64,000 nt of DNA from positions 434,001-498,000 of the forward strand of contig NZ_MUNS01000041.1 in the NCBI RefSeq assembly GCF_002002705.1, read 5' to 3'. Shown here one piece after another: positions 1-64,000 of the stretch. The number at the start of each line of letters is the position of its first letter. The first letter of the stretch is position 1. The stretch is from Polaromonas sp. C04. Its GTDB lineage: Bacteria > Pseudomonadota > Gammaproteobacteria > Burkholderiales > Burkholderiaceae_C. The position numbers and the translations under genes are program-made. The notes under the pieces were generated by a model. The model was not told the origin of the DNA. It ran no database searches and was given only the letters and a program-made list of their open reading frames with translations.

Positions 1-518
1 CGGAAGGTCAGCCGCTCCAGCGTGAGCAGCGGCACGCCGGTGCGGGCGTCGCTGGCCAGGCGGATCTGCCTCTCGGCGCGCGTCATGAGCCAGGCGTGCA
101 GCACCGCGGCCGCGAACAGGCCGTAGGACGCGATGCCCAGCGCCAGATGCAGCGGCAGCCAGGGCGAGGCGGCATGCAGGTGCGCGCCCGGAAACGCGAG
201 CGGCAGCAGCACGGCGATGCCACCCAGCGCCGCCAGCGCCCAGCGCACCGGCAACTGCGGAAACAAATGGCTCTCCACGCCGTACATGGTCAGCACCAGC
301 CAGGCCGTCATGGACAGCGCCGGCGCAAAGCCGAAGCGCGGCGTGTCACCCAGCAGTCCCCAGCCCAGCACCAGCGCGTGCAGCAGCCAGCCGAGCATCA
401 ACCAGGCGCGGGCCGCGGGCGCGCTCATGCGGGCGGCCGCCGCGGCCGGCACCGTGTAGGCGAGCGCGACCGCCACGCTCAGGATCTCGGTGATCGGGCT
501 CGCACTGGGTAAAATCAT
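1..518 (-). CDS. Cytochrome c assembly protein, CcsA/YpjD type (partial, C-terminus cut by window edge)
   Basis: An open frame runs from an ATG at 516-518 leftward off the window, giving about 172 residues. It starts MILPSASPITEILSVAVALA and is mostly hydrophobic, with about five apparent membrane segments, including the stretches AWLMLGWLLHALVLGWGLL and WLPLHLALGIASYGLFAAAV. This matches the CcsA/YpjD family of inner-membrane haem-handling proteins that commonly sits divergent from ffh in proteobacteria. The conserved WGxxW haem-binding region would lie beyond the edge, so a haem role is inferred from family and position. It is divergent from ffh with a 96-bp gap. Confidence 0.85.
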   Translation of the reverse strand, partial: MILPSASPITEILSVAVALAYTVPAAAAARMSAPAARAWLMLGWLLHALVLGWGLLGDTPRFGFAPALSMTAWLVLTMYGVESHLFPQLPVRWALAALGGIAVLLPLAFPGAHLHAASPWLPLHLALGIASYGLFAAAVLHAWLMTRAERQIRLASDARTGVPLLTLERLTF

Positions 519-614
519 GGGATACAGTTTAGCGGCTCGATTTTTCCTGCCCGACATCCCCGGCATTCACCCGTCCCCACTACAGGCTGCGCGTTCAGCG
601 CATCGACCCTCTTC

Positions 615-1979
615 ATGGCCTCCGCTCTCACCGACAAACTCTCCCGCCTCGTCAAGGAAATGCGCGGCCAGGCCCGCATCACCGAGACCAACGTGCAGGA
701 CATGCTGCGCGAGGTGCGCATGGCCCTGCTCGAGGCCGACGTGGCGCTGCCCGTGGTGCGCGACTTCATTGCGCGCGTCAAGGAAAAAGCGCTCGGGCAG
801 GAAGTGATGGGCTCGCTCTCGCCGGGGCAGGCACTGGTCGGCATCGTGAATCGCGAGCTCAGCCACACCATGGGCGAGGGCATCAGCGACATCAACCTGG
901 CGGCGCAGCCGCCCGCCGTGATCCTGATGGCCGGCCTGCAGGGCGCCGGCAAGACCACCACCACCGCCAAGCTGGCCAAGCACCTGATCGAAAAGCGCAA
1001 GAAGAAGGTGCTGACGGCCTCGGGTGACGTCTATCGCCCGGCTGCCATCGAGCAGCTCAGGATGGTGACGCAGCAGGCCGGGGCCGAGTGGTTCCCCAGC
1101 ACGCCCGAGCAAAAGCCGGTCGACATCGCGCGCGCCGCGATCGACTACGCGCGCAAGCATTTCTTTGACGTGCTGCTGGTCGACACGGCCGGCCGGCTCG
1201 CCATCGACGAGGTGTTGATGCGCGAGATCAAGGAGTTGCACGCCGCGCTCGATCCGGTCGAGACGCTGTTCGTGGTCGATGCCATGCAGGGCCAGGACGC
1301 GGTCAACACCGCCCGCGCCTTCAAGGAGGCGCTGCCGCTGACCGGCATCATCCTGACCAAGCTCGACGGCGACTCGCGCGGCGGTGCGGCGCTGTCGGTG
1401 CGCCAGATCACCGGTGCGCCGATCAAGTTCGCCGGCACCAGCGAAAAGCTCGACGGCCTGGAGGTGTTCGACGCCGAGCGCCATGCCGGGCGCATCCTGG
1501 GCATGGGCGACATCGTGGCGCTGGTCGAGCAGGTCACGGCCGGGGTTGACGTCGAGGCCGCGCAAAGGCTCGCGGCCAAGGTCAAGAGCGGCGCGGCCTT
1601 CGACCTCAACGATTTTCTGGGCCAGCTGCAGCAGATGAAGCAGATGGGGGGCTTGTCCAGCCTGCTCGACAAGCTGCCCGCGCAGATGGCGGCCAAGGCC
1701 GGCCAGGTCGACATGAACAAGGCCGAGAAAGACATCAAGCGCAAGGAAGGCATCATCCAGAGCATGACGCCGCTGGAGCGCCGCAAGCCCGACCTGATCA
1801 AGGCCACGCGCAAGCGCCGCATCGCCGCCGGCGCCGGCGTTCACGTGCAGGAAGTGAACCGCCTGCTCAATGAGTTCGAGCAGATGCAGGGCATGATGAA
1901 GAAGATGAAGGGCGCCGGCATGATGAAAATGATGAAGCGCATGGGCGGCATGAAGGGCATGCCGAAGATGCCGTTCTGA
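615..1979 (+). CDS. ffh: Signal recognition particle protein Ffh (SRP54 homologue)
   Basis: This 454-residue GTPase binds the 4.5S RNA and signal sequences of nascent membrane proteins and delivers ribosomes to FtsY. The N domain starts MASALTDKLSRLVKEM. The G domain shows the P-loop GLQGAGKTTTTAKLAK near residue 105, DTAGR near 190 and TKLDGDSRGG near 245. The C-terminal M domain is rich in methionine and ends in the run QGMMKKMKGAGMMKMMKRMGGMKGMP-like, typical of the signal-peptide-binding groove. Length is normal for the family. It is transcribed divergently from the CcsA-like gene and convergently with miaB; a copy of the window's two-stem repeat lies just after its stop. Confidence 0.97.
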   Translation: MASALTDKLSRLVKEMRGQARITETNVQDMLREVRMALLEADVALPVVRDFIARVKEKALGQEVMGSLSPGQALVGIVNRELSHTMGEGISDINLAAQPPAVILMAGLQGAGKTTTTAKLAKHLIEKRKKKVLTASGDVYRPAAIEQLRMVTQQAGAEWFPSTPEQKPVDIARAAIDYARKHFFDVLLVDTAGRLAIDEVLMREIKELHAALDPVETLFVVDAMQGQDAVNTARAFKEALPLTGIILTKLDGDSRGGAALSVRQITGAPIKFAGTSEKLDGLEVFDAERHAGRILGMGDIVALVEQVTAGVDVEAAQRLAAKVKSGAAFDLNDFLGQLQQMKQMGGLSSLLDKLPAQMAAKAGQVDMNKAEKDIKRKEGIIQSMTPLERRKPDLIKATRKRRIAAGAGVHVQEVNRLLNEFEQMQGMMKKMKGAGMMKMMKRMGGMKGMPKMPF

Positions 1980-1984
1980 TCGAC

Positions 1985-2050
1985 TTCACAAGAGAAATGG
2001 GCTGTCAGCCCTTGTGTGACGGACGCTAATCGCTATCAAATCGATAGTCA
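1985..2050. repeat. Two-stem palindromic repeat, copy between ffh and miaB
   Basis: Stem A is GGGCT-gtc-AGCCC at 1999-2011. Stem B is CTATC-aaatc-GATAG at 2033-2047. They are separated by 21 nt, and the left flank is CAAGAGAAAT-like. The copy fills the gap between two convergent genes, so it could act as a bidirectional 3'-end structure. It belongs to the dispersed family discussed in the findings. Confidence 0.8.
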
Positions 2051-2054
2051 ATGC

Positions 2055-3398
2055 TCAAGCGAGCAGCGCGCTTTCCTGCAGCAGCACTTCGCCGCGCAGC
2101 CAGCGCTGGCTGGCCTCGGTGATGCGCACATCCACCATCTGACCCGTGAGCCGCGGCTGGCCGGGGAACAGCACCAGACGGTTGCACTCGGTGCGCCCCG
2201 TGAACACCGCCGGGTCCTTGCGCGACGGCCCTTCCACCAGAATGCGCTGCACCGTGCCCTGGCGGCTCGCGCTGATGGCGCGCACGCTCTCGTCCAGCCG
2301 CGCCTGCAACTGCTGCAGCCGGCGCAGCTTGACCTCGTGCGGTGTGTCGTCGTGCAGGTTGGCGGCCGGCGTGCCCGGGCGCGGGCTGAAGATGAAGCTG
2401 AACGAGGTGTCGTAGCCCACGTCGTCGATCAGCTTCATCATCTTGTTGAAGTCGTCCTCGGTCTCGCCCGGAAAGCCGACGATGAAGTCCGAGCTCATGG
2501 CCAGCTCGGGCCGGATCGCGCGCAGCTTGCGGATGGTGCTCTTGTATTCCATGGCGGTGTAGCCGCGCTTCATCGCCATCAGGATGCGGTCCGAGCCGTG
2601 CTGCACCGGCAGGTGCAGATGGTTCACCAGCTTCGGCACGCGGGCATACACGTCGATCAGGCGCTGCGTGAACTCGTTCGGGTGGCTGGTGGTGTAGCGG
2701 ATGCGCTCGATACCGGGGATCTCGGCCACGTACTCGATCAGCAGCGCAAAGTCGGCGATCTCTGCGGTGTCGCCCATAGCGCCGCGCCAGGCGTTGACGT
2801 TCTGGCCCAGCAGCGTGACTTCCTTCACGCCCTGGTCCGCCAGCCCGGCCACTTCGACCAGCACGTCGTCGAGCGGGCGCGACACTTCCTCGCCGCGCGT
2901 GTAGGGCACCACGCAGTAGCTGCAGTATTTGGAGCAGCCCTCCATGATGCTCACAAAAGCCGAGGCACCGTCCACGCGCGCGGGCGGCAGGTGGTCGAAT
3001 TTCTCGATCTCGGGAAAGCTGATGTCGACCTGGGGGCGGTTTTGCCGTTCGCGCGCGTCCAGCAGCTCGGGCAGGCGGTGCAGCGTCTGCGGGCCGAACA
3101 CGATGTCCACATACGGCGCGCGCTCGATGATGGCCGCGCCTTCCTGGCTGGCCACGCAGCCGCCGACACCGATCCTCGCACCGCGCCGGGCCAGGTGCTT
3201 GATGCGGCCCAGATCGGAGAACACCTTCTCCTGCGCCTTCTCGCGCACCGAGCAGGTATTGAACAGGATCAGGTCGGCCTCGTCCACGTTGGGCGTGGCC
3301 TCGTAGCCCTGCGCCGCGTGCAGCACGTCAAGCATCTTGCCCGAGTCGTACTCGTTCATCTGGCAGCCGAAGGTTTTGATGAAGACTTTTTTGGTCAT
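2055..3398 (-). CDS. miaB: tRNA-2-methylthio-N6-dimethylallyladenosine synthase MiaB
   Basis: This 447-residue radical-SAM methylthiotransferase adds the 2-methylthio group to i6A37 of tRNAs reading UNN codons. The N-terminal UPF0004 domain begins [20 protein letters not shown], with cluster cysteines at C14, in NTCSVRE near residue 50, and in GGCVASQ. The radical-SAM motif [15 protein letters not shown] lies near residue 157, and a TRAM domain ends the protein. Length matches the family. It is convergent with ffh; upstream lies a repeat copy and then a small secreted protein gene. Confidence 0.98.
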
Positions 3399-3414
3399 GG
3401 CGACCTCTCATGTG

Positions 3415-3481
3415 GGTTGCTATTGAATCGATAGTGGCTAGTGCATGCCGGATATGGGCTGCAGGCCGATTTGGCTAAAAA
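3415..3481. repeat. Two-stem palindromic repeat, copy upstream of miaB
   Basis: Here stem B comes first (GCTATTGAATCGATAG, 3419-3434) and stem A second (GGGCTGCAGGCC, 3456-3467), followed by GATTTGGCTAAAA. Read on the minus strand the flank is AAATCGGCCTGCAGCCC, nearly identical to copies at about 59.2 kb and 23.2 kb. The copy lies between the miaB start and the end of the next minus-strand gene. Confidence 0.8.
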
Positions 3482-3505
3482 CCGGGGCCGCGCCAGCGCG
3501 CCGGC

Positions 3506-3979
3506 TTACTGCTGCGGGTACACGGGCAACTGGTTGAACGGCGTCTTGCCGTCGTCCCTGGGCGTGGTGTTGACCTCGGAGCTGAAGAGGAAATTTCGCG
3601 CCGGCTGAGCCCCCGCGCGCCGCTCCCGGGCCTCCTCGGGGTTGAGGATCCACACTTCACTGACCAGGCCGGCCGCGTCGCGCAGGTAGTTGACGGTCAG
3701 ATCCTGCCCCACCAGTGCGCCCGACATCACCAGCATGTTCTGCGCGCCGTGGATGCGCGCGCCCGGCGACAGCCGATCCGCCTGCCCGTCGAGCTGGATC
3801 GCAGGCGGCGCCGTGACCACCAGCTCGCCGCGCAAGGCCGCCTTGGGAAAATTCCGGTGCATCGTCTGCATCTCCGCTTGCGCCCGGGCTTGCGAGGAAA
3901 AAGTGGCGATAGACCCCGTCAACAGGGCGCAGAGCGCTATCGAAAAGATAGCGTACGAGAATTTTGGGCAGCGGTTCAT
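3506..3979 (-). CDS. Small secreted protein of unknown function
   Basis: The frame extends upstream to 4066, but that start would lie across a terminator hairpin. The ATG at 3977-3979 gives a 157-residue protein with a clean Sec signal peptide (MNRCPKFSYAIFSIALCALL, cleavage likely near SSQARAQA). I see no lipobox cysteine. The mature part contains VVTAPPAIQLDGQADRLSPG and LDNPEEA-like hydrophilic sequence and looks periplasmic. I do not recognise a family. The signal peptide codons contain a perfect 7-bp inverted repeat at 3936-3954 (CGCTATC-gaaaa-GATAGCG) resembling stem B of the dispersed repeat. Confidence 0.75.
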   Translation of the reverse strand: MNRCPKFSYAIFSIALCALLTGSIATFSSQARAQAEMQTMHRNFPKAALRGELVVTAPPAIQLDGQADRLSPGARIHGAQNMLVMSGALVGQDLTVNYLRDAAGLVSEVWILNPEEARERRAGAQPARNFLFSSEVNTTPRDDGKTPFNQLPVYPQQ

Positions 3980-4028
3980 GGTTACATCCAGAGGCTGGGT
4001 TGGCAGGGCGCAATGGCAGCGCCCCAAT

Positions 4029-4061
4029 AAAAAAAGCACTGTGCGGGACAGTGCCTTTTTT
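4029..4061 (-). terminator. Rho-independent terminator after tRNA-Met
   Basis: A 7-bp stem (GCACTGT / ACAGTGC, 4036-4042 and 4048-4054) with a GCGGG loop is flanked by A and T runs. On the minus strand it ends in a U run, 17 nt past the 3' end of tRNA-Met, so it most likely terminates that tRNA. The A/T flanks would let it work in both directions. Confidence 0.85.
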
Positions 4062-4078
4062 GTCAATGAGACGTTGTC

Positions 4079-4155
4079 TGGTGGCGCTTCACGGATTCGA
4101 ACCGCGGACCTGTGGATTATGATTCCATCGCTCTAACCGACTGAGCTAAAGCGCC
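4079..4155 (-). tRNA. tRNA-Met (CAT), elongator type
   Basis: The minus strand folds as a cloverleaf. The acceptor GGCGCTT (4149-4155) pairs with AAGCGCC (4083-4089), the D arm is GCTC...GAGC, the anticodon loop is ATCATAA with anticodon CAT, the T loop is TTCGAAT, and CCA is encoded (4079-4081). The paired first acceptor base (G1-C72) argues for the elongator rather than the initiator tRNA. The CAT anticodon could in principle be lysidine-modified tRNA-Ile2, but the GGCGCTTTAGCTCAG start fits Met better. Confidence 0.93.
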
Positions 4156-4193
4156 TGAGCCCTCAATTATAACGTGACGGCCCCGGCGCGATC

Positions 4194-4979
4194 TCACTGA
4201 TTCTTGAACTCGGGCTTGCGCTTGTTCACGAACGCGTCCATGCCTTCCTTCTGGTCGGTGGTGGCAAACATCGCGTGGAACAGCCGGCGCTCGAACATGA
4301 TGCCGTCGCTCAAGGAGCCCTCGAAGGCGCGGTTTACCGATTCCTTGGCCGCCATCACGGCGATTTGCGAGTAGTCGCAGATCATCAGCGCTGCGCCCAG
4401 CGCTTCAATCATCAATTTGTCCAGCGCCACCACGCGGCTCACCAGGCCGGCGCGCTCGGCCTCGGCGGCGTCCATCATGCGGCCCGTGAGCGCCATGTCC
4501 ATGGCCTTGGCCTTGCCCACCGCGCGCGGCAGGCGCTGCGTGCCACCGGCGCCGGGAATGATGCCGAGCTTGATCTCGGGCTGGCCAAAACGCGCGTTGT
4601 CGGCCGCGATGATGAAGTCGCACATCATCGCCAGCTCGCAGCCGCCGCCCAGCGCGAAGCCGCTCACGGCGGCGATCACCGGCTTGCGGATGGAGCGGAT
4701 GGTTTCCCAGTTGCGCGTGATGTAGTCGCCCTTGTAGACGTCGGCAAAGCCGTAGGTCGCCATGGCGCCGATGTCGGCGCCGGCGGCAAAGGCCTTCTCG
4801 CTGCCGGTGACGATCATGCAGCCGATCGCCGCGTCGGCGTCGAAGCCCTTGAGGGCGTGGCCCAGCTCGTCCATCAACTGGTTGTTCAGCGCGTTGAGCT
4901 GTTTCGGGCGGTTCAGGGTGACGACGCCGACCTTGCCGCCTTCGGTGCGGACCGTGATCAATTCGTAATTCATGGACAT
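4194..4979 (-). CDS. Enoyl-CoA hydratase (crotonase family)
   Basis: This 261-residue crotonase-fold enzyme hydrates trans-2-enoyl-CoA to 3-hydroxyacyl-CoA in fatty-acid or phenylacetate beta-oxidation. It has the oxyanion-hole motif [11 protein letters not shown] near residue 67. Both catalytic glutamates are seen: [12 protein letters not shown] near 115 and [19 protein letters not shown] near 135. It starts MSMNYELI; the second Met is an alternative start. It is divergent from paaG, and a perfect palindromic operator lies between the two starts, so it may be co-regulated with the paa genes and serve as a PaaF-like hydratase. Confidence 0.92.
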
Positions 4980-5040
4980 CTCCGGATTATCTGTTGCAAT
5001 AGCAAACTATAACCAACGACCCACCAAGGGAAACCATTAA

Positions 5041-5056
5041 CCGACCGATCGGTCGG
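5041..5056. promoter_or_regulatory. Perfect 16-bp palindromic operator, probable TetR-type (PaaR-like) site
   Basis: CCGACCGATCGGTCGG is a perfect palindrome, placed 31 bp before the paaG start and 61 bp after the start of the divergent enoyl-CoA hydratase. The ACCGACCG half-site resembles operators of the TetR-family phenylacetate repressor in Burkholderiales. No tetR gene is visible in the window, so the regulator would be encoded elsewhere. Confidence 0.7.
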
Positions 5057-5087
5057 CCAATGGTAAATTCCGTTTCAGGAGACACGC

Positions 5088-5894
5088 ATGACCGAACCCA
5101 CCCCCCCATCCACCGTCTTGTACAGCGAGCAGGGCGGCATCGCCGTCGTGACCCTGAACCGCCCGCAGTCCCTCAACAGTTTCACGCGCCAGATGCACCA
5201 CGACCTGTGGGCCGCGCTGGACCGCGCCGAGGCCAACCCCGCCATCCGTGCGCTGGTGATCACCGGGGCCGGGCGCGGCTTTTGCGCGGGCGCGGACCTG
5301 GCCGAGTTCGACTTTGCACCTGGCCCCGGCCTGGTCGAGCGCGCCAATCCCGGTCCGGTCATCGACCAGGCCTTCAATCCCACGGCGCGCCGCCTGCAGG
5401 GCCTGCGCATGCCCACGATCGCGGCGGTGAACGGCGTCGCGGCCGGCGCCGGCGCCTCGCTGGCCATGACCTGCGACATCGCGATTGCCGCGCCCACGGC
5501 CAGCTTCATCCAGGCCTTCAGCAAGATCGGCCTGATTCCCGACGCCGGCGGCAGCTGGTTCCTGGTGGAGCGCCTGGGCCTGGCGCGCGCCATGGCGCTG
5601 GCCATGACCGGCGACAAGCTGGCGGCCGCGCAAGCCAAGGAGTGGGGCCTGATCTGGGACGTGGCGGACGACTGCGTGGCCGCTGCCATGGAGATGGCGC
5701 AGCGCCTGGCCGTCATGCCGACCAAGGCGCTGGTGGCGACCCGCCAGTTGCTGCGCGAGGCCGGCACGCGCACGCTGCACCAGCAGCTCGACGCGGAGCG
5801 CGACACCCAGTCGGCCCTGGGGCGCACGCACGACTACATCGAGGGCGTGACGGCCTTCCTGGAAAAGCGTCCGGCGCAGTTCAAGGGGGAATGA
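5088..5894 (+). CDS. paaG: 1,2-epoxyphenylacetyl-CoA isomerase PaaG
   Basis: This 268-residue crotonase-family isomerase turns ring-1,2-epoxyphenylacetyl-CoA into the oxepin in aerobic phenylacetate degradation. The oxyanion motif GFCAGADLAEFD is near residue 65. The position of the second hydratase glutamate is changed: SKIGLIPDAGGSWFLVERLG near residue 145 carries the aspartate used by PaaG isomerases, and the first glutamate is replaced in AGAGASLAMTCD. This separates it from the hydratase next door. It is the first gene of paaG-paaI-paaK, with an overlapping ATGA junction to paaI. Confidence 0.9.
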   Translation: MTEPTPPSTVLYSEQGGIAVVTLNRPQSLNSFTRQMHHDLWAALDRAEANPAIRALVITGAGRGFCAGADLAEFDFAPGPGLVERANPGPVIDQAFNPTARRLQGLRMPTIAAVNGVAAGAGASLAMTCDIAIAAPTASFIQAFSKIGLIPDAGGSWFLVERLGLARAMALAMTGDKLAAAQAKEWGLIWDVADDCVAAAMEMAQRLAVMPTKALVATRQLLREAGTRTLHQQLDAERDTQSALGRTHDYIEGVTAFLEKRPAQFKGE

Positions 5895-6328
5895 TGGACG
5901 CCGCAGCGTTGGCTAAGCGCGTGGGCGAATCGATGTTCGCCGTCGACACCGCGTCGAAGGACTTCATGAAGATGGAGCTGGTCAGCTGCCAGCCCGGGCG
6001 CGCCACGATGCGCATGACGGTGCGCGAAGAGCACCTGAACGGCCACCAGATCTGCCATGGCGGGCTGATCTTTACGCTGGCCGATTCCACTTTTGCCTTC
6101 GCCTGCAACAGCCATAACAAGGTCACCGTGGCGGCAGGCTGCAGCATCGAATTTTTGAAGTCGGGACAACTGGGCGACGTGCTGACCAGCGAGGGCGTGG
6201 AGCAAACCCTGAGCGGGCGCCACGGCATCTACGACATCAAGGTCAGCAACCAGCATGGCGAGCTGATTGCGTTGTTTCGCGGCAAGAGCGCGCAGATCAA
6301 GGGCCACATCATTGAGGGAACGTCATGA
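5891..6328 (+). CDS. paaI: Hydroxyphenylacetyl-CoA thioesterase PaaI
   Basis: This hotdog-fold thioesterase of about 145 residues removes dead-end CoA esters during phenylacetate catabolism. The motif HLNGHQICHGGLIFTLADSTFAFACNSH (around residues 45-72) has the HGG segment and the catalytic aspartate of PaaI enzymes. Two tandem ATG codons (5891 and 5894) overlap the paaG stop; I chose the first because it forms the ATGA overlap. It also overlaps paaK by ATGA, which indicates tight translational coupling in the operon. Confidence 0.92.
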   Translation: MMDAAALAKRVGESMFAVDTASKDFMKMELVSCQPGRATMRMTVREEHLNGHQICHGGLIFTLADSTFAFACNSHNKVTVAAGCSIEFLKSGQLGDVLTSEGVEQTLSGRHGIYDIKVSNQHGELIALFRGKSAQIKGHIIEGTS

Positions 6329-7623
6329 GCCATTTGACGGCATTTGCGCTCGAGCCGATCGAAAAAGCCAGCCTCGACGAGCTGCGCGCGCTGCAGCTCA
6401 AGCGGCTGCAGGCCACGCTGGTCCACGCCTACACCCATTCGCCGGCCTACCGCGCCAAGTTCGACGCGGCCGGGGTGCACCCGCACGATTGCCGCAGTCT
6501 GGCCGACCTGGCCAGATTTCCGTTCACCAGCAAGAAGGACCTGCGCGAGCACTACCCGTTCGGCATGTTCGCCGTGCCGCGCTCTTCGGTGGTGCGCATC
6601 CATGCCTCCAGCGGCACCACCGGCAAACCCACGGTGGTGGGCTACACCGCGCGCGATATCGACACCTGGGCCACGGTGATGGCGCGCAGCATTCGCGCCA
6701 GCGGCGCGCGCCCCGGCGACATGGTGCACGTGAGCTATGGCTACGGCCTGTTCACGGGCGGCCTGGGCGCGCACTACGGCGCGGAAAAGCTCGGCCTCAC
6801 GGTGGTGCCATTCGGCGGCGGCCAGACCGAAAAGCAGGTACAGCTGATCCAGGACTTCCAGCCCGACATCATCATGGTCACGCCCAGCTACATGCTGGCG
6901 ATTGCCGACGAGTTCGAGCGCCACGGCATCGACCCGGCCAGCTCCTCGCTGCGCATCGGCATCTTCGGCGCCGAGCCCTGGACCAACGACATGCGCCTGG
7001 CGATCGAGCAGCGCATGGGGATCGACGCGGTGGACATCTACGGCCTCAGCGAGGTCATGGGCCCGGGCGTGGCCAACGAGTGCGTCGAGACCAAGGACGG
7101 CCCGACCATCTGGGAAGACCATTTCTACCCCGAAATCATCGACCCCCACACGGGCGAGTCGCTGCCCGACGGTGAGCTGGGCGAACTGGTGTTCACCAGC
7201 CTGACCAAGGAGGCGCTGCCCATCATCCGCTACCGCACGCGCGACCTCACGCGGCTGCTGCCCGGCACGGCGCGCACCATGCGCCGCATGGAAAAAATCA
7301 CCGGCCGCAGCGACGACATGATGATCATCCGCGGCGTGAACGTGTTCCCGACGCAGATCGAGGAGCTGATTCTCAAGCGCGCCGAACTGGCCCCGCATTA
7401 CCAGTGCATCCTGACGCGCGAGGGGCCGATGGACAACCTTACGGTGGCGGTGGAGACGCGCCCCGGCGTGTCGCCCGAGAGCCTGGAAGCGCGTGCCAGC
7501 GCCCAGCTGCTGCAGCACGAGATCAAGGTCTATGTGGGCTCCAGCGTGCAGATCGAGCTGCGACCCGAGGGCGGCATCGAGCGCAGCGTGGGCAAGGCCA
7601 GGCGGGTCGTGGACCAGCGCTAG
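6325..7623 (+). CDS. paaK: Phenylacetate-CoA ligase PaaK
   Basis: This 432-residue AMP-forming ligase activates phenylacetate with ATP and CoA, the entry step of the pathway. It shows the phosphate-binding motif HASSGTTGKPTVVGYT near residue 92, YGLSEVMGPGVANEC near 235, YRTRDLTRLLPG near 305 and GRSDDMMIIRGVNVFPTQIEE near 330. The PaaK C-terminal domain follows. It is the last gene of paaG-paaI-paaK; the other catabolic paa genes (paaABCDE, paaZ) are not in this window. Its stop overlaps the stop of the convergent DUF3108 gene by 4 bp. Confidence 0.97.
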   Translation: MSHLTAFALEPIEKASLDELRALQLKRLQATLVHAYTHSPAYRAKFDAAGVHPHDCRSLADLARFPFTSKKDLREHYPFGMFAVPRSSVVRIHASSGTTGKPTVVGYTARDIDTWATVMARSIRASGARPGDMVHVSYGYGLFTGGLGAHYGAEKLGLTVVPFGGGQTEKQVQLIQDFQPDIIMVTPSYMLAIADEFERHGIDPASSSLRIGIFGAEPWTNDMRLAIEQRMGIDAVDIYGLSEVMGPGVANECVETKDGPTIWEDHFYPEIIDPHTGESLPDGELGELVFTSLTKEALPIIRYRTRDLTRLLPGTARTMRRMEKITGRSDDMMIIRGVNVFPTQIEELILKRAELAPHYQCILTREGPMDNLTVAVETRPGVSPESLEARASAQLLQHEIKVYVGSSVQIELRPEGGIERSVGKARRVVDQR

Positions 7624-8702
7624 CGCTGCTCGATCTTGTCGACGATCAGGTCCACGTAGTTCTGCTCATCCAGATTCAGGCGCACGCGCACCGGCAGGTA
7701 TTGCAGGCTCGGCGCAAACCACATCTCCACCATGATGGTGCCGCGCGGACTGCCCGGCGGGCGCGGCTTGATGTGAAAGGCCTGCACCGGGCCGAGCCGC
7801 GGGGTGGGTACCGTGACTTCTTCGGGCACGTCGTAGGTCCACAGGTCCACGCCGCCGGGGCGCGCCAGCCACACGTCGAACGAGTGGCCCACCTGCAGCG
7901 CGGTCTGCCCGGTGTTGAACTGCCAGGCGAGCTCGACGAACTGGCTGATCGTGTCCTGCACCCCTTGCGGGCGCGCCACCTGGTTGCCATTGGGCAGCAC
8001 GATGCTGTGCTCGTCCAGCACGATGCTGCGGCGCCGGCTGCGCACCAGCTCCTCATAGACGCGCGGAAACAGGCCCGGCGGCGTGATGCTGCCCTGGCTG
8101 GTCATGCTCATGCTGAGCAGCCAGCCGATGTTGACCTCGATGCGGGACTGGTACTGGTCGCCCTGGCGTTGCCACAGCACCTGGGCGTCGCCGTGCAGCG
8201 CGCCGCGGTAGTTGCCGCTGAGACGATAGGTCAGGCGCGTGTCGTCGGGCCAGATGTCCAGGTAGTTCGTGGTGGCATGGGGGTTGGCGCTGTCGTCCAG
8301 CGGCGTGACGCTGTCGGTGCCGGCCTGGATGGATGCCGGCGCTTCGGGGGCGCTGGCGGCCGCGGTGGCGGCGCTGCTCGTCGCCTCGGGCGCGGAGGCG
8401 GTGGGCTCCGGCGGCGCCGCGGAGGCGGGTGGCTGTGGTGGCGCGGCGGCTTCGATTGCTATTGATTTAGTAGCTTTATGTGCGCGTGTGGCATGGGCTG
8501 GCGCTGCTTTTCTCTCAAGAACGGGCGGCGGCGCCGGGGCCGTGGGCACGATCTCGCGCGTCAGCATCGGCGCGGCCATGGGCCGCAGCACCGAGGTCTC
8601 CTGCCAATGGGCGGCCAGCCAGGCCAACACGGCCCAGTGCGCCAGCAACACGACCAGCGTCAGCGCGGCAACCGTGCGGCCTAATCCTGGGATGCGAGCC
8701 AC
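7620..8702 (-). CDS. DUF3108 domain protein, membrane-anchored periplasmic
   Basis: The frame is open far upstream inside the M61 gene. The best start is the GTG at 8700-8702 (reads VARIPGLGRTVAALTLVVLL), which gives about 360 residues and a 22-bp overlap with the upstream peptidase. A single N-terminal membrane segment is followed by a long Ala/Pro/Ser-rich linker and a DUF3108 C-terminal domain (from about LTYRLSGNYRGALHGDA to VDLIVDKIEQ). The function of DUF3108 is unknown; its beta-rich form and periplasmic placement suggest an envelope role. A repeat copy is embedded in the linker (8455-8520, reading KATKSIAIEAAA). Confidence 0.8.
   Translation of the reverse strand: MARIPGLGRTVAALTLVVLLAHWAVLAWLAAHWQETSVLRPMAAPMLTREIVPTAPAPPPVLERKAAPAHATRAHKATKSIAIEAAAPPQPPASAAPPEPTASAPEATSSAATAAASAPEAPASIQAGTDSVTPLDDSANPHATTNYLDIWPDDTRLTYRLSGNYRGALHGDAQVLWQRQGDQYQSRIEVNIGWLLSMSMTSQGSITPPGLFPRVYEELVRSRRRSIVLDEHSIVLPNGNQVARPQGVQDTISQFVELAWQFNTGQTALQVGHSFDVWLARPGGVDLWTYDVPEEVTVPTPRLGPVQAFHIKPRPPGSPRGTIMVEMWFAPSLQYLPVRVRLNLDEQNYVDLIVDKIEQR
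8455..8520. repeat. Two-stem repeat embedded in the DUF3108 coding sequence
   Basis: Stem B (GCTATTGATTTAGTAGC, 8458-8474) is followed about 20 nt later by the stem A remnant GGGCTGGC (8495-8502) and a TTTTCTCTCAAGA flank. The flank resembles the CAAGAGAAAA flank of the copies after ffh and purH. It lies in the low-complexity Ala/Pro linker, where an in-frame insertion would be tolerated. Confidence 0.65.
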
Positions 8703-10474
8703 GGCTTGGCCAGTGCGGCGTCGCGCAGGGCCAGACGCCACGTGGTGATGGCGGGGGGCAGGGCCAGCGCCAGCCGCAGCAGGCGCTTGTCGCGCGCGAT
8801 GATGACGGTCACTTTTCTGGAGCGCCCCGCGTACAGCAGCAGCTCGTCGAGCTTGCTCAGGCGCCAGCTGCTGGGCGAGGCTTTGGTGCCGACTTCGACG
8901 CCCAGCCATTCGTCGCCCGCAGCCAGACCGGCGCGCTCGGCCGCTCCGCCGCGCAGCACGGTCTTGACCTGGATGCCGTTGCTCTCGGCGACACGCAGGC
9001 CGAGTCGCTGCGCCAGCTGGGCCGGCTCGTCGAGCACGGCCACGCCGTGGCGCTCGAGCAAGTCCTGCAGCGGCAACTCGCGCGTGCCGTGCACCCACTG
9101 CGCGATCTCCTTCGAGAAGGAGCGCCCGCCCAGCTCCTGCAGCACCGCGGCGAAGTCGGCCTCGGTCATGGGGCCGGCCTGGCAGCGCTGCCACAGGGCG
9201 CGCATCACGTGGTCGAGCGTGGTGTGGCCCTCCAGGCGCAGCGTCAGGTCGAAACACAGCGCCACCAGCGCGCCCTTGGTGTAGTAGCTCACCGTGGCGT
9301 TGGGCGTGTTCTCGTCGACCCGGTAGTACTTGACCCAGGCGTCGAAACTGGCCTGCGCGACCGACTGCAGCGCGCGCCCCGGCGTCTGCTGCACCTGGTT
9401 GAGGGTCTTGTTCAGCAGGCGCAGGTAGCCGGCATCGTCGATCAGGCCGGCGCGGCGCAACAGCAGGTCGTCGTAGTAGCTGGTGAAGCCCTCGAAAAAC
9501 CACAGCAGCTGCGTGTAGTTTTCCTGCGTGTAGTCGTAGCGGGCGAACTCCTTCGGGCGCAGGCGCTTGACGTTCCAGGTGTGGAAGTATTCGTGGCTGA
9601 TCAGACCCTGCAGCGTCGTGTAGCCCTCGGGCGGTTTTTTCTCGCCGAGCCGCGGCAGGTCCCGGCGGTTGCAGATCAGCGCCGTGCTGGTGCGATGTTC
9701 CAGCCCGCCGTAGCCATCGTCCACGGCGTTCAGCATGAACAGGTAGTTTTTGTGCGGCGCCCGGGCTCTGGCGCGGGCGCCCGCGCCAAAGGCGCCATGC
9801 CAGAAGCGGATTTCGGCCTCGCAGATTTTCTGCGCGTCCGCCAGCAGCCGTTCGAAGTCGAACGAGGGCGGCGCGCCGGCCACGACAAAGCGGTGCGGCA
9901 CGCCGCCGGCCACGAAGGTGCCGCTCAAGAACGTGCCCATTTCCACCGGACAGTCCACCAGTTCGTCGTAACTGGCCGCGAGGTAGTGGCCGAACCCCTT
10001 TTTATCAATTTTTTGGGCTGTAGCCGGCGTAACCACCTGCCAGTGCGCTATGGATTGACTGGCAACCAGCTCCAGTCCGTGCGGCCGATCCTCGTGCCCC
10101 TCGACGCGCAGGCACAGGCTGGTGCCGTTGAAAAAGCCGCGTGCGGCATCCAGCCACGCGGTACGCACCGAAGGGTCCAGCGCATACACCTCGTAGCTCA
10201 GCACCAGCGGTTGGGCCGGCAGGCATTCCACCTCCCAGCTGCATTTGTCGAGTTGGCGCAGCGGGGCAGCCCTGGTGCCCTGACGCGCCTGCAGGTTCTG
10301 CAGGTTCTTGGAGAATTCGCGCACCAGGTAGCTGCCCGGGATCCACACCGGCAACGCCACGCGCTGCTGTGCGGCGGGCTCGGCAATGGTCAGCGTGACG
10401 CGGTACAGGTGTGCGTGCAGGTCGGCCACCTCCACGCGGTAGTGCAGGGGCGGAACCATCAAGCGGGACTTCAA
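8681..10474 (-). CDS. M61-family glycyl aminopeptidase with C-terminal PDZ domain
   Basis: This 597-residue metallopeptidase has an N-terminal all-beta M61 domain, the zinc motif LISHEYFHTWNVKRLRP (HExxH) near residue 290, and a PDZ-like domain near residues 490-560 (LRVAESNGIQVKTVLRGGAAERAGLAAGDEWLGV). The family releases N-terminal glycine or other small residues from peptides; the exact substrate cannot be told from sequence. I see no signal peptide, so it may be cytoplasmic. The start is MKSRLMVPPLHYRV at 10474; a second Met lies 5 codons later. A nearly full repeat copy lies inside the gene at 10005-10066. Confidence 0.92.
   Translation of the reverse strand: MKSRLMVPPLHYRVEVADLHAHLYRVTLTIAEPAAQQRVALPVWIPGSYLVREFSKNLQNLQARQGTRAAPLRQLDKCSWEVECLPAQPLVLSYEVYALDPSVRTAWLDAARGFFNGTSLCLRVEGHEDRPHGLELVASQSIAHWQVVTPATAQKIDKKGFGHYLAASYDELVDCPVEMGTFLSGTFVAGGVPHRFVVAGAPPSFDFERLLADAQKICEAEIRFWHGAFGAGARARARAPHKNYLFMLNAVDDGYGGLEHRTSTALICNRRDLPRLGEKKPPEGYTTLQGLISHEYFHTWNVKRLRPKEFARYDYTQENYTQLLWFFEGFTSYYDDLLLRRAGLIDDAGYLRLLNKTLNQVQQTPGRALQSVAQASFDAWVKYYRVDENTPNATVSYYTKGALVALCFDLTLRLEGHTTLDHVMRALWQRCQAGPMTEADFAAVLQELGGRSFSKEIAQWVHGTRELPLQDLLERHGVAVLDEPAQLAQRLGLRVAESNGIQVKTVLRGGAAERAGLAAGDEWLGVEVGTKASPSSWRLSKLDELLLYAGRSRKVTVIIARDKRLLRLALALPPAITTWRLALRDAALAKPWLASQD
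10005..10066. repeat. Two-stem repeat embedded in the M61 peptidase gene
   Basis: TTTTTTGGGCTGTAGCC (10009-10025) gives an intact stem A with an AT-rich left flank. GCTAT of stem B follows at 10047-10051, at the usual 20-odd nt spacing, with a decayed partner. On the coding strand it reads about SQSIAHWQVVTPATAQKIDKK (near residue 140-160), a stretch that keeps the frame open. Confidence 0.65.
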
Positions 10475-10492
10475 GATGCGCGGCCGATGGGT

Positions 10493-11221
10493 CTATTTGG
10501 CGGCGGCCAGCTGCTTTTCGACCTGCTGCGCGTCGATGTAACCCGGCACGCGTGAGCCGTCGGTGAAGAACAGGGTCGGCGTGCCGGTGATCTTGTAGCG
10601 GGTCGCGAACGCCAGGTTGCGCGTCAGCGCCGTGGTGTCACACGTGGCGGCCGGCGGTGCGGCGTCCTTCAGCATCAGGTCCTGCCAGGCCTTGGCGCGG
10701 TCCTTGGCGCACCACACGTTCTTCGACTTTTCGGGCGAGTCGTGCCCCAGGATGGGCAGCAGGAACATGTGGATGGTGACGTTGTTGACGGATTGCAGGT
10801 CGCGCTCGAAGTGCTTGCAGTAGGGACAGTTGGGGTCTTCGAACACCGCCAGCTTGCGCTTGCCGTTGCCGCGCACCACGGTGAAGGCGTCCTTCAGCGG
10901 CAGGGCGGCGAAGTCCACCGCCGTGAGTTTGTCCACGCGTTCTTCGGTCAGGTTGCGGCGCAGCTTGGTGTCGATCAGGGCGCCCTGGATCAGGTAGTTG
11001 CCCTCCGAGTCGGTGTACAGGATGTCGGAGCCGTTCACGCGCAGCTCGTACAGGCCGGGCATGCCGGTTTTGCTGACCTCATCGATCTTCGGCATTTGCG
11101 GCACGCGCTCGGCCAGGTTCTTGCGAATCACCGCCTCCTGGGCGCTGGCGCCCAGGCAGCTCGTCAAGGCGGCCACCGCGAGCACCGTGTGCAGCAGGGT
11201 TTTCAGTAATTTCGTCATCAT
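10493..11221 (-). CDS. dsbC: Thiol:disulfide isomerase DsbC
   Basis: This periplasmic disulfide isomerase has about 242 residues. The signal peptide is TKLLKTLLHTVLAVAALTSC...ASA. A dimerisation domain follows (LYELRVNGSDILYTDSEGNYLIQGALID), then the thioredoxin domain with active site FEDPNCPYCKHFERDL near residue 127 and cis-proline GTPTLFFTDG near 220. DsbC corrects wrong disulfides and is kept reduced by DsbD. The frame extends to a TTG at 11239, but the ATG at 11221 has better spacing from a GGAA element. It lies between the M61 peptidase and the UbiH-like gene on the same strand. Confidence 0.93.
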   Translation of the reverse strand: MMTKLLKTLLHTVLAVAALTSCLGASAQEAVIRKNLAERVPQMPKIDEVSKTGMPGLYELRVNGSDILYTDSEGNYLIQGALIDTKLRRNLTEERVDKLTAVDFAALPLKDAFTVVRGNGKRKLAVFEDPNCPYCKHFERDLQSVNNVTIHMFLLPILGHDSPEKSKNVWCAKDRAKAWQDLMLKDAAPPAATCDTTALTRNLAFATRYKITGTPTLFFTDGSRVPGYIDAQQVEKQLAAAK

Positions 11222-11266
11222 GGTTCCGGTTGTTTTCAATTCCTGCCGTGGCGGCGGCGATTTGGT

Positions 11267-12391
11267 TCAAGTCCGGCGCAGCCCCATCGCCTGCCGTGCC
11301 AGCCAGGTCTTCAGCGGCCCGCTGTGTTCAAACCCGTTCATGCCCCAGTTGCGCAAGGCCTGCAAGGGCCCCGCGCCGCGTGCAAACAACTGCTGCAGGC
11401 CGTCGGTGGCCAGCCCCATCGAGAGCACCTCGGCCTTGCGCGCGCGCTCATAGCGGCGCAGCAGCCGCAGGTCGCCCACGCTGCGCCAGTAGTCGCGCGC
11501 GTGCAGCACGCCGGCCAACTCCGCCGCATCGGCCAGGCCCAGATTCAGCCCTTGCCCGGCCAGCGGATGCACCGTGTGGGCGGCGTCCCCGGCCAGCGCC
11601 CAGCTTTTCCCTGCGTGCGTGCCGACCCAGCGAACGGCTCGCGCCAGTTGCAGCGGCCAGGCGGCGCGCTCGCTGTCCAGCGTCAGCGTGCCCAGGGCGT
11701 TATGGCTGGCGACGCCGAGCTGCCGTGCAAATTCTTCGGGGCTCAGGGCCAGCAACTGCGCCGCACGCTCCTGAGGGACAGACCACACAATCGCCACCGA
11801 GTTCCCCTGGTCACCGCCCAGCGGCAGGAAAGCCAGGATCTCGTTGTTCGCAAACCACTGGCGCGCGATCTGGCCGTGCGGCTTTTCACAAACCAGCCGG
11901 GCCGCAATGGCCCGCTGCGGATACGGTGTGACGTCAAAATCGATGCCGAATTCCGCGCGCGCGCTGCTGGCGCGGCCCTCGCAGATCACGGTCAGTGCGG
12001 CGCTCTGCGGCGCGTCCACGACCTCGACCAGCGGCTGATAGCGCACCGCCTCGGCCAATTGGGCCTCGAGGGCGGGCACATCGACAATCCAGGCCAGCGC
12101 CGGCACGCCCTGCGCGGCGGCGCTGAAGTTGACCTCGCCGCCGTCATCGCCGCACACCTGCATGCCCAGCACCGCGGTGGCGAAGGCATCAATGGGCCAG
12201 CCGCGCAGTGATTCGAGCAGTGCGCGCGCCGCGGCGTTGAGCGCATAGGCGCGCACATCGGCGGCGGCTGCGGCCGGCGCCGTGGGCCCGGCCACCAGCG
12301 CCACGCGCAGCCGGTCGCGCGCCAGCAGCAAGGCGAGCGTGCGGCCCACCACGCCGGCGCCGCGAATACACACATCAAAGGGTTGAGCCAT
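11267..12391 (-). CDS. UbiH/UbiF-type FAD-dependent ubiquinone-biosynthesis hydroxylase
   Basis: This 374-residue flavoprotein monooxygenase of the UbiH/COQ6 group has the N-terminal FAD motif CIRGAGVVGRTLALLLARD and the second FAD motif WALAGDAAHTVHPLAGQGLNLGLADAAEL near residue 265-293. Members hydroxylate the ubiquinone ring at C5, C6 or C1; motifs alone do not settle which position, so no symbol is assigned. The DG motif found in many hydroxylases is weak here. It is divergent from the MOSC gene with about 58 bp between starts. Confidence 0.88.
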   Translation of the reverse strand: MAQPFDVCIRGAGVVGRTLALLLARDRLRVALVAGPTAPAAAAADVRAYALNAAARALLESLRGWPIDAFATAVLGMQVCGDDGGEVNFSAAAQGVPALAWIVDVPALEAQLAEAVRYQPLVEVVDAPQSAALTVICEGRASSARAEFGIDFDVTPYPQRAIAARLVCEKPHGQIARQWFANNEILAFLPLGGDQGNSVAIVWSVPQERAAQLLALSPEEFARQLGVASHNALGTLTLDSERAAWPLQLARAVRWVGTHAGKSWALAGDAAHTVHPLAGQGLNLGLADAAELAGVLHARDYWRSVGDLRLLRRYERARKAEVLSMGLATDGLQQLFARGAGPLQALRNWGMNGFEHSGPLKTWLARQAMGLRRT

Positions 12392-12449
12392 AAGCCCACA
12401 ATTGTAGGAGGCGGGGCAAAATCGGAGCTTTCGTTGAAAGGATGACCCC

Positions 12450-13316
12450 GTGACCTCTTCCAGCCCCGACGTGACGGGCCGTATTGCGCGGCTGTTCCTC
12501 TACCCGATCAAATCGTGCGCCGGCATCGAGGTGCAAGAGGCCCTGCTGCTGGAAACCGGGCTGGAGTGGGACCGCGCCTGGATGGTGGTGGACGAGGCCG
12601 GCGACTTCGTGACGCAGCGCACGCTGGCGCGCATGGCGCTGATCCGCCCGCAGCTCAAGACCTCCGAGATGGTGCTGCGCGCGCCCGGCATGCTGGCCCT
12701 GCATGTGGCGCTGGACGCCGTGGAGCAGCCCGCGCGCGTGCGGGTCTGGGACGACGTGGTGGACGCCTGGGACATGGGTGCGCTGGCGGCCCAGTGGTTC
12801 AGCGACTTTCTGGGCCAGAAGCTGCGGCTGGTGCGCTTCGATCCCGATGTGCAGCGCCTGTCCAGCCTGAAGTGGACCGGCGGCGTCGAGGCGCCGGTCC
12901 AGTTCAATGACGGATTTGCGCTGCTGGTGACCAGCGACGCGGCGCTGGACGATCTCAACACGCGCCTGGCGGCGGGCGGCCACGCGCCGGTGGGCATGGA
13001 GCGCTTTCGCCCCAACGTCGTGCTGTCGGGCGTGCAGGCGCACGACGAAGACCATCTGGACACCCTGCACGTGGCGACCGAGCCCGGCCCGGCGCAGCTC
13101 AAGCCCGTCAAGCCCTGCGTGCGCTGCCCGATTCCCAATGTCGACCCCGCCAGCGGCATCCCCAGCCCCGAAGTCGGCGACACCTTGCAGACCTACCGGC
13201 AGGACGCGCGCATGAACGGCGGCATCACCTTCGGCATGAATGCCATCGTGCTGGCCGGTGCCGGCCAGCTGCTGCGCGTCGGCCAGAGCGTGGCGGCGGA
13301 CTACGTTTTCGACTGA
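12450..13316 (+). CDS. MOSC-domain protein (YcbX-like)
   Basis: This 288-residue protein has an N-terminal MOSC beta-barrel (VTGRIARLFLYPIKSCAGIEVQEALLLETGLEWDRAWMVVD) and a C-terminal MOSC domain with the conserved cysteine segment LKPVKPCVRCPIPNVDPASG near residue 217. YcbX-type proteins carry molybdenum cofactor and reduce N-hydroxylated compounds such as N-hydroxylated bases. It lacks the C-terminal ferredoxin domain of E. coli YcbX, so it would need a separate electron donor. The GTG start at 12450 has a GAAAGG ribosome site 8 nt upstream. Confidence 0.88.
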   Translation: MTSSSPDVTGRIARLFLYPIKSCAGIEVQEALLLETGLEWDRAWMVVDEAGDFVTQRTLARMALIRPQLKTSEMVLRAPGMLALHVALDAVEQPARVRVWDDVVDAWDMGALAAQWFSDFLGQKLRLVRFDPDVQRLSSLKWTGGVEAPVQFNDGFALLVTSDAALDDLNTRLAAGGHAPVGMERFRPNVVLSGVQAHDEDHLDTLHVATEPGPAQLKPVKPCVRCPIPNVDPASGIPSPEVGDTLQTYRQDARMNGGITFGMNAIVLAGAGQLLRVGQSVAADYVFD

Positions 13317-13388
13317 CAGCGCCAAACCGGGCCGGCGCCTGCGTCGCTTGGGTCGCTTACACTTGGCCCCTGATTTTTGGGGTTTGTT

Positions 13389-14480
13389 ATGAGTCTGAAG
13401 TGCGGCATTGTGGGCCTGCCCAACGTGGGGAAATCCACCCTGTTCAATGCCTTGACCAAGGCCGGCATCGCGGCCGAGAACTATCCTTTTTGCACCATCG
13501 AGCCGAACGTGGGCATCGTGGAGCTGCCGGACCCGCGGCTAAGCCAGCTGGCCGCGATCGTGCAGCCCGAGCGAATCGTGCCCGCCATCGTCGAATTTGT
13601 CGACATCGCCGGTCTGGTGGCCGGCGCCAGCAAGGGCGAGGGCCTGGGCAACCAGTTCCTGGCGCATATCCGCGAGACCGACGCCACCGTCAACGTGGTG
13701 CGCTGCTTCGAGGACGAGAACGTGATCCACGTCGCCGGCAAGGTGGACCCGATCTCCGACATCGAAATCATCCAGACCGAGCTGTGCCTGGCCGACCTGT
13801 CGTCGGTCGAGAAGGCGCTGCACCGCCACACCAAGACGGCGCGCTCGGGCGACAAGGAGGCGATCAAGCTGGTGGCCCTGCTGGAGCAGTGCCAGGCCGC
13901 GCTGAACCAGGGCCAGCCGGTGCGCACGCTGAACTTCAACAAGGAAGACCAGCCGCTGATCAAGCAGCTGTTCCTGATCACGGCCAAGCCCGCAATGTTC
14001 GTGGCCAACGTGGCCGAGGACGGTTTCGAGAACAACCCGTTCCTGGACCGGCTGCGCGAGTACGCGGCCAAGCAAAACGCGCCCGTGGTGGCGATCTGCG
14101 CCAAGATGGAAGCCGAAATGGCCGATATGGAGGAGGAGGACAAGCAGATGTTCCTGGCCGAACTCGGCCAGAGCGAACCGGGCCTGAATCGCCTGATCCG
14201 TGCGGCCTTCAAGCTGCTGGGCCTGCAAACCTACTTCACCGCGGGCGTCAAGGAAGTGCGCGCCTGGACCATCCACGTCGGCGACACCGGCCCGCAGGCG
14301 GCCGGCGTGATCCACACCGATTTTGAGCGCGGCTACATCCGCGCCCAGACCATTGCGTTCGACGACTTCATCGCCTACAAGGGCGAGCAGGGCGCGAAAG
14401 ACGCGGGCAAGATGCGCTCGGAAGGCAAGGAGTACGTTGTCCGGGACGGCGACGTGATGAACTTCCTCTTCAGTTCCTGA
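13389..14480 (+). CDS. ychF: Redox-responsive ATPase YchF (Obg family)
   Basis: This 363-residue protein starts [26 protein letters not shown], the P-loop of Obg-like ATPases. Other motifs are the switch region [23 protein letters not shown] near residue 66, a coiled-coil insert and the C-terminal TGS domain ([34 protein letters not shown]). YchF prefers ATP to GTP and affects translation and the oxidative stress response. The frame extends upstream to a TTG at 13377; the ATG at 13389 is preferred because it matches the family start. A repeat copy follows the stop. Confidence 0.97.
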
Positions 14481-14545
14481 GATTTACAGGAAATAGGACT
14501 GTAGCCCTTGATTGGCGTTGGCTGGTAGCTATGTATCTGGTAGGA
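14480..14545. repeat. Two-stem repeat, degenerate copy between ychF and yqaA
   Basis: The left flank GATTTACAGGAAATA is followed by GGACTGTAGCCC (14495-14506, stem A with one change) and, after about 20 nt, by GTAGCTATGTATC (decayed stem B). It lies between convergent genes, starting directly at the ychF stop. Confidence 0.65.
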
Positions 14546-14559
14546 ATACCGGCACCCTT

Positions 14560-15042
14560 TCAAAACGTGAACCGCCCCGGGAACACCCAGACCAGCGCCG
14601 CCGTCATCGCGACGTAGCGCAGGAACTTGCCCACCGCCATCCAGCCCACACAGGGCCAGAACGGCAGCTTGAGCCAGCCGGCGACGGCGCACAGCGGGTC
14701 GCCGATGCCGGGCAGCCAGGACAGGAGGCAGGCGATGGGGCCGAGTTTTTCGAGCCAGTTCAGGGCCTTCAAATGCGTCGGCGAATGGCGGTATTTGTCC
14801 AGCACCTGGTGTGCGCCGTAACCCATCCACCAGTCGAGCGCGCCGCCCAGCGTGTTGCCCGCCGTGGCGACCGCAATGGTCGGCCAGTACAGCTCGGGGT
14901 TGAGCTTGATCAGTCCGAACACCACCGGCTCGGAGGCCAGCGGCAGCAGCGTGGCGGAAACGAACGACACCACGAAGACCGTGCTGAGGCCCAGTTGGGG
15001 CAGCGCCAGCAGCGTGAGCAGGTGTTGGATCCAGGCTTCCAT
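14560..15042 (-). CDS. yqaA: YqaA-family DedA-like membrane protein
   Basis: The ATG at 15040-15042 (MEAWIQHLLTLLALPQLGLS) gives a 160-residue inner-membrane protein; the open frame further upstream is not coding in style. The motif LSTVFVVSFVSATLLPLASEPVVFGLIKLNPELYW is followed by GNTLGGALDWWMGYGA, typical of YqaA/SNARE-associated (VTT) proteins. Several hydrophobic segments follow, ending LRYVAMTAALVWVFPGRFTF. The family is related to DedA flippase-like proteins, but its substrate is unknown. It is convergent with ychF and divergent from dusB. Confidence 0.88.
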   Translation of the reverse strand: MEAWIQHLLTLLALPQLGLSTVFVVSFVSATLLPLASEPVVFGLIKLNPELYWPTIAVATAGNTLGGALDWWMGYGAHQVLDKYRHSPTHLKALNWLEKLGPIACLLSWLPGIGDPLCAVAGWLKLPFWPCVGWMAVGKFLRYVAMTAALVWVFPGRFTF

Positions 15043-15179
15043 GGGTGCCACGAGTATAGGCAGACCGCAGGGTGGAAATTCCGGGCGCAATTTCAATTGC
15101 TGAAATTTTGGGCGACTACAATGACAGACCCCGCCCTCCGCCCCTTTTTTCAGCAACGCGTTTGCGCCTTCACCGCCCC

Positions 15180-16256
15180 ATGAACATCGGTCCATTCACC
15201 CTGGCGAACAACCTGTTCGTCGCCCCGATGGCGGGCGTGACCGACCGGCCGTTTCGCCAGCTCTGCAAGCGGCTCGGCGCCGGCTATGCGGTGAGCGAGA
15301 TGGTGACCTCGCGCCGCGATTTGTGGAACACGCTGAAGACCTCGCGCCGCGCCAACCACGAGGGCGAGCCGGGACCGATCGCCGTGCAGATTGCCGGCAC
15401 CGACGCGCCCATGATGGCCGAGGCCGCGGCCTACAACATCGACCGTGGCGCACAGATCATCGACATCAACATGGGCTGCCCGGCCAAGAAGGTCTGCAAC
15501 AAATGGGCCGGCTCGGCGCTGATGCAGGACGAGGCGCTGGCGCTGTCCATCGTGCAGGCCGTGGTGGCCGTGTGCGCACCGCGCCGTGTGCCGGTCACGC
15601 TCAAGATGCGCACCGGCTGGTGCCAGTCGCACAAGAACGCCGTCGTGCTGGCGCGCGCGGCGCAAGATGCCGGCGTGCAGATGGTCACGGTGCATGGCCG
15701 CACGCGCGAGCAGGGTTACAAGGGGCGCGCCGAGTACGACACGATTCGCCAGGTCAAGGCCGCGCTGCGCATTCCGGTGGTGGCCAACGGCGACATCGCC
15801 ACGCCCGAGCAGGCGCGGGACGTGCTGCGCGAGACCGGGGCCGACGCCGTGATGATCGGCCGCGCGGCGCAGGGCCAGCCCTGGATCTTTCGCGAGATCG
15901 CGCATTTTCTGGCGACCGGCGAGCATCTGGCGCCGCCGCTGGTGGCCGAGGTGCGGCGCCTGCTGCTGGACCATTTGCAGGACCACTACGCGCTGTACGG
16001 CGAGTTCAGCGGCGTGCGCACCGCGCGCAAGCACATCGGCTGGTACGTGCGCGCCCTGCCGGGCGGCGAAGCGTTTCGCGCACGCATGAACCGGCTGGAA
16101 AACTGCCAGGCGCAAAGCGCCGCGGTAGCCGATTTTTTTGACGAACTGGGTGCCGGCAGCGACCGGCTGCCGCGCGGCCTGGCCCGCGCACCCACGGACC
16201 TGGGCGAAGAACAAGAGCAACGAGGGGAACAAGGGTATGAGCAAGAAGCACATTGA
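15180..16256 (+). CDS. dusB: tRNA-dihydrouridine synthase B
   Basis: This 358-residue flavoenzyme reduces uridine in the D loop of tRNA (U17 in E. coli). The start MNIGPFTLANNLFVAPMAGVTDRPFRQL lies at the ATG at 15180; the frame's extension to 15072 has no family sequence. The catalytic cysteine is in DINMGCPAKKVCNKWAGSAL near residue 100, and FMN-binding segments include TVHGRTREQGYKGRAEYD and VVANGDIATPEQA. Its end overlaps fis by 20 bp, the classic dusB-fis arrangement. Confidence 0.97.
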   Translation: MNIGPFTLANNLFVAPMAGVTDRPFRQLCKRLGAGYAVSEMVTSRRDLWNTLKTSRRANHEGEPGPIAVQIAGTDAPMMAEAAAYNIDRGAQIIDINMGCPAKKVCNKWAGSALMQDEALALSIVQAVVAVCAPRRVPVTLKMRTGWCQSHKNAVVLARAAQDAGVQMVTVHGRTREQGYKGRAEYDTIRQVKAALRIPVVANGDIATPEQARDVLRETGADAVMIGRAAQGQPWIFREIAHFLATGEHLAPPLVAEVRRLLLDHLQDHYALYGEFSGVRTARKHIGWYVRALPGGEAFRARMNRLENCQAQSAAVADFFDELGAGSDRLPRGLARAPTDLGEEQEQRGEQGYEQEAH

Positions 16257-16473
16257 AGAGTGTGTGCGCGCCAGTCTGGAAGGCTACTTCAGGGACTTGC
16301 GCGGCACCGAGCCGGGCGGCATGTACGAGATGATGGTCAAGGTGGTGGAGCGCCCGCTGCTCGAAGTGGTGATGAACCAGGCCGACCACAACCAATCCAG
16401 GGCCGCCGAATGGCTGGGCCTGAACCGCAACACGCTGCGCAAGAAGCTGGTTGAACATAAGTTATTGAAATGA
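16237..16473 (+). CDS. fis: DNA-binding protein Fis
   Basis: This 78-residue nucleoid protein starts at the ATG at 16237 ([46 protein letters not shown]). The C-terminal helix-turn-helix [20 protein letters not shown] binds and bends DNA. The gene lies inside the end of dusB, with AGGGGAACAAGG as ribosome site. It is shorter than E. coli Fis (98 residues) because the N-terminal beta-hairpin region is reduced, which is usual in Betaproteobacteria. It overlaps purH by ATGA, so Fis and PurH levels are probably coupled. Confidence 0.95.
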
Positions 16474-18065
16474 ACGCACTGATCTCTGTCTCCGACAAAA
16501 CCGGCATCGTTGAATTCGCGCAGGCCCTGCATGCGCTGGGCATCAAGCTGATCTCCACCGGCGGCACCGCCAAACTGCTGGCGGAGCAGGATCTGCCGGT
16601 GACCGAGGTGGCGGCGCTGACCGGCTTTCCCGAGATGCTGGACGGGCGCGTCAAGACGCTGCACCCGAACGTGCATGGCGCCCTGCTGGCGCGGCGCGAC
16701 GTGCCCGCGCACATGGCGGCGCTCGCACAGCACGGCATCGACACCATCGACCTGCTGGTGGTCAACCTGTACCCGTTCGAGGCGACGGTGGCCCAACCCG
16801 GCTGCACGCTGGAGGATGCGATCGAGAACATCGACATCGGCGGGCCCGCCATGGTGCGCTCGGGCGCGAAGAACTGGAAGGATGTGGCGGTGCTGACCGA
16901 CGCCTCGCAGTACACCGGCGTGCTGGACGAACTCAAGGCCGGCGGCACGGTCAGCGACAAGACCAAGTTTGCGTTGTCTGTCGCGGCCTTCAATCGCATC
17001 AGCTGCTACGACGGTGCGATTTCTGACTACCTTTCGAGCATCCGGGGCGACGGCAGCCGCGCGCTGTTTCCGGGCCAGGCGAATGGCCGCTTCATCAAGC
17101 TGCAGGACCTGCGCTACGGCGAGAACCCGCACCAGCAGGCCGCGTTCTACCGCGACCTGTACCCGGCGCCGGGCTCGCTGGTGACGGCGCAGCAGCTGCA
17201 GGGCAAGGAGCTGTCGTACAACAACATCGCCGACGCCGATGCCGCGTGGGAATGCGTCAAGAGTTTCGAGACACCGGCCTGCGTCATCGTCAAGCACGCC
17301 AACCCGTGCGGCGTGGCGCTCGGCGCCGATGCGCTGCAGGCTTACAGCCGCGCGTTCCAGACCGACCCGACCTCGGCCTTCGGCGGCATCATTGCCCTGA
17401 ACCGGCCGGTCGATGCCGCGGCTGCGCAGGCGATCAGCCAGCAGTTCGTCGAAGTGCTGATGGCCCCGGGCTACACGCCCGAGGCTTTGGCCGTGTTCAA
17501 GTCCAAGGTCAATGTGCGGATCCTGCAGATTGCGCTGCCGCCCCACGCCGGCCCGGGCAAGAGCGGCGCGGGCAAAACCGACTGGGACAACGGCCGCAAC
17601 GCCATGGACGTCAAGCGCATCGGCTCCGGCTTGTTGATGCAGACCGCCGACAACCATGAACTGACGCTGGCCGATCTCAAGGTGGTGAGCCAGAAGCAGC
17701 CGACGCCGCAGCAGCTGCAGGACCTGCTGTTCGCCTGGAAGGTGGCGAAGTACGTCAAGTCAAACGCCATCGTGTTCTGCAAGGACGGCATGACCCTGGG
17801 CGTCGGCGCGGGCCAGATGAGCCGGCTCGACTCGGCGCGCATCGCCAGCATCAAGGCGCAGCATGCGGGCCTGTCGTTAGAGGGAACGGCGGTCGCGAGC
17901 GACGCCTTCTTCCCGTTCCGCGATGGGCTCGATGTGGTGGTGGACGCCGGCGCGAGCTGCGTGATCCAGCCCGGCGGCTCGATGCGCGACTCCGAGGTGA
18001 TCGCGGCCGCCGACGAGCGTGGCGTGGCCATGGTGTTCAGCGGCGTGCGCCACTTCCGCCACTGA
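16470..18065 (+). CDS. purH: Bifunctional AICAR formyltransferase/IMP cyclohydrolase PurH
   Basis: This 531-residue enzyme carries out the last two steps of IMP synthesis. The N-terminal MGS-like IMP cyclohydrolase domain is [37 protein letters not shown]. The C-terminal formyltransferase domain has [16 protein letters not shown] near residue 213 and [14 protein letters not shown] near residue 270 (the catalytic Lys-His pair). It ends [12 protein letters not shown], as the family does. It is the last gene of dusB-fis-purH, with an ATGA overlap to fis. Confidence 0.98.
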
Positions 18066-18135
18066 CATTCAAGAGAAAAGTGCCTGCAGCCCATGAGGGG
18101 CAATCACTGCATGCTGCTATTTTGATAGCAATCTG
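18066..18135. repeat. Two-stem repeat after purH
   Basis: The left flank TTCAAGAGAAAA is followed by a degenerate stem A (GTGCCTGCAGCCC). A perfect stem B, GCTATTTTGATAGC (18116-18129), follows. The same 14 bases occur at 24197-24210 at the end of hemL and, with one change, at 62435-62448 inside the Kef gene. The copy lies in the 271-bp gap between purH and the DUF1445 gene. Confidence 0.85.
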
Positions 18136-18206
18136 AAAACGCCGCAGGCCACGCCATGCGTCCCGGCGATGGCTTGCACACTGCCGGCGCCGCGGTTGCG
18201 GGCGGC

Positions 18207-18229
18207 CGATTTTCATCGAAAAAATCGAT
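18207..18229. promoter_or_regulatory. Overlapping inverted repeats, candidate operator of the DUF1445-pxp operon
   Basis: CGATTTT (18207-18213) and AAAATCG (18221-18227) are 7-bp arms around a 7-nt spacer. ATCGA-aaaaa-TCGAT (18215-18229) overlaps them. They lie about 110 bp before the first gene of the operon in an otherwise gene-free gap, a plausible regulator site. The regulator is unknown; the nearby LysR protein is one candidate. Confidence 0.35.
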
Positions 18230-18336
18230 CATGGCATAACGAAATTTAGCGTTTGTCGCGCCCCGCCGCGCGCTCGATACTGCGCCCCATCTGCACCGTG
18301 CGACCCGGCACACGCAGCCAACCGCAGGAGAGCCAT

Positions 18337-19161
18337 GTGAGCGTTCTTGATCCTTCCCCATCGGCCGCGGCCGAACGTCCCGTGTTCGCCAGCGCGCGCG
18401 AGGCGCGCCAGGCGATCCGCACCGGCCGCTGGCGCGAGCACACCAGCGGCCTGGCGCCGGCCAACGTCCAGGGCAACGTGGTGATCCTGCCGGCGGCGCT
18501 GGCGTCCGACTTCCTTCGCTTTTGCCAGCGCAACCCCAAGCCGTGCCCGCTGCTGGCCGTGTCCGAGCCGGGCGATCCGATGCTGCCGACCCTGGGCGCC
18601 GACATCGACATCCGCAGCGACGTGCCGCGCTACCGCGTCTGGCGGGACGGCGAACTGGCCGACGAGCCGGGCGACATCGGCGCGCTCTGGCAGGGCGACC
18701 TGGTGAGCTTCGTGCTCGGCTGTTCGTTTTCCTTCGAGCACGCGCTGATCGAGGCCGGCATCGAGCTGCGCCATGTGCGCCAGGGCCGGAACGTGGCGAT
18801 GTACCGCACCAATATCCCCACCACGCCGGCCGGCCCGTTCCATGGTCCGATGGTGGTGTCGATGCGTCCCATGAAGGCCGCGGATGCGATCCGCGCGGTG
18901 CAGGTCACGGCGCGCGTGCCGGCCGTGCATGGCGCGCCGGTGCACCTGGGCGACCCGGCCTTGATCGGCATCGCCGACATCGCCCGCCCCGATTTCGGCG
19001 ACCCGGTCGAGATCAAAGCCGATGAGCTGCCGGTGTTCTGGGCCTGCGGCGTGACGCCGCAGGCCGTGGTGATGGCGGCGCGGCCCGCGTTCTGCATCAC
19101 GCACGCACCGGGCTACATGCTGATCACGGACCGGCTCAACAGCGACCTGCCGTTCGCCTGA
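18337..19161 (+). CDS. DUF1445 / D-glutamate cyclase-family putative hydro-lyase (YcsI-like)
   Basis: The GTG at 18337 (reads [20 protein letters not shown]) has a strong CAGGAG ribosome site, giving 274 residues. Family sequence includes [55 protein letters not shown] and [23 protein letters not shown]. The C-terminal [30 protein letters not shown] is the usual end of YcsI proteins. Mammalian relatives convert D-glutamate to 5-oxo-D-proline; bacterial YcsI has no proven reaction. It begins a five-gene operon with the 5-oxoprolinase genes, which supports a link to 5-oxoproline chemistry. Confidence 0.9.
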
Positions 19162-19210
19162 GCCGGCGGCCCCCTTCACGCCAGATTACATCTACAACAG
19201 GAGACAAACC

Positions 19211-20467
19211 ATGTGGCTACAGGAAACCAGCAAGGCCGAGCGCAAGACCCTGGTCGCGGCGTTCGCCGGCTACGGCGTCGATGCGTTCGACTACATGATC
19301 TACACCTTCATGATTCCCACGCTGATCGCGCTGTGGGGCATGACCAAGGCCGAGGCCGGCTACATCGCCACCGGTGCGCTGATCACCTCGGCGATCGGCG
19401 GCTGGCTCGCCGGCATCCTGGCCGACAGGTACGGCCGCGTGCGCATCCTGCAGCTGACCGTGCTGTGGTTTACCGTGTTCACCTTTCTGAGCGGCTTCAC
19501 GACCTCGCCCGAACAGCTGCTGGTCACGCGCGCGCTGCAGGGCCTGGGCTTTGGCGGTGAATGGTCGGTCGGCTCGGTGCTGATCGCCGAGATGATCCGG
19601 GCGCGCCATCGCGGCAAGGCGGTCGGCCTGGTGCAAAGCAGCTGGGCGGTGGGCTGGGGCGTGGCGGCGATCGCATTCTGGGCCGCGTATTCGCTGTTCG
19701 CGCCCGAGATGGCCTGGCGTGTGCTGTTCTGGCTCGGCATCCTGCCAGCGCTCCTGATTCTCTACATCCGGCGCCAGATCAAGGACCCCGAGGTCTATCA
19801 CGCCACGCGCGCGCAGATGAAGAAGGACGGCGAGAGCAGCAACTTCCTTGAAATCTTCTCGCCCGCGCTGTTGCGCACGACGGTGTTCGCGAGCCTGCTG
19901 GCCACCGGCATGCAGGGCGCCTACTACGCCGTGACGACCTGGCTGCCGACCTTTCTGAAGACGGAACGCCATCTGTCGGTGCTGAACACCAGCGGCTACC
20001 TGCTGGTGCTGATCGCCGGCTCGTTCGCCGGCTACCTGACCAGCGCCTGGCTGTCCGACCGTCTCGGCCGGCGCCAGTGCTTCATCCTGTTCGCGATCAG
20101 TGCCGGCGCGCTGGTCGTGGGCTACACGCTGGTTCCGGTGACCGACGCGCTGATGCTGGTGCTGGGCTTTCCGCTGGGCTTCTTCCTGTCGGGGATTTTC
20201 TCGGGCATGGGGGCCTACCTGAGCGAGCTGTTCCCGAGCCGGGTGCGCGGCTCGGGCCAGGGCTTTTGCTACAACTTCGGGCGCGCGGTGGGCTCGGTCT
20301 GTCCCGCGCTGGTGGGCTACCTGAGCACGTCGATTCCGCTTGGCACGGCGATCGGCTACCTCGCGGGCGCGGGCTACCTGCTGGTCGTGATTGCCGCCCT
20401 GGCGCTGCCTGAAACGCAGGGGATGGAACTGAGCGCCGGCGACGAAGCGCTGGCCGCCAAGGCATGA
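19211..20467 (+). CDS. MFS transporter, sialate/aromatic-acid symporter-like
   Basis: This 418-residue major facilitator protein has twelve predicted membrane segments. It shows the MFS loop 2-3 motif GGWLAGILADRYGRVRIL near residue 58, and the second-half equivalent YLTSAWLSDRLGRRQC near residue 278. The start MWLQETSKAERKTLVAAFAGYGVDAFDYMIYTF resembles metabolite:proton symporters. Operon position suggests uptake of 5-oxoproline or a related acid; in Bacillus subtilis the ycsF-ycsI region instead carries an NRAMP-type transporter gene. Substrate is inferred, not shown. Its stop overlaps pxpB by ATGA. Confidence 0.85.
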   Translation: MWLQETSKAERKTLVAAFAGYGVDAFDYMIYTFMIPTLIALWGMTKAEAGYIATGALITSAIGGWLAGILADRYGRVRILQLTVLWFTVFTFLSGFTTSPEQLLVTRALQGLGFGGEWSVGSVLIAEMIRARHRGKAVGLVQSSWAVGWGVAAIAFWAAYSLFAPEMAWRVLFWLGILPALLILYIRRQIKDPEVYHATRAQMKKDGESSNFLEIFSPALLRTTVFASLLATGMQGAYYAVTTWLPTFLKTERHLSVLNTSGYLLVLIAGSFAGYLTSAWLSDRLGRRQCFILFAISAGALVVGYTLVPVTDALMLVLGFPLGFFLSGIFSGMGAYLSELFPSRVRGSGQGFCYNFGRAVGSVCPALVGYLSTSIPLGTAIGYLAGAGYLLVVIAALALPETQGMELSAGDEALAAKA

Positions 20468-21252
20468 GCGCTGCTGTCCGGCCAGCGCTGCCCGAGGCGC
20501 GCCTGCTGCCGCTCGGCGACGCCGCGCTCACGGTGGAGTTCGGCAGCGCGATAGCGCCTCAGATCCACGCCCGGGTGCTCGGCTTCGCCAGTGCGCTGGA
20601 AGCGCTCGCCGCGAGCGGGCGCATCGACGGCGTGATCGAATGGGTGCCGACCTTCCGCTCGGTCACGGTGTATTTCGATCCCGACCGCATCGACGCCGAC
20701 ACCCTGGCCGCGGAACTGCAGGCGCTCGCGCGCACCAGCAGCAGTCTCACGGTGGCTGGCGCGCACTGGCGCATCCCGGTGTGCTTCGACCCCGAGTTCG
20801 CGCCCGATCTGGACGAGCTCGCCAGCGCCCGGGCGCTGCCCCGCGAGCGCGTGGTCGAGCTCATGACGCAGACCGTGTTCAGCGTTTACATGCTGGGCTT
20901 CCAGCCCGGCTTCAGTTACATGGGCGGCCTGCCCGAGGCACTGGAAATGCCGCGCCTGGCCTCGCCGCGCAAGCGTGTGCCGGCGGGCTCGGTCGCGGTG
21001 GCGCAGCGCATGTGCGCCGCCTATCCGTGGGACAGCCCCGGTGGCTGGCGGCTGCTCGGGCGCACGCCGGTGCCGCTGTTCGATGCGGCCGATGCCGAGC
21101 GGCCGGCGCTGCTGGCGCCCGGCGACCAGGTGCAGTGGCAGGCGGTCGATCGCGCAGCCTACGAGGCGCTGCAGGCGTGCTGCGCGGCCGGCACTTTCGA
21201 GCGCGCGAGCCTGCGCCTCGACGCAGCGCAGGGTGCGGAGGTGACCCGATGA
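20464..21252 (+). CDS. pxpB: 5-oxoprolinase subunit PxpB (KipI family)
   Basis: This 262-residue protein has the KipI/PxpB domain, with the signature MLGFQPGFSYMGGLPEALEMPRLASPRKRVPAGSVAV near residue 144 and CAAYPWDSPGGWRLLGRTPVPLFD near residue 183. With PxpA and PxpC it hydrolyses 5-oxoproline to glutamate using ATP. The N-terminus ARLLPLGDAALTVEFG is typical. It overlaps both its upstream transporter gene and pxpC by ATGA. Confidence 0.95.
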   Translation: MSAAVRPALPEARLLPLGDAALTVEFGSAIAPQIHARVLGFASALEALAASGRIDGVIEWVPTFRSVTVYFDPDRIDADTLAAELQALARTSSSLTVAGAHWRIPVCFDPEFAPDLDELASARALPRERVVELMTQTVFSVYMLGFQPGFSYMGGLPEALEMPRLASPRKRVPAGSVAVAQRMCAAYPWDSPGGWRLLGRTPVPLFDAADAERPALLAPGDQVQWQAVDRAAYEALQACCAAGTFERASLRLDAAQGAEVTR

Positions 21253-22301
21253 GCGCGCAGCTTGAAGTGGTGGAGAGCGGGCTGGCCGTGGCGGTGCAGG
21301 ATCGCGGCCGCTTCGGCTACCGGCGGCTCGGCGTGCCGGTGTCGGGCGCGCTCGATCCGGTGCTGCTGGCGGCGGCGAACGCGCTCGTGGGCAACGCGGC
21401 CGGCGCCGCGGCGCTGGAGATCCTGCTCACGGGTCCCGCGCTCAAGGTGCGCGCGGGCCGCGTGCGCTTCTCGATTGCGGGCGAGATAGTCGCCAGGCTG
21501 CAGAGCGCCCAGGGCAAGCTGCTGCCGGTGGAACCCTGGTGCACGGTCACGCTCGGGCCCGGCGACAGCATCCGGTTCGGCGCCGCCGCCGCGCCCAAAG
21601 CGGGCGGCCCGGGCATCGCCTATGTGGGCATCAGCGGCGGGGTCGAGGTGCCGGCCGTGCTGGCCAGTCGTTCGACCTACGCGCGCGCCGCGCTTGGCGG
21701 CGTGCGGGGACGCGCCATCGCCGCGGGCGACCTGCTGCCGTGCCGCAGCGTGGCGGGCGATGCGCCGCTCGAATTCCGTGGCGCCGGACCCCTCGTGCAC
21801 CCCGAGGGACCGATCCGCGTCGTGCCCGGGCCGCAGGCCGACCATTTCACCGACGAGGCGCTGCAGGCCTTTTTCAGCCAGCCGTTCACGGTCACGCGCG
21901 ACAGCGACCGCATGGGCATGCGGCTAGCGGGCCCGGTGCTGACCCACAGTGCGCTCGGCGCCGACATTGCCTCCGACGGCGTCACGCCGGGAGCGATCCA
22001 GGTGCCGGCGAACGGTCAGCCCATCATCCTGATGGCCGATTGCCAGACCGTGGGCGGCTACCCGAAGATCGCGACCGTGATCCGCGCCGATCTGCCGCGG
22101 CTGGCCCACGCCCGGCCCGGCGCGCAGTTGCGCTTTGCGCGCGTGAACCTGTTGGAGGCCGCGGCCGCGCGCGCGGCGCAGGCGCAGCAGCTGGCGCTCT
22201 GGGTCGGCCGCATCGCGGGCTTTCGGCCGGCCGGCGTCATCGATGATGCCGCGCTGTACGGCGGTAACCTGGTCAGCGGCATGATTCGCGCCGATGCGTA
22301 G
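21249..22301 (+). CDS. pxpC: 5-oxoprolinase subunit PxpC (KipA family, biotin-dependent carboxyltransferase-like)
   Basis: The ATG at 21249 overlaps the pxpB stop and gives 350 residues. The N-terminus MSAQLEVVESGLAVAVQDRGRFGYRRLGVPVSGALDP is the KipA start, followed by YVGISGGVEVPAVLASRSTYARAALGG and the conserved SDRMGMRLAGPVL and ADCQTVGGYPKIATVI. PxpC works with PxpB in ATP-dependent 5-oxoproline cleavage. Some organisms fuse pxpB and pxpC; here they are separate genes. Confidence 0.95.
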   Translation: MSAQLEVVESGLAVAVQDRGRFGYRRLGVPVSGALDPVLLAAANALVGNAAGAAALEILLTGPALKVRAGRVRFSIAGEIVARLQSAQGKLLPVEPWCTVTLGPGDSIRFGAAAAPKAGGPGIAYVGISGGVEVPAVLASRSTYARAALGGVRGRAIAAGDLLPCRSVAGDAPLEFRGAGPLVHPEGPIRVVPGPQADHFTDEALQAFFSQPFTVTRDSDRMGMRLAGPVLTHSALGADIASDGVTPGAIQVPANGQPIILMADCQTVGGYPKIATVIRADLPRLAHARPGAQLRFARVNLLEAAAARAAQAQQLALWVGRIAGFRPAGVIDDAALYGGNLVSGMIRADA

Positions 22302-22338
22302 CATGGAGCCGCCGCCTTACTTTTCGGGAGTCACCACC

Positions 22339-23112
22339 ATGTCGAACATCATCAACCTCAACGCCGACCTCGGCGAGAGCTTCGGCGCCTGGACCATGGG
22401 CTCGGACCGCGAGATCCTGCAGTCGGTCGGCTCGGCCAACGTGGCCTGCGGCTTTCATGCGGGTGACCCGCTGGTGATGCGCAACACGCTGCGGCTGGCC
22501 AGGGCGGCCGGGGTCAGCGTCGGCGCGCATCCCTCGTTCCCCGACCTGCAGGGCTTCGGGCGCCGGCGCATGCAGATCGAGCCGGCCGAGCTGGAGGCGC
22601 TGCTGATCTACCAGATCGCCGCACTCGACGGCATGGCGCGTACCGAAGGTATGCGCGTCGGCCACGTCAAGGCGCACGGCGCGCTCAGCAACATGGCCTG
22701 TGCCGACCTGGCGCTGGCGCGCACCGTGGCCGGCGCGGTCAAGGCCTACGACCCGGCACTGATCCTGCTCGCGCCCGCGCTGTCGTGCCTGTGCACCGCA
22801 GGGCGCGAGGCCGGGCTTGCGGTGGTGGAGGAAATCTTCGCCGACCGCGCCTACCTGGACGATGGGCAACTGGTGCCGCGCAGCCGCGCCGACGCGATGA
22901 TCCACGGCGCCGCGCGCTCGCTGGCGCACGTCGAGGCCATGCTGGACGCGCAGGCGCTGATCTCGGTCAGCGGCAAGCGCCTGCCGACGGCCATCGGCAG
23001 CATCTGCGTGCACGGCGACGGCCCCGAAGCCGTCGCCACCGCGGCCTATCTGCGCGCCGAACTCGCTCGCAAGGGTTACCAGCTGCGGCCGCTCGGCGCA
23101 CTCGCGGCGTAA
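22339..23112 (+). CDS. pxpA: 5-oxoprolinase subunit PxpA (LamB/YcsF family)
   Basis: The ATG at 22339 (MSNIINLNADLGESFGAWTMGSD) with ribosome site CGGGAG gives 257 residues. The LamB/YcsF fold is marked by NLNADLGESFG, VNVACGFHAGDPLVMRNTLRLA, GVSVGAHPSFPDLQGFGRR and VKAHGALSNMA, which carry the conserved acidic and histidine residues. It is the catalytic partner of PxpBC. The open frame further upstream overlaps pxpC and is not used. It ends the operon; a repeat copy and then the convergent LysR gene follow. Confidence 0.96.
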   Translation: MSNIINLNADLGESFGAWTMGSDREILQSVGSANVACGFHAGDPLVMRNTLRLARAAGVSVGAHPSFPDLQGFGRRRMQIEPAELEALLIYQIAALDGMARTEGMRVGHVKAHGALSNMACADLALARTVAGAVKAYDPALILLAPALSCLCTAGREAGLAVVEEIFADRAYLDDGQLVPRSRADAMIHGAARSLAHVEAMLDAQALISVSGKRLPTAIGSICVHGDGPEAVATAAYLRAELARKGYQLRPLGALAA

Positions 23113-23137
23113 TACCGCGATGGTGTGCGAGGGTTAT

Positions 23138-23210
23138 CGATCGCTACAAATAATATAGCTGACAGCGTACGGAGCGAAAGGGCTTCGGCTCGATTTGATT
23201 CAAAACAGCC
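23138..23210. repeat. Two-stem repeat after pxpA
   Basis: Stem B (GCTACAAATAATATAGC, about 23143-23159) is followed by about 20 nt and GGGCTTCGGCTC (23180-23191), then GATTTGATTCAAAAC. Read on the minus strand the flank GAATCAAATCG plus AGCCC matches the copy before pcaJ at 59.2 kb. The copy lies between convergent genes. Confidence 0.8.
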
Positions 23211-23246
23211 AGCGGCGCACCAGGCCGCGGCCCGATAACCATCAGG

Positions 23247-24125
23247 CTACTGCGCCCGCACAAACGCCAGCGCTTCGTGCAACGCCTTCGAGAGCCCCGG
23301 CGCCACCGGGCCGCTCCAGTAGCTTGCCACCATCGGCAGCGGCGCCAGCGCGGCGTCGCAGCGCAGGATCGCGATCCGGTTGCGCGACTGCAGCTGTTCT
23401 GCTGCGGCGCGCGGCAGCGTGGCGATGCCGAAGCCGCTCTCGGCCAGCCGCACCAGCGCCGAGATCGACGACACCGTGTGCACGCGCTTGTCTGCTGCGC
23501 CGAGCGAGCGCAGCAGATCGAGCAGCGCGACGTGCGGCGCCGAGCCGCGCTGGAAGGTCATCAGGTCACGCGCCAGCAGCTCGTCGACGCTCAGCGGTCT
23601 TTTTCGCGCCATGCCCAGGGGGCCGACGAACACCATCTCGAGCGGCGCCAGCACCTCGTTGGCAATCTGTTCACCAAGCGCGGGCAGCGCGGCGAACGCC
23701 AGGTCCAGGCTGCCGCGGCGCAGCTGCTCGACCAGCACCGGCGTGGTCTCGATGGTGAGCTCCAGTTCGAGCTGCGGATTCGATTTTTTGAGCTGATCGA
23801 CCATCGGGATCAGCCAGGTGTGCAGCGCGGTCTCGATGCCGCCGATGCGCAGCGACAGCGGCAACTGCTCCGGGCTGCCCAGCTCGGTCTTCATTTCTCG
23901 CTGCAGCGCCAGCAGGCGCTCGGCGTACTGCAGGAAGCGCGCGCCCGCAGGGGTCAGCTTGAAGCCGCGTTCACGCCGGTCCAGCAGCGTGATCCCGAGT
24001 TCCTGCTCCAGCGCGGCCACACGGTTCGACACCGCCGACTGCGTCAGGCACAGCTTTTCGGCGCCGCGCGTGATGCTCTTGAGCCGCGCGACCCAGACGA
24101 AGGCTTCGACGAAGCGCAGGTTCAT
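23247..24125 (-). CDS. LysR-family transcriptional regulator
   Basis: This 292-residue regulator has an N-terminal winged helix-turn-helix (MNLRFVEAFVWVARLKSITRGAEKLCLTQSAVSNRVAALEQELGITLLDRRERGFKLTPAG) and a periplasmic-binding-like effector domain. It is convergent with the pxp operon rather than divergent, so its targets are not certain; the operon is the nearest candidate. Effector unknown. Confidence 0.92.
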   Translation of the reverse strand: MNLRFVEAFVWVARLKSITRGAEKLCLTQSAVSNRVAALEQELGITLLDRRERGFKLTPAGARFLQYAERLLALQREMKTELGSPEQLPLSLRIGGIETALHTWLIPMVDQLKKSNPQLELELTIETTPVLVEQLRRGSLDLAFAALPALGEQIANEVLAPLEMVFVGPLGMARKRPLSVDELLARDLMTFQRGSAPHVALLDLLRSLGAADKRVHTVSSISALVRLAESGFGIATLPRAAAEQLQSRNRIAILRCDAALAPLPMVASYWSGPVAPGLSKALHEALAFVRAQ

Positions 24126-24144
24126 GGCGCCGCTCTCATTCTCC

Positions 24145-24212
24145 GAAAATCAAGCAGAAAGTGCCCGTAGCCTTTGGGGGGTGGGCACTGTGCGCTGCTA
24201 TTTTGATAGCGA
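24145..24212. repeat. Two-stem repeat overlapping the 3' end of hemL
   Basis: The flank AAAATCAAGCAGAAA is followed by a degenerate stem A (GTGCCCGTAGCC) and a perfect stem B, GCTATTTTGATAGC (24197-24210). On the minus strand stem B contains the last codons and the TAG stop of hemL (24198-24200). Stem B is identical to the one after purH. Confidence 0.85.
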
Positions 24213-25508
24213 CCTGAACACGTCGTGGGCCACGCTAACCGTCTCGGCAATATCCTGCTCGCTGTGCGCGGCGCTGACAAAGCCGGCCTCGTAAAGGGCC
24301 GGCGCGATGTAGATGCCGCGATCGAGCAGGCCATGGAACAGGCGGTTGAAGCGCGCGCCGTCGCTCTTCATAACCTGCGTGTAGTTCTGCGGCAGGGCAT
24401 CCAGCAGGAAGAAGCCGAACATGCCGCCCTCGCTGTCGGCGCTGAAGGCCACGCCCGTGTCGCGCGCGGCGCCGGTGAGGCTGTCGACCAGCGCGCGTGT
24501 CTTGCGCGACAGGTCTTCAAAAAAGCCCGGCCTGGCGATCTCCCGGAGCGTGGCCAGGCCGCAGGCGGTGGCCACCGGGTTGCCCGACAGCGTGCCGGCC
24601 TGGTACACCGGGCCGAGCGGGGCCAGCTGTTCCATGACGGCGCGCGAACCGCCAAATGCGGCCAGCGGCATGCCGCCGCCGATCACCTTGCCCAGCACCG
24701 TCATGTCCGGCGCGAACCCCGGGATACTTTGCGCATAGACGCTTTGCGCGCTGCCCAGCGCGACGCGGCAGCCGGTCATCACCTCGTCGAATATCAGCAG
24801 GGCGCCGTACTGGCTGCACAGTTCGCGGCAGCGCTGCATGAACGGCACCGAGGCGCGCACGAAATTCATGTTGCCCGCAATCGGCTCGATGATCAGGCAG
24901 GCCAGCTCGCGGCCGTGCAGCGCGAACGCTTCCTCCAGCTGGTTGACGTTGTTGTACTCCAGCACCAGCGTGTCCCGCACCACCTCGGGCGGCACGCCCG
25001 CGCTGGTCGGGTTGCCGAAGGTGGCCAGGCCCGAGCCGGCCTTGACCAGGAGCGCGTCGGCATGGCCGTGGTAGCAGCCCTCGAACTTGATGAACTTGCT
25101 GCGGCCGGTGGCGCCGCGCGCCAAGCGGATCGCGCTCATGCCGGCTTCGGTCCCCGAGCTGACCAGGCGCAGCATCTCGATGGAGGGCACGAGGCGGATG
25201 ATGGCTTCGGCCAGCTCGACCTCGCGCTCGGTCGGTGCGCCGAACGAGAAGCCTTCCAGCAGCGCCTTTTGCACCGCCTCCAGCACCGCCGGGTGGCCAT
25301 GGCCCAGGATCATCGGGCCCCAGGAGCCGATGTAGTCGATGTAGCGCTGGCCGTTGGCATCCCAAAAATGGGCGCCTTGCGCGCGCTGCACAAAACGCGG
25401 CGTGCCGCCCACGGCCTTGAAGGCGCGCACCGGCGAGTTCACGCCGCCGGGGATGAAGCGTTTGGCGCGCTCGAACAGCGCTTCGTTGTGATCAGTGTTT
25501 GGTTTCAT
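24198..25508 (-). CDS. hemL: Glutamate-1-semialdehyde 2,1-aminomutase HemL
   Basis: This 436-residue PLP enzyme makes 5-aminolevulinate in the C5 haem pathway. The start [35 protein letters not shown] is at the ATG 25506-25508; a frame extension to 25523 is not needed. Motifs include [13 protein letters not shown], the aspartate in [14 protein letters not shown], and the PLP lysine in [17 protein letters not shown] near residue 270. The C-terminus (HDVFRSLSK and the TAG stop) lies in a repeat copy. It overlaps the upstream thiD by 17 bp. Confidence 0.97.
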
Positions 25509-26430
25509 GGGGAGGCATGGCAAAGCCTTGCAAATCGCCGGTTTCGGCTTCGGTCACATCATCGGCATCGGCCTCGGGCTGGGCCCAGAACAGGCGGTCC
25601 GGCAGCACATTGCCCATGCCGGGGCGAAAGCCGCCATCGAGGCAGCGGTCCAGATAGCTCAGCGCCTCGCTGGTCGCCGCCGCCAGGTCGCTGCCGCTGG
25701 CAATCAGGGCCGCGAGCGCGGCGGCCAGCGTGTCGCCCGCGCCGCAGAAAGTGGCCTCGAAACGCTCGAACTTCTCGCCGCCGAGCACGGCCTGCGGCGA
25801 GGCCAGCACATTGTCGATGAACTGCTCGGGCAAGGGGATGCCGGTGACCAGTGTGTACGTGACGCCCATCGCCGCCGCCGCCCTGGCAATATCGCGCGCG
25901 CCGGGGCTTTCGTCGCCGCTCCAGTCCGGCAACAGCCAGCGCCACAGCGTGCTGTGGTTTCCAACCAACACGGTGGTCTGCGGCAAAAGCAGCTCACGAA
26001 AGGCATCGAGGTACAGGTCGATCTGTCCCTCGTCCCACCACGACAGGTTGGGCATATAGGCCACAAGTGGTACATCGGCGTAGTCCGAAGCGATTTCGGC
26101 GATGGCGCTGAGGTTCTCGGGGCTGCCCACAAAACCGACCTTGATCACCTGCACCTGGATGTCTTCGAGGATGGTTCGGGCCTGCTCGGTCACGGCTTCC
26201 TCGTCGAAGGCGATGTGCTCGAAAATCTCGGCCGTGTCTCGTATATAGGCGCCTGTCACGACGGGCAAGGCATGTGCGCCGACCGACGCGATGGCGCTCA
26301 CATCGGCCGCCAGGCCGCCCGCGCCGCTGGGATCGCTGGCGTTGAACACCAGCACGCAGGCCGGGCTCGAATCTTCGTCCTCGTCAGCGAGGGTGGTTGG
26401 GGATAAATCCTGGGGTTTGTGGTTTGTCAT
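25492..26430 (-). CDS. thiD: Hydroxymethylpyrimidine/phosphomethylpyrimidine kinase (ThiD-like)
   Basis: This 312-residue PfkB/ribokinase-fold kinase has [41 protein letters not shown] near residue 28 and the anion-hole motif [19 protein letters not shown] near residue 235. ThiD phosphorylates HMP and HMP-P in thiamine synthesis. The acidic N-terminal extension ([13 protein letters not shown]) is not part of the fold. No other thiamine gene is nearby, so a role in vitamin salvage or B6 metabolism cannot be excluded. It is divergent from the rubredoxin gene and overlaps hemL. Confidence 0.85.
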
Positions 26431-26525
26431 AGGCCAAGTCTCGACAAATATCGGCTGATGGTGCTAACTTGGTCACATGAAGCCTAGATACAATTGTTGC
26501 ATTCTATTCGAAGGCCCCTTAAGCT

Positions 26526-26699
26526 GTGACTGACTTTAAAACGTGGATGTGTTTGATTTGCGGATGGATTTATGACGAAGCGGCCGGAGATCCCGACCAT
26601 GACGTTGCGCCCGGGACCGTCTGGGCACAGGTTCCCATGAACTGGACCTGCCCCGAGTGTGGCGCGCGCAAGGAAGACTTCGAAATGGTCCAGATATAA
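26526..26699 (+). CDS. Rubredoxin
   Basis: This 57-residue open frame from the GTG at 26526 reads about VTDFKTWMCLICGWIYDEAAG, with the second half containing MNWTCPECGARKEDFEMVQI. The two CxxC pairs (MCLICG and CPECG) bind one iron atom, the hallmark of rubredoxin. An ATG at 26547 would cut the N-terminus short. It is a small cytoplasmic electron carrier. It is divergent from thiD and sits just before the Pil-Chp operon, a neighbourhood I recall from other Burkholderiales. Confidence 0.93.
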   Translation: MTDFKTWMCLICGWIYDEAAGDPDHDVAPGTVWAQVPMNWTCPECGARKEDFEMVQI

Positions 26700-26763
26700 A
26701 ACATATCGCGCGCAAGGCCTATCGGCCAAGGTCGTTGAAGAAATAATTCGGGAGCAGCTGCCA

Positions 26764-27174
26764 ATGATCACGACTGGATCGGGTTTCAAAGTTCTGGTAA
26801 TCGATGACAGCAACACCATTCGGCGCAGCGCCGAAATCTTTCTCAAGCAGGGTGGCCACGACGTGGTACTGGCAGAGGATGGTTTCGATGCACTGGCCAA
26901 GGTCAACGACCATCAACCCCAACTGATTTTCTGTGACATCCTGATGCCGCGGCTCGACGGCTACCAGACCTGCGCCATCATCAAGCGTAACGCCAGGTTT
27001 GCCGGCGTTCCGGTGGTCATGCTGTCGTCCAAGGATGGCGTCTTCGACAAGGCGCGCGGCCGCATGGTGGGCTCGCAGGACTATCTGACCAAACCATTTA
27101 CCAAAGACCAGCTGCTGCAAGCCGTGCAACAGTTTGGCGAAGCCCGTTCAGGAGTGATTGATGCCGGTTCATAA
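26764..27174 (+). CDS. pilG: Twitching-motility response regulator PilG
   Basis: The ATG at 26764 gives 136 residues; the frame upstream is not coding in style. It is a single receiver domain: FKVLVIDDSNTIRRSAEIFLKQGGHDVVLAEDG, phosphoacceptor Asp in LIFCDILMPRLDGYQTC, and YLTKPFTKDQLLQ. PilG acts on type IV pilus extension. Its stop overlaps pilH by 14 bp, so PilG and PilH are translated together. Confidence 0.93.
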   Translation: MITTGSGFKVLVIDDSNTIRRSAEIFLKQGGHDVVLAEDGFDALAKVNDHQPQLIFCDILMPRLDGYQTCAIIKRNARFAGVPVVMLSSKDGVFDKARGRMVGSQDYLTKPFTKDQLLQAVQQFGEARSGVIDAGS

Positions 27175-27526
27175 AGTGTTGGTGGTGGACGATTCCAAAA
27201 CCGAGTTGATGGTGTTGACCGAGATGCTGGAAAAAAATGGCATGTCCGTGAAAACCGCCGAGAACGCCGAGGAGGCCTTTCGCCGGCTCGCCCAGGAAAA
27301 GCCGGACCTGATTTTGATGGATGTCGTGATGCCCGGGAAAAACGGATTCCAGGTGACGCGCGCGATCTCGCGTGATCCGCAGTACGCGGATGTGCCCATC
27401 ATCATGTGCACCAGCAAAACCCAGGAAACCGATCGGGTCTGGGGCATGCGCCAGGGCGCACGGGACTACATCACCAAGCCGGTGGATGCCAGCGAGTTGA
27501 TGGCCAAGATCAAAGCCTTGAGCTGA
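27161..27526 (+). CDS. pilH: Twitching-motility response regulator PilH
   Basis: The ATG at 27161 gives 121 residues, with CAGGAG as ribosome site; a TTG one codon upstream is an alternative. It is a single receiver domain: HKVLVVDDSKTELMVLTEMLEKNGMSVKTAENAEEA, Asp in LILMDVVMPGKNGFQ, and DYITKPVDASELMAK. PilH is the second response regulator of the Pil-Chp system and modulates pilus retraction or phosphate flow. Confidence 0.93.
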   Translation: MPVHKVLVVDDSKTELMVLTEMLEKNGMSVKTAENAEEAFRRLAQEKPDLILMDVVMPGKNGFQVTRAISRDPQYADVPIIMCTSKTQETDRVWGMRQGARDYITKPVDASELMAKIKALS

Positions 27527-27540
27527 CGCACATCACCCGC

Positions 27541-28071
27541 ATGGCCAATCGCGAAGCCCTCCGACAATTTCAGAGCCATTTGGCGAGCCGCTTGAGCGCG
27601 GCCCGGACCACGGGCGTCGCCGCCTCCTGGCTGGCGGTGGAAGCGGCCAATGTGAAGTATCTTTTTCCATTGAGTCAGTCGGGGGAGATCTTCCCCTGGG
27701 CCAATACCCAGCCTGTACCTTACACCCAGCGCTGGTTTCTCGGCGTTGCCAATTTGCGCGGCGGCCTTTACGGCGTGATTGACCTGGGCAGTTTTGTCGC
27801 TGGCACGGTGCCCGCCTCCCGCGCGGAACCGGTCCGTGATCAGGCGCGGCTGGTGGCCCTGAATTCGGTGCTCGACGTCAATTGCGCGTTGCTGATTGAC
27901 CGCCTTGTTGGCCTTCGCAGCATGGATTCATTTATTGATTCTGCGCCTGCCCCCGACACAGCGCCCGGCTATTTCGGCAGCGGGTACACCGACGCCGATG
28001 GCGCGCACTGGCAGGAAATCAACCTGCAGTCGCTCTCGCAACAACCCCGATTCCTGAGCATCAGCGCTTGA
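27541..28071 (+). CDS. pilI: CheW-like coupling protein PilI
   Basis: This 176-residue CheW-domain protein starts MANREALRQFQSHLASRLSAAR and carries WLAVEAANVKYLFPLSQSGEIFPWANTQPVPYTQRWFLGVANLRGGLYGVIDLGSF, typical of PilI. It couples the receptor PilJ to the ChpA kinase. It lies between pilH and pilJ; the pilJ ATG follows its stop without a gap. Confidence 0.92.
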   Translation: MANREALRQFQSHLASRLSAARTTGVAASWLAVEAANVKYLFPLSQSGEIFPWANTQPVPYTQRWFLGVANLRGGLYGVIDLGSFVAGTVPASRAEPVRDQARLVALNSVLDVNCALLIDRLVGLRSMDSFIDSAPAPDTAPGYFGSGYTDADGAHWQEINLQSLSQQPRFLSISA

Positions 28072-30354
28072 ATGTCTTCGCAAGGTCGCACTACCATGTC
28101 CCTCGTCAATCAAATTGAAAAACCGTTCCAGGCCAGCGCTTCGGCAGTGATCGACGTCACCATGGCGGGTAGCGTGGACATGAGGGCGGACCGGGCCGAA
28201 GCCGTGGCGTCGGAACACGCTCATTCCGAAGACTTCAGCGACAGCCGCATGCCGCCCGGGGACGCGGAACAGGAGTCTTCGGACGCAGGGCTGCTCAGCA
28301 TTCCCTTGCTGGGGACTCGCACTGCGGCGCAGCACCAGCGGATTCTTGCGATATTGCTGGGCTTGGCCTTGGTGGTGCTGGCGCTGGTCACTTTCTTCGC
28401 ACTGAACCAGGCCGACAGGGTGGCCCAGCAGGTGGCGGCCACCGGCCAGTCACTGATGCAGTCGCAGCGCCTGGCCAAGTCGGTGTCACAGGCGCTGGTG
28501 GGCAGCGCGCCGGCATTTCCGGATGTGAAGGAAAGCGCCGATGTGCTGGCCAAAACGGTGCGCGGGCTCAAGAGCGGCAGCGACTCGATGCGGCTGACCG
28601 CGGTGAGCGAGGCCGACGCATCCGAGCTTGACAAAATTACTCCCTTGATGGAGCGCGCCGAGAAGAACGCCAAGATCGTGCTGGGCCAGCAAAAGATTCT
28701 GACCCAGGTCGGCAGCGCGCTGCGGACCATCAATCGGCAGTCTTCCGATCTGCTGGAAATCGCCGAGACGGTTTCATCGCTCAAGCTGCAGCAAAATGCG
28801 CCCTCGACGGAAATTTCCGCCGCCGGCCAGCTGGTGATGCTGACCCAGCGCATTGGCAAATCCGCCAATGAGTTCCTGACTACCGAAGGGGTGAGCCCCG
28901 AGGCGGTGTTTCTGCTCGGCAAGGATTTGAATTCCTTCAAGGAAATTTCACAGGGCCTGCTCGATGGCAGCCCGGAGCTGCGCCTGACGCCAGCGAAGGA
29001 CCCGCAGACCCGTGAGCAGCTCGCGGCCCTGATGAAGCTGTACGAGCAGACGCGCACCGAGGCCGGCGCCATTCTTGGCAATTTGCAGGGGTTGGTGGCG
29101 GCGCGTGAGGCGCAAGCGGCCATCATCTCCGACAGCGAGCCCCTGCGGCGCGATCTGGAAGGCCTGCAGAGCCAGCTTTCGTCCCGCAGCGGGCTCAGTT
29201 CGGGCTCCCTGGTGGCACTCATTTTGTCTGCACTTTTCGCTTTGGCCTGTGCGGCCGGGCTGGCTTACGTTCAGCTGCAGGACAGTCGTCAGCGCCAGGG
29301 GCTGGCCGACCAGCAACGGCTTGAAGCCGAGCGCCAGGAGCAGGAGGCCAAGCGCATCAACGATGCCAACCAGGCGGCGATTTTGCGGCTCATGAACGAA
29401 TTGCAAACCGTGGCGGAAGGCGACCTGACCCAGGAAGCCACCGTGACGGAGGACATCACCGGGGCCATCGCCGATTCCGTCAACTACACCGTGGAGGAGT
29501 TGCGTTTGCTGGTGGGCAACGTGCAGACCACGGCGTCGCGTGTCGCCCAGACCACCGCCCAGGTGGAGAACACTTCCACCGAATTGCTGGCGACTTCCGG
29601 CGAGCAGTTGCGCGAGATTCATGCGGCCGGCCAGTCCGTGCTGGACATGGCCGGCCGGATTAACCAGGTGTCTTCGCAGGCGCAGGAGTCGGCCTCGGTG
29701 GCCCGGCAGTCCTTGCAGGCGGCCGAGTCGGGTCTGATGGCCGTGCAAAACGCCATCGGGGGCATGAACTCGATCCGCGACCAGATCCAGGAAACCTCCA
29801 AACGGATCAAGCGGCTGGGTGAGTCCTCGCAGGAGATTGGCGAAATCACGGAGCTGATCTCCGACATTACCGAGCAGACCAACGTGCTGGCCCTGAATGC
29901 TGCCATTCAGGCGGCCTCGGCGGGCGATGCCGGTCGCGGCTTCTCGGTGGTGGCAGAAGAAGTGCAGCGCCTGGCGGAGCGTTCCGCCGACGCGACACGC
30001 CAGATCTCCGCACTGGTCAAGGCCATTCAGACCGATACGCAGGATGCGGTCGCCGCGATGGAGCGTTCCACCCACGGTGTGGTCGAGGGCGCCAAGCTGT
30101 CCGACAACGCCGGCACGGCGCTGTCGGAAATTGACCGTGTGTCGCGCAGGCTGGCGGAGCTGATCGAGCAGATCTCGCATGCGGCGTCGCAGGAGGCAGC
30201 GTCCGCCAACGTGGTGGCGGGCAACATCCAGCATATTTTCGCGGTGACGGAGCAGACCGGTGAAGGCACGCGCTCGACGGCACAGCAGGTCCGTGAGCTG
30301 TCCCGCATGGCCGAGGAACTGCGCCAGTCCGTGTCCCGATTCAAGATCAGCTGA
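28072..30354 (+). CDS. pilJ: Methyl-accepting chemotaxis protein PilJ
   Basis: This 760-residue receptor has a first membrane helix near residues 87-107 (HQRILAILLGLALVVLALVTFFALNQ), a PilJ-type periplasmic region, a second helix near 382-402 (LVALILSALFALACAAGLAYVQL), a HAMP region, and a signalling hairpin near 592-650. The tip ITEQTNVLALNAAIQAASAGDAGRGFSVVAEEVQRLAERSADATRQI is the conserved MCP core. The ATG at 28072 directly follows the pilI stop; an ATG 8 codons later is an alternative. Confidence 0.94.
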   Translation: MSSQGRTTMSLVNQIEKPFQASASAVIDVTMAGSVDMRADRAEAVASEHAHSEDFSDSRMPPGDAEQESSDAGLLSIPLLGTRTAAQHQRILAILLGLALVVLALVTFFALNQADRVAQQVAATGQSLMQSQRLAKSVSQALVGSAPAFPDVKESADVLAKTVRGLKSGSDSMRLTAVSEADASELDKITPLMERAEKNAKIVLGQQKILTQVGSALRTINRQSSDLLEIAETVSSLKLQQNAPSTEISAAGQLVMLTQRIGKSANEFLTTEGVSPEAVFLLGKDLNSFKEISQGLLDGSPELRLTPAKDPQTREQLAALMKLYEQTRTEAGAILGNLQGLVAAREAQAAIISDSEPLRRDLEGLQSQLSSRSGLSSGSLVALILSALFALACAAGLAYVQLQDSRQRQGLADQQRLEAERQEQEAKRINDANQAAILRLMNELQTVAEGDLTQEATVTEDITGAIADSVNYTVEELRLLVGNVQTTASRVAQTTAQVENTSTELLATSGEQLREIHAAGQSVLDMAGRINQVSSQAQESASVARQSLQAAESGLMAVQNAIGGMNSIRDQIQETSKRIKRLGESSQEIGEITELISDITEQTNVLALNAAIQAASAGDAGRGFSVVAEEVQRLAERSADATRQISALVKAIQTDTQDAVAAMERSTHGVVEGAKLSDNAGTALSEIDRVSRRLAELIEQISHAASQEAASANVVAGNIQHIFAVTEQTGEGTRSTAQQVRELSRMAEELRQSVSRFKIS

Positions 30355-30386
30355 TTTCTGCCCTTCACGTATCCGTTATTGCCCGA

Positions 30387-33300
30387 GTGGATCCCTCCAT
30401 GCAGTTCAACCAAGCCGGTTCCGCAGCCCTCGCCACCGATCCCGACCAGGCGGCCCACGATCTCGGGCCGCTGGCGTGGGTGCTGGACGAGATTCGCAAG
30501 TCGCTGGATGGCGCCACCCGATCCCTCAAGCGATTTGCACGGGAGGCCGAAACCGCCAGAGGATCGAATCTCGCCGACATCGATACCGGCCAATTGCGCA
30601 TTGCACGCCAGCAACTTCATCAATCCGTGGGTGCGATGGAGATGGTGGGCCTGGGGGCGCCGGCCCATGTGCTGCGCGCCATGGAGGCCGCCGTACAAAG
30701 GTTCTTCCAGCATCCGGAGTTGTGCACCGACGAGGCAGCCACCAAGGTCGAGCGTGCCGGCTTCGCACTGACCGAGTATCTGCAAGCGGTCTTGAGCGGC
30801 AGGCCGGTATCGTCCGTGGCCCTGTTTCCCCAGTACCGGGACGTGCAGTTGCTGGCCGGCGGCGATCGCGTGCATCCGGCCGACCTGTGGCCGATGCAGT
30901 GGCACTGGACGGACCCCGTTCTGGCGCCCGGCCAGCCGGCGCGCCACTACGACGCGGTGGCCCGCAGCGAGGTCGATGAAGCGGTACTGAAGATCATGCG
31001 GAGCGGCGACGTGGCGGCCGCACAGGGTTTGCGCGACCTCAGCCTGAGCCTTGCCGCCGCGCAAACGGCGCCGCAGCCGGCGTCTTTCTGGAAAATTTGC
31101 GCTGCGTACTTCGAAGCCCTGGCGGCAAAGCTGGTTCCGGTCGATATCTATGTCAAGCGGGCCGCTTCGCGCATCCTGCTGCAGTACTCCACGCTCGCGC
31201 GCGGTGATCAGGGTGTGTCGGACCGGCTGGCGCAGGACCTGCTCTTTTTCTGTGCGCAGGCCGTGCCGACCCGTCCGGATGAGGCGCCGGCGCTGTCGGC
31301 CGTTCGTCTGGCCTATGGATTGGCGCATTTCGAGCCGGTCGACTATGAGGTGCGTCGGTTTGGCCGCTATGACCCGGCGTTGCTGGGCCAGGCCCGCAAG
31401 CGTATTGAGACGGCCAAGGAGAGCTGGTCGGCGTTGTCCGGCGGCGATGTCAGCAAACTCAGGAATGTGGCCGACCACTTCAATCTGGTGAGCGAGTTGC
31501 TGGTCAGGCTGCACCCGGTCAGCGAGTCGATGGCGCAGGCCCTGGTAAACACCGTCGACGCCACGGTTCGTTCCGGCAGACCCCCGGCCACCGAGCTGGC
31601 GATGGAGGTGGCCACCTCCATCCTGTATCTCGAGGCGGCCTTTGAAGATATGGAGCTCGGCGAACAGGAACTGGGCGCCCGGACGGCCCGGTTGGGCGAC
31701 CGGCTCGAGCGCGTGCGCAATGGCGGACAGCCCGAGCCGCTGGAGCCGTGGATGGAGGAGCTGTATCGCCGCGTCAGCGACCGCCAGACCATGGGGACCG
31801 TGGTCGGTGAACTGCGCACGGCATTGTCCGAAATCGAGAGGGCACTCGACCAGTTCTTCCGCGACCCGCGCGACAAAACGGTGCTGCGGGACGTGCCCGG
31901 CCAGTTTGCGCAAATGCGCGGCGTGCTTTCGGTTCTGGGCCTGGAGCAGGCGTCGCTCGCGGTGCTGCGCATGCGTGACAGCACGGAGCAGATGCTGGTC
32001 ACCGATATCGACAAGGCACACGTCCACGCCGCAGGAACCTTCGACAAGCTGGGCAACAATCTGGGCGCGCTCGGCTTCCTGATCGACATGCTGAGTTACC
32101 AGCCGGCGCTGGCCAAGAAGCTGTTTGTCTACGACGACATAGGGGGTGAGCTCAAGCCCCTGATGGGGCGCGCCGCGCCGCCGGCCGCGGTGGCGCCGGC
32201 CGCGGCGTCCGCCCCCGTCAGCGCCGACTTGCTGTCGCAGGAGTTGCGCTTGGTCGTGAGCGGTGCGGGTCCGGACCTCGCGCAGGCGGGCCTGACGGCC
32301 AAACTCGATGCGCTGGCGGCCCGCGCCGCACTGGCCGAGCAGCCGGGTCTGGCCAGGTCGGCACGCAATGCGTCAGCTGCGATGTCGGCACAGGATGGCA
32401 GCGCTGCCGCGGATGCCATGGCGCAGCTGGCTGCGGCCGCGAGCCCGGCACCGGCAATGGACGCGCCCGCCGTGGCGCAGCCCGATATCGAAGAGGACGA
32501 TCTGCGCGGCATCTTCCTGGACGAGGCGCGCGAGGTCCTGCAAAGCGGTCTGGCAGCAGTGGGGTCGCTGGCCGAGGACACCCACGACCAGAGCCGGCAA
32601 ACAACGCTGCGCCGCGCCTTCCATACCCTCAAAGGCAGTTCGCGGATGGTCGGATTGCATGAATTCGGCGAAGCCGCCTGGGCAATGGAGCAGTTGTTCA
32701 ACACCCGGCTGGCCGATCACACACCCGTCGACGCTGCACTGCAGGATTTGTCCCAGGACGTGCTGCTGGGTTTTGGCCGCTGGGTGGAAGCGATCGCCAC
32801 CCAGCACGACACCGCCTGGCGGGCCGCAACTTTTGTCACCGCCGCAGATGCGCTGCGAACCGAAAATCGGCACCTCGCACTGGTGCTGCCTGGCGATGCG
32901 GCGGCTGCGGCCACCCCGCAGCAGGCGGCAGTCCCCGAGCTGGTGGCGCCCGAGGTGGATCCAGATGTCGAGAACACGCAGTCTGCGCAAGAAGCCGCCG
33001 GGAGCCTGCCTGCCGAATCGACACGCGCACCGCTGACAGATTTTGGCGAGATTGACTTTGCCGGCCTCATGTCGGTCTCCGAGGCGACGCTGCCCGCGCC
33101 ACTGGCGGGAGAGGCTGTCCCGTTCGATCTGGACAGCCTGTTCTCCACCGAGCCCTATCGGGAGACCCAGCCACCCGCAACAACCGCTGTGCCGGAGCCC
33201 GACGAGTGGGTCGCTTTCGCGACCGCTTTGGAAGCTGGGCTGCCCGCGGTGCCCGCGCATGAACCGGCGTTGACGGGTGCGCCTGCCGAGCCCGAATCGG

Positions 33301-36300
33301 CCCGGCCGGAACCACCTTTGGGGTCGGAGCCTGAGAGTCCGGCGGGCGCGGCCAGCGACGAGCCGGTCAAGGTGATTGGTCCGCTACGCATCGGTATCCC
33401 GCTGTTCAACGTTTATCTGAACGAAGCCGACGAGTGGTCGCGCCGGCTGGTCACCGAGTTGGCCGAGTGGGCCATGGAATTGCACCAGCCGCTCCCCGAT
33501 TCCACCGTCGCGCTGGCGCATTCGCTGGCGGGCAGCTCTGCCGCCGTCGGTTTCCATGCGCTGTCGGAGCTCGCGCGTGGCCTGGAACATGCGCTGTTGC
33601 ACGTGCAGTTGCAGACGCGCGGAACGCCCTGGCAGGGCAAAGTCTTCAACGACGCCGCCGATGACATCCGGCGCTTGCTGCATCAGTTCGCCGCCGGTTT
33701 CCTGAAGGATCCCAATGAGGAGGTGTTGTTGGCGCTCAGCGGTGTTCTGGCTGCGGAGCCGCCGGCCGAGGCCGCCGTTCAGGACACTGCGCAAGAAGAG
33801 ACGCCAGCGCAGGATGCCGCGCCCCTCACCAATGTGGTTGAGCTGGGTCGCCTGGCCCCGGTGCCGATGCGATTTTCGGCGCCCCCGCAAACACCTGCCG
33901 AAACCCGCACGATCACGCAGGAGCGGCACGACGATATCGACGCGGTCGACGCCGTAGACCGCGATTTGTTCCCGATCTTTGAAGAAGAAGCGGCGGAACT
34001 GCTGCCCCAGTTGGGCGGAGCCTTGCGCCAGTGGTCGGCCCGCCCCGCCAATCAGGGTGCGCGCAGCGAAGTGCTGCGCACCCTGCACACGCTCAAGGGC
34101 AGCGCGCGGCTGGCCGGTGCGCTGCGGCTGGGCGAAATGGCCCACCTGCTGGAGTCCGACATCGAGCATCTCGGCACGGACGAACTGCAAACGCAGCAAC
34201 TGGAGCCGCTGCTGGCGCGTTTTGATGCGATGCAGGGTATTTTTGACCACTTGCGGCAGGCGCAGGCCATGGCCGAGCCCGCGCACCTGTTGCCATTGGC
34301 AACAACCCTGCAGGAGGCGGCGCCGCCGGCCACGCCAGCCGCCGCGACTGCCGTCGAATCCGGTACGGCGGCAGCGCCGCCAAAGCGCGGCGTGATTGCC
34401 TTGCCGGCCAGCAACGTGCTGGCGCCGCTGCGCCAGGCCTCGAATCACGCCGTGCGGGTGCGCTCCCAGTTGCTGGACCGGCTCGTGAACCAGGCCGGCG
34501 AGGTCATGATCACGCGCACGCGGCTGGAGTCCGAGATCGGCCAGTTGCGCGCCTCCCTGGGCGACCTCACAGGCAACCTGGACCGCTTGCGCCAGCAGTT
34601 GCGCGACATCGAGTTGCAGGCAGAAACGCAGATGCAGTCGCGTCTGGCCCAGGCCAAGGATTCGCAGCAGACCTTCGACCCACTGGAATTCGACCGCTTT
34701 ACCCGGGTGCAGGAACTGACCCGCATGATGGCCGAATCGGTGAACGACGTCGCTACCGTGCAGCGCAGCCTGCAGCGCACGGTCGAGGCCACCGAAGATG
34801 ATTTGAATGCCCAGGCGCGCCAGACCCGCGAGCTGCAGCGCGACCTGCTGCGCACGCGCATGGTGGAGTTCGAGGGCATTTCGGACCGCCTGTACCGTGT
34901 GGTGCGGCAGGCTTCCAAGGAAACGGGCCGGCAGGTCAAGCTCGACATCATGGGCGGCTCCATCGAGATGGATCGCGGCGTGCTGGACCGCATGACCCCC
35001 GCGTTTGAACACCTGCTGCGCAATTGCGTCGCGCACGGCATCGAAGACGCCGAGGTGCGCACCCGGCTCGGCAAGGATCCTGTGGGCACCATCACGATTG
35101 GCCTGCATCAGGCCGGCAACGATGTCTCGGTCGAATTTCGCGACGATGGCGCCGGGCTGGATGTTGCCGGCATTCGCGAAAAAGCGCTGGCACAGGGCCT
35201 GATTTCGGCGCACCAGGCGCTGTCGGATGCAGAGGCCGCCGATTTCATTTTCATGCCGGGTTTTTCCACGGCGGCCCAGGTGAACGAGCTGGCCGGGCGC
35301 GGTATCGGCATGGATGTCGTGCGTGCCGAAGTCAACGCACTGGGCGGGCGCATCGAGACCACGACCGAGGCGGGCAAGGGCGCCGGCTTCAAGCTGGTAT
35401 TGCCTTTGACCACGGCGGTCACCCAGGTGGTCATGCTGCGCACGGGCAGCCAGTTGATCGGCGTGCCTTCCAACCTGGTGGAAATTGTGCGCCGTGCCAC
35501 CGCCAGAGAATTGCAGCAGGCCTACAACAGCGGCACGTTCGATTTTGGCGGGGAGTCGATCCCGTTTTTCTGGTCGGGCGCGCTATTGCAGACCTCCGGC
35601 AGAAGCAGCGAAACCCAGGGCAAGACACTGCCGGTCCTGGTGCTGCGCAGCGCGGCGCAGCGTGTGGCGCTGCACGTCGATGAAGTGCTGGGCAACCAGG
35701 AGGTGGTGGTGAAAAACCTTGGGCCGCAGCTGTCCCGCTTGCCCGGGCTGGCCGGCATGACTGTACTGGCCTCGGGTGCGGCGGTACTGATTTACAACCC
35801 GGTAGCGCTGGCCTCGGTGTATGGCGAGCAGGCCCGGTCGATGAGCGCCGACCAGGCGCAGCCCGACATTCTGGAGCACGCGGGCTCGGGTGCTGCGGGA
35901 GGGGCCGCTGCGCTCGCGTTGCCACCCCAAGTCCCCTTGATCCTGGTGGTCGACGATTCCATCACGGTGCGCCGTGTGACGCAGCGCCTGCTGCAGCGCG
36001 AAGGCTATCGGGTGGCGCTGGCCGTGGACGGTTTGCAGGCGCTGGAGCGGCTGGCCGAGGAGCGTCCGGCGCTCGTGCTGTCCGACATCGAAATGCCGCG
36101 CATGGATGGTTTCGATCTGGCGCGCAACATCCGGGGCGACCAGCACATGCACGATTTGCCGATCGTCATGATCACCTCGCGCATTGCCGAGAAACACCGC
36201 GAGCACGCCAAGCAACTGGGCGTCAACCACTACCTGGGCAAGCCCTATTCGGAAGAAGAGTTGCTGAGCCTGGTGCGGCGCTATTGCGCCACGGAAATTC

Positions 36301-36308
36301 CGGCCTGA
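30387..36308 (+). CDS. chpA: Hybrid CheA-type histidine kinase/response regulator ChpA (PilL)
   Basis: This 1,973-codon protein is the kinase hub of the Pil-Chp system. It begins at a GTG (30387), with an ATG four codons on as an alternative. Three Hpt segments are clear: RAFHTLKGSSRMVG near residue 745, ALAHSLAGSSAAVG near 1043 and RTLHTLKGSARLAG near 1233. The kinase core has EHLLRNCVAHGIED near 1541, FRDDGAGLD near 1585 and ELAGRGIGMDVV near 1635. A CheW-like domain follows, and a C-terminal receiver (LVVDDSITVRRVTQRLLQREGY near 1853, Asp in VLSDIEMPRMDG near 1895). Linkers are Ala/Pro/Glu rich. No pilK, chpB or chpC follows. Confidence 0.95.
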   Translation: MDPSMQFNQAGSAALATDPDQAAHDLGPLAWVLDEIRKSLDGATRSLKRFAREAETARGSNLADIDTGQLRIARQQLHQSVGAMEMVGLGAPAHVLRAMEAAVQRFFQHPELCTDEAATKVERAGFALTEYLQAVLSGRPVSSVALFPQYRDVQLLAGGDRVHPADLWPMQWHWTDPVLAPGQPARHYDAVARSEVDEAVLKIMRSGDVAAAQGLRDLSLSLAAAQTAPQPASFWKICAAYFEALAAKLVPVDIYVKRAASRILLQYSTLARGDQGVSDRLAQDLLFFCAQAVPTRPDEAPALSAVRLAYGLAHFEPVDYEVRRFGRYDPALLGQARKRIETAKESWSALSGGDVSKLRNVADHFNLVSELLVRLHPVSESMAQALVNTVDATVRSGRPPATELAMEVATSILYLEAAFEDMELGEQELGARTARLGDRLERVRNGGQPEPLEPWMEELYRRVSDRQTMGTVVGELRTALSEIERALDQFFRDPRDKTVLRDVPGQFAQMRGVLSVLGLEQASLAVLRMRDSTEQMLVTDIDKAHVHAAGTFDKLGNNLGALGFLIDMLSYQPALAKKLFVYDDIGGELKPLMGRAAPPAAVAPAAASAPVSADLLSQELRLVVSGAGPDLAQAGLTAKLDALAARAALAEQPGLARSARNASAAMSAQDGSAAADAMAQLAAAASPAPAMDAPAVAQPDIEEDDLRGIFLDEAREVLQSGLAAVGSLAEDTHDQSRQTTLRRAFHTLKGSSRMVGLHEFGEAAWAMEQLFNTRLADHTPVDAALQDLSQDVLLGFGRWVEAIATQHDTAWRAATFVTAADALRTENRHLALVLPGDAAAAATPQQAAVPELVAPEVDPDVENTQSAQEAAGSLPAESTRAPLTDFGEIDFAGLMSVSEATLPAPLAGEAVPFDLDSLFSTEPYRETQPPATTAVPEPDEWVAFATALEAGLPAVPAHEPALTGAPAEPESARPEPPLGSEPESPAGAASDEPVKVIGPLRIGIPLFNVYLNEADEWSRRLVTELAEWAMELHQPLPDSTVALAHSLAGSSAAVGFHALSELARGLEHALLHVQLQTRGTPWQGKVFNDAADDIRRLLHQFAAGFLKDPNEEVLLALSGVLAAEPPAEAAVQDTAQEETPAQDAAPLTNVVELGRLAPVPMRFSAPPQTPAETRTITQERHDDIDAVDAVDRDLFPIFEEEAAELLPQLGGALRQWSARPANQGARSEVLRTLHTLKGSARLAGALRLGEMAHLLESDIEHLGTDELQTQQLEPLLARFDAMQGIFDHLRQAQAMAEPAHLLPLATTLQEAAPPATPAAATAVESGTAAAPPKRGVIALPASNVLAPLRQASNHAVRVRSQLLDRLVNQAGEVMITRTRLESEIGQLRASLGDLTGNLDRLRQQLRDIELQAETQMQSRLAQAKDSQQTFDPLEFDRFTRVQELTRMMAESVNDVATVQRSLQRTVEATEDDLNAQARQTRELQRDLLRTRMVEFEGISDRLYRVVRQASKETGRQVKLDIMGGSIEMDRGVLDRMTPAFEHLLRNCVAHGIEDAEVRTRLGKDPVGTITIGLHQAGNDVSVEFRDDGAGLDVAGIREKALAQGLISAHQALSDAEAADFIFMPGFSTAAQVNELAGRGIGMDVVRAEVNALGGRIETTTEAGKGAGFKLVLPLTTAVTQVVMLRTGSQLIGVPSNLVEIVRRATARELQQAYNSGTFDFGGESIPFFWSGALLQTSGRSSETQGKTLPVLVLRSAAQRVALHVDEVLGNQEVVVKNLGPQLSRLPGLAGMTVLASGAAVLIYNPVALASVYGEQARSMSADQAQPDILEHAGSGAAGGAAALALPPQVPLILVVDDSITVRRVTQRLLQREGYRVALAVDGLQALERLAEERPALVLSDIEMPRMDGFDLARNIRGDQHMHDLPIVMITSRIAEKHREHAKQLGVNHYLGKPYSEEELLSLVRRYCATEIPA

Positions 36309-36334
36309 TCAGCGTGTAACACAGGCATATGGGA

Positions 36335-36365
36335 GGCTCTTCGCTATTTAATTGATAGCGACCGG
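36335..36365. repeat. Single-stem repeat remnant between chpA and yqgE
   Basis: GCTATTTAATTGATAGC (36343-36359) is a stem B with 5-bp arms, followed by GACC as in the hemL copy. No clear stem A is seen beside it. It is downstream of the chpA stop. Confidence 0.6.
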
Positions 36366-36474
36366 GTGACCCTCGAATCGCGCGGTGAGCTGCGCGCACC
36401 TGCTGCACGGCCAGCCAGCCCCGGGCCTTTGCAGGAAGGGGCGGCGTCCTGACGGCGAGGGTAAAATTGGCGTC

Positions 36475-37074
36475 ATGCCCGCGGACTCTGCCCCCATCAA
36501 CCTGACGCATCACTTCCTGATCGCCATGCCGGGGTTGCGCGACGCGACATTTGCCAAAAGCGTCATTTACCTGTGCGAGCACAGCGAACGCGGCGCGCTT
36601 GGGCTGATCATCAACAAGCCCAGCGACCTCAACCTCAAAAACCTGTTCGACAAGGTCGAGTTGTCGCTGCAGCGCGACGACCTGGTCGAGGTGCCCGTGT
36701 TCCAGGGCGGACCGGTGCAGACCGAGCGCGGCTTTGTGCTGCACGAAACCATGCTGACGGGCGACGCCAGTTCCAGCGAGACCGCCTATGCCTCCACCAT
36801 GTCGATTCCGGGGGGGCTGGAAATGACCACCTCGAAGGATGTGCTGGAGGCCTTGTCGACGGGCGCCGGGCCGCGCCGCGTGCTGGTTTCGCTGGGCTAC
36901 TCGGCCTGGGGCGAGGGCCAGCTCGAATCGGAACTGGCCGAGAACAGCTGGCTCACGGTCGGGGCGGACACCGCCGTGATTTTCGATACCCCGGTGGAGC
37001 AGCGCTACGACCGGGCGCTGGCGCTGCTCGGCCTTGAGGCCTGGACGTTGTCGCCTCAGGCGGGGCACGCATGA
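36475..37074 (+). CDS. yqgE: YqgE/AlgH family protein
   Basis: The ATG at 36475 gives 199 residues starting MPADSAPINLTHHFLIAMPGLRDATFAKSVIYLCEHSERGALGLIINKP, the YqgE family signature. The GG-containing VFQGGPVQTERGFVLH and LVSLGYSAWGEGQLESEL also match. The function is unsettled; AlgH was linked to alginate regulation. It is the first gene of yqgE-ruvX-pyrR-pyrB-pyrX and overlaps ruvX by ATGA. Confidence 0.96.
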   Translation: MPADSAPINLTHHFLIAMPGLRDATFAKSVIYLCEHSERGALGLIINKPSDLNLKNLFDKVELSLQRDDLVEVPVFQGGPVQTERGFVLHETMLTGDASSSETAYASTMSIPGGLEMTTSKDVLEALSTGAGPRRVLVSLGYSAWGEGQLESELAENSWLTVGADTAVIFDTPVEQRYDRALALLGLEAWTLSPQAGHA

Positions 37075-37487
37075 GCTCGTTGGTCCGACCCGACGTACCT
37101 CCCCATCTGCAAACGTTTCTGGCTTTCGATTTTGGACTCAAGCGTACCGGCGTGGCCGTCGGCAACCGGCTGCTGCGCAGCGCACAGCCGCAGGCCACCA
37201 TCAAGGCCGAAGGCGACGCACGTTTTGCGCTGGTACAGGCGCGCATCGAAGAGTGGCAACCCGATGCACTGGTGGTCGGCGTTCCCTTTCACCCGGATGG
37301 CGCCGCCCATGAGAACACCGCACGCGCGCGCAAGTTCGCGCGCCAGTTGCGGGGCCGCGTCAAGCTGCCGGTCTTTGAAGTGGATGAGCGCTACAGCACC
37401 ACCGAAGCGCTGGCGGCCGGTGCCAAAGACGCCGACGCGGCGGCGGCCTGCATTATTCTGGAGCAATTTTTGAGGAGCATTCCATGA
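37071..37487 (+). CDS. ruvX: Putative pre-16S rRNA nuclease RuvX/YqgF
   Basis: This 138-residue RNase H-fold protein has the catalytic start TFLAFDFGLKRTGVAVGNRLL, the acidic VVGVPFHPDGAAHENTARARKFARQL segment and the VFEVDERYSTTEA motif, with the usual three acidic residues. It trims the 5' end of 16S rRNA precursors. It overlaps yqgE and pyrR by ATGA at both ends. Confidence 0.95.
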   Translation: MSSLVRPDVPPHLQTFLAFDFGLKRTGVAVGNRLLRSAQPQATIKAEGDARFALVQARIEEWQPDALVVGVPFHPDGAAHENTARARKFARQLRGRVKLPVFEVDERYSTTEALAAGAKDADAAAACIILEQFLRSIP

Positions 37488-37981
37488 GCACTCTCGCGCT
37501 CAATGCCGAAGCGCTGTACCGCGAACTGCTGCGCGGCGTGGGTCATTTGTGCAATCCGCAAACCCGGCTCGTGGGCATCACCTCGGGCGGCGCCTGGCTG
37601 GCGCAGCGGCTGCAAAAAGACCTGAACTGGCCGCATGAGTCCGGTGTCATTTCGTCGGCCCTGCACCGCGACGATTTTGCGCAGCGCGGCCTGTCGTCGG
37701 GTGGACAGACGGTGCTGCCGTTCGATGTGAACGGGGCTGACATCATCGTGCTCGACGACGTGCTGTATACCGGCCGCACCATCCGCGCGGTCCTCAACGA
37801 ACTTTTTGATTTCGGCCGCCCTGCCAGCGTCCGGCTCGCAGTGCTGGTGGACCGGGGCGGGCGCGAGTTGCCGATCCAGGCGGACTTTGCGGCCGCGCGG
37901 GTCACCCTGCCAGCCTCCCAGTCGCTGGCGCTGGCGCGCGACGAGGCCGGCGTATTCAGCTTTCATGTGGAGGACCACTGA
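37484..37981 (+). CDS. pyrR: Bifunctional PyrR (uracil phosphoribosyltransferase / pyr operon regulator)
   Basis: This 165-residue PRTase-fold protein has the PRPP motif [22 protein letters not shown] near residues 86-107 and [13 protein letters not shown] near 63. In Gram-positive bacteria PyrR is an RNA-binding attenuator; in Betaproteobacteria it lies before pyrB and its regulatory role is less clear. No attenuator leader is evident upstream. The stop is 2 bp before the GTG start of pyrB. Confidence 0.93.
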
Positions 37982-37983
37982 CC

Positions 37984-38946
37984 GTGCAGAACCAACGCAA
38001 TCCGCAACTCAACAAGAACGGCGAGCTGGTCCATTTGCTGTCCATCGAGGGGCTTCCCAAAAGCACCCTGATGCATATTCTCGATACCGCGGCCAACTTC
38101 GTCAGCGTGAGCGACCGCGAGGTCAAGAAGGTCCCGCTGCTGCGCGGCAAGAGCGTGTTCAACCTGTTCTTCGAGAACTCCACGCGCACCCGCACCACCT
38201 TCGAGATCGCGGCCAAGCGCCTGTCCGCCGACGTCATCAACCTCGACATCGCGCGCTCCTCGGCGTCCAAGGGCGAGTCGCTGCTGGACACGATTGCCAA
38301 CCTCAGCGCCATGGCGGCTGACATGTTCGTCGTGCGCCACAGCGAATCGGGTGCGCCGTACCTGATTGCCCAGCACGCGGCGCCGCATGTGCATGTGGTC
38401 AATGCGGGCGACGGGCGCCACTCGCATCCGACGCAGGGTCTGCTGGACATGTACACCATCCGGCACTTCAAAAAGGATTTTTCCAACCTCACGGTGGCCA
38501 TCGTCGGCGACGTGCTGCACTCGCGCGTGGCGCGCTCCGACATTCATGCGCTGACCACGCTGGGCTGCGCCGAGGTGCGCGTGGTCGGCCCCAAGACGCT
38601 GGTGCCCGCGGACATGGCGCCCATGGGCGTGCGCGTGTGCCACACGCTGGAGGAAGGCATCCGCGGCTGCGATGTGATCATCATGCTGCGCCTGCAGAAC
38701 GAACGCATGAGCGGCGCGCTGCTGCCCTCCAGCCAGGAGTTTTCCAAGAGTTACGGACTCACCACCGCCAAGCTGGAACTGGCCAAACCCGACGCCATCG
38801 TGATGCACCCCGGGCCCATCAACCGCGGCGTGGAGATCGACTCGGCCGTGGTGGATGGCCGGCAAAGCGTGATCCTGCCGCAGGTGACCTTTGGCATCGC
38901 GGTGCGCATGGCGGTGATGAGCATCGTGGCCGGCAACGAGGCATGA
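37984..38946 (+). CDS. pyrB: Aspartate carbamoyltransferase catalytic subunit PyrB
   Basis: This 320-residue enzyme makes carbamoyl-aspartate in pyrimidine synthesis. It starts with GTG. The carbamoyl-phosphate motif [19 protein letters not shown] is near residue 57, [11 protein letters not shown] near 143 and [14 protein letters not shown] near 275. It belongs to the longer Pseudomonas-like class that assembles with the dihydroorotase-like partner encoded next (pyrX). No pyrI regulatory-subunit gene is present. Confidence 0.96.
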
Positions 38947-38965
38947 GCGATAAGGCGGACACAGC

Positions 38966-40264
38966 ATGAAGATATTGATCAAGAACGGCCGGGTCGTCGA
39001 CCCCGCCACGAATTTCGATGAAATATGCGATGTGGCCATTGCTGCAGGCCGCATCATAGCTATTAAAAATGTAGCGGACAGTTTCTTGCCAAACCGGATT
39101 CTGGATGCGTCGGGCTGCGTGGTGGCGCCCGGCCTGGTGGACCTGGCCGTGCGGCTGCGCGAGCCCGGCCATGAGCATGAAGGCATGCTGGAGTCCGAAA
39201 TGGCCGCGGCCGTGGCCGGCGGCATCAGCAGCCTGGTGTGCGCGCCCGATACCGATCCGGTGCTCGACGAGCCGGGCCTGGTGGAGATGCTGAAAATGCG
39301 CGCCGAAAAGCTGCACCAGGCCCGCGTCTTTCCGCTCGGCGCCCTGACGCGCAACCTGCAGGGCGAGGTGCTGACCGAGATGGTCGAGCTGACCGAGGCC
39401 GGCTGCGTGGGCTTCGGGCAGGCCGAGGTGCCGCTGGCCAACACGCAGGTGCTGCTGCGCGCGCTGCAGTACGCCGGCACCTTCGGCTACACGGTCTGGT
39501 TGCGCCCGCAGGAGCTGTATCTGGGCACGGGCGTGGCGGCCAGCGGCCCGCTGGCCACCCGCATGGGCCTGGCGGGCGTGCCGGTGGCGGCCGAGACGAT
39601 TGCGCTGCACACCATCTTCGAACTCACCAAGGCCACCGGCGCGCGCGTGCACATTTGCCGCCTCAGCAGTGCGGCCGGCGTGGCCCTGGTGCGCCAGGCC
39701 AGGGACGAAGGCCTTGGCGTGACCTGCGACGTCAGCATCAATTCGCTGCATCTGACCGACACCGACATTGGCTACTTCGACAGCCGGGCCCGCCTGAACC
39801 CGCCGCTGCGCCAGCAGCGCGACCGCGACGCGATCCGCGAGGGCCTGGCCGACGGCACCATCGATGCCCTGGTGTCCGACCACACACCGGTCGATGAAGA
39901 CGCCAAGGCGCTGCCATTTGCCGAGGCCGAGGCCGGCGCCACCGGCGTCGAGTTGCTGCTGAGCCTGGCGCTCAAGTGGGGTCAGGAAAGCGGCGTGGGC
40001 CTCACGCGCGCGCTGGCGGTGCTGACCAGCGAGCCGGCGCGCGTGCTGGGTACGGCACTGGGCACCTTGCAGGCCAGCGCCGGCCAGCTGGTGGCGGGCG
40101 GCGTCGCCGATGTCTGCATCTTCGACCCCCAGGACGAATGGACGGTGCGGCCCGAGGCGCTGTGCAGCCAGGGCAAGCACACGCCGTTTTCCGGTTACGC
40201 GCTGCCCGGGCGGGTGCGCTGCACCATCGTGGGCGGACAGGTGGCATTTGAACGTGCCGCCTAG
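38966..40264 (+). CDS. pyrX: Dihydroorotase-like pseudo-enzyme PyrX (PyrC'), ATCase partner
   Basis: This 432-residue amidohydrolase-fold protein is homologous to dihydroorotase but lacks the key metal site. The usual DxHxHLREPG motif is replaced by GLVDLAVRLREPGHEHEG near residue 57, so the HxH pair is missing. The later metal-histidine region reads TVWLRPQELYLG instead of a His-rich motif. It is therefore almost surely inactive. In Pseudomonas such PyrC' proteins are needed to assemble active PyrB. A repeat lies in its N-terminal codons (reading RIIAIKNVADSF). Confidence 0.92.
   Translation: MKILIKNGRVVDPATNFDEICDVAIAAGRIIAIKNVADSFLPNRILDASGCVVAPGLVDLAVRLREPGHEHEGMLESEMAAAVAGGISSLVCAPDTDPVLDEPGLVEMLKMRAEKLHQARVFPLGALTRNLQGEVLTEMVELTEAGCVGFGQAEVPLANTQVLLRALQYAGTFGYTVWLRPQELYLGTGVAASGPLATRMGLAGVPVAAETIALHTIFELTKATGARVHICRLSSAAGVALVRQARDEGLGVTCDVSINSLHLTDTDIGYFDSRARLNPPLRQQRDRDAIREGLADGTIDALVSDHTPVDEDAKALPFAEAEAGATGVELLLSLALKWGQESGVGLTRALAVLTSEPARVLGTALGTLQASAGQLVAGGVADVCIFDPQDEWTVRPEALCSQGKHTPFSGYALPGRVRCTIVGGQVAFERAA
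39040..39080. repeat. Two-stem repeat remnant embedded in pyrX
   Basis: GCTGCAGGCCGC (39041-39052) resembles stem A, and GCTATTAAAAATGTAGC (39059-39075) resembles stem B. The base composition here (TAGCTATTAAAAATGTAGC) is AT-rich against a GC-rich gene. It encodes about residues 26-40 of PyrX in an outer strand of the N-terminal barrel, where insertion would be tolerated. Confidence 0.55.
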
Positions 40265-40306
40265 AGCCGCCACGCTGCGGCCCAGCCCTGCGCAGCGTTC
40301 GCGGGC

Positions 40307-41050
40307 ATGAACCAGCTCAGGGCGGGGTGGAAACTGCTGCGCGGGCTGGTTCATGTCCTGGCCGGCCTGTGCACCATCGTGCTGCTGTTCCCGCGCCTGT
40401 CCCAGTCGCAAAAAGATGTGCGCGTTCAGGCCTGGGCCCTTGAGCTGCTTGAACACTTTGCCATCAAACTGGTAGTTCGCGGGCAGCCGCCCGCCATCGG
40501 GCCGATGCTGCTGGTGTCCAACCACATCTCGTGGCTGGACATCGTGGTGATGCATGCGGCGCGCCACTGCCGCTTTGTCTCCAAGTCCGACGTGCAGGGC
40601 TGGCCGCTGGTGAGCACCCTGGCCAACGCGGCCGGCACGCTCTACATCGAACGCGCATCGCGGCGCGACGCGATGCGCGTGGTGCACCACATGGCCAAAG
40701 CCCTGCGCGCCGGCGACGTGCTGGCGGTGTTCCCCGAAGGCACGACCGGCGACGGCGGGCAGCTGCTGCCGTTTCATGCCAACCTGATTCAGGCGGCCAT
40801 TTCAGCGCAGGCGCCGGTACAGCCACTGGCGTTGCAATTCGTCGACGCGGCCAGCGGCCGGCCAAGCCGTGCGCCGAGTTATGTTGGTGACGAGACGCTG
40901 GGCGGGTCCATCTGGCGCACGCTCAGTGCACGGGGCCTGGTGGCCGTGGTGTCGTTCGGCGAGCCGCAGCGGGCGCACGGCCGGGACCGGCGCGCCTGGG
41001 CGGCCGATTTGCGCGCGGCGGTCGCCGAGTTGCAGAAAATCCGGCGTTAA
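40307..41050 (+). CDS. 1-acyl-sn-glycerol-3-phosphate acyltransferase (PlsC family)
   Basis: This 247-residue membrane acyltransferase has one N-terminal hydrophobic helix (LVHVLAGLCTIVLLFPRL), the catalytic NHISWLDIVVMHAAR (HxxxxD) near residue 71, and the acyl-acceptor motif VLAVFPEGTTGDGGQLLPFHANLIQAAI near residue 145. It makes phosphatidic acid from lysophosphatidic acid. It follows pyrX by about 40 bp and may be cotranscribed. Specific assignment as PlsC rather than a lyso-ornithine lipid acyltransferase is not certain. Confidence 0.9.
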   Translation: MNQLRAGWKLLRGLVHVLAGLCTIVLLFPRLSQSQKDVRVQAWALELLEHFAIKLVVRGQPPAIGPMLLVSNHISWLDIVVMHAARHCRFVSKSDVQGWPLVSTLANAAGTLYIERASRRDAMRVVHHMAKALRAGDVLAVFPEGTTGDGGQLLPFHANLIQAAISAQAPVQPLALQFVDAASGRPSRAPSYVGDETLGGSIWRTLSARGLVAVVSFGEPQRAHGRDRRAWAADLRAAVAELQKIRR

Positions 41051-41356
41051 AACAGCGTCGCAAGACACCGGCGCCCTCCATGTTTTCCCTGATAGGCGAG
41101 GGGTTTCACCGCATGGTTCTTGACGTTGCTTCAAGCTTGGAGTGCTATAAAAAATATAGCTTATGGTGAATAACTGGTGCGGGCTACAGCCATTATTTTT
41201 TTAAAATCCGAATAAATGAGAGGCATTTTCCGATGTCGCCGAATGGCCCTCAACACGGCTGGATCGTTTGCATTCATATGATTGAAAGCGTAAGCTCGCC
41301 TCCCCGGAGTGCCGTGGGTGGCAACTCCTACAGAATCCAACCAGAAAGGATGCGCC
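41051..41356. other. Gene-free stretch with a repeat copy; promoter region of the liv operon
   Basis: This 306-bp gap has no credible gene. It contains a full two-stem repeat copy (41130-41210), and the livK ribosome site AGAAAGGA at the right end. A promoter for the liv operon should lie between about 41210 and 41340, but I cannot assign the boxes confidently. Confidence 0.6.
41130..41210. repeat. Two-stem repeat, full copy between plsC-like gene and livK
   Basis: Stem B is perfect: GCTATAaaaaaTATAGC (41144-41160). After 20 nt comes stem A, GGGCTACAGCC (41181-41191), then ATTATTTTTTTAAAA. The order is stem B then stem A. Confidence 0.85.
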
Positions 41357-42568
41357 ATGTCGCCAAACCGTTCGCGCCTGCTGTTCAGTCTTCTCGCCGC
41401 CTGCATTGCCGCGGCTCCCGCAGGTGCGGCACTGGCCCAGGATGTCGTCCTGGGCGCCTCGGTGCAGTTGACTGGCCCGGTCGCCAACACCGGCCGCTAT
41501 TACCGCGATGCCTATCAGCTCGCGATCGACAAGATCAATGCGGCGGGCGGCGTCAAAATTACAGGCCAGTCGCACAAGCTCGCGCTCAAGCTGTACGACA
41601 ACCAGTCCGACGTGAACCTGAGCGTGCGCCAGTACACGCAACTGGTGTCGCAGGACAAGGTCAATCTGCTGCTGGGCCCGTTCGCCAGCAATTTCGCGCT
41701 GGCCGACTCGGCCGTGTCGGAAAAATACAAGGTACCGATGGTGCAGGGCGGCGGCGCGTCGGACCAGATCTTCGCGCGTAATTTCAAGTACGTCTTCGGC
41801 ACGCTGGCGCCGGCCAGCAACTATTTTGGCAGCACCATCGACATGCTGAAGGCGCTCAAGACGCCGCCCAAAACCGTGGCGCTGCTGTACGCCGATGACG
41901 CCTTCGATGTGTCCGTGGCGGAAGGCACCCGGCCGATGCTGAAAAAGGCCGGCTTCGACGCGGTGATGGACGAACGCTACAGCAGCAACACCAGCGACTT
42001 CAATTCGCTGCTGTCGCAGATCAAGAGCAAGAACGTCGACGTGGTGCTGGTGGCGGGTCACGAAACCGAGATCCTGAATTTCGTGCGCCAGGCCAAGAGC
42101 CTGGCCGTGGCGCCCAAGATGTATTCATTCACGGTGGGTGTGCCGAGCGAGGACTTCCGCAAGGCCCTGGGCAAGGACGCCGACTATGCGTTCGGCATGA
42201 CCGCCTGGCTGCCGACGCCGGCCCTGAAGGACCGCTGGTTTGGCGACGCCGAGCAGTTTGCCAAGGAGTACAAGGCCAGGTTCGGCTACGACCCCGACTA
42301 CCATGCCGCCTCCGGCGTGGCTGACGTCGAAGCGCTGGTGCAGGCGATGGAAGACGCCGGCAGCATCGAGCCGCAAAAGGTGCGCGATGCGCTGGCCAAG
42401 ATCAAGTTCGACAGCCTGTACGGTCCGATCGCCTTTGCCGCGAATGGCCAGATCAACTTGCCCCAGGTGGTGATTCAGGTGCAGGGCGAACACCTGGCGG
42501 AAATTTACAACGCCAAGGGATTTGTGAAACAGCCGAAGTATCCGATGCCGGCCTGGAACGCGCGTTAA
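41357..42568 (+). CDS. livK: Branched-chain amino-acid-type ABC transporter, substrate-binding protein
   Basis: The ATG at 41357 has an AGAAAGGA ribosome site and gives 403 residues. A Sec signal peptide ([28 protein letters not shown]) is followed by a Peripla_BP_6 domain: [34 protein letters not shown]. The substrate of this LivK-like protein is not shown; in Burkholderiales many take up branched-chain amino acids, amides or aromatic acids. First gene of livK-H-M-G-F. Confidence 0.93.
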
Positions 42569-42592
42569 GCCCCCAGCCGCTCGGAACTTCAG

Positions 42593-43456
42593 GTGGATCT
42601 GCTCGCACAAATCCTCGTCAACGGGACTCTCCTGGGCGGGCTGTACGCCGTGATGGCGCTCGGCCTGGCCCTGGTCTGGGGGGTGCTCAACATCGTCAAT
42701 CTGGCGCATGGCGCCTTCATCATGGTCGGTGCCTATGTCTCGTGGCATCTGTACACCTACCTGCACATCGATCCGTTCCTGGGGCTGCCCATCACCGCCG
42801 TCGTCATGTTCGCGCTGGGCTACGCGCTGCAGCGCGGCCTGCTGAACCTGGTCGTGCGCGCACCGATGTTCAACACCCTGCTGATCACCTTCGGTCTCGA
42901 GGTGGTGCTGACTTACCTTGCGCAACTGGCGTTTTCGGCGGATTTCCGCACCATCAACCCGCCTTATGCCGGTAACAGCCTGGCCTGGGGGCCGGTGGTG
43001 TTGCCGGTGGCGCGGCTCGGCGCGTTCTGCATGGCGATTGTGCTGACGCTGGGCATGTGGCTGTTTTTGCTGCACACGCGGCTCGGGCGCGCGATCCGTG
43101 CCACGGCGCAGAACCTGGTGGCGGCGCGCCTGTACGGCGTCGAGCCGCGGCACCTGTACGCCGTGACCTTCGCCATCGGCATCGCGCTGGCGGGCGCGGC
43201 CGGCGGGCTGTATGGCACGGTGTCGCAGATCAACCCGTACATCGGGGCCTCGCTCACCGCCAAGTCGTTTGCCATCGCCATCATCGGCGGGCTGGACAAC
43301 CCGCTGGGCGTCATCGTCGGTGGGCTGTTCCTGGGCATCGTGGAATCGTTGACCACCCTGTACATCGGCCCCACTTTCGCCGATGTCGCCAGCTTCGGCA
43401 TCCTGGTGCTGGTGCTGATCGTGCGGCCCACGGGCCTGCTGGGGAAAACCGCATGA
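42593..43456 (+). CDS. livH: Branched-chain amino-acid-type ABC transporter permease LivH
   Basis: This 287-residue integral membrane protein starts with GTG: MDLLAQILVNGTLLGGLYAVMALGLALVWGVLNIVNLAHGAFIMVGAYVSW. About eight hydrophobic segments are seen. The permease loop FAIAIIGGLDNPLGVIVGGLFLGIVESL marks the LivH family. It overlaps livM by ATGA. Confidence 0.93.
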   Translation: MDLLAQILVNGTLLGGLYAVMALGLALVWGVLNIVNLAHGAFIMVGAYVSWHLYTYLHIDPFLGLPITAVVMFALGYALQRGLLNLVVRAPMFNTLLITFGLEVVLTYLAQLAFSADFRTINPPYAGNSLAWGPVVLPVARLGAFCMAIVLTLGMWLFLLHTRLGRAIRATAQNLVAARLYGVEPRHLYAVTFAIGIALAGAAGGLYGTVSQINPYIGASLTAKSFAIAIIGGLDNPLGVIVGGLFLGIVESLTTLYIGPTFADVASFGILVLVLIVRPTGLLGKTA

Positions 43457-44396
43457 AGGCGTGGCACATCGGCTTGATTGGGGCCGCGGTGCTGGTGCTC
43501 GCTGGCGTGCCCTGGTATGGCTCGGACGTGCTGATCCAGTTCGGCATCAACGCACTGCTGCTGGCCGTGCTGGCGCAGGGCTGGAACATCATCGGCGGCT
43601 ACACCGGGTACGCCTCGTTCGGCAATTCCGTGTTTTACGGACTGGGCGCCTACGGCGTCGCCATCGCCATGGTGCAGTGGCATTTGCCGTTCGAGGTCGG
43701 CATGGTGTTCGGTGTGCTGCTGGCGGTGGTTTTTGCCGTGCTGCTGGGGATTCCCGTGCTGCGCCTCAAGGGCCATTACTTTGCGATTGCCACACTGGCG
43801 CTGTCGCAGGTCATGGCAGCCATTGTTTCCAACATCCCTCTGGCGGGCCAGAACATCGGCCTGGTGTTGCCGCCGCTGAACAACGACCGGCTGTTCTACG
43901 AACTGTCGCTGGGCCTGCTTGTCATCGCCACATTGACCATCTTCTGGCTCACGCGCAGCCGCTTCGGCTTCGGGCTCATCGCGATTCGCGAGAACGAGGA
44001 GGGCGCGGCCGTGATGGGCGTGAACACCACGCTGTACAAGGTCATGGCGTTTGCGCTCTCGGGCATTTTCAGCGCGCTGGCCGGCGGCATCCACGCCTAC
44101 TGGATCACCTTTCTGGACCCGGACAGCGCCTTTGACATCAGCCTGAACGTCAAGATGATCATCATGGCCGTGTTCGGCGGCGCGGGCACAGTACTCGGAC
44201 CCATTGTCGGGGCGCTGTCGCTGTCGGCCATTTCCGAATTCCTGTCGAGCGAGGTGACCAGCATTGCCGGCCTGTTCTTCGGCATCGTGATTGTTGCGGC
44301 CGTGGTGCTGATGCCGCGCGGCCTGGCCGACATGCTGCGGCGCTTTCGGAAAACCGGCTGGCGCTATTTCAGCGAAAACATCCGGGCACACCGTCT

Positions 44397-44400
<4 letters not shown>
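43453..44400 (+). CDS. livM: Branched-chain amino-acid-type ABC transporter permease LivM
   Basis: The ATG at 43453 gives 315 residues, starting MKAWHIGLIGAAVLVLAGVPWYG. The LivM signature GGYTGYASFGNSVFYGLGAYGVAI and GLIAIRENEEGAAVMGVNTTLYKVMAFALSGIFSALAGG are both seen. It forms the translocation pore with LivH. It overlaps livH and livG by ATGA. Confidence 0.93.
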
Positions 44401-45856
<1,456 letters not shown>

Positions 45857-45859
45857 CGG

Positions 45860-45925
45860 TCGCTCTTGAAAAGATAGCGACTTGTGCAGGATGGATAAGG
45901 GCTTACGCGCTATTTCATGCTGAAT
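45860..45925. repeat. Two-stem repeat, degenerate copy after livF
   Basis: CGCTCTTGAAAAGATAGCG (45865-45883) is stem B with one mismatched arm. It is followed by about 18 nt and GGGCTTACGCGC (45901-45912), a decayed stem A. It lies between convergent genes livF and the EamA exporter. Confidence 0.6.
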
Positions 45926-45990
45926 GAAGCCAAGCCATGATGCCTGGTTTCCGGACAGGAATCGCGCGCGCAAGGGCCCTGCGCGCGGGG

Positions 45991-46878
45991 TCAGCGTTGC
46001 CGCGCCCCCACGCCGCTGACGGCCAGCAGCCCCAGCAGCACGAAAACGATACCGAGCAACTCCATGGCCGACGGCTGCTCATGCAGGATCAGCCACGCCA
46101 GCAGCACGCTGACGATCGGCACGCCCAGGCTGGACACGCTGGCGGCTGTGGTGGACAGCCGTTGCAGCACGATCGCCCATAGCCACCACGCCAGGCTCGA
46201 TGCCAGCACGGCGCTGTAGGCGAGCGCGCCGATGAACGGCCAGTCCCAGTCGATCGGCCGCTGCGGCACCGCCAGCGCGACGAGGCCGAGCGCGGCGCCA
46301 CCGATCAGCATCTGCCACGCGGTAAGACCCAGCACGGACACGCCTTGCTGCTGGCGGAACAGGCGCTTGCTCAGCACGGTGCCCGCGGCCCAGGCGGCAC
46401 CACCGGCAATCGCCAGCGTGGTACTCAGGACGCTGCCCATGGCGTGCCACGGCGCGATGATGCACAAGAGCCCGAGCGCAGCCAGCACCAGGCCGAGCCA
46501 GTGGCGCGCACTCGGCTTGTCGCCGAGCAGCAGCCACGCCAGCAGTACCGCCCAGAACGGCATGGTGTAGGCCAGCAGCGCCACGTGGCCCGCGCCGCCA
46601 CCCAGCAACGCCAGTTGTTCCAGCCCCTGAAACGCGGCGGTCTGGCACAGCCCGATCAACACCGTTGGCAACAGCGGTGGTGGCCGCAGGGATTGCCGGG
46701 CGAGCAGCAACACCGCAAACAGCCCCGCCGCCCCGAGCAGGTAGCGCAGTGCCGCAAAGTCGAGTGGCCCGGCATGCGCCAGCACCTGCTTCATCACGAC
46801 CCAGCTGTACGCCCAGATCAAAATGGTGGCCAGCAGCGCAGACAGCGCGCCGCGCCGGGATGATGCAAGAGATGCCAT
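45991..46878 (-). CDS. EamA/DMT-family transporter
   Basis: The ATG at 46876-46878 gives 295 residues (MASLASSRRGALSALLATILIWAYSWVVMKQVLAHAG). Ten predicted membrane helices in two EamA halves, with AWLLLGDKPSARHWLGLVLAALGLLCII in the first and AWLILHEQPSAMELLGIVFVLLGLLAV in the second. The substrate of this drug/metabolite exporter is unknown. The frame upstream overlaps the tRNA and is not coding. Confidence 0.9.
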   Translation of the reverse strand: MASLASSRRGALSALLATILIWAYSWVVMKQVLAHAGPLDFAALRYLLGAAGLFAVLLLARQSLRPPPLLPTVLIGLCQTAAFQGLEQLALLGGGAGHVALLAYTMPFWAVLLAWLLLGDKPSARHWLGLVLAALGLLCIIAPWHAMGSVLSTTLAIAGGAAWAAGTVLSKRLFRQQQGVSVLGLTAWQMLIGGAALGLVALAVPQRPIDWDWPFIGALAYSAVLASSLAWWLWAIVLQRLSTTAASVSSLGVPIVSVLLAWLILHEQPSAMELLGIVFVLLGLLAVSGVGARQR

Positions 46879-46919
46879 GGGGCAATGTCGGGCTGGTGAA
46901 GGGTATGAAGGATGTCGTG

Positions 46920-46945
46920 AATCTGCTATGGGAAAAATAGCAAGC
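46920..46945. repeat. Single-stem repeat remnant upstream of the EamA gene
   Basis: GCTATGGGAAAAATAGC (46925-46941) is a stem B with 5-bp arms. No clear stem A is seen. It lies in the gap between the EamA start and tRNA-Arg. Confidence 0.5.
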
Positions 46946-47007
46946 CACGCCCGATTGACAATGGCTTGAGGCTGGTTTCCCGTGTAACCCGGTGCCACGC
47001 CAGGCCC

Positions 47008-47082
47008 TGGTCCCCTCGACAGGAATCGGACCTGTATCTGGCGCTTAGGAGGCACCCGTTCTATCCATTGAACTACGAGGAG
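47008..47082 (-). tRNA. tRNA-Arg (CCT)
   Basis: The minus strand folds as a 75-nt tRNA: acceptor CTCCTCG pairs with CGAGGGG, D arm GTTC...GAAC, anticodon stem GGTGC/GCGCC with loop CTCCTAA (anticodon CCT, reading AGG), and encoded CCA. Odd points: the first pair is C1-G72, then U2-G71, and the T loop reads TCCGATT, so position 55 is C instead of the near-universal U. Identity is clear; whether the gene is fully active is less sure. Confidence 0.9.
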
Positions 47083-47125
47083 GCAGCCGGAATTGTAGGG
47101 CCAGCAGGCGTTTGGTTCGGGGCGC

Positions 47126-50100
47126 TCAGTCGTACGGCACCGTGAAAATCAGGTCGATCGCGCTTTGCTCGCCGGTCTGCGCGCGCAGGGTGAAGCGCCG
47201 CGACAGATCGTAGAAGATGGAGAAGGTGCCCACTGCGCCGGCCAGACTGCGCTCGTAGGCCACGTAGAAGCCGCGCGACAGCCGCTTGCCGAGCGTGACG
47301 GCCGCGGCGCTGCTGCTGCCGTCGGCGTTGCTGGCGGCGCCCCGAAACGACAATTCATCCAGGCCGAGGGACTGCGCCAGGCCGCCGGACAAGCCTTTGC
47401 CATTGCCGCCCAGGAGGGCCAGCGCAGCCTGCTGCAACATCACGGTTTCGGCGCCGCCTTCGGCGCCCGAATGGCCGAGCACCAGCCAGGCCAGCTTTTC
47501 CGCGTCGGGCAGGTCGGGGTCGGCGTACAGGCGGATGCGCGGCGACAGCGCCGTGCCGCCGATTTGCACGCCGACCCGCACCGTCAGATTCGGCCGGATC
47601 GCCAGAATGTCGAGCGCCGGGTTGTCATAGGGGCCGGTAAAGCGCAGCACGCCTTCTTCGATGTCGAGCTGCTGGCCATAGGCCCTGTAGCTGCCGCGCA
47701 CGGTGCGCACTTCGCCGGTGAGCCGGGGCGGCGCTTGCGTGTTGCCGGCACTGGCGAGCTGCAGCGTGCCCGCGAGCCGTGTATCGAGTCCGCGGCCCTG
47801 CACGCGAAAGTCGCCGCCCAGGTCCAGCGTGATCGCCACGTCGGTCGCAAGGCGCGACCCGGGCGGGGCTGCGGCGGGTGGGGCGGCCGCGTTGTCGGGG
47901 CCGCGGGCGGCTCCCTGCGCCGCACTCTTGCCTGAGGATTTGACCACCACGTCGCTGCCCAGCGTCGGCGCCGTATCGTCGGGCACGACAAACAGCGCCT
48001 GATCGGCCTTGAGCGCGCCGCGGATCTCCAGCGTGGCGTCGCTCAACCCGGCTTGCAGTGTCCCCGAAACGGTCAAGCGCCGATCGGTGCGGGACAGGAC
48101 GCGCAGGCCTTGCGCCTGGGCCTGCAGCGTCATGCGGATTTTGGACAGGCCGGGCTTCGCGGCAGTGCTGTCCGGCAGCCATTCGGCGAAGCCCTTGAGC
48201 GTGAGCTGGCCGCCGCTGCTGGTGCCCACGCTGGCGCCCTGCAGGCTGAATTCCTGGATGTCCATGCGTTGGCCGGTGAAGCTGGCGCGCAACTTGCCGT
48301 GGCTGAACTCGATGCCATCGACCACCGAGCGCAGCGCCAGGTCGTCGGCCGTCAGCGTGCCGCGCCATTGCGGCGATGCGCGGGTCCCGGCCAGGGCGAC
48401 GTTGGCGTCCAGCGTGCCGCGCACGCGCCAGCCCGGCGGCGCCAGCACCGACCAGACGCCGACCTGCGGCAAGCGCGCCCGTACGCTGCCCGTCAGGGGC
48501 GCATCGGCCGGCCAGCGCCAGCCCTCGCCCGTGTGCGCGTTGCCGCGGCTGAGCCGGGTGGCGAAGTCGGCCTGGACCTGCCCCGCGCGCTCGCTGTCCC
48601 AGCGCAGGGCGCCGTGCAGGGCCTGGCCATCGGCCGTCACGGTGATGGAGGCTTGCTGCACGCCCGCGTCAATGCCTTGCAGCGCGCTGATGCTCCCTTT
48701 GACCGCGACATTTTCATCGGCCTGGACCCGGATGTCACCGCTGCGCCGCAACAGCGAGGCCCGCAGCTTGAGGGTGTCGGTGGCCTGCACATCCCAGTCC
48801 CCGTCAAACAACATCGTGCCGCGCAGGCCCAGCTTGGCCAATTGTTCGTTGCCGAGCAGGTCGAGCCAGGCCAGAGGCAGCGCGCGCAACTGGCCCTGCG
48901 TCTGGAGTTCGCTGTGAGACCCGTCAACACGCCAGCGCACGGGCTGCCAGCTGAGCGTGGCCGCGCCCGGCAGCGGGCTGCTCAAGCTGGCCTCGCCCGC
49001 GCCGAGCGTGCCTGCGCCGTTGCCGGGGCTCCAGCCGATGGTGAGCGGCTCGCGCAGCTGCACCGTCCAGTGGCCGGGTTGCGGGCTGTTCTGCGCCTGC
49101 AGCGTGGCCGACTGGATCCGTGCCTGCCAGTCGCCGTTGGTGCCGCGGCCGCCGGTGGCCCGGGTTTGCAGATTGAAGCGGCGCGTGCCCGTTTGCAGCC
49201 CGCCGCTGGCGTGCAGGTTCAGCGCGCCGAGGTGCCCCGCCAGATCGGCATTGAGTTCACTCAGGTGCAGCGCCTGCTCAGGCGTTTGGTCGGGAGCCCG
49301 CAGGTCCATCCGGGGCACGCGCAAGGCGGCCTGCAACGCCAGTTGCGCACCCCGGTGTTGCCAGCCACCCTGCCAGTGGCCCGTGAGCTCCCCGTGGCCC
49401 TGCACCGACGTGCTTGAGAGGGATGGGGGCAGGCCGGGCAGCTTCGCGAGCCAGCGCGAGGCCTTGTCGACATCCGCGAGGTGCAGCGCAAAGTCGCCGG
49501 CGCCCGCCTGCGCGCTGAGATGACCGGCGATATCGGCTTGCCCGCCCGGCAGGCTCAGGTGCAACTGGCCGCGGCTCGCCTTGCTGGCCAGTTGCACATC
49601 CAGCTGGCCTTGCAGCAGGGCGTCGTCTGTCTGCACTTTCAGGGTTTGCAGGCGCAGCGTGCCATCGGCCCATTGCCCCCCGGCTGACGCGCTGCGCAAG
49701 TGCAGGCCCTGCAGGCGTGATGCGGCGGGTTGCTTGCCCGATGGCTGCAACTGCGCGTCGAACGCAATGGCCTGGCCCACGGCCCTGGCGTCGAGCTTGC
49801 CGCCCAGCCGCGCGGCGGCCAGCGACGAGTACAGCGCCGCGGGGTTGATGTTTTGCAGCTGTGCGCTGCCTTGCCAGCCGGGTGCAGCGCCCGCCGTGCC
49901 AGAGCCGGCAAATTGACCCTGCATCTGCAGGCGCCCGCCGGCGAGGTCGGCCGCGAGCGATTCGATGCGCCACTGGCCGGCGTCGAAGCGGACCTGGCCC
50001 TGCGCGCCGTCCAGCGGCAGGCGGCCCTTGTCCCAGGGGCCGCTCAGCCGATTGGCAACGCGCCCCTGACCCCGCCAGCCGTTGCCGTCGGGCTGGACCT

Positions 50101-50998
50101 GCGCGCTTCCCGTCAGCAAGGTTTGGGGTGCCTCGGGCCACAGCACGGAGAGGTTCAAGTCGCTAAACGTCGCATCGGCGCGGGCCACGGGTTGCGTCGC
50201 CCAAGGATTGATTTGCGCTGACACCGTGGCCTGCATGGCTAGGCGGGCCGCGTTCCCGGTGCCGGGCGGGGCAGCAGAGGGCGCCGGTTGCAGCAGGGCC
50301 TGCACGTTCAGCAAGGCATCCGGGCCCGCGAGGTCGCCGCTCGCAGAGGCATCCGCCACCAGCGGCAAGGCCTGGGTGCTGCCCGGCACGGGGGCGGTCA
50401 ACGTGCCGTGCACTTGCAGCGCCAGCGTCAACGGCGCGCGCGCCAGCAAACTGGCCTGGGCGCGGTACTGGCCGGCTGCCACCTGGACACCGTCCACGCT
50501 CAGTTCGTGGCGGCTGCCGTCGAACCGGTAGCGGCCCGCTAGATGGCTGGCCTGCAGCGCGGGCGAGCCGTTCCAGTGCAGCGCATCGATGGCAAAGGCC
50601 AGCCCGACCCGAAACGGCAACACGACGCTTTGCGGCGTTGGTGCGGCCGTCGCCGGACTCTGGTCGTCGATGCTGAGCTGCGCGATGTGCAGGGTGTCCA
50701 GCTGCAACCGCCGTTGCAGCAAGGCCGCCGGCTGCCAGGCCAGCTCGATCTGGCGGGCTTCGACGACCAGGCCCTTGCTTTCCCAGCGCAGGTGTCCGAT
50801 GCGCCCGCCCCGGCGCACGGAGCCCTGCACCTGCTCGGCGACCAGAGTTTGCCCGGCCGGCAAATAGCGCGATGCCTGCTGCAGCGCGCTGGCCAGCGAG
50901 GTGTCGGTGCCGCTCCAGACCCACAGGCCCGACAGCAGGCCCGCCACCACGAGCAGCGGTGCCAGAACCAGCCATAGGATGATGCTGCGCAGCTTCAT
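47126..50998 (-). CDS. tamB: Translocation and assembly module subunit TamB
   Basis: This 1,290-residue AsmA-like lipid-channel protein starts MKLRSIILWLVLAPLLVVAGLLSGLWVWSG, an N-terminal signal anchor. A long beta-groove repeat region follows, and the C-terminal DUF490 domain contains VRGSYRAYGQQLDIEEGVLRFTGPYDNPALDILAIRPN and GFYVAYERSLAGAVGTFSIFYDLSRRFTLRAQTG. TamB works with TamA in outer-membrane protein assembly and lipid transport. Its ATG overlaps the tamA stop (TGATG), so the pair is translationally coupled. Confidence 0.94.
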   Translation of the reverse strand: MKLRSIILWLVLAPLLVVAGLLSGLWVWSGTDTSLASALQQASRYLPAGQTLVAEQVQGSVRRGGRIGHLRWESKGLVVEARQIELAWQPAALLQRRLQLDTLHIAQLSIDDQSPATAAPTPQSVVLPFRVGLAFAIDALHWNGSPALQASHLAGRYRFDGSRHELSVDGVQVAAGQYRAQASLLARAPLTLALQVHGTLTAPVPGSTQALPLVADASASGDLAGPDALLNVQALLQPAPSAAPPGTGNAARLAMQATVSAQINPWATQPVARADATFSDLNLSVLWPEAPQTLLTGSAQVQPDGNGWRGQGRVANRLSGPWDKGRLPLDGAQGQVRFDAGQWRIESLAADLAGGRLQMQGQFAGSGTAGAAPGWQGSAQLQNINPAALYSSLAAARLGGKLDARAVGQAIAFDAQLQPSGKQPAASRLQGLHLRSASAGGQWADGTLRLQTLKVQTDDALLQGQLDVQLASKASRGQLHLSLPGGQADIAGHLSAQAGAGDFALHLADVDKASRWLAKLPGLPPSLSSTSVQGHGELTGHWQGGWQHRGAQLALQAALRVPRMDLRAPDQTPEQALHLSELNADLAGHLGALNLHASGGLQTGTRRFNLQTRATGGRGTNGDWQARIQSATLQAQNSPQPGHWTVQLREPLTIGWSPGNGAGTLGAGEASLSSPLPGAATLSWQPVRWRVDGSHSELQTQGQLRALPLAWLDLLGNEQLAKLGLRGTMLFDGDWDVQATDTLKLRASLLRRSGDIRVQADENVAVKGSISALQGIDAGVQQASITVTADGQALHGALRWDSERAGQVQADFATRLSRGNAHTGEGWRWPADAPLTGSVRARLPQVGVWSVLAPPGWRVRGTLDANVALAGTRASPQWRGTLTADDLALRSVVDGIEFSHGKLRASFTGQRMDIQEFSLQGASVGTSSGGQLTLKGFAEWLPDSTAAKPGLSKIRMTLQAQAQGLRVLSRTDRRLTVSGTLQAGLSDATLEIRGALKADQALFVVPDDTAPTLGSDVVVKSSGKSAAQGAARGPDNAAAPPAAAPPGSRLATDVAITLDLGGDFRVQGRGLDTRLAGTLQLASAGNTQAPPRLTGEVRTVRGSYRAYGQQLDIEEGVLRFTGPYDNPALDILAIRPNLTVRVGVQIGGTALSPRIRLYADPDLPDAEKLAWLVLGHSGAEGGAETVMLQQAALALLGGNGKGLSGGLAQSLGLDELSFRGAASNADGSSSAAAVTLGKRLSRGFYVAYERSLAGAVGTFSIFYDLSRRFTLRAQTGEQSAIDLIFTVPYD

Positions 50999-52875
50999 CA
51001 AAAGGTAAACCCCACGCTCAGGTGCAGACGCAGGCGCCGGACGGCCACGCCATACGCCAGATCGATCTGCAGTGGCCCCACCGGGCTTTTCCAGCGCACG
51101 CCGGCGCCGATGCCCACCTTGCCCCGGAGTTCGGCCGGTTTGTCGGCGACGGCGCCTGCATCGACGAAAACGGTGCTCTCCCAGTCGGTGAGCTGGTCGT
51201 TGACGGTGATGGGGTGCTGCCATTCAACGCTGCCCACCGCAAGGTAACGCCCCGCAACGGTCTGTCCGTTGGGCAAGGTGGTACCAATGCTGCGATAGTC
51301 GTAGCCGCGCACCGTGGTGCCGCCGCCGGTCAGGAACAGCTGGGTGCTCGGCAGATTGGCCTGCTCACGCGCCAGCACGGCGCCGCCCTCGGCCCGCAGT
51401 TCGATGCGCCCGGCGCGCATAGCTGCGGGGGTTCCGTCCTGGCTGCTGGCCAGCGGCACATAGCCCAGCCAGCGGATGTCTGTGCGCACGAACGGTTGCC
51501 GGTCTGCGCCCAGCGTGACGCCACCGCCCAGTTCCACCCCCAGCCCGTAGCCACGCGAGGGGAAGGGCAGGGCGTCAAAATTGCGCTGGGTCCAGGCGTA
51601 GTTGGCGCTGAGGGCCTCTGCCGTGGTGGGGGTACCCACATCGTTGGGCTGGGCCCGGTCGTATTGCAGGTAGTAGCTGCGGTCGATGCGCTCACCGCTT
51701 TGGGTGCGGCCCGCGCGCAGGCGCTGGCTGGTGACTTCAAAACTGCCCGACTCTTCCCGCTGCACCAGTGCCGAGGTGACCCAGCGCCAGTTGTCGTCGT
51801 CGGGCGGTGAGGTGAGCTCGGTTCCGATCGATTTGGTGACGCGATCGAGCGAGAGCTTGGAGACGGCGCGCCAGCCGATGCCGGGCAGCTGCTGGTTCGT
51901 ATGCTCCACCGACAGACGCGCTCCGCTGTCGGTGCTGGCGCCGATGCCGAGCACGATTTTTTTCAGTTTGGCCTCGCGCACCTGTACCAGTACGGGCGCC
52001 GCGGCCGGGTCGCCCGTGGTGTCCAGCGACACCACCGCCGAGTCAAAATAACCACTGTCGGTCAGGCGTCGCTGCGCCTCGACCAGCCGGGTTTGGTCGT
52101 AGTCGGCGCCCGGTGCCAGGCGTGCCAGCCGCCGCACCAGGTCGTTGCCGTAGCGCTGCGTGCCGCTGATCTGCAAAGCGCCCAGCCGGTACAGCGGGCC
52201 GGAGTCGAGCGTTACGCTCAGGCGCGCGGTCTTCGTCTCGGGGTCGATGTCGGCGCGGGTGCTCGAGAGCCGGCCCACCGGATAGCGCCGGGTGGTGAGT
52301 TCGCGCAGCGCCTGCGTCTTGGCGGCGTCCCACGCCGCCTGCGTGAACGTCATGCCCGCGCCGAGCAGCCAGCCGGCCTGGATGGCCCGGCGCTGCGCCG
52401 CTGCCGCCTCGTCGGTCGCGATCGGGCCGGCGAATTCGAAGCTGACGCCGCTCACCCGGACCGGCTCACCGGGTTGCACCGTGATGACGACCAGGCGCGG
52501 TGAGCGGGGGTTGCCCCGCGTCTCGCGCAACTCCAGATGGATGTCGGGCGAAAAATAGCCCAGGGTGCCCATGAGCTCGCGCACGTTCGGCTCGGCCATG
52601 CCGACCAGGCGCGCCAGTTCGCTGTCGTCCAGATCGGTGAGGCTTTGGTAACGCCGCAGTTCAAGGTGGCGCAGCAGGTAGTCCTGCACGGGTTTGGGCG
52701 CCTGGACTTCAATCTCGAACGCGTGCGCGGTGCTGTCGCCGGCAGGTGCAGCTGGCGCCCCCTCAGACGGCAGCGTCTGTGCCTGCGAGCCTGCCGCAGC
52801 GACGGCCATCAAAATAAAAAAGGCTGGCACTAACACCAGCCTTTCGAGCAGTTTGCCCACCCAGCGCTTGATCAT
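50998..52875 (-). CDS. tamA: Translocation and assembly module subunit TamA (Omp85 family)
   Basis: This 625-residue protein has a signal peptide (LLERLVLVPAFFILMAVAAAGSQAQ), three POTRA-like regions, the last near residues 225-300, and a C-terminal 16-strand barrel. The Omp85 features TRVTKSIGTELTSPPDD-like, FLTGGGTTVRGYDYRSIG and the end SPVGPLQIDLAYGVAVRRLRLHLSVGFTF with a terminal aromatic residue are seen. Coupled to tamB. The start is an ATG at 52873-52875. Confidence 0.95.
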   Translation of the reverse strand: MIKRWVGKLLERLVLVPAFFILMAVAAAGSQAQTLPSEGAPAAPAGDSTAHAFEIEVQAPKPVQDYLLRHLELRRYQSLTDLDDSELARLVGMAEPNVRELMGTLGYFSPDIHLELRETRGNPRSPRLVVITVQPGEPVRVSGVSFEFAGPIATDEAAAAQRRAIQAGWLLGAGMTFTQAAWDAAKTQALRELTTRRYPVGRLSSTRADIDPETKTARLSVTLDSGPLYRLGALQISGTQRYGNDLVRRLARLAPGADYDQTRLVEAQRRLTDSGYFDSAVVSLDTTGDPAAAPVLVQVREAKLKKIVLGIGASTDSGARLSVEHTNQQLPGIGWRAVSKLSLDRVTKSIGTELTSPPDDDNWRWVTSALVQREESGSFEVTSQRLRAGRTQSGERIDRSYYLQYDRAQPNDVGTPTTAEALSANYAWTQRNFDALPFPSRGYGLGVELGGGVTLGADRQPFVRTDIRWLGYVPLASSQDGTPAAMRAGRIELRAEGGAVLAREQANLPSTQLFLTGGGTTVRGYDYRSIGTTLPNGQTVAGRYLAVGSVEWQHPITVNDQLTDWESTVFVDAGAVADKPAELRGKVGIGAGVRWKSPVGPLQIDLAYGVAVRRLRLHLSVGFTF

Positions 52876-52879
52876 CCGG

Positions 52880-54082
52880 CTATTTTGACAGCAGGCGCAT
52901 GGCCTCTTCGAGTCCCTTGAGGGTCAGCGGAAACATGCGGTGGTTCACCAGCTGCTGGATCACGCTGATGCTCTGGCGGTATTGCCACACGCCCTGCGGC
53001 TCGGGATTGATCCAGACGAACTTGGGGAAGGCGTTGGTCAGGCGCTGCATCCATTCGGCGCCGGCTTCCTCGTTGTTGTATTCCACGCTGCCGCCCGGTT
53101 GCAGGATCTCGTACGGGCTCATGGTCGCGTCGCCGATGAAGATCAGCTTGTAGTCCTTGTTGTACTTGCGGATGATGTCCCAGGTGGCGAACTTTTCGCT
53201 GAAGCGGCGCCGGTTGTTCTTCCACATGAAGTCGTACACGCAATTGTGGAAGTAATAGAACTCCATGTGCTTGAACTCGGTCTTGGTGGCCGAGAACATT
53301 TCTTCCACGCGCGCGATGTGCTCGTCCATGGTGCCGCCCACGTCCATCAGCAGCAGCACCTTGACATTGTTGTGGCGCTCGGGGCGCATCTTGATGTCGA
53401 GCCAGCCGGCGTTGGCGGCCGTCTTGCTGATGGTCTCGTCCAGGTCCAGCTCTTCCTCGTGGCCTTCGCGCGCGAACTTGCGCAGTCGCCGCAGCGCGAT
53501 CTTGATGTTGCGCGTGCCCAGCTCCTGCTGGTCGTCGTAGTCCTTGTAGGCGCGCTGGTCCCAGACCTTGACGGCGCTCTTGTTGCGGCTCTTGTCCTGC
53601 CCGATGCGAATGCCCTGCGGGTTGTAGCCATAGGCGCCGAATGGCGAGGTACCGCCCGTGCCGATCATCTTGCTGCCGCCCTCGTGCCGCTCTTTCTGTT
53701 CTTCGAAACGCTTCTTGAGCGTTTCCATCAGCTCGTCCCAGCCCATCTTCTCGATCCTGGCCTTCTCTTCGGGGCTGAGTTCGAGCTCCAGGTTCTTGCG
53801 CAGCCACTCGAGCGGGATGTCCTTGGTGAAGTCGGCAATCAGCTCCACGCCCTTGAAGTAGGCGGCAAAGGCGCGGTCGAACTTGTCGTAGTGCTTCTCG
53901 TCCTTCACCAGCGTGGTGCGGCTGAGGTAGTAAAAGTCGTCGATCTTGTAGCCGCTGCCGTCCGCGTTGTCGCTGGCCGGCCCCACGACCCCCATCTGCA
54001 GGGCTTCGAGCAGCGTCAGGTATTCCTTGACCGAGATCGGCAGCTTGGCCGAGCGCAGGGTGTAGAAGAAGTCGATCAGCAT
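52880..54082 (-). CDS. vWA-domain protein, CoxE/YeaN-like
   Basis: This 400-residue protein starts MLIDFFYTLRSAKLPISVKEYLTLLEALQ and has a von Willebrand factor A-like domain. The metal site reads LLLMDVGGTMDEH near residue 240, with D-x-G-G-T where a typical MIDAS has D-x-S-x-S. A lysine/arginine-rich middle region lies before it. Such proteins usually pair with a MoxR ATPase, which here is encoded three genes upstream. The partner substrate is unknown. Confidence 0.88.
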   Translation of the reverse strand: MLIDFFYTLRSAKLPISVKEYLTLLEALQMGVVGPASDNADGSGYKIDDFYYLSRTTLVKDEKHYDKFDRAFAAYFKGVELIADFTKDIPLEWLRKNLELELSPEEKARIEKMGWDELMETLKKRFEEQKERHEGGSKMIGTGGTSPFGAYGYNPQGIRIGQDKSRNKSAVKVWDQRAYKDYDDQQELGTRNIKIALRRLRKFAREGHEEELDLDETISKTAANAGWLDIKMRPERHNNVKVLLLMDVGGTMDEHIARVEEMFSATKTEFKHMEFYYFHNCVYDFMWKNNRRRFSEKFATWDIIRKYNKDYKLIFIGDATMSPYEILQPGGSVEYNNEEAGAEWMQRLTNAFPKFVWINPEPQGVWQYRQSISVIQQLVNHRMFPLTLKGLEEAMRLLSK

Positions 54083-54095
54083 GGTGCCTGTCCTC

Positions 54096-54689
54096 CTAGC
54101 GCGGCTTGTCCAGCAGGTACAGCAGTTGGGTACGCACTTCCGGCCACTCGCCGCTGCGCAGGCTGTACATCACGGTGTCGCGGATGCTGCCGTCGCGGCG
54201 CAGCGCGTGGCCGCGAATCACGCCGTCCTTGCGCGCGCCCAGGCGTTCGATGGCGCGTTGCGAGGCATGGTTGAAGTTGTCGGTGCGCCAGCCCACCACA
54301 TGACAGTGCAGCGTCTCGAAGGCGTGGGTCAGCATCAGCAGCTTGCAGGTGGTGTTGACATGGGTGCGCTGGCAGCGTTTTGCGTACCAGGTCCAGCCGA
54401 TTTCCACGCGGCGCACGGCGGGCAGGATGTCGTGGTAGCTGGTGCTGCCCAGCACCGTGCCGGTGGCTTCGTCCGTCACGGCAAAGGCGAAGCGATTGCC
54501 GGCCTCGCGCATGGCCAGCGCCTCCGCAATGTACTGGCGCGTCTGGCCCGGCTCCGGCACGGACGTGACGCGGATGCGCCAGAGTTCTCCATCTGCGGCA
54601 GCAAGGCGCAGGCCTTCTTCATGCTCCAGCGACAACGGCACCAACCGGATGCCGCGTGCCGCCAGCGTGGTGGGTTCCACGAATGCCAT
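54096..54689 (-). CDS. GNAT-family N-acetyltransferase (RimJ/RimL-like)
   Basis: This 197-residue protein has a GNAT fold: NRFAFAVTDEATGTVLGSTSYHDILPAVRRVEIGWTWYAKRCQRTHVNTTCKLLMLTHAFE (coenzyme A loop region), then HVVGWRTDNFNHASQRAIERLGARKDGVIRGH, as in RimJ/RimL-type acetyltransferases. The acceptor is unknown. It sits between the vWA gene and a small membrane protein in a minus-strand run. Confidence 0.88.
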   Translation of the reverse strand: MAFVEPTTLAARGIRLVPLSLEHEEGLRLAAADGELWRIRVTSVPEPGQTRQYIAEALAMREAGNRFAFAVTDEATGTVLGSTSYHDILPAVRRVEIGWTWYAKRCQRTHVNTTCKLLMLTHAFETLHCHVVGWRTDNFNHASQRAIERLGARKDGVIRGHALRRDGSIRDTVMYSLRSGEWPEVRTQLLYLLDKPR

Positions 54690-54690
54690 C

Positions 54691-54921
54691 TCAGTTCTCC
54701 GGGGCTTTCGGGTTGCGGGGGGCGCCGCGCCAGCGCCGCGTCAATTGCAGTCCAATGCCGCCACCCAGACCTACCAGCACGATGCCGAAAACGGTCGCGG
54801 TCTCATAACCCGGTGCCAGCGGGTCGAGGCCGATCACCCTGGCCAGGCCGTAGCCCAGCAGCGCGCCGGCGACAAAGCCGATGGCGTCCGACAGGCCTTC
54901 GATCCACAGCGACTTGTGCAT
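54691..54921 (-). CDS. Small membrane protein of unknown function
   Basis: The ATG at 54919-54921 gives a 76-residue protein: MHKSLWIEGLSDAIGFVAGA, then two hydrophobic segments (FVAGALLGYGLARVI and TATVFGIVLVGLGGGIGLQLTR) and a basic tail. I do not recognise a family. The gene is packed between moxR and the GNAT gene with gaps of 14 and 1 bp, so it is likely a real gene of the same operon. Confidence 0.75.
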   Translation of the reverse strand: MHKSLWIEGLSDAIGFVAGALLGYGLARVIGLDPLAPGYETATVFGIVLVGLGGGIGLQLTRRWRGAPRNPKAPEN

Positions 54922-54935
54922 GGCAGCGCGGGTGC

Positions 54936-55778
54936 TCAGCGGTTGTGCCGCTGCATGAACACCAGTTTCTCGAACAGGGTCACGTCCTGCTCGTTCTTGA
55001 GCAGCGCGCCCACCAGCGGGGGCACCGCCACCTTGTCTTCCTTGCTTTGCAGGGCTTCGAGCGGAATGTCCTCGGCCACCAGCAGCTTGAGCCAGTCGAG
55101 CAGCTCGCTGGTCGAAGGTTTTTTCTTCAGGCCCGGCAGGTTGCGCACGTCGTAGAAGGTTTTCATGGCGGCCGTGAGCAGCTCTTTCTTGAGGCCGGGG
55201 AAGTGCACGTCCACGATCAGCTTCATGGTGTCGGCGTCGGGGAACTTGATGTAGTGGAAGAAGCAGCGGCGCAGGAACGCATCGGGCAACTCCTTCTCGT
55301 TGTTCGAGGTGATGAACACCAGCGGGCGGTTTTTCGCGCGCACCAGTTCGCGCGTCTCGTAGCAATAGAACTCCATGCGGTCGATCTCGCGCAGCAGGTC
55401 GTTCGGGAACTCGATGTCGGCCTTGTCGATTTCGTCGATCAACAGCGCCACCGGCTCATCCGCCGTGAAGGCCTGCCACAACACGCCCCGAACGATGTAG
55501 TTGTGGATGTCCTTGACCTTCTCGTCGCCGAGCTGCGAGTCGCGCAGCCGACTGACCGCGTCGTACTCGTACAGGCCCTGTTGCGCCTTGGTCGTGGATT
55601 TGATGTGCCACTGCAGCAGCGGCATGTTCAGGGCCTGCGCCACTTCTTCGGCCAGCATGGTCTTGCCGGTGCCGGGTTCGCCCTTCACGAGCAGCGGGCG
55701 CTTGAGGGTGATGGACGCGTTGACGGCCAGCATCAGGTCCTGGGTGGCGACGTAGTTTTGGGAGCCTTGAAACTTCAT
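54936..55778 (-). CDS. MoxR-family AAA+ ATPase
   Basis: This 280-residue AAA+ protein has Walker A GEPGTGKTMLAEEVAQAL near residue 37, Walker B VALLIDEIDKADIEFPNDLLREIDRMEF near residue 108, and sensor segment PLVFITSNNEKELPDAFLRRCFFHYIKFPD near residue 148. MoxR proteins are chaperones that act with vWA proteins to mature enzymes or complexes. Here the vWA partner is downstream. It leads the minus-strand run ending in tamB. Confidence 0.94.
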   Translation of the reverse strand: MKFQGSQNYVATQDLMLAVNASITLKRPLLVKGEPGTGKTMLAEEVAQALNMPLLQWHIKSTTKAQQGLYEYDAVSRLRDSQLGDEKVKDIHNYIVRGVLWQAFTADEPVALLIDEIDKADIEFPNDLLREIDRMEFYCYETRELVRAKNRPLVFITSNNEKELPDAFLRRCFFHYIKFPDADTMKLIVDVHFPGLKKELLTAAMKTFYDVRNLPGLKKKPSTSELLDWLKLLVAEDIPLEALQSKEDKVAVPPLVGALLKNEQDVTLFEKLVFMQRHNR

Positions 55779-55880
55779 GGGGTGTGCCGGGGCGAAGGTG
55801 TTGAATGGGGGTGGAGCTTGTGCCGCATATAATCGTTCGCTGATTACAGGCCCGAATTCTTACTGGATTGTGCGCGAAAA

Positions 55881-56552
55881 ATGAACAAGTTGTTGACCGC
55901 CGTATTTGCCCTTGCTGTCGCTTGCGTGACCGCCACTGCCTCTGCCCAGGAAATCAAGGGCGATGCCGTGGCCGGCTCGAAAAAGGTGGCCATGTGCGTT
56001 GGCTGCCATGGCATTGCGGGCTACAAGACCAGCTTCCCCGAGGTCTATCAGGTTCCGAAGATCGCAGGGCAGGGTGCCCAGTACATCGTGTCCGCCTTGA
56101 ATCAGTACAAAAAAGGCGACCGCAAATTTCCCAGCATGCGCGCCATCGCAGCGTCGCTGAGTGACCAGGACATCGCCGATGTGGCGGCTTACTACAGCAC
56201 GCTGGGTGTGGTGGCCGGCGCCACACTGCCCGACAAACCCAGCATTGAACCCAGCCCGAAAGTGGCGGCTATCCTGGCCAAGGCCAATTGCATTGCCTGC
56301 CATGGCGCCAATTTTGCCAAGCCCATCGATCCGACCTACCCGCAGCTCGCCGGACAGCATGCCAGCTACCTGTACGTGGCCCTGAAGGAGTACAAGGAGG
56401 GCAACAACAACCCCCACTTCGGCCGCGCCAACGCCATCATGGCAGGCATTGCCAAGCAGTTTTCCGATGCCGACCTCAAGGCGGTGGCGGAATACGTGGG
56501 CTCCCTCGACGGCGACATCAAGACGGTGTCGGAATCCAGATTCATCAAGTAG
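55881..56552 (+). CDS. Dihaem cytochrome c4
   Basis: This 223-residue periplasmic protein has a signal peptide (NKLLTAVFALAVACVTATASAQ) and two haem c motifs: MCVGCHG near residue 37 and NCIACHG near residue 138. Axial methionines are likely in KFPSMRAIAASLSDQ and NAIMAGIAKQFSD. Cytochrome c4 carries electrons between the bc1 complex and terminal oxidases. The gene is divergent from moxR and followed by a strong terminator. Confidence 0.95.
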   Translation: MNKLLTAVFALAVACVTATASAQEIKGDAVAGSKKVAMCVGCHGIAGYKTSFPEVYQVPKIAGQGAQYIVSALNQYKKGDRKFPSMRAIAASLSDQDIADVAAYYSTLGVVAGATLPDKPSIEPSPKVAAILAKANCIACHGANFAKPIDPTYPQLAGQHASYLYVALKEYKEGNNNPHFGRANAIMAGIAKQFSDADLKAVAEYVGSLDGDIKTVSESRFIK

Positions 56553-56569
56553 CCGCGTCCCGCCGTCAG

Positions 56570-56597
56570 AAAAAAGCCCGCAGTAGCGGGCTTTTTT
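56570..56597 (+). terminator. Rho-independent terminator after cytochrome c4
   Basis: AAAAAAGCCCGC, a 4-nt loop (agta) and GCGGGCTTTTTT form a strong symmetric hairpin with A and T runs on both sides. It lies 17 bp after the stop codon. Confidence 0.93.
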
Positions 56598-56733
56598 ACG
56601 GGTCATCGTTGACCCCCGCTCCTGCCCTTCCCCCCAAAAGGGGAGGGAGTCAGGTCCGGCGGTTCTCTCAAGTGCCGCGCGGTCTTGCTCTTGCCCCTTC
56701 ACCCTCTGGGGGAAGGCGGGGATGGGGGCCGGA

Positions 56734-57168
56734 CTAATCCCGGGTCGCGCGCCGCTGCACGCAGTCGATATAGGCCGCGCCATCGGGGGGGCGGCCCGAA
56801 CGCTGGCTCTCCCACATCATCCGGCCCAGGCATTCCATGGCCTCGTGGTGCGCGTCGTGCAGAGACTGGCGCCGCCGGCTGAGCAGCTCCACCGCCTGGC
56901 GGATGCCGCGCGGCTGGTCGATGGAGCACTGCTCGCTGATCGACAGGTGCATCGACAAATGCAGGAACGGGTTGCTCTTGCCGCCTTCCACGTCGTAGGT
57001 TTTCTCCAGCGCGGCATCGGCATCGGCCAGGTCGGCATGGTACTCGGGATGCTCGTCGATCCACTGGCTTGCTATGATTTCAATAGCTTCCAGTGCATGT
57101 CCCTGCAGGGCTTTGGCATAAACCGAGCAAAAGAAACGGCGGACATCGGCTTGGGACGGGCTGAACAT
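56734..57168 (-). CDS. DUF1841 family protein
   Basis: The ATG at 57166-57168 gives 144 residues: MFSPSQADVRRFFCSVYAKALQGHALEAIEIIASQWIDEHPEYHADLADADAAL. The rest is HPFLHLSMHLSISEQCSIDQPRGIRQAVELL, the DUF1841 core. The function is unknown. A repeat copy lies in the N-terminal codons, encoding about HALEAIEIIAS, with an internal stem reading GCTATGATTTCAATAGC. Confidence 0.85.
   Translation of the reverse strand: MFSPSQADVRRFFCSVYAKALQGHALEAIEIIASQWIDEHPEYHADLADADAALEKTYDVEGGKSNPFLHLSMHLSISEQCSIDQPRGIRQAVELLSRRRQSLHDAHHEAMECLGRMMWESQRSGRPPDGAAYIDCVQRRATRD
57068..57115. repeat. Two-stem repeat embedded in the DUF1841 gene
   Basis: Stem B GCTATgatttcaATAGC is at 57071-57087, and after about 20 nt the remnant GGGCT (57108-57112) marks stem A. 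It encodes about residues 19-33 of the protein. The order is stem B then stem A. Confidence 0.6.
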
Positions 57169-57271
57169 GGGCAAAGCGTATCACGCACGAAGGCCCGGCG
57201 GCCGGCGCCATGACGCGCGGGTTTGCGGTTACCCTTGCCAGCTACCCCAACAACAAAACGAGGAGCTTCAA

Positions 57272-57493
57272 ATGAACGTGGCGCGTATCGCAGGTATCGT
57301 CTTGATCGTGGCAGGTGTCGCGGGTCTTCTGTGGGGCGGCTTCAGCTACAACCAGGACACCACGGCGGCCAAGCTCGGCCCCTTGCAGCTGACGGTCAAG
57401 GAGCAAAAGACCGTCGATATTCCCAAGTGGCTGAGCCTGGGCGCGATTGCGCTCGGCGCCATCGTGCTGGTGCTGGGCGCGCGCAAGCCCTGA
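57272..57493 (+). CDS. DUF3185-like small membrane protein
   Basis: The ATG at 57272 with AGGAG ribosome site gives 73 residues: MNVARIAGIVLIVAGVAGLLWGGFSYNQ, a short periplasmic loop with TAAKLGPLQLTVKEQKTVDIPKW, and a second helix LSLGAIALGAIVLVLGARKP. This is the two-helix DUF3185 form, function unknown. It is convergent with the IclR gene. Confidence 0.85.
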   Translation: MNVARIAGIVLIVAGVAGLLWGGFSYNQDTTAAKLGPLQLTVKEQKTVDIPKWLSLGAIALGAIVLVLGARKP

Positions 57494-57512
57494 CCCCCGG
57501 CGGCCTGGACGT

Positions 57513-58316
57513 TCAGGCGCGCCGGCTGCTGAGCAGGCGCGAGATCGCCTGGGCCGCTTCCAGCAGGGCCGGGCGCATGCTGTCCTGCATCACGCGCGCA
57601 GAGGTCCGGTTCGCCTGACCGCTGATGTTCAGCGCCGCGACCGTGCGGCCGGCCTGGTTGGTGATGGGCGCCGCGATGGAGATCAATCCCTCTTCGAGCT
57701 CCTGGTTCACCAGACACCAGCCCTGCCGGCGCGCCTGGTCGATTTGCGCCAGCACGTCGTCGATGTCGGTCAGCGTGTGCCGGGTCAGTGGCTGGATCTT
57801 CGAGGCGGCCAGAATCTTGCGCACCTGCGCCTGTGGCGCATCGGCCAGCAGCATGCGCCCCATAGAGGTGCAATAGGCCGGCAGGCGCGAGCCCACGCCG
57901 AGCGAAATGCTCATGATCTTGTGCGTCGATACGCGCAGCACATACACGATGTCGGTGCTTTCCAGCACGGCGGCAGAGCTGGACTCCTTGATCTGCTCCA
58001 CCAGGCCTTCCATCACCGGCTCGGCCAGGTTCCAGATCGGCATCGACGACAGGTAAGCAAAGCCGAGGTCGAGAATGCGCGGCGTCAGGCTGAAATATTT
58101 GCCGTCGGTCTCCACATAACCCAGGGTCAAAAGCGTGAGCAAGATGCGCCGCGCCCCGGCGCGCGTGAGCCCGCTGCGCGCGGCGACCTCGGTCAGCGTC
58201 TGCTGCGGCGCCTGCGCGCTGAACGAGCGGATCACCTCCAGCCCGCGCGCGAACGACTGCACATAGCTGTCGCCGGGCTGCGGTGTTTTCGCGGCGGCGG
58301 ATTGAGTGGTTGCCAT
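57513..58316 (-). CDS. IclR-family transcriptional regulator (PcaR/PobR-like)
   Basis: This 267-residue regulator has an N-terminal helix-turn-helix (SYVQSFARGLEVIRSFSAQAPQQTLTEVAARSGLTRAGARRILLTLLTLGYVE) and a C-terminal IclR effector domain (SRLPAYCTSMGRMLLADAP). Its divergent placement before pcaIJF makes it the likely regulator of those genes, probably responding to beta-ketoadipate or a related acid, as PcaR does. Palindromic sites lie in the intergenic region. Confidence 0.92.
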   Translation of the reverse strand: MATTQSAAAKTPQPGDSYVQSFARGLEVIRSFSAQAPQQTLTEVAARSGLTRAGARRILLTLLTLGYVETDGKYFSLTPRILDLGFAYLSSMPIWNLAEPVMEGLVEQIKESSSAAVLESTDIVYVLRVSTHKIMSISLGVGSRLPAYCTSMGRMLLADAPQAQVRKILAASKIQPLTRHTLTDIDDVLAQIDQARRQGWCLVNQELEEGLISIAAPITNQAGRTVAALNISGQANRTSARVMQDSMRPALLEAAQAISRLLSSRRA

Positions 58317-58339
58317 GCTCGTGTAAATCTCCTAGAATT

Positions 58340-58378
58340 CATTATACGAACACTTGTTCTTATTATGAACAAATAATG
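58340..58378. promoter_or_regulatory. Nested inverted repeats, candidate IclR/PcaR operator
   Basis: TTGTTC (58354-58359) and GAACAA (58367-58372) are 6-bp arms around 7 nt. GAACA-ct-TGTTC (58348-58359) overlaps them, and CATTAT (58340-58345) with ATAATG (58373-58378) forms an outer pair. The AT-rich block is distinct from its GC-rich surroundings and lies in the gap between the IclR gene and pcaI, so it probably controls both. Confidence 0.65.
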
Positions 58379-58446
58379 AGCCCTCTCGCCAGATTGGCGA
58401 AGCGGGTCAGACCGGCCACCCTTATTCCCTGTTTTGGAGATTTTTC

Positions 58447-59151
58447 TTGATCAACAAGATTGCTGCCTCTGTGGCCGACGCGCTGGCGGATGTGCAAGAC
58501 GGCGCCACCGTCATGATTGGCGGCTTCGGCACGGCCGGCATTCCCGATGAACTCATCAACGGCCTGATCGCGCAGGGCGCGAAGGATCTGACCGTGGTCA
58601 ACAACAACGCCGGCAATGCCGACGTCGGGCTGGCGGCGCTGCTCAAGGCGGGCCGCGTGCGCAAGGTCATCTGCAGCTTTCCGCGCCAGGCCGACTCGTA
58701 TGTGTTCGACGCGCTGTACCGCAGTGGCAAACTCGAACTCGAACTGGTGCCGCAGGGCAACCTGGCCGAGCGCATCCGCGCGGCGGGCGCGGGCATCGGC
58801 GCCTTCTTCACGCCCACGGGCTACGGCACCGAGCTCGCCAAGGGCAAGGAAACCCGCGAGATCAACGGCAAGCACTACGTGCTGGAGCTGCCTATCTACG
58901 GCGATGTGGCCCTGATCAAGGCCGAACGCGGCGACCGCTGGGGCAACCTGACCTACCGCAAGGCCGCGCGCAATTTCGGCCCGGTGATGGCGACCGCCGC
59001 GAAGAAAACCGTGGCCACGGTGCACGAGATTGTCGAGCTGGGCGAGTTGAATCCGGAGCATATCGTGACGCCCGGCATCTTCGTGCACCAGATCGTGAAG
59101 ATCGACCGCGTCGCGACGCAGGCCGGCGGCTTCAAGCAGGCCGTGGCGTGA
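58447..59151 (+). CDS. pcaI: 3-oxoadipate CoA-transferase subunit A PcaI
   Basis: This 234-residue subunit of the CoA transferase starts with a TTG (MINKIAASVADALADVQDG), a GGAG ribosome site lying about 7 nt upstream. The CoA-binding segment VMIGGFGTAGIPDELINGLI is near residue 23. With PcaJ it moves CoA from succinyl-CoA to beta-ketoadipate. It is the first gene of pcaIJF. Confidence 0.95.
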   Translation: MINKIAASVADALADVQDGATVMIGGFGTAGIPDELINGLIAQGAKDLTVVNNNAGNADVGLAALLKAGRVRKVICSFPRQADSYVFDALYRSGKLELELVPQGNLAERIRAAGAGIGAFFTPTGYGTELAKGKETREINGKHYVLELPIYGDVALIKAERGDRWGNLTYRKAARNFGPVMATAAKKTVATVHEIVELGELNPEHIVTPGIFVHQIVKIDRVATQAGGFKQAVA

Positions 59152-59164
59152 ACATCCTCCATCC

Positions 59165-59225
59165 ATATATGAATCAAATCGGCCTGTAGCCCAAAGAGAA
59201 TCCGCATGAGTAGCTATCAAAAACG
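59165..59225. repeat. Two-stem repeat overlapping the pcaJ start
   Basis: ATCAAATCGGCCTGTAGCCC (stem A flank, 59173-59192) is followed by AAAGAGA and the pcaJ ATG. TAGCTATCAAAA (about 59211-59222) is a stem B remnant that encodes pcaJ codons 3-6. The left flank closely matches the copies at 3.4 kb and 23.2 kb on the opposite strand. Confidence 0.7.
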
Positions 59226-59850
59226 CAGCAAAGACCAGCTCGCCGCGCGCGTGGCGCAAGACATTGACGAAGGCGCCACGGTGAATCTCGGCATCGGCAT
59301 GCCGACGCTGGTGGCCAACCACATCCCCGCCAGCCGCGAGGTCATCCTGCACAGCGAGAACGGCATTCTCGGCATGGGCCCGGCGCCAGCCGCAGGTGAG
59401 GAAGACTACGACCTGATCAACGCCGGCAAGCAGCCGGTCACGCTGCTGCCCGGCGGCGCGTTCTTCCACCATGCCGACAGCTTTGCCATGATGCGCGGCG
59501 GCCATCTGGACATCTGCGTGCTGGGCGCGTTCCAGGTCAGCGCCACGGGCGACCTGGCGAACTGGCACACCGGCGCGCCCGACGCCATCCCCGCCGTCGG
59601 CGGCGCGATGGACCTGGCGATTGGCGCGCGCCAGACCTGGGTCATGATGGACCTGCTCACCAAAAAGGGCGAGAGCAAGATCGTCAAAACCTGCACCTAT
59701 CCGCTGACCGGCATCGCCTGCGTGAAACGGATTTACTCCGAACTCGCCACGCTGGCCTGCACGCCGCAGGGCCTCAAACTGATTGATAAAGTCGAAGGCC
59801 TGGCGCACACCGAGCTCGAAAAGCTGGTCGGCCTTTCCATCCAGCCCTAA
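59206..59850 (+). CDS. pcaJ: 3-oxoadipate CoA-transferase subunit B PcaJ
   Basis: This 214-residue subunit carries the catalytic glutamate in VILHSENGILGMGPAP near residue 50. Other family segments are LLPGGAFFHHADSFAMMRGGHLDICVLGAFQV and MDLAIGARQTWVMMDLL. The ATG follows AAAGAGA. The ribosome site and first codons (MSSYQKRS) lie in a repeat copy. Confidence 0.96.
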   Translation: MSSYQKRSKDQLAARVAQDIDEGATVNLGIGMPTLVANHIPASREVILHSENGILGMGPAPAAGEEDYDLINAGKQPVTLLPGGAFFHHADSFAMMRGGHLDICVLGAFQVSATGDLANWHTGAPDAIPAVGGAMDLAIGARQTWVMMDLLTKKGESKIVKTCTYPLTGIACVKRIYSELATLACTPQGLKLIDKVEGLAHTELEKLVGLSIQP

Positions 59851-59868
59851 CCCAACCAGGAGATCCCC

Positions 59869-61074
59869 ATGTCAAACCAGGCCTTCATCTGCGACGCCAT
59901 CCGCACCCCCTTTGGCCGCTACGGCGGCGCCCTCTGCAGCGTGCGCACCGATGACCTCGGCGCGATTCCCTTGAAGGCGCTGATGGCGCGTAACCCGACG
60001 GTGGACTGGCAGGCCGTCACTGATGTCCTCTATGGCTGCGCGAATCAGGCCGGTGAAGACAACCGCAACGTGGCGCGCATGGCCAGCCTGCTGGCCGGCT
60101 TGCCGATCGAGCTGCCGGGCGCCACCATCAACCGCCTGTGCGGCTCCGGGCTCGACGCGCTGGGCAGCGCGGCGCGCGCCATCAAGGCGGGCGAGGCTTC
60201 GCTGATGATTGCCGGCGGCGTCGAGAGCATGAGCCGCGCGCCCTTCGTCATGCCCAAAGCCGAGAGCGCCTTCAGCCGCGCCAACGCGGTGTACGACACG
60301 ACCATCGGCTGGCGCTTCGTCAACAAGCTGATGAAGGCGCAATACGGCGTGGACTCGATGCCCGAGACGGCGGAGAACGTCGCCACCGATTACAAGATCA
60401 GCCGCCAGGACCAGGACAAGATGGCGCTGGCCTCGCAGCTCAAGGCCGTGGCGGCGCAAAAGTCGGGCTATTTCGACGCCGAGATCACCCCCGTAACCAT
60501 AGCCCAGAAAAAGGGCGACCCGGTCGTGGTGAGCCGCGACGAGCACCCGCGTGACACCTCGATGGAGGTGCTGGCCAAACTCAAACCCATCGTGCGTGCC
60601 GACGGCACCATCACCGCGGGCAACGCCAGCGGCGTCAACGACGGCGCCTGCGCGCTGCTGCTGGCCGACGAGGCCGGCGCCGCCAAATATGGCCTCACGC
60701 CCAAGGCCCGCGTGGTCGGCATGGCCACGGCCGGCGTGGCCCCGCGCATCATGGGCATGGGCCCCGCGCCGGCCTCGCAAAAGGTGCTGGCCTTGAGCGG
60801 CCTGACCATCGCGCAGATGGACGTGATCGAACTCAACGAAGCCTTCGCCGCGCAGGGCCTGGCGGTGCTGCGCCAGCTCGGCGTGCCCGACGACGACCCG
60901 CGCGTCAACCCGAACGGCGGCGCCATTGCGCTGGGCCATCCGCTCGGCGCCTCCGGGGCGCGCCTGGCGACCACGGCCGTCAACCAGCTGGTCAAGAGCG
61001 GTGGCCGCTACGCGCTGTGCACCATGTGCATCGGCGTGGGGCAGGGCATTGCGGTGATCCTGGAGCGGGTCTGA
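59869..61074 (+). CDS. pcaF: 3-oxoadipyl-CoA thiolase PcaF
   Basis: This 401-residue thiolase cleaves beta-ketoadipyl-CoA to acetyl-CoA and succinyl-CoA. The nucleophilic Cys is in TINRLCGSGLDALGSAAR near residue 90. NPNGGAIALGHPLGASGARL near 350 has the catalytic His, and CTMCIGVGQGIAV near 386 the second Cys. It ends the pcaIJF operon; PaaJ-like thiolases share this sequence, so it may also serve the phenylacetate pathway. Confidence 0.95.
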   Translation: MSNQAFICDAIRTPFGRYGGALCSVRTDDLGAIPLKALMARNPTVDWQAVTDVLYGCANQAGEDNRNVARMASLLAGLPIELPGATINRLCGSGLDALGSAARAIKAGEASLMIAGGVESMSRAPFVMPKAESAFSRANAVYDTTIGWRFVNKLMKAQYGVDSMPETAENVATDYKISRQDQDKMALASQLKAVAAQKSGYFDAEITPVTIAQKKGDPVVVSRDEHPRDTSMEVLAKLKPIVRADGTITAGNASGVNDGACALLLADEAGAAKYGLTPKARVVGMATAGVAPRIMGMGPAPASQKVLALSGLTIAQMDVIELNEAFAAQGLAVLRQLGVPDDDPRVNPNGGAIALGHPLGASGARLATTAVNQLVKSGGRYALCTMCIGVGQGIAVILERV

Positions 61075-61097
61075 GCCGACGCGCAACGAGAGATTGG

Positions 61098-61162
61098 CGT
61101 TGCTCTTAATTCAGGAGCAATAAGCCAAGGTGGCGTATGGGCTGCAGTGTGATTTGGTTTGA
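61098..61162. repeat. Two-stem repeat, degenerate copy between pcaF and kef
   Basis: A weak stem B (TTGCTCTTAATTCAGGAGCAA, 61099-61119) is followed by about 20 nt and GGGCTGCAGTGTG (61140-61152), then ATTTGGTTTGAATTC. The flank read on the minus strand matches the AAATCnnnCTGCAGCCC form. It lies between convergent genes. Confidence 0.6.
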
Positions 61163-61167
61163 ATTCT

Positions 61168-63015
61168 TCAACTGCCAGCCACCCCTTGCACCTCACGCTG
61201 CGCCTGTTGCTCGCGCTGTGCCTGCTGCTCGCGCTCCGCGGCCAGCTGTTCCTCGAACTGCTGGCGCCCGCGCTTGACCACCGCGATCAGCTTGGCGCGG
61301 TCCTTGTAGTACGGGTGCATCTCTTCGAACAGCGCCAGGTTGTGCTGGCGAAAACGCCGGGCGCTCTGGCGCGCCGCCTCTGAAGTCTGGCCCAGCAGCT
61401 CCAGCACGGTGCGCGCGCTGCGCAGGCTGGACTCGAACAGCTCGCGCTCGACCCGCATCACGCCGCGGTCGCGCAACTGGTTCCAGTGCGTGACGTCTCT
61501 GGCCCTGGCCACCAGCTCCAGATGCGGGAAGTGTTCGTGCACCAGATCGACGATTTCCAGCGACTGCTCCACGCCATCGACCGCCAGCACGAAAATCTTC
61601 GCCTGGGCCGCGCCGGCGGTGCGCAGCAGGTCGAGCCGGGTCGCGTCGCCGTAGAACACCTTGGAGCCGAACGCGCGCGCCGCCTCGATCATCTCGGCAT
61701 CGTGGTCCAGCACGGTGGCGGGGATGCCTTCGGCGGCCAGCACGCGCCCGACGATCTGCCCGTAGCGGCCGAAGCCCGCGATGATGATGGGCGCGTTCTG
61801 CGGCTCCGAGATTTCTTCCAGCACCGGCACATTGCAGTTCGCGTAGCGCGGCAGCAGCCATTTGTCGACAGCCACCAGCAATAGCGGGCTGATCAGCATC
61901 GACAGCGCCACGGCGCCGATCAGGAGCGACGCCGTCTCGGGTGGAAACACGTTCGCGCCGGCCGCGGCCTGGAACACGACAAAGGCAAACTCGCCGCCCT
62001 GCGCCAGAAGGAGCGTGAACACCGGGCGCTCCTGGAACGGCACGTCCATGGCGTGCGCCAGCGCATAAATCACGACCAGCTTGAGCGCCAGAAAGCCGAA
62101 CAGGATGGCCGCCATCAAGTCTGGCGATCTGATGAGCACGCCAAAGTCGATGCTCATGCCCACCGCCATGAAGAACAGCCCGAGCAGCAGGCCCTTGAAT
62201 GGTTCGAGGTCGGTTTCGAGTTCGCGCCGGTACTCGCTCTCGGCCAGCAGCACGCCGGCCAGAAAGGCGCCCAGCGCCATGGACAGGCCGACGAACTGCA
62301 TCAGGGCCGCGATGCCGACGACCAGCAGCAGCGAGGCTGCAGTAAAAATCTCGGGCGTCTCGCTGCGTGCGATCCAGCGCAAGAGCGGGCGCAGCAGCAG
62401 CCGGCCGCCGAGGATGATGCCGCCGATAACTGTTACTATTTTGATAGCTTCCAGAGCACGATGAGTCGCGACCACAGCCTCGTTCGGCTCCGTTACCACG
62501 GCGAGCAGCGGCAGCAGCGCCAGGATCGGGATGGCAGCCACGTCCTGAAATAGCAGGATGGAGAAACCGGCCTGCCCGCTGGTGGTGCGCAGCAGGTTGC
62601 GCTCGCCCATCACCTGCAGCGCAATCGCCGTGCTGGACAGCGCCAGTCCCAGCCCGATCACCACGGCCGTCTGCCAGCGTACGCCGAAGGCCACGGCCGT
62701 GGCGCCGATGGCCAGCGCACAAATCAGCACCTGGGCGCTGCCCCAGCCGAAGATTGGGCGGCGCAGGCTCCACAGGCGATCCGGTTCGAGTTCCAGCCCG
62801 ACCAGGAACAGCATCAGCACCACGCCGAATTGGGCAAAGCCCAGGATGTCCTGCACATTCGTCACCAGCCCCAGTCCCCAGGGACCGATGGCAATGCCCG
62901 CGACCAGGTAACCGATGATGGCGCCCAGGCCAAGCGCCCGCGACAGCGGCACCACGATGACGGCGGCGGCCAGGTAGATGAAGCTGTTGGTGAGCCAGGC
63001 GGGCGCGTGTTCCAT
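61168..63015 (-). CDS. CPA2-family cation:proton antiporter with TrkA-N domain (Kef-type)
   Basis: This 615-residue protein has about twelve membrane segments with conserved sequences GAIIGYLVAGIAIGPWGL, FLVGLELEPDRLW, GLALSSTAIALQVM and FQDVAAIPILALLPL. The TrkA-N Rossmann domain near residue 410 has PIIIAGFGRYGQIVGRVLA and TVLDHDAEMIEAARAFGSKVFYGDATRLDLL. KefB/KefC-type antiporters exchange potassium for protons under glutathione control. The C-terminus is an acidic/Gln-rich repeat (REQQAQREQQAQRE). A repeat copy encodes about HRALEAIKIVTV. Confidence 0.92.
   Translation of the reverse strand: MEHAPAWLTNSFIYLAAAVIVVPLSRALGLGAIIGYLVAGIAIGPWGLGLVTNVQDILGFAQFGVVLMLFLVGLELEPDRLWSLRRPIFGWGSAQVLICALAIGATAVAFGVRWQTAVVIGLGLALSSTAIALQVMGERNLLRTTSGQAGFSILLFQDVAAIPILALLPLLAVVTEPNEAVVATHRALEAIKIVTVIGGIILGGRLLLRPLLRWIARSETPEIFTAASLLLVVGIAALMQFVGLSMALGAFLAGVLLAESEYRRELETDLEPFKGLLLGLFFMAVGMSIDFGVLIRSPDLMAAILFGFLALKLVVIYALAHAMDVPFQERPVFTLLLAQGGEFAFVVFQAAAGANVFPPETASLLIGAVALSMLISPLLLVAVDKWLLPRYANCNVPVLEEISEPQNAPIIIAGFGRYGQIVGRVLAAEGIPATVLDHDAEMIEAARAFGSKVFYGDATRLDLLRTAGAAQAKIFVLAVDGVEQSLEIVDLVHEHFPHLELVARARDVTHWNQLRDRGVMRVERELFESSLRSARTVLELLGQTSEAARQSARRFRQHNLALFEEMHPYYKDRAKLIAVVKRGRQQFEEQLAAEREQQAQREQQAQREVQGVAGS
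62430..62460. repeat. Single-stem repeat embedded in the Kef gene
   Basis: ACTATTTTGATAGC (62435-62448) differs from the perfect stem B (GCTATTTTGATAGC) at the first base only. On the coding strand it reads about AIKIV. The flanking TTCCAGAGCA resembles the TTCCAGTGCA next to the DUF1841 copy. Confidence 0.65.
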
Positions 63016-63129
63016 GGGGTGTTCCGGTTTTGTTGGGATGGGCGCTATGACTGCGGATTAAGCCACTGCCCGCCCCGGCGTGTCACGGGCTGGACATCGC
63101 GGGCACGCCCCAGCCCTTACAGTGGCGCC

Positions 63130-63585
63130 ATGAAAACCTTCCAAACCCTTTCCGAACTGGCGTCCCTGGTGGGCCAGGAGGTCGCGGTCAGCGACTGGAT
63201 CACCATCACGCAGCAGCAGGTCAACCTGTTCGCCGAGGCCACCGGCGACCACCAGTGGATTCATGTGGACGTGGAAAAAGCCAGGGCGGGCCCGTTCGGC
63301 GGGCCGATTGCGCACGGGTTTTTGACGCTGTCGCTGCTGCCGAGGTTTTTCGAGTCCTCGTTCGAGGTCGTGCAGTCGCGCATGGGCGTGAACTACGGGC
63401 TCAACAAGGTGCGCTTCATGGCGCCGGTGCCGGTCGGCAGCCGCTTGCGCGCGCGCATGAAGTTGCTGGCGTGCACGCCGATCGACAACGACGGCATCCA
63501 GATGACCTGGGAGGTGGCGATCGAGCGCGAGGGGCACGCCAAGCCGGTGTGCGTGGCCGAGTCGCTGTCGCGGCGCTATCCCTGA
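63130..63585 (+). CDS. MaoC-like (R)-specific enoyl-CoA hydratase-family protein
   Basis: The ATG at 63130 gives 151 residues: MKTFQTLSELASLVGQEVAVSDWITITQQQVNLFAEATGDHQWIHVDVEKARAGPFGGPIAHGFLTLSLLP. The hydratase-2 motif DHQWIHVD...GPFGGPIAHGFLTLSL has the catalytic Asp and His of MaoC enzymes. The specific acyl-CoA substrate is not known. It is divergent from the Kef gene and followed by a terminator. Confidence 0.93.
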   Translation: MKTFQTLSELASLVGQEVAVSDWITITQQQVNLFAEATGDHQWIHVDVEKARAGPFGGPIAHGFLTLSLLPRFFESSFEVVQSRMGVNYGLNKVRFMAPVPVGSRLRARMKLLACTPIDNDGIQMTWEVAIEREGHAKPVCVAESLSRRYP

Positions 63586-63624
63586 ACCGCCAACGCAGGT
63601 CTGGTTGCCGGTAGCCGGAAAGAA

Positions 63625-63656
63625 AAAGCCCGCAGCGGTTTCCCGCTGCGGGCTTT
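63625..63656 (+). terminator. Rho-independent terminator after the MaoC-like gene
   Basis: AAAGCCCGCAGCGG, a short TTT-containing loop and CCGCTGCGGGCTTT form a strong hairpin. It could also terminate the minus-strand DUF4148 gene that converges on it. Confidence 0.9.
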
Positions 63657-63697
63657 GGTGCTGGCGCACCCGTCAGGGCGCGCTGGCAGCCACCGGC

Positions 63698-63994
63698 TTA
63701 CATGATGCTGGCTTCGCCGTGGGCGATCTGGCCGGCGCGCAGCGCGATAGCCGTCTCATTGCGCACCGTGGCGCGGTCAACGCCCGAATTCACCAGGGCA
63801 GCCACACGCGAGCCAGCCGGTTCGAATTGGGCGCTGTGGGCCGCTTGCACGGCCTCGGCCTTGACTTCCGCCACGGGGCGCGTGGAGTTGAACGTGCTGC
63901 GGTTTTGCAGGTCGAAGTCGGCGCTGCCGGCATGAGCGCCCATGCTGGCCAAGGCGGCAAAAGCGGTAGCGGCGAAAATCTTGGTGGCATTCAT
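63698..63994 (-). CDS. DUF4148 small secreted protein
   Basis: This 98-residue protein has a signal peptide (MNATKIFAATAFAALASMGAHA) and a DUF4148-like mature part with SRPVAEVKAEAVQAAHSAQFEPAGSRVAALVNSGVDRATVRNETAIALRAGQIAHGE. The family is common in Burkholderiales and its function is unknown. The start lies 6 bp from the window edge, so no promoter can be seen. Confidence 0.85.
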   Translation of the reverse strand: MNATKIFAATAFAALASMGAHAGSADFDLQNRSTFNSTRPVAEVKAEAVQAAHSAQFEPAGSRVAALVNSGVDRATVRNETAIALRAGQIAHGEASIM

Positions 63995-64000
63995 GATGAA

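Follow-up and report, generated by a model that had tools for sequence, protein, structure and literature searches.

An interspersed repeat at the translation start of pcaJ in the Comamonadaceae

Repeats fused to genes and the class of the present element

REP elements carry a GTAG or CGTC tag at one end, and the repeat flanks a RAYT transposase gene; MITEs are defined by terminal inverted repeats together with a target-site duplication. The REP unit is palindromic and 20–40 bp long, a definition drawn in part from PMC3733652. Excerpts of three further reports describe repeats that have become fused to genes. The Rickettsia palindromic elements (RPE) are about 150 bp long and lie inside protein genes, often in frame (PMC10969869); the enterobacterial repeats RU-1, RU-2 and RU-3 are intergenic, span 103–168 bp and are found fused to reading frames, near the N-terminus in the case of RU-2 in wbbJ of Y. 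pestis (PMC2759123); and the QMITE elements of Coxiella burnetii are MITEs whose in-frame entry into genes changes the gene ends or expression (PMC5896051).

We have analyzed a 64,000-nucleotide stretch (the window) of the 4.17-Mb genome of Polaromonas sp. C04, in which translation of a conserved metabolic gene, pcaJ, seems to start within a repeat of ~65 nt, in the same base-pair register in several genera. As in the excerpted account of the RPE, the repeat is also present in frame in a protein gene (moeA, in locus L312; see below), but the copy at pcaJ is shorter, covers the ribosome site and start codon, coincides with existing codons instead of adding a peptide, and occupies one locus in several genera. 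The RU fusions differ in that those described in the excerpts are mainly C-terminal and in single genomes, and the excerpts of PMC2759123 make no mention of a start or initiation codon or of ATG; QMITE is another element in another host, and the excerpts of PMC5896051 mention neither a start codon nor the N-terminal end. In-frame repeat fusions are thus known from the RPE, RU and QMITE, but in the open-licence literature, represented in part by excerpts, we found no precedent for a conserved gene whose ribosome site and start codon are formed by a repeat, with the same register kept across several genera. The same literature, outside which most subscription papers fall, yielded no description of this repeat (AGCTATCAAAA, TTTTGATAGCT) or of a repeat-borne start, and six Comamonadaceae genus names sought in the REP/RAYT report (PMC3733652) were not found there.

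Alignment of copies from the window's own genome gives a unit of ~65 nt that reads roughly TTT..AG..AAA..GGCCTGTAGCCCTTAC.......TGCGCAG..AGCTATCAAAA..ATAGCAA, with about five of 21 AGCTATCAAAA places lacking an evident 5′ half as judged by eye. The repeat resembles the REP/RAYT systems, insofar as the excerpts portray them, in being short, abundant, partly palindromic and intergenic, and in sharing its genome with one Y1 transposase gene. It differs in being longer and weakly structured, and any link to the Y1 gene is putative; at ~65 nt it lies outside the REP size range. Many copies contain GTAG (CCTGTAGCCC; also GTAGC towards the 3′ end), at most a candidate end tag, and no consensus fold was obtained across 14 own-genome copies. 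The single Y1_Tnp match in the genome (L382, contig C6, 51778–52104) is in a gene that we take to be RAYT-like; the own-genome profile finds no clear repeat copy in its 3.3-kb locus, the best placement (13.3 bits) being next to a TTTTGATAGC. Y1 matches are present in 225 of 299 family genomes. Visual inspection of the aligned copies showed no conspicuous terminal inverted repeats or target-site duplications, the hallmarks of a MITE. Among 120 genomes sampled across the order, to which this family contributed only three, AGCTATCAAAA counts were 21 and 88 in two of the three family members, and no genome outside the family had more than eight matches, with up to five in the reversed controls.

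The repeat copy at the start of pcaJ

The pcaJ gene (59206–59850, forward strand; ATG at 59206–59208) encodes subunit B of 3-oxoacid CoA-transferase, as indicated by a TIGR02428 match above the curated cut-off (283.5 bits; cut-off 243.55) and by the adjoining pcaI and pcaF genes; a PF01144 match covers residues 10–185. Upstream is pcaI (58447–59151, forward strand), encoding CoA-transferase subunit A, which begins with TTG, ends with TGA at 59149–59151, and matches PF01144 and TIGR02429 (379.2 bits; cut-off 128.5). The 3-oxoadipyl-CoA thiolase gene pcaF (59869–61074, forward strand; TIGR02430, 705.7 bits; cut-off 597) is next downstream, and an IclR-type regulator of the PcaR/PcaU/PobR group is encoded on the reverse strand at 57513–58316 (TIGR02431, 337.9 bits; cut-off 284.75). 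No Rfam match at gathering score was found within 58000–61000.

A 15-nt spacer (59152–59166) separates the pcaI stop codon from a single complete copy of the interspersed repeat at 59167–59233, in sense orientation to the operon; its extent is taken from blastn and column matches, and the ends are approximate. The upstream half, ATCAAATCGGCCTGTAGCCC, occupies 59173–59192 and is followed in mid-repeat by AAAGAGA, a Shine-Dalgarno-like stretch at 59193–59199, and the 3′ half, TAGCTATCAAAA, at 59211–59222 spans pcaJ codons 3–6 (SYQK), such that AAAGAGA, the ATG and pcaJ codons 1–9 (MSSYQKRSK) are all inside the copy. The earlier note had placed a stem A flank 13 nt ahead of the ATG, stem B sequence in codons 3–6, and the ribosome site and translation start region within a repeat sited between pcaI and pcaJ, and all of these are borne out by the coordinates. 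It had also called the stem B sequence a remnant; the copy is instead complete, as the 15 genomic matches described below are uniform in length and a blastn partner aligns over 64 nt. Because the PF01144 match starts at residue 10, the repeat is confined to the tail of PcaJ that precedes the domain.

Several searches of the sequence address how far this copy departs from expectation. Allowing up to three mismatches, the 20-mer ATCAAATCGGCCTGTAGCCC occurs twice (0.00 expected), the second occurrence, near 3456, being another repeat copy; the 12-mer TAGCTATCAAAA with up to two mismatches occurs six times (0.47 expected). The pattern GCCTGTAGC-N(12-40)-AGCTAT is found at 15 places in the genome, including pcaJ, and at none in the reversed control, and all 15 matches are exactly 36 nt long despite the free gap. 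When compared with 14 other own-genome copies the pcaJ copy matches at 34 of 50 conserved columns, 19 of 28 before the ATG and 15 of 22 from the ATG on, but 11 of those 22 are the AGCTATCAAAA anchor used to pick the copies, and outside the anchor four of 11 match. A blastn search of the own genome returned 38 other places at E values up to 10, one of them a copy aligned to query positions 26–89 (64 nt, 76%). Against a profile from 20 other own-genome AGCTATCAAAA places, the 34 nt that precede the ATG reach 20.6 bits, and this upstream half by itself only equals the best placement across 60 random 64-kb windows (20.6; mean of bests, 14.0). The strength of the case is in the fixed position of the upstream half relative to the 3′ half and in its recurrence in other genera.

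This recurrence was assessed at 190 pcaJ junctions of the family, comprising the 80 best of 574 confirmed relatives in genome contigs and the 110 best listed matches from 299 sampled family genomes (three of the window's genus, 27 further loci and 80 additional stretches, with weaker relatives outside the sample). Removal of 14 duplicates left 177 distinct family junctions and also took out the outgroup locus L276, which is the same place as L184. Repeat profiles were built from places anchored on AGCTATCAAAA alone, with pcaJ excluded (20 from the own genome, 40 from four others). When only the 34 nt before the start codon were scored at 121 offsets, the best offset was 0 in 50 of the 190 junctions, where about 1.6 would be expected; the next commonest, +56 (30 junctions) and +21 (14), are low-scoring conserved coding places common to related sequences. 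With six profiles and both strands, the upstream half is in exact register at 13 bits or more in 31 of the 177 distinct junctions, compared with six matches at all remaining placements (total scanned, 90,624). By eye, one of these six is the palindrome of L074 itself, one (L084) is a genuine copy elsewhere, and the others are marginal. L084 is from a Polaromonas metagenome-assembled genome, and its seemingly genuine copy lies upstream of pcaJ, out of register. The pcaJ copy is full length and sense-oriented, and its register matches the codons around S-Y-Q-K; this register recurs in several genera in which out-of-register copies are nearly absent.

At a 9-bit threshold, 35 of the 177 junctions are classed as repeat-bearing, nine as weak and 133 as repeat-less; most of the relatives examined lack the repeat, the point that the note had suggested checking by alignment of the junction. 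Two genomes of the same genus have the same arrangement, with AAGGAGA (G006) or AAGGAAA (G001) in place of AAAGAGA; of the other four, three (G002, G003 and G005) yielded only a paralogue at 48–50% identity and G004 a partial match. Some relatives without the repeat, such as L136 (TGACATGAGCTATCAAAAACGTAGCAAAGAC), have matching codons at a tight junction.

The junction copies are associated with genomes rich in the repeat. For the 110 loci with a genome count, genomes with at least five AGCTATCAAAA matches hold 22 of 23 repeat-bearing, five of seven weak and 23 of 80 repeat-less junctions (Fisher 4.5e-9 for repeat-bearing against repeat-less, the seven weak ones left out and kinship ignored); the 23 repeat-less junctions mean that a repeat-rich genome does not always have a junction copy. 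The single repeat-bearing exception is genome G246, with no matches, and two other sampled members of its genus have 22 and 36.

The codons and the origin of the junction copies

The earlier note had proposed that the first residues of PcaJ were supplied by the repeat, a claim that holds in part. Among 44 junctions in genomes with zero or one AGCTATCAAAA, seven read YQKR[ST]K (five repeat-less, one weak and one repeat-bearing), and outgroup families f3 and f38 include the N-termini SYKPRSRD, SIQRRTRD, TFKRRTRD and SYQRLSRD; most of the residues therefore predate the repeat. The contribution of the repeat is the leader with its start codon and, probably, TAT for tyrosine. Tyrosine is encoded by TAT in 32 of 35 repeat-bearing rows and in 24 of 124 repeat-less rows with Tyr (0.30 and 0.33, respectively, in the rest of the gene), and the start lies one codon further upstream, at codon 1, in all 35 repeat-bearing rows compared with 38 of 133 repeat-less ones. 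CAA and AAA codons are frequent in both classes, at 50 of 75 and 48 of 60 in repeat-less rows. In paired tree comparisons, in which only four independent pairs on starred branches are available and no codon trait can reach significance, TAT (2.4 to 0.0) and the start position (2.3 to 0.0) favor the repeat, and neither AAA at Lys-6 (0.5 to 1.2) nor the residue Ser-8 (0.7 to 0.5) follows it.

The pcaJ start region is probably best explained by an interspersed repeat, abundant in the Comamonadaceae, one copy of which merged by homology with similar codons and turned into an ordinary translation-initiation region. Before its arrival, the N-terminus of PcaJ would have read roughly (S/T)-Y-Q-K-R-(S/T)-K, encoded by DNA similar to the 3′ end of the repeat, and this similarity could have served recombination, gene conversion or template switching with a copy at another genomic site. 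The upstream half would thereby have been pasted in front, converting a tight pcaI-pcaJ junction into a spacer with its own Shine-Dalgarno stretch and moving the start one codon further upstream; the resulting region presumably acts as a normal, weakly structured ribosome site rather than an RNA switch. After a plain insertion the original codons would be found next to the 3′ half of the repeat, yet as read from the sequence there is no second 3′ half beside the pcaJ codons and the two coincide, from which we infer a merge by homology. Against this, no donor copy or recent event was caught (the blastn search of the own genome found other copies, none with a shared flank), and the coding part of the copy agrees poorly with the repeat beyond the anchor, as noted above.

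The merge may have occurred repeatedly. The resemblance of the first pcaJ codons to the 3′ end of the repeat could have made this a recurrent landing site, with the leader and start codon of this gene of the beta-ketoadipate pathway independently overwritten by homology in at least three or four Comamonadaceae lineages (the window's genus with its neighbor g98, the Acidovorax-Comamonas group, and some Polaromonas), that is, a repeated exchange of the translation-initiation region by repeat conversion; we view this joint proposal as a serious possibility, albeit one held with a little less than even confidence. If repeated origins are true, a chance likeness between codons and the end of a repeat can direct where repeats settle, and the junctions form a natural series of ribosome sites in which the effect of such replacements on subunit balance could be measured. 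Junction copies track the repeat subtype of their own genome, but weakly: the permutation p is 0.0027 for eight junctions (110 of 40,320 arrangements as good), and the own genome ranks first in two of ten cases with kinship not removed. With a signal this weak and kinship retained, we rejected subtype tracking as proof of separate insertions.

The number of origins was examined in a PcaI+PcaJ tree of the 120 rows with pcaI in reach, 97 of them labelled repeat-bearing or repeat-less (L296 and L297 were dropped before trees were built, and weak rows were treated as missing in the rate models and excluded from the 97-row label analysis). The label requires eight changes, compared with 22 losses under a single origin, and a single repeat-bearing clade is rejected with p-AU 0.0137, in a test that came after the tree had been inspected. 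When the repeat is fixed as absent at the outgroup root, a rate model gives 4.6 gains and 5.2 losses and a probability of 0.006 that the repeat was present at the family root. A flat root prior raises this probability to 0.027–0.041 in the PcaI+PcaJ tree, and in the PcaJ tree it is 0.30 or 0.73 depending on the threshold; because the flat-prior rerun and the PcaJ tree weaken the fixed-root result, we adopt the weaker one, that the repeat may have arrived at pcaJ in this family once or about four to five times.

The alternative of a single arrival is that one old insertion in the Comamonadaceae ancestor made the PcaJ N-terminus, and that most genera then lost the upstream half, with the codons left as a fossil. 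In its favor, N-termini resembling SYQKRS are found widely across the family while short starts (MKRL, MNRL and the like) are seen at 10 of 21 outgroup loci, and holding the gain rate near zero under the flat prior costs just 1.7–2.2 lnL units in the PcaI+PcaJ tree (2.0–5.1 in the PcaJ tree), where the root probabilities are also higher. We nonetheless consider it unlikely given the 22 losses that it needs, the low probabilities of presence at the root of the PcaI+PcaJ tree under either prior, the similar N-termini already present in f3 and f38, and the failure of AAA at Lys-6 and of Ser-8 to follow the repeat in the paired comparisons.

RNA folding, chance and copies in other genes

It had also been proposed that mRNA folding of the repeat could determine the PcaI:PcaJ ratio, which we find very improbable. 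Genomic copies do have two hairpin-like arm pairs, and over 97 copies of several genomes the arms of stem A are coupled (38% fully paired compared with 30% when dealt anew, p 0.002). Copies from genomes G420, G421, G223 and G418 give a short consensus stem, which the tested junctions keep wholly or mostly (1.00 in L074 and L096, 0.75 in L081), and in these genera there may be a weak hairpin. In the window, however, two of four pairs remain in stem A (59189–59207; arms 59189–59192 and 59204–59207, forward strand), leaving it half broken, and three of four in stem B (59213–59229; arms 59213–59216 and 59226–59229). Folding of the leader RNA, the check suggested in the note, gave −7 kcal/mol and a z of +1.38, with 190 of 200 shuffles at least as stable, and repeat-bearing start regions are hardly above chance (mean z −0.21, n = 35; repeat-less, +0.40, n = 107). 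Stem A arms are not coupled in 34 junction copies (p about 0.18), and a folded RNA switch for the pcaJ copy was rejected on the leader z, this absence of coupling, and the absence of a consensus structure in the 14 own-genome copies. Chance, that is, ordinary conserved SYQKRSK codons next to an unrelated spacer, could draw on the CAA and AAA codons at the same place in repeat-less genes, on the AGCTATCAAAA places without an evident 5′ half and on an upstream half that alone does not surpass the best of 60 random windows, but is improbable in the extreme given that this non-coding half is in exact register at 31 of 177 junctions, with a link to repeat-rich genomes, and that the motif counts above expectation and, for the upstream half, the 36-nt geometry, the excess at offset 0 and the in-register excess all oppose it.

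Elsewhere in the window, a profile scan judged by eye recovered 11 further copies among its 15 best placements, near positions 2031, 3436, 8475, 14527, 18112, 23160, 24193, 41161, 45879, 46942 and 61119, the last of these directly behind pcaF. The sequence AGCTATTAAAAATGTAGC at 39058–39075 is in frame within a presumed dihydroorotase-like gene (GRIIAIKNVADSF), and is either a repeat or a coincidence. In genome G418, also the home of L096, locus L312 (reverse complement) has a full repeat copy in frame (...AVGRIGAASFEAETGCSQGEIMPDSYQNNSTSPLKGAVLFGLPGNPVAVMV...) in a gene that we take from its motif to be moeA-like, an arrangement resembling an RPE-type insertion. Locus L306 of genome G421 has an in-frame copy directly before VTCSKGTYIRTL in a presumably truB-like gene, where it seems to coincide with existing codons.

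We looked for genes that start within the repeat at 63 distinct copies from the window's genome and seven others, considering open reading frames of at least 100 amino acids that lack an earlier start. The only convincing same-strand cases were the pcaJ copies (L005, L304 and L309), and two others (L023 and L308) seemed spurious. On the opposite strand, a 307-aa open reading frame (MIDPPALLPGITVFERG...) at L021 (own genome, contig C8 near 11125) has an ATG that adjoins the 3′ half of the repeat, and is possibly a second gene start at a repeat.
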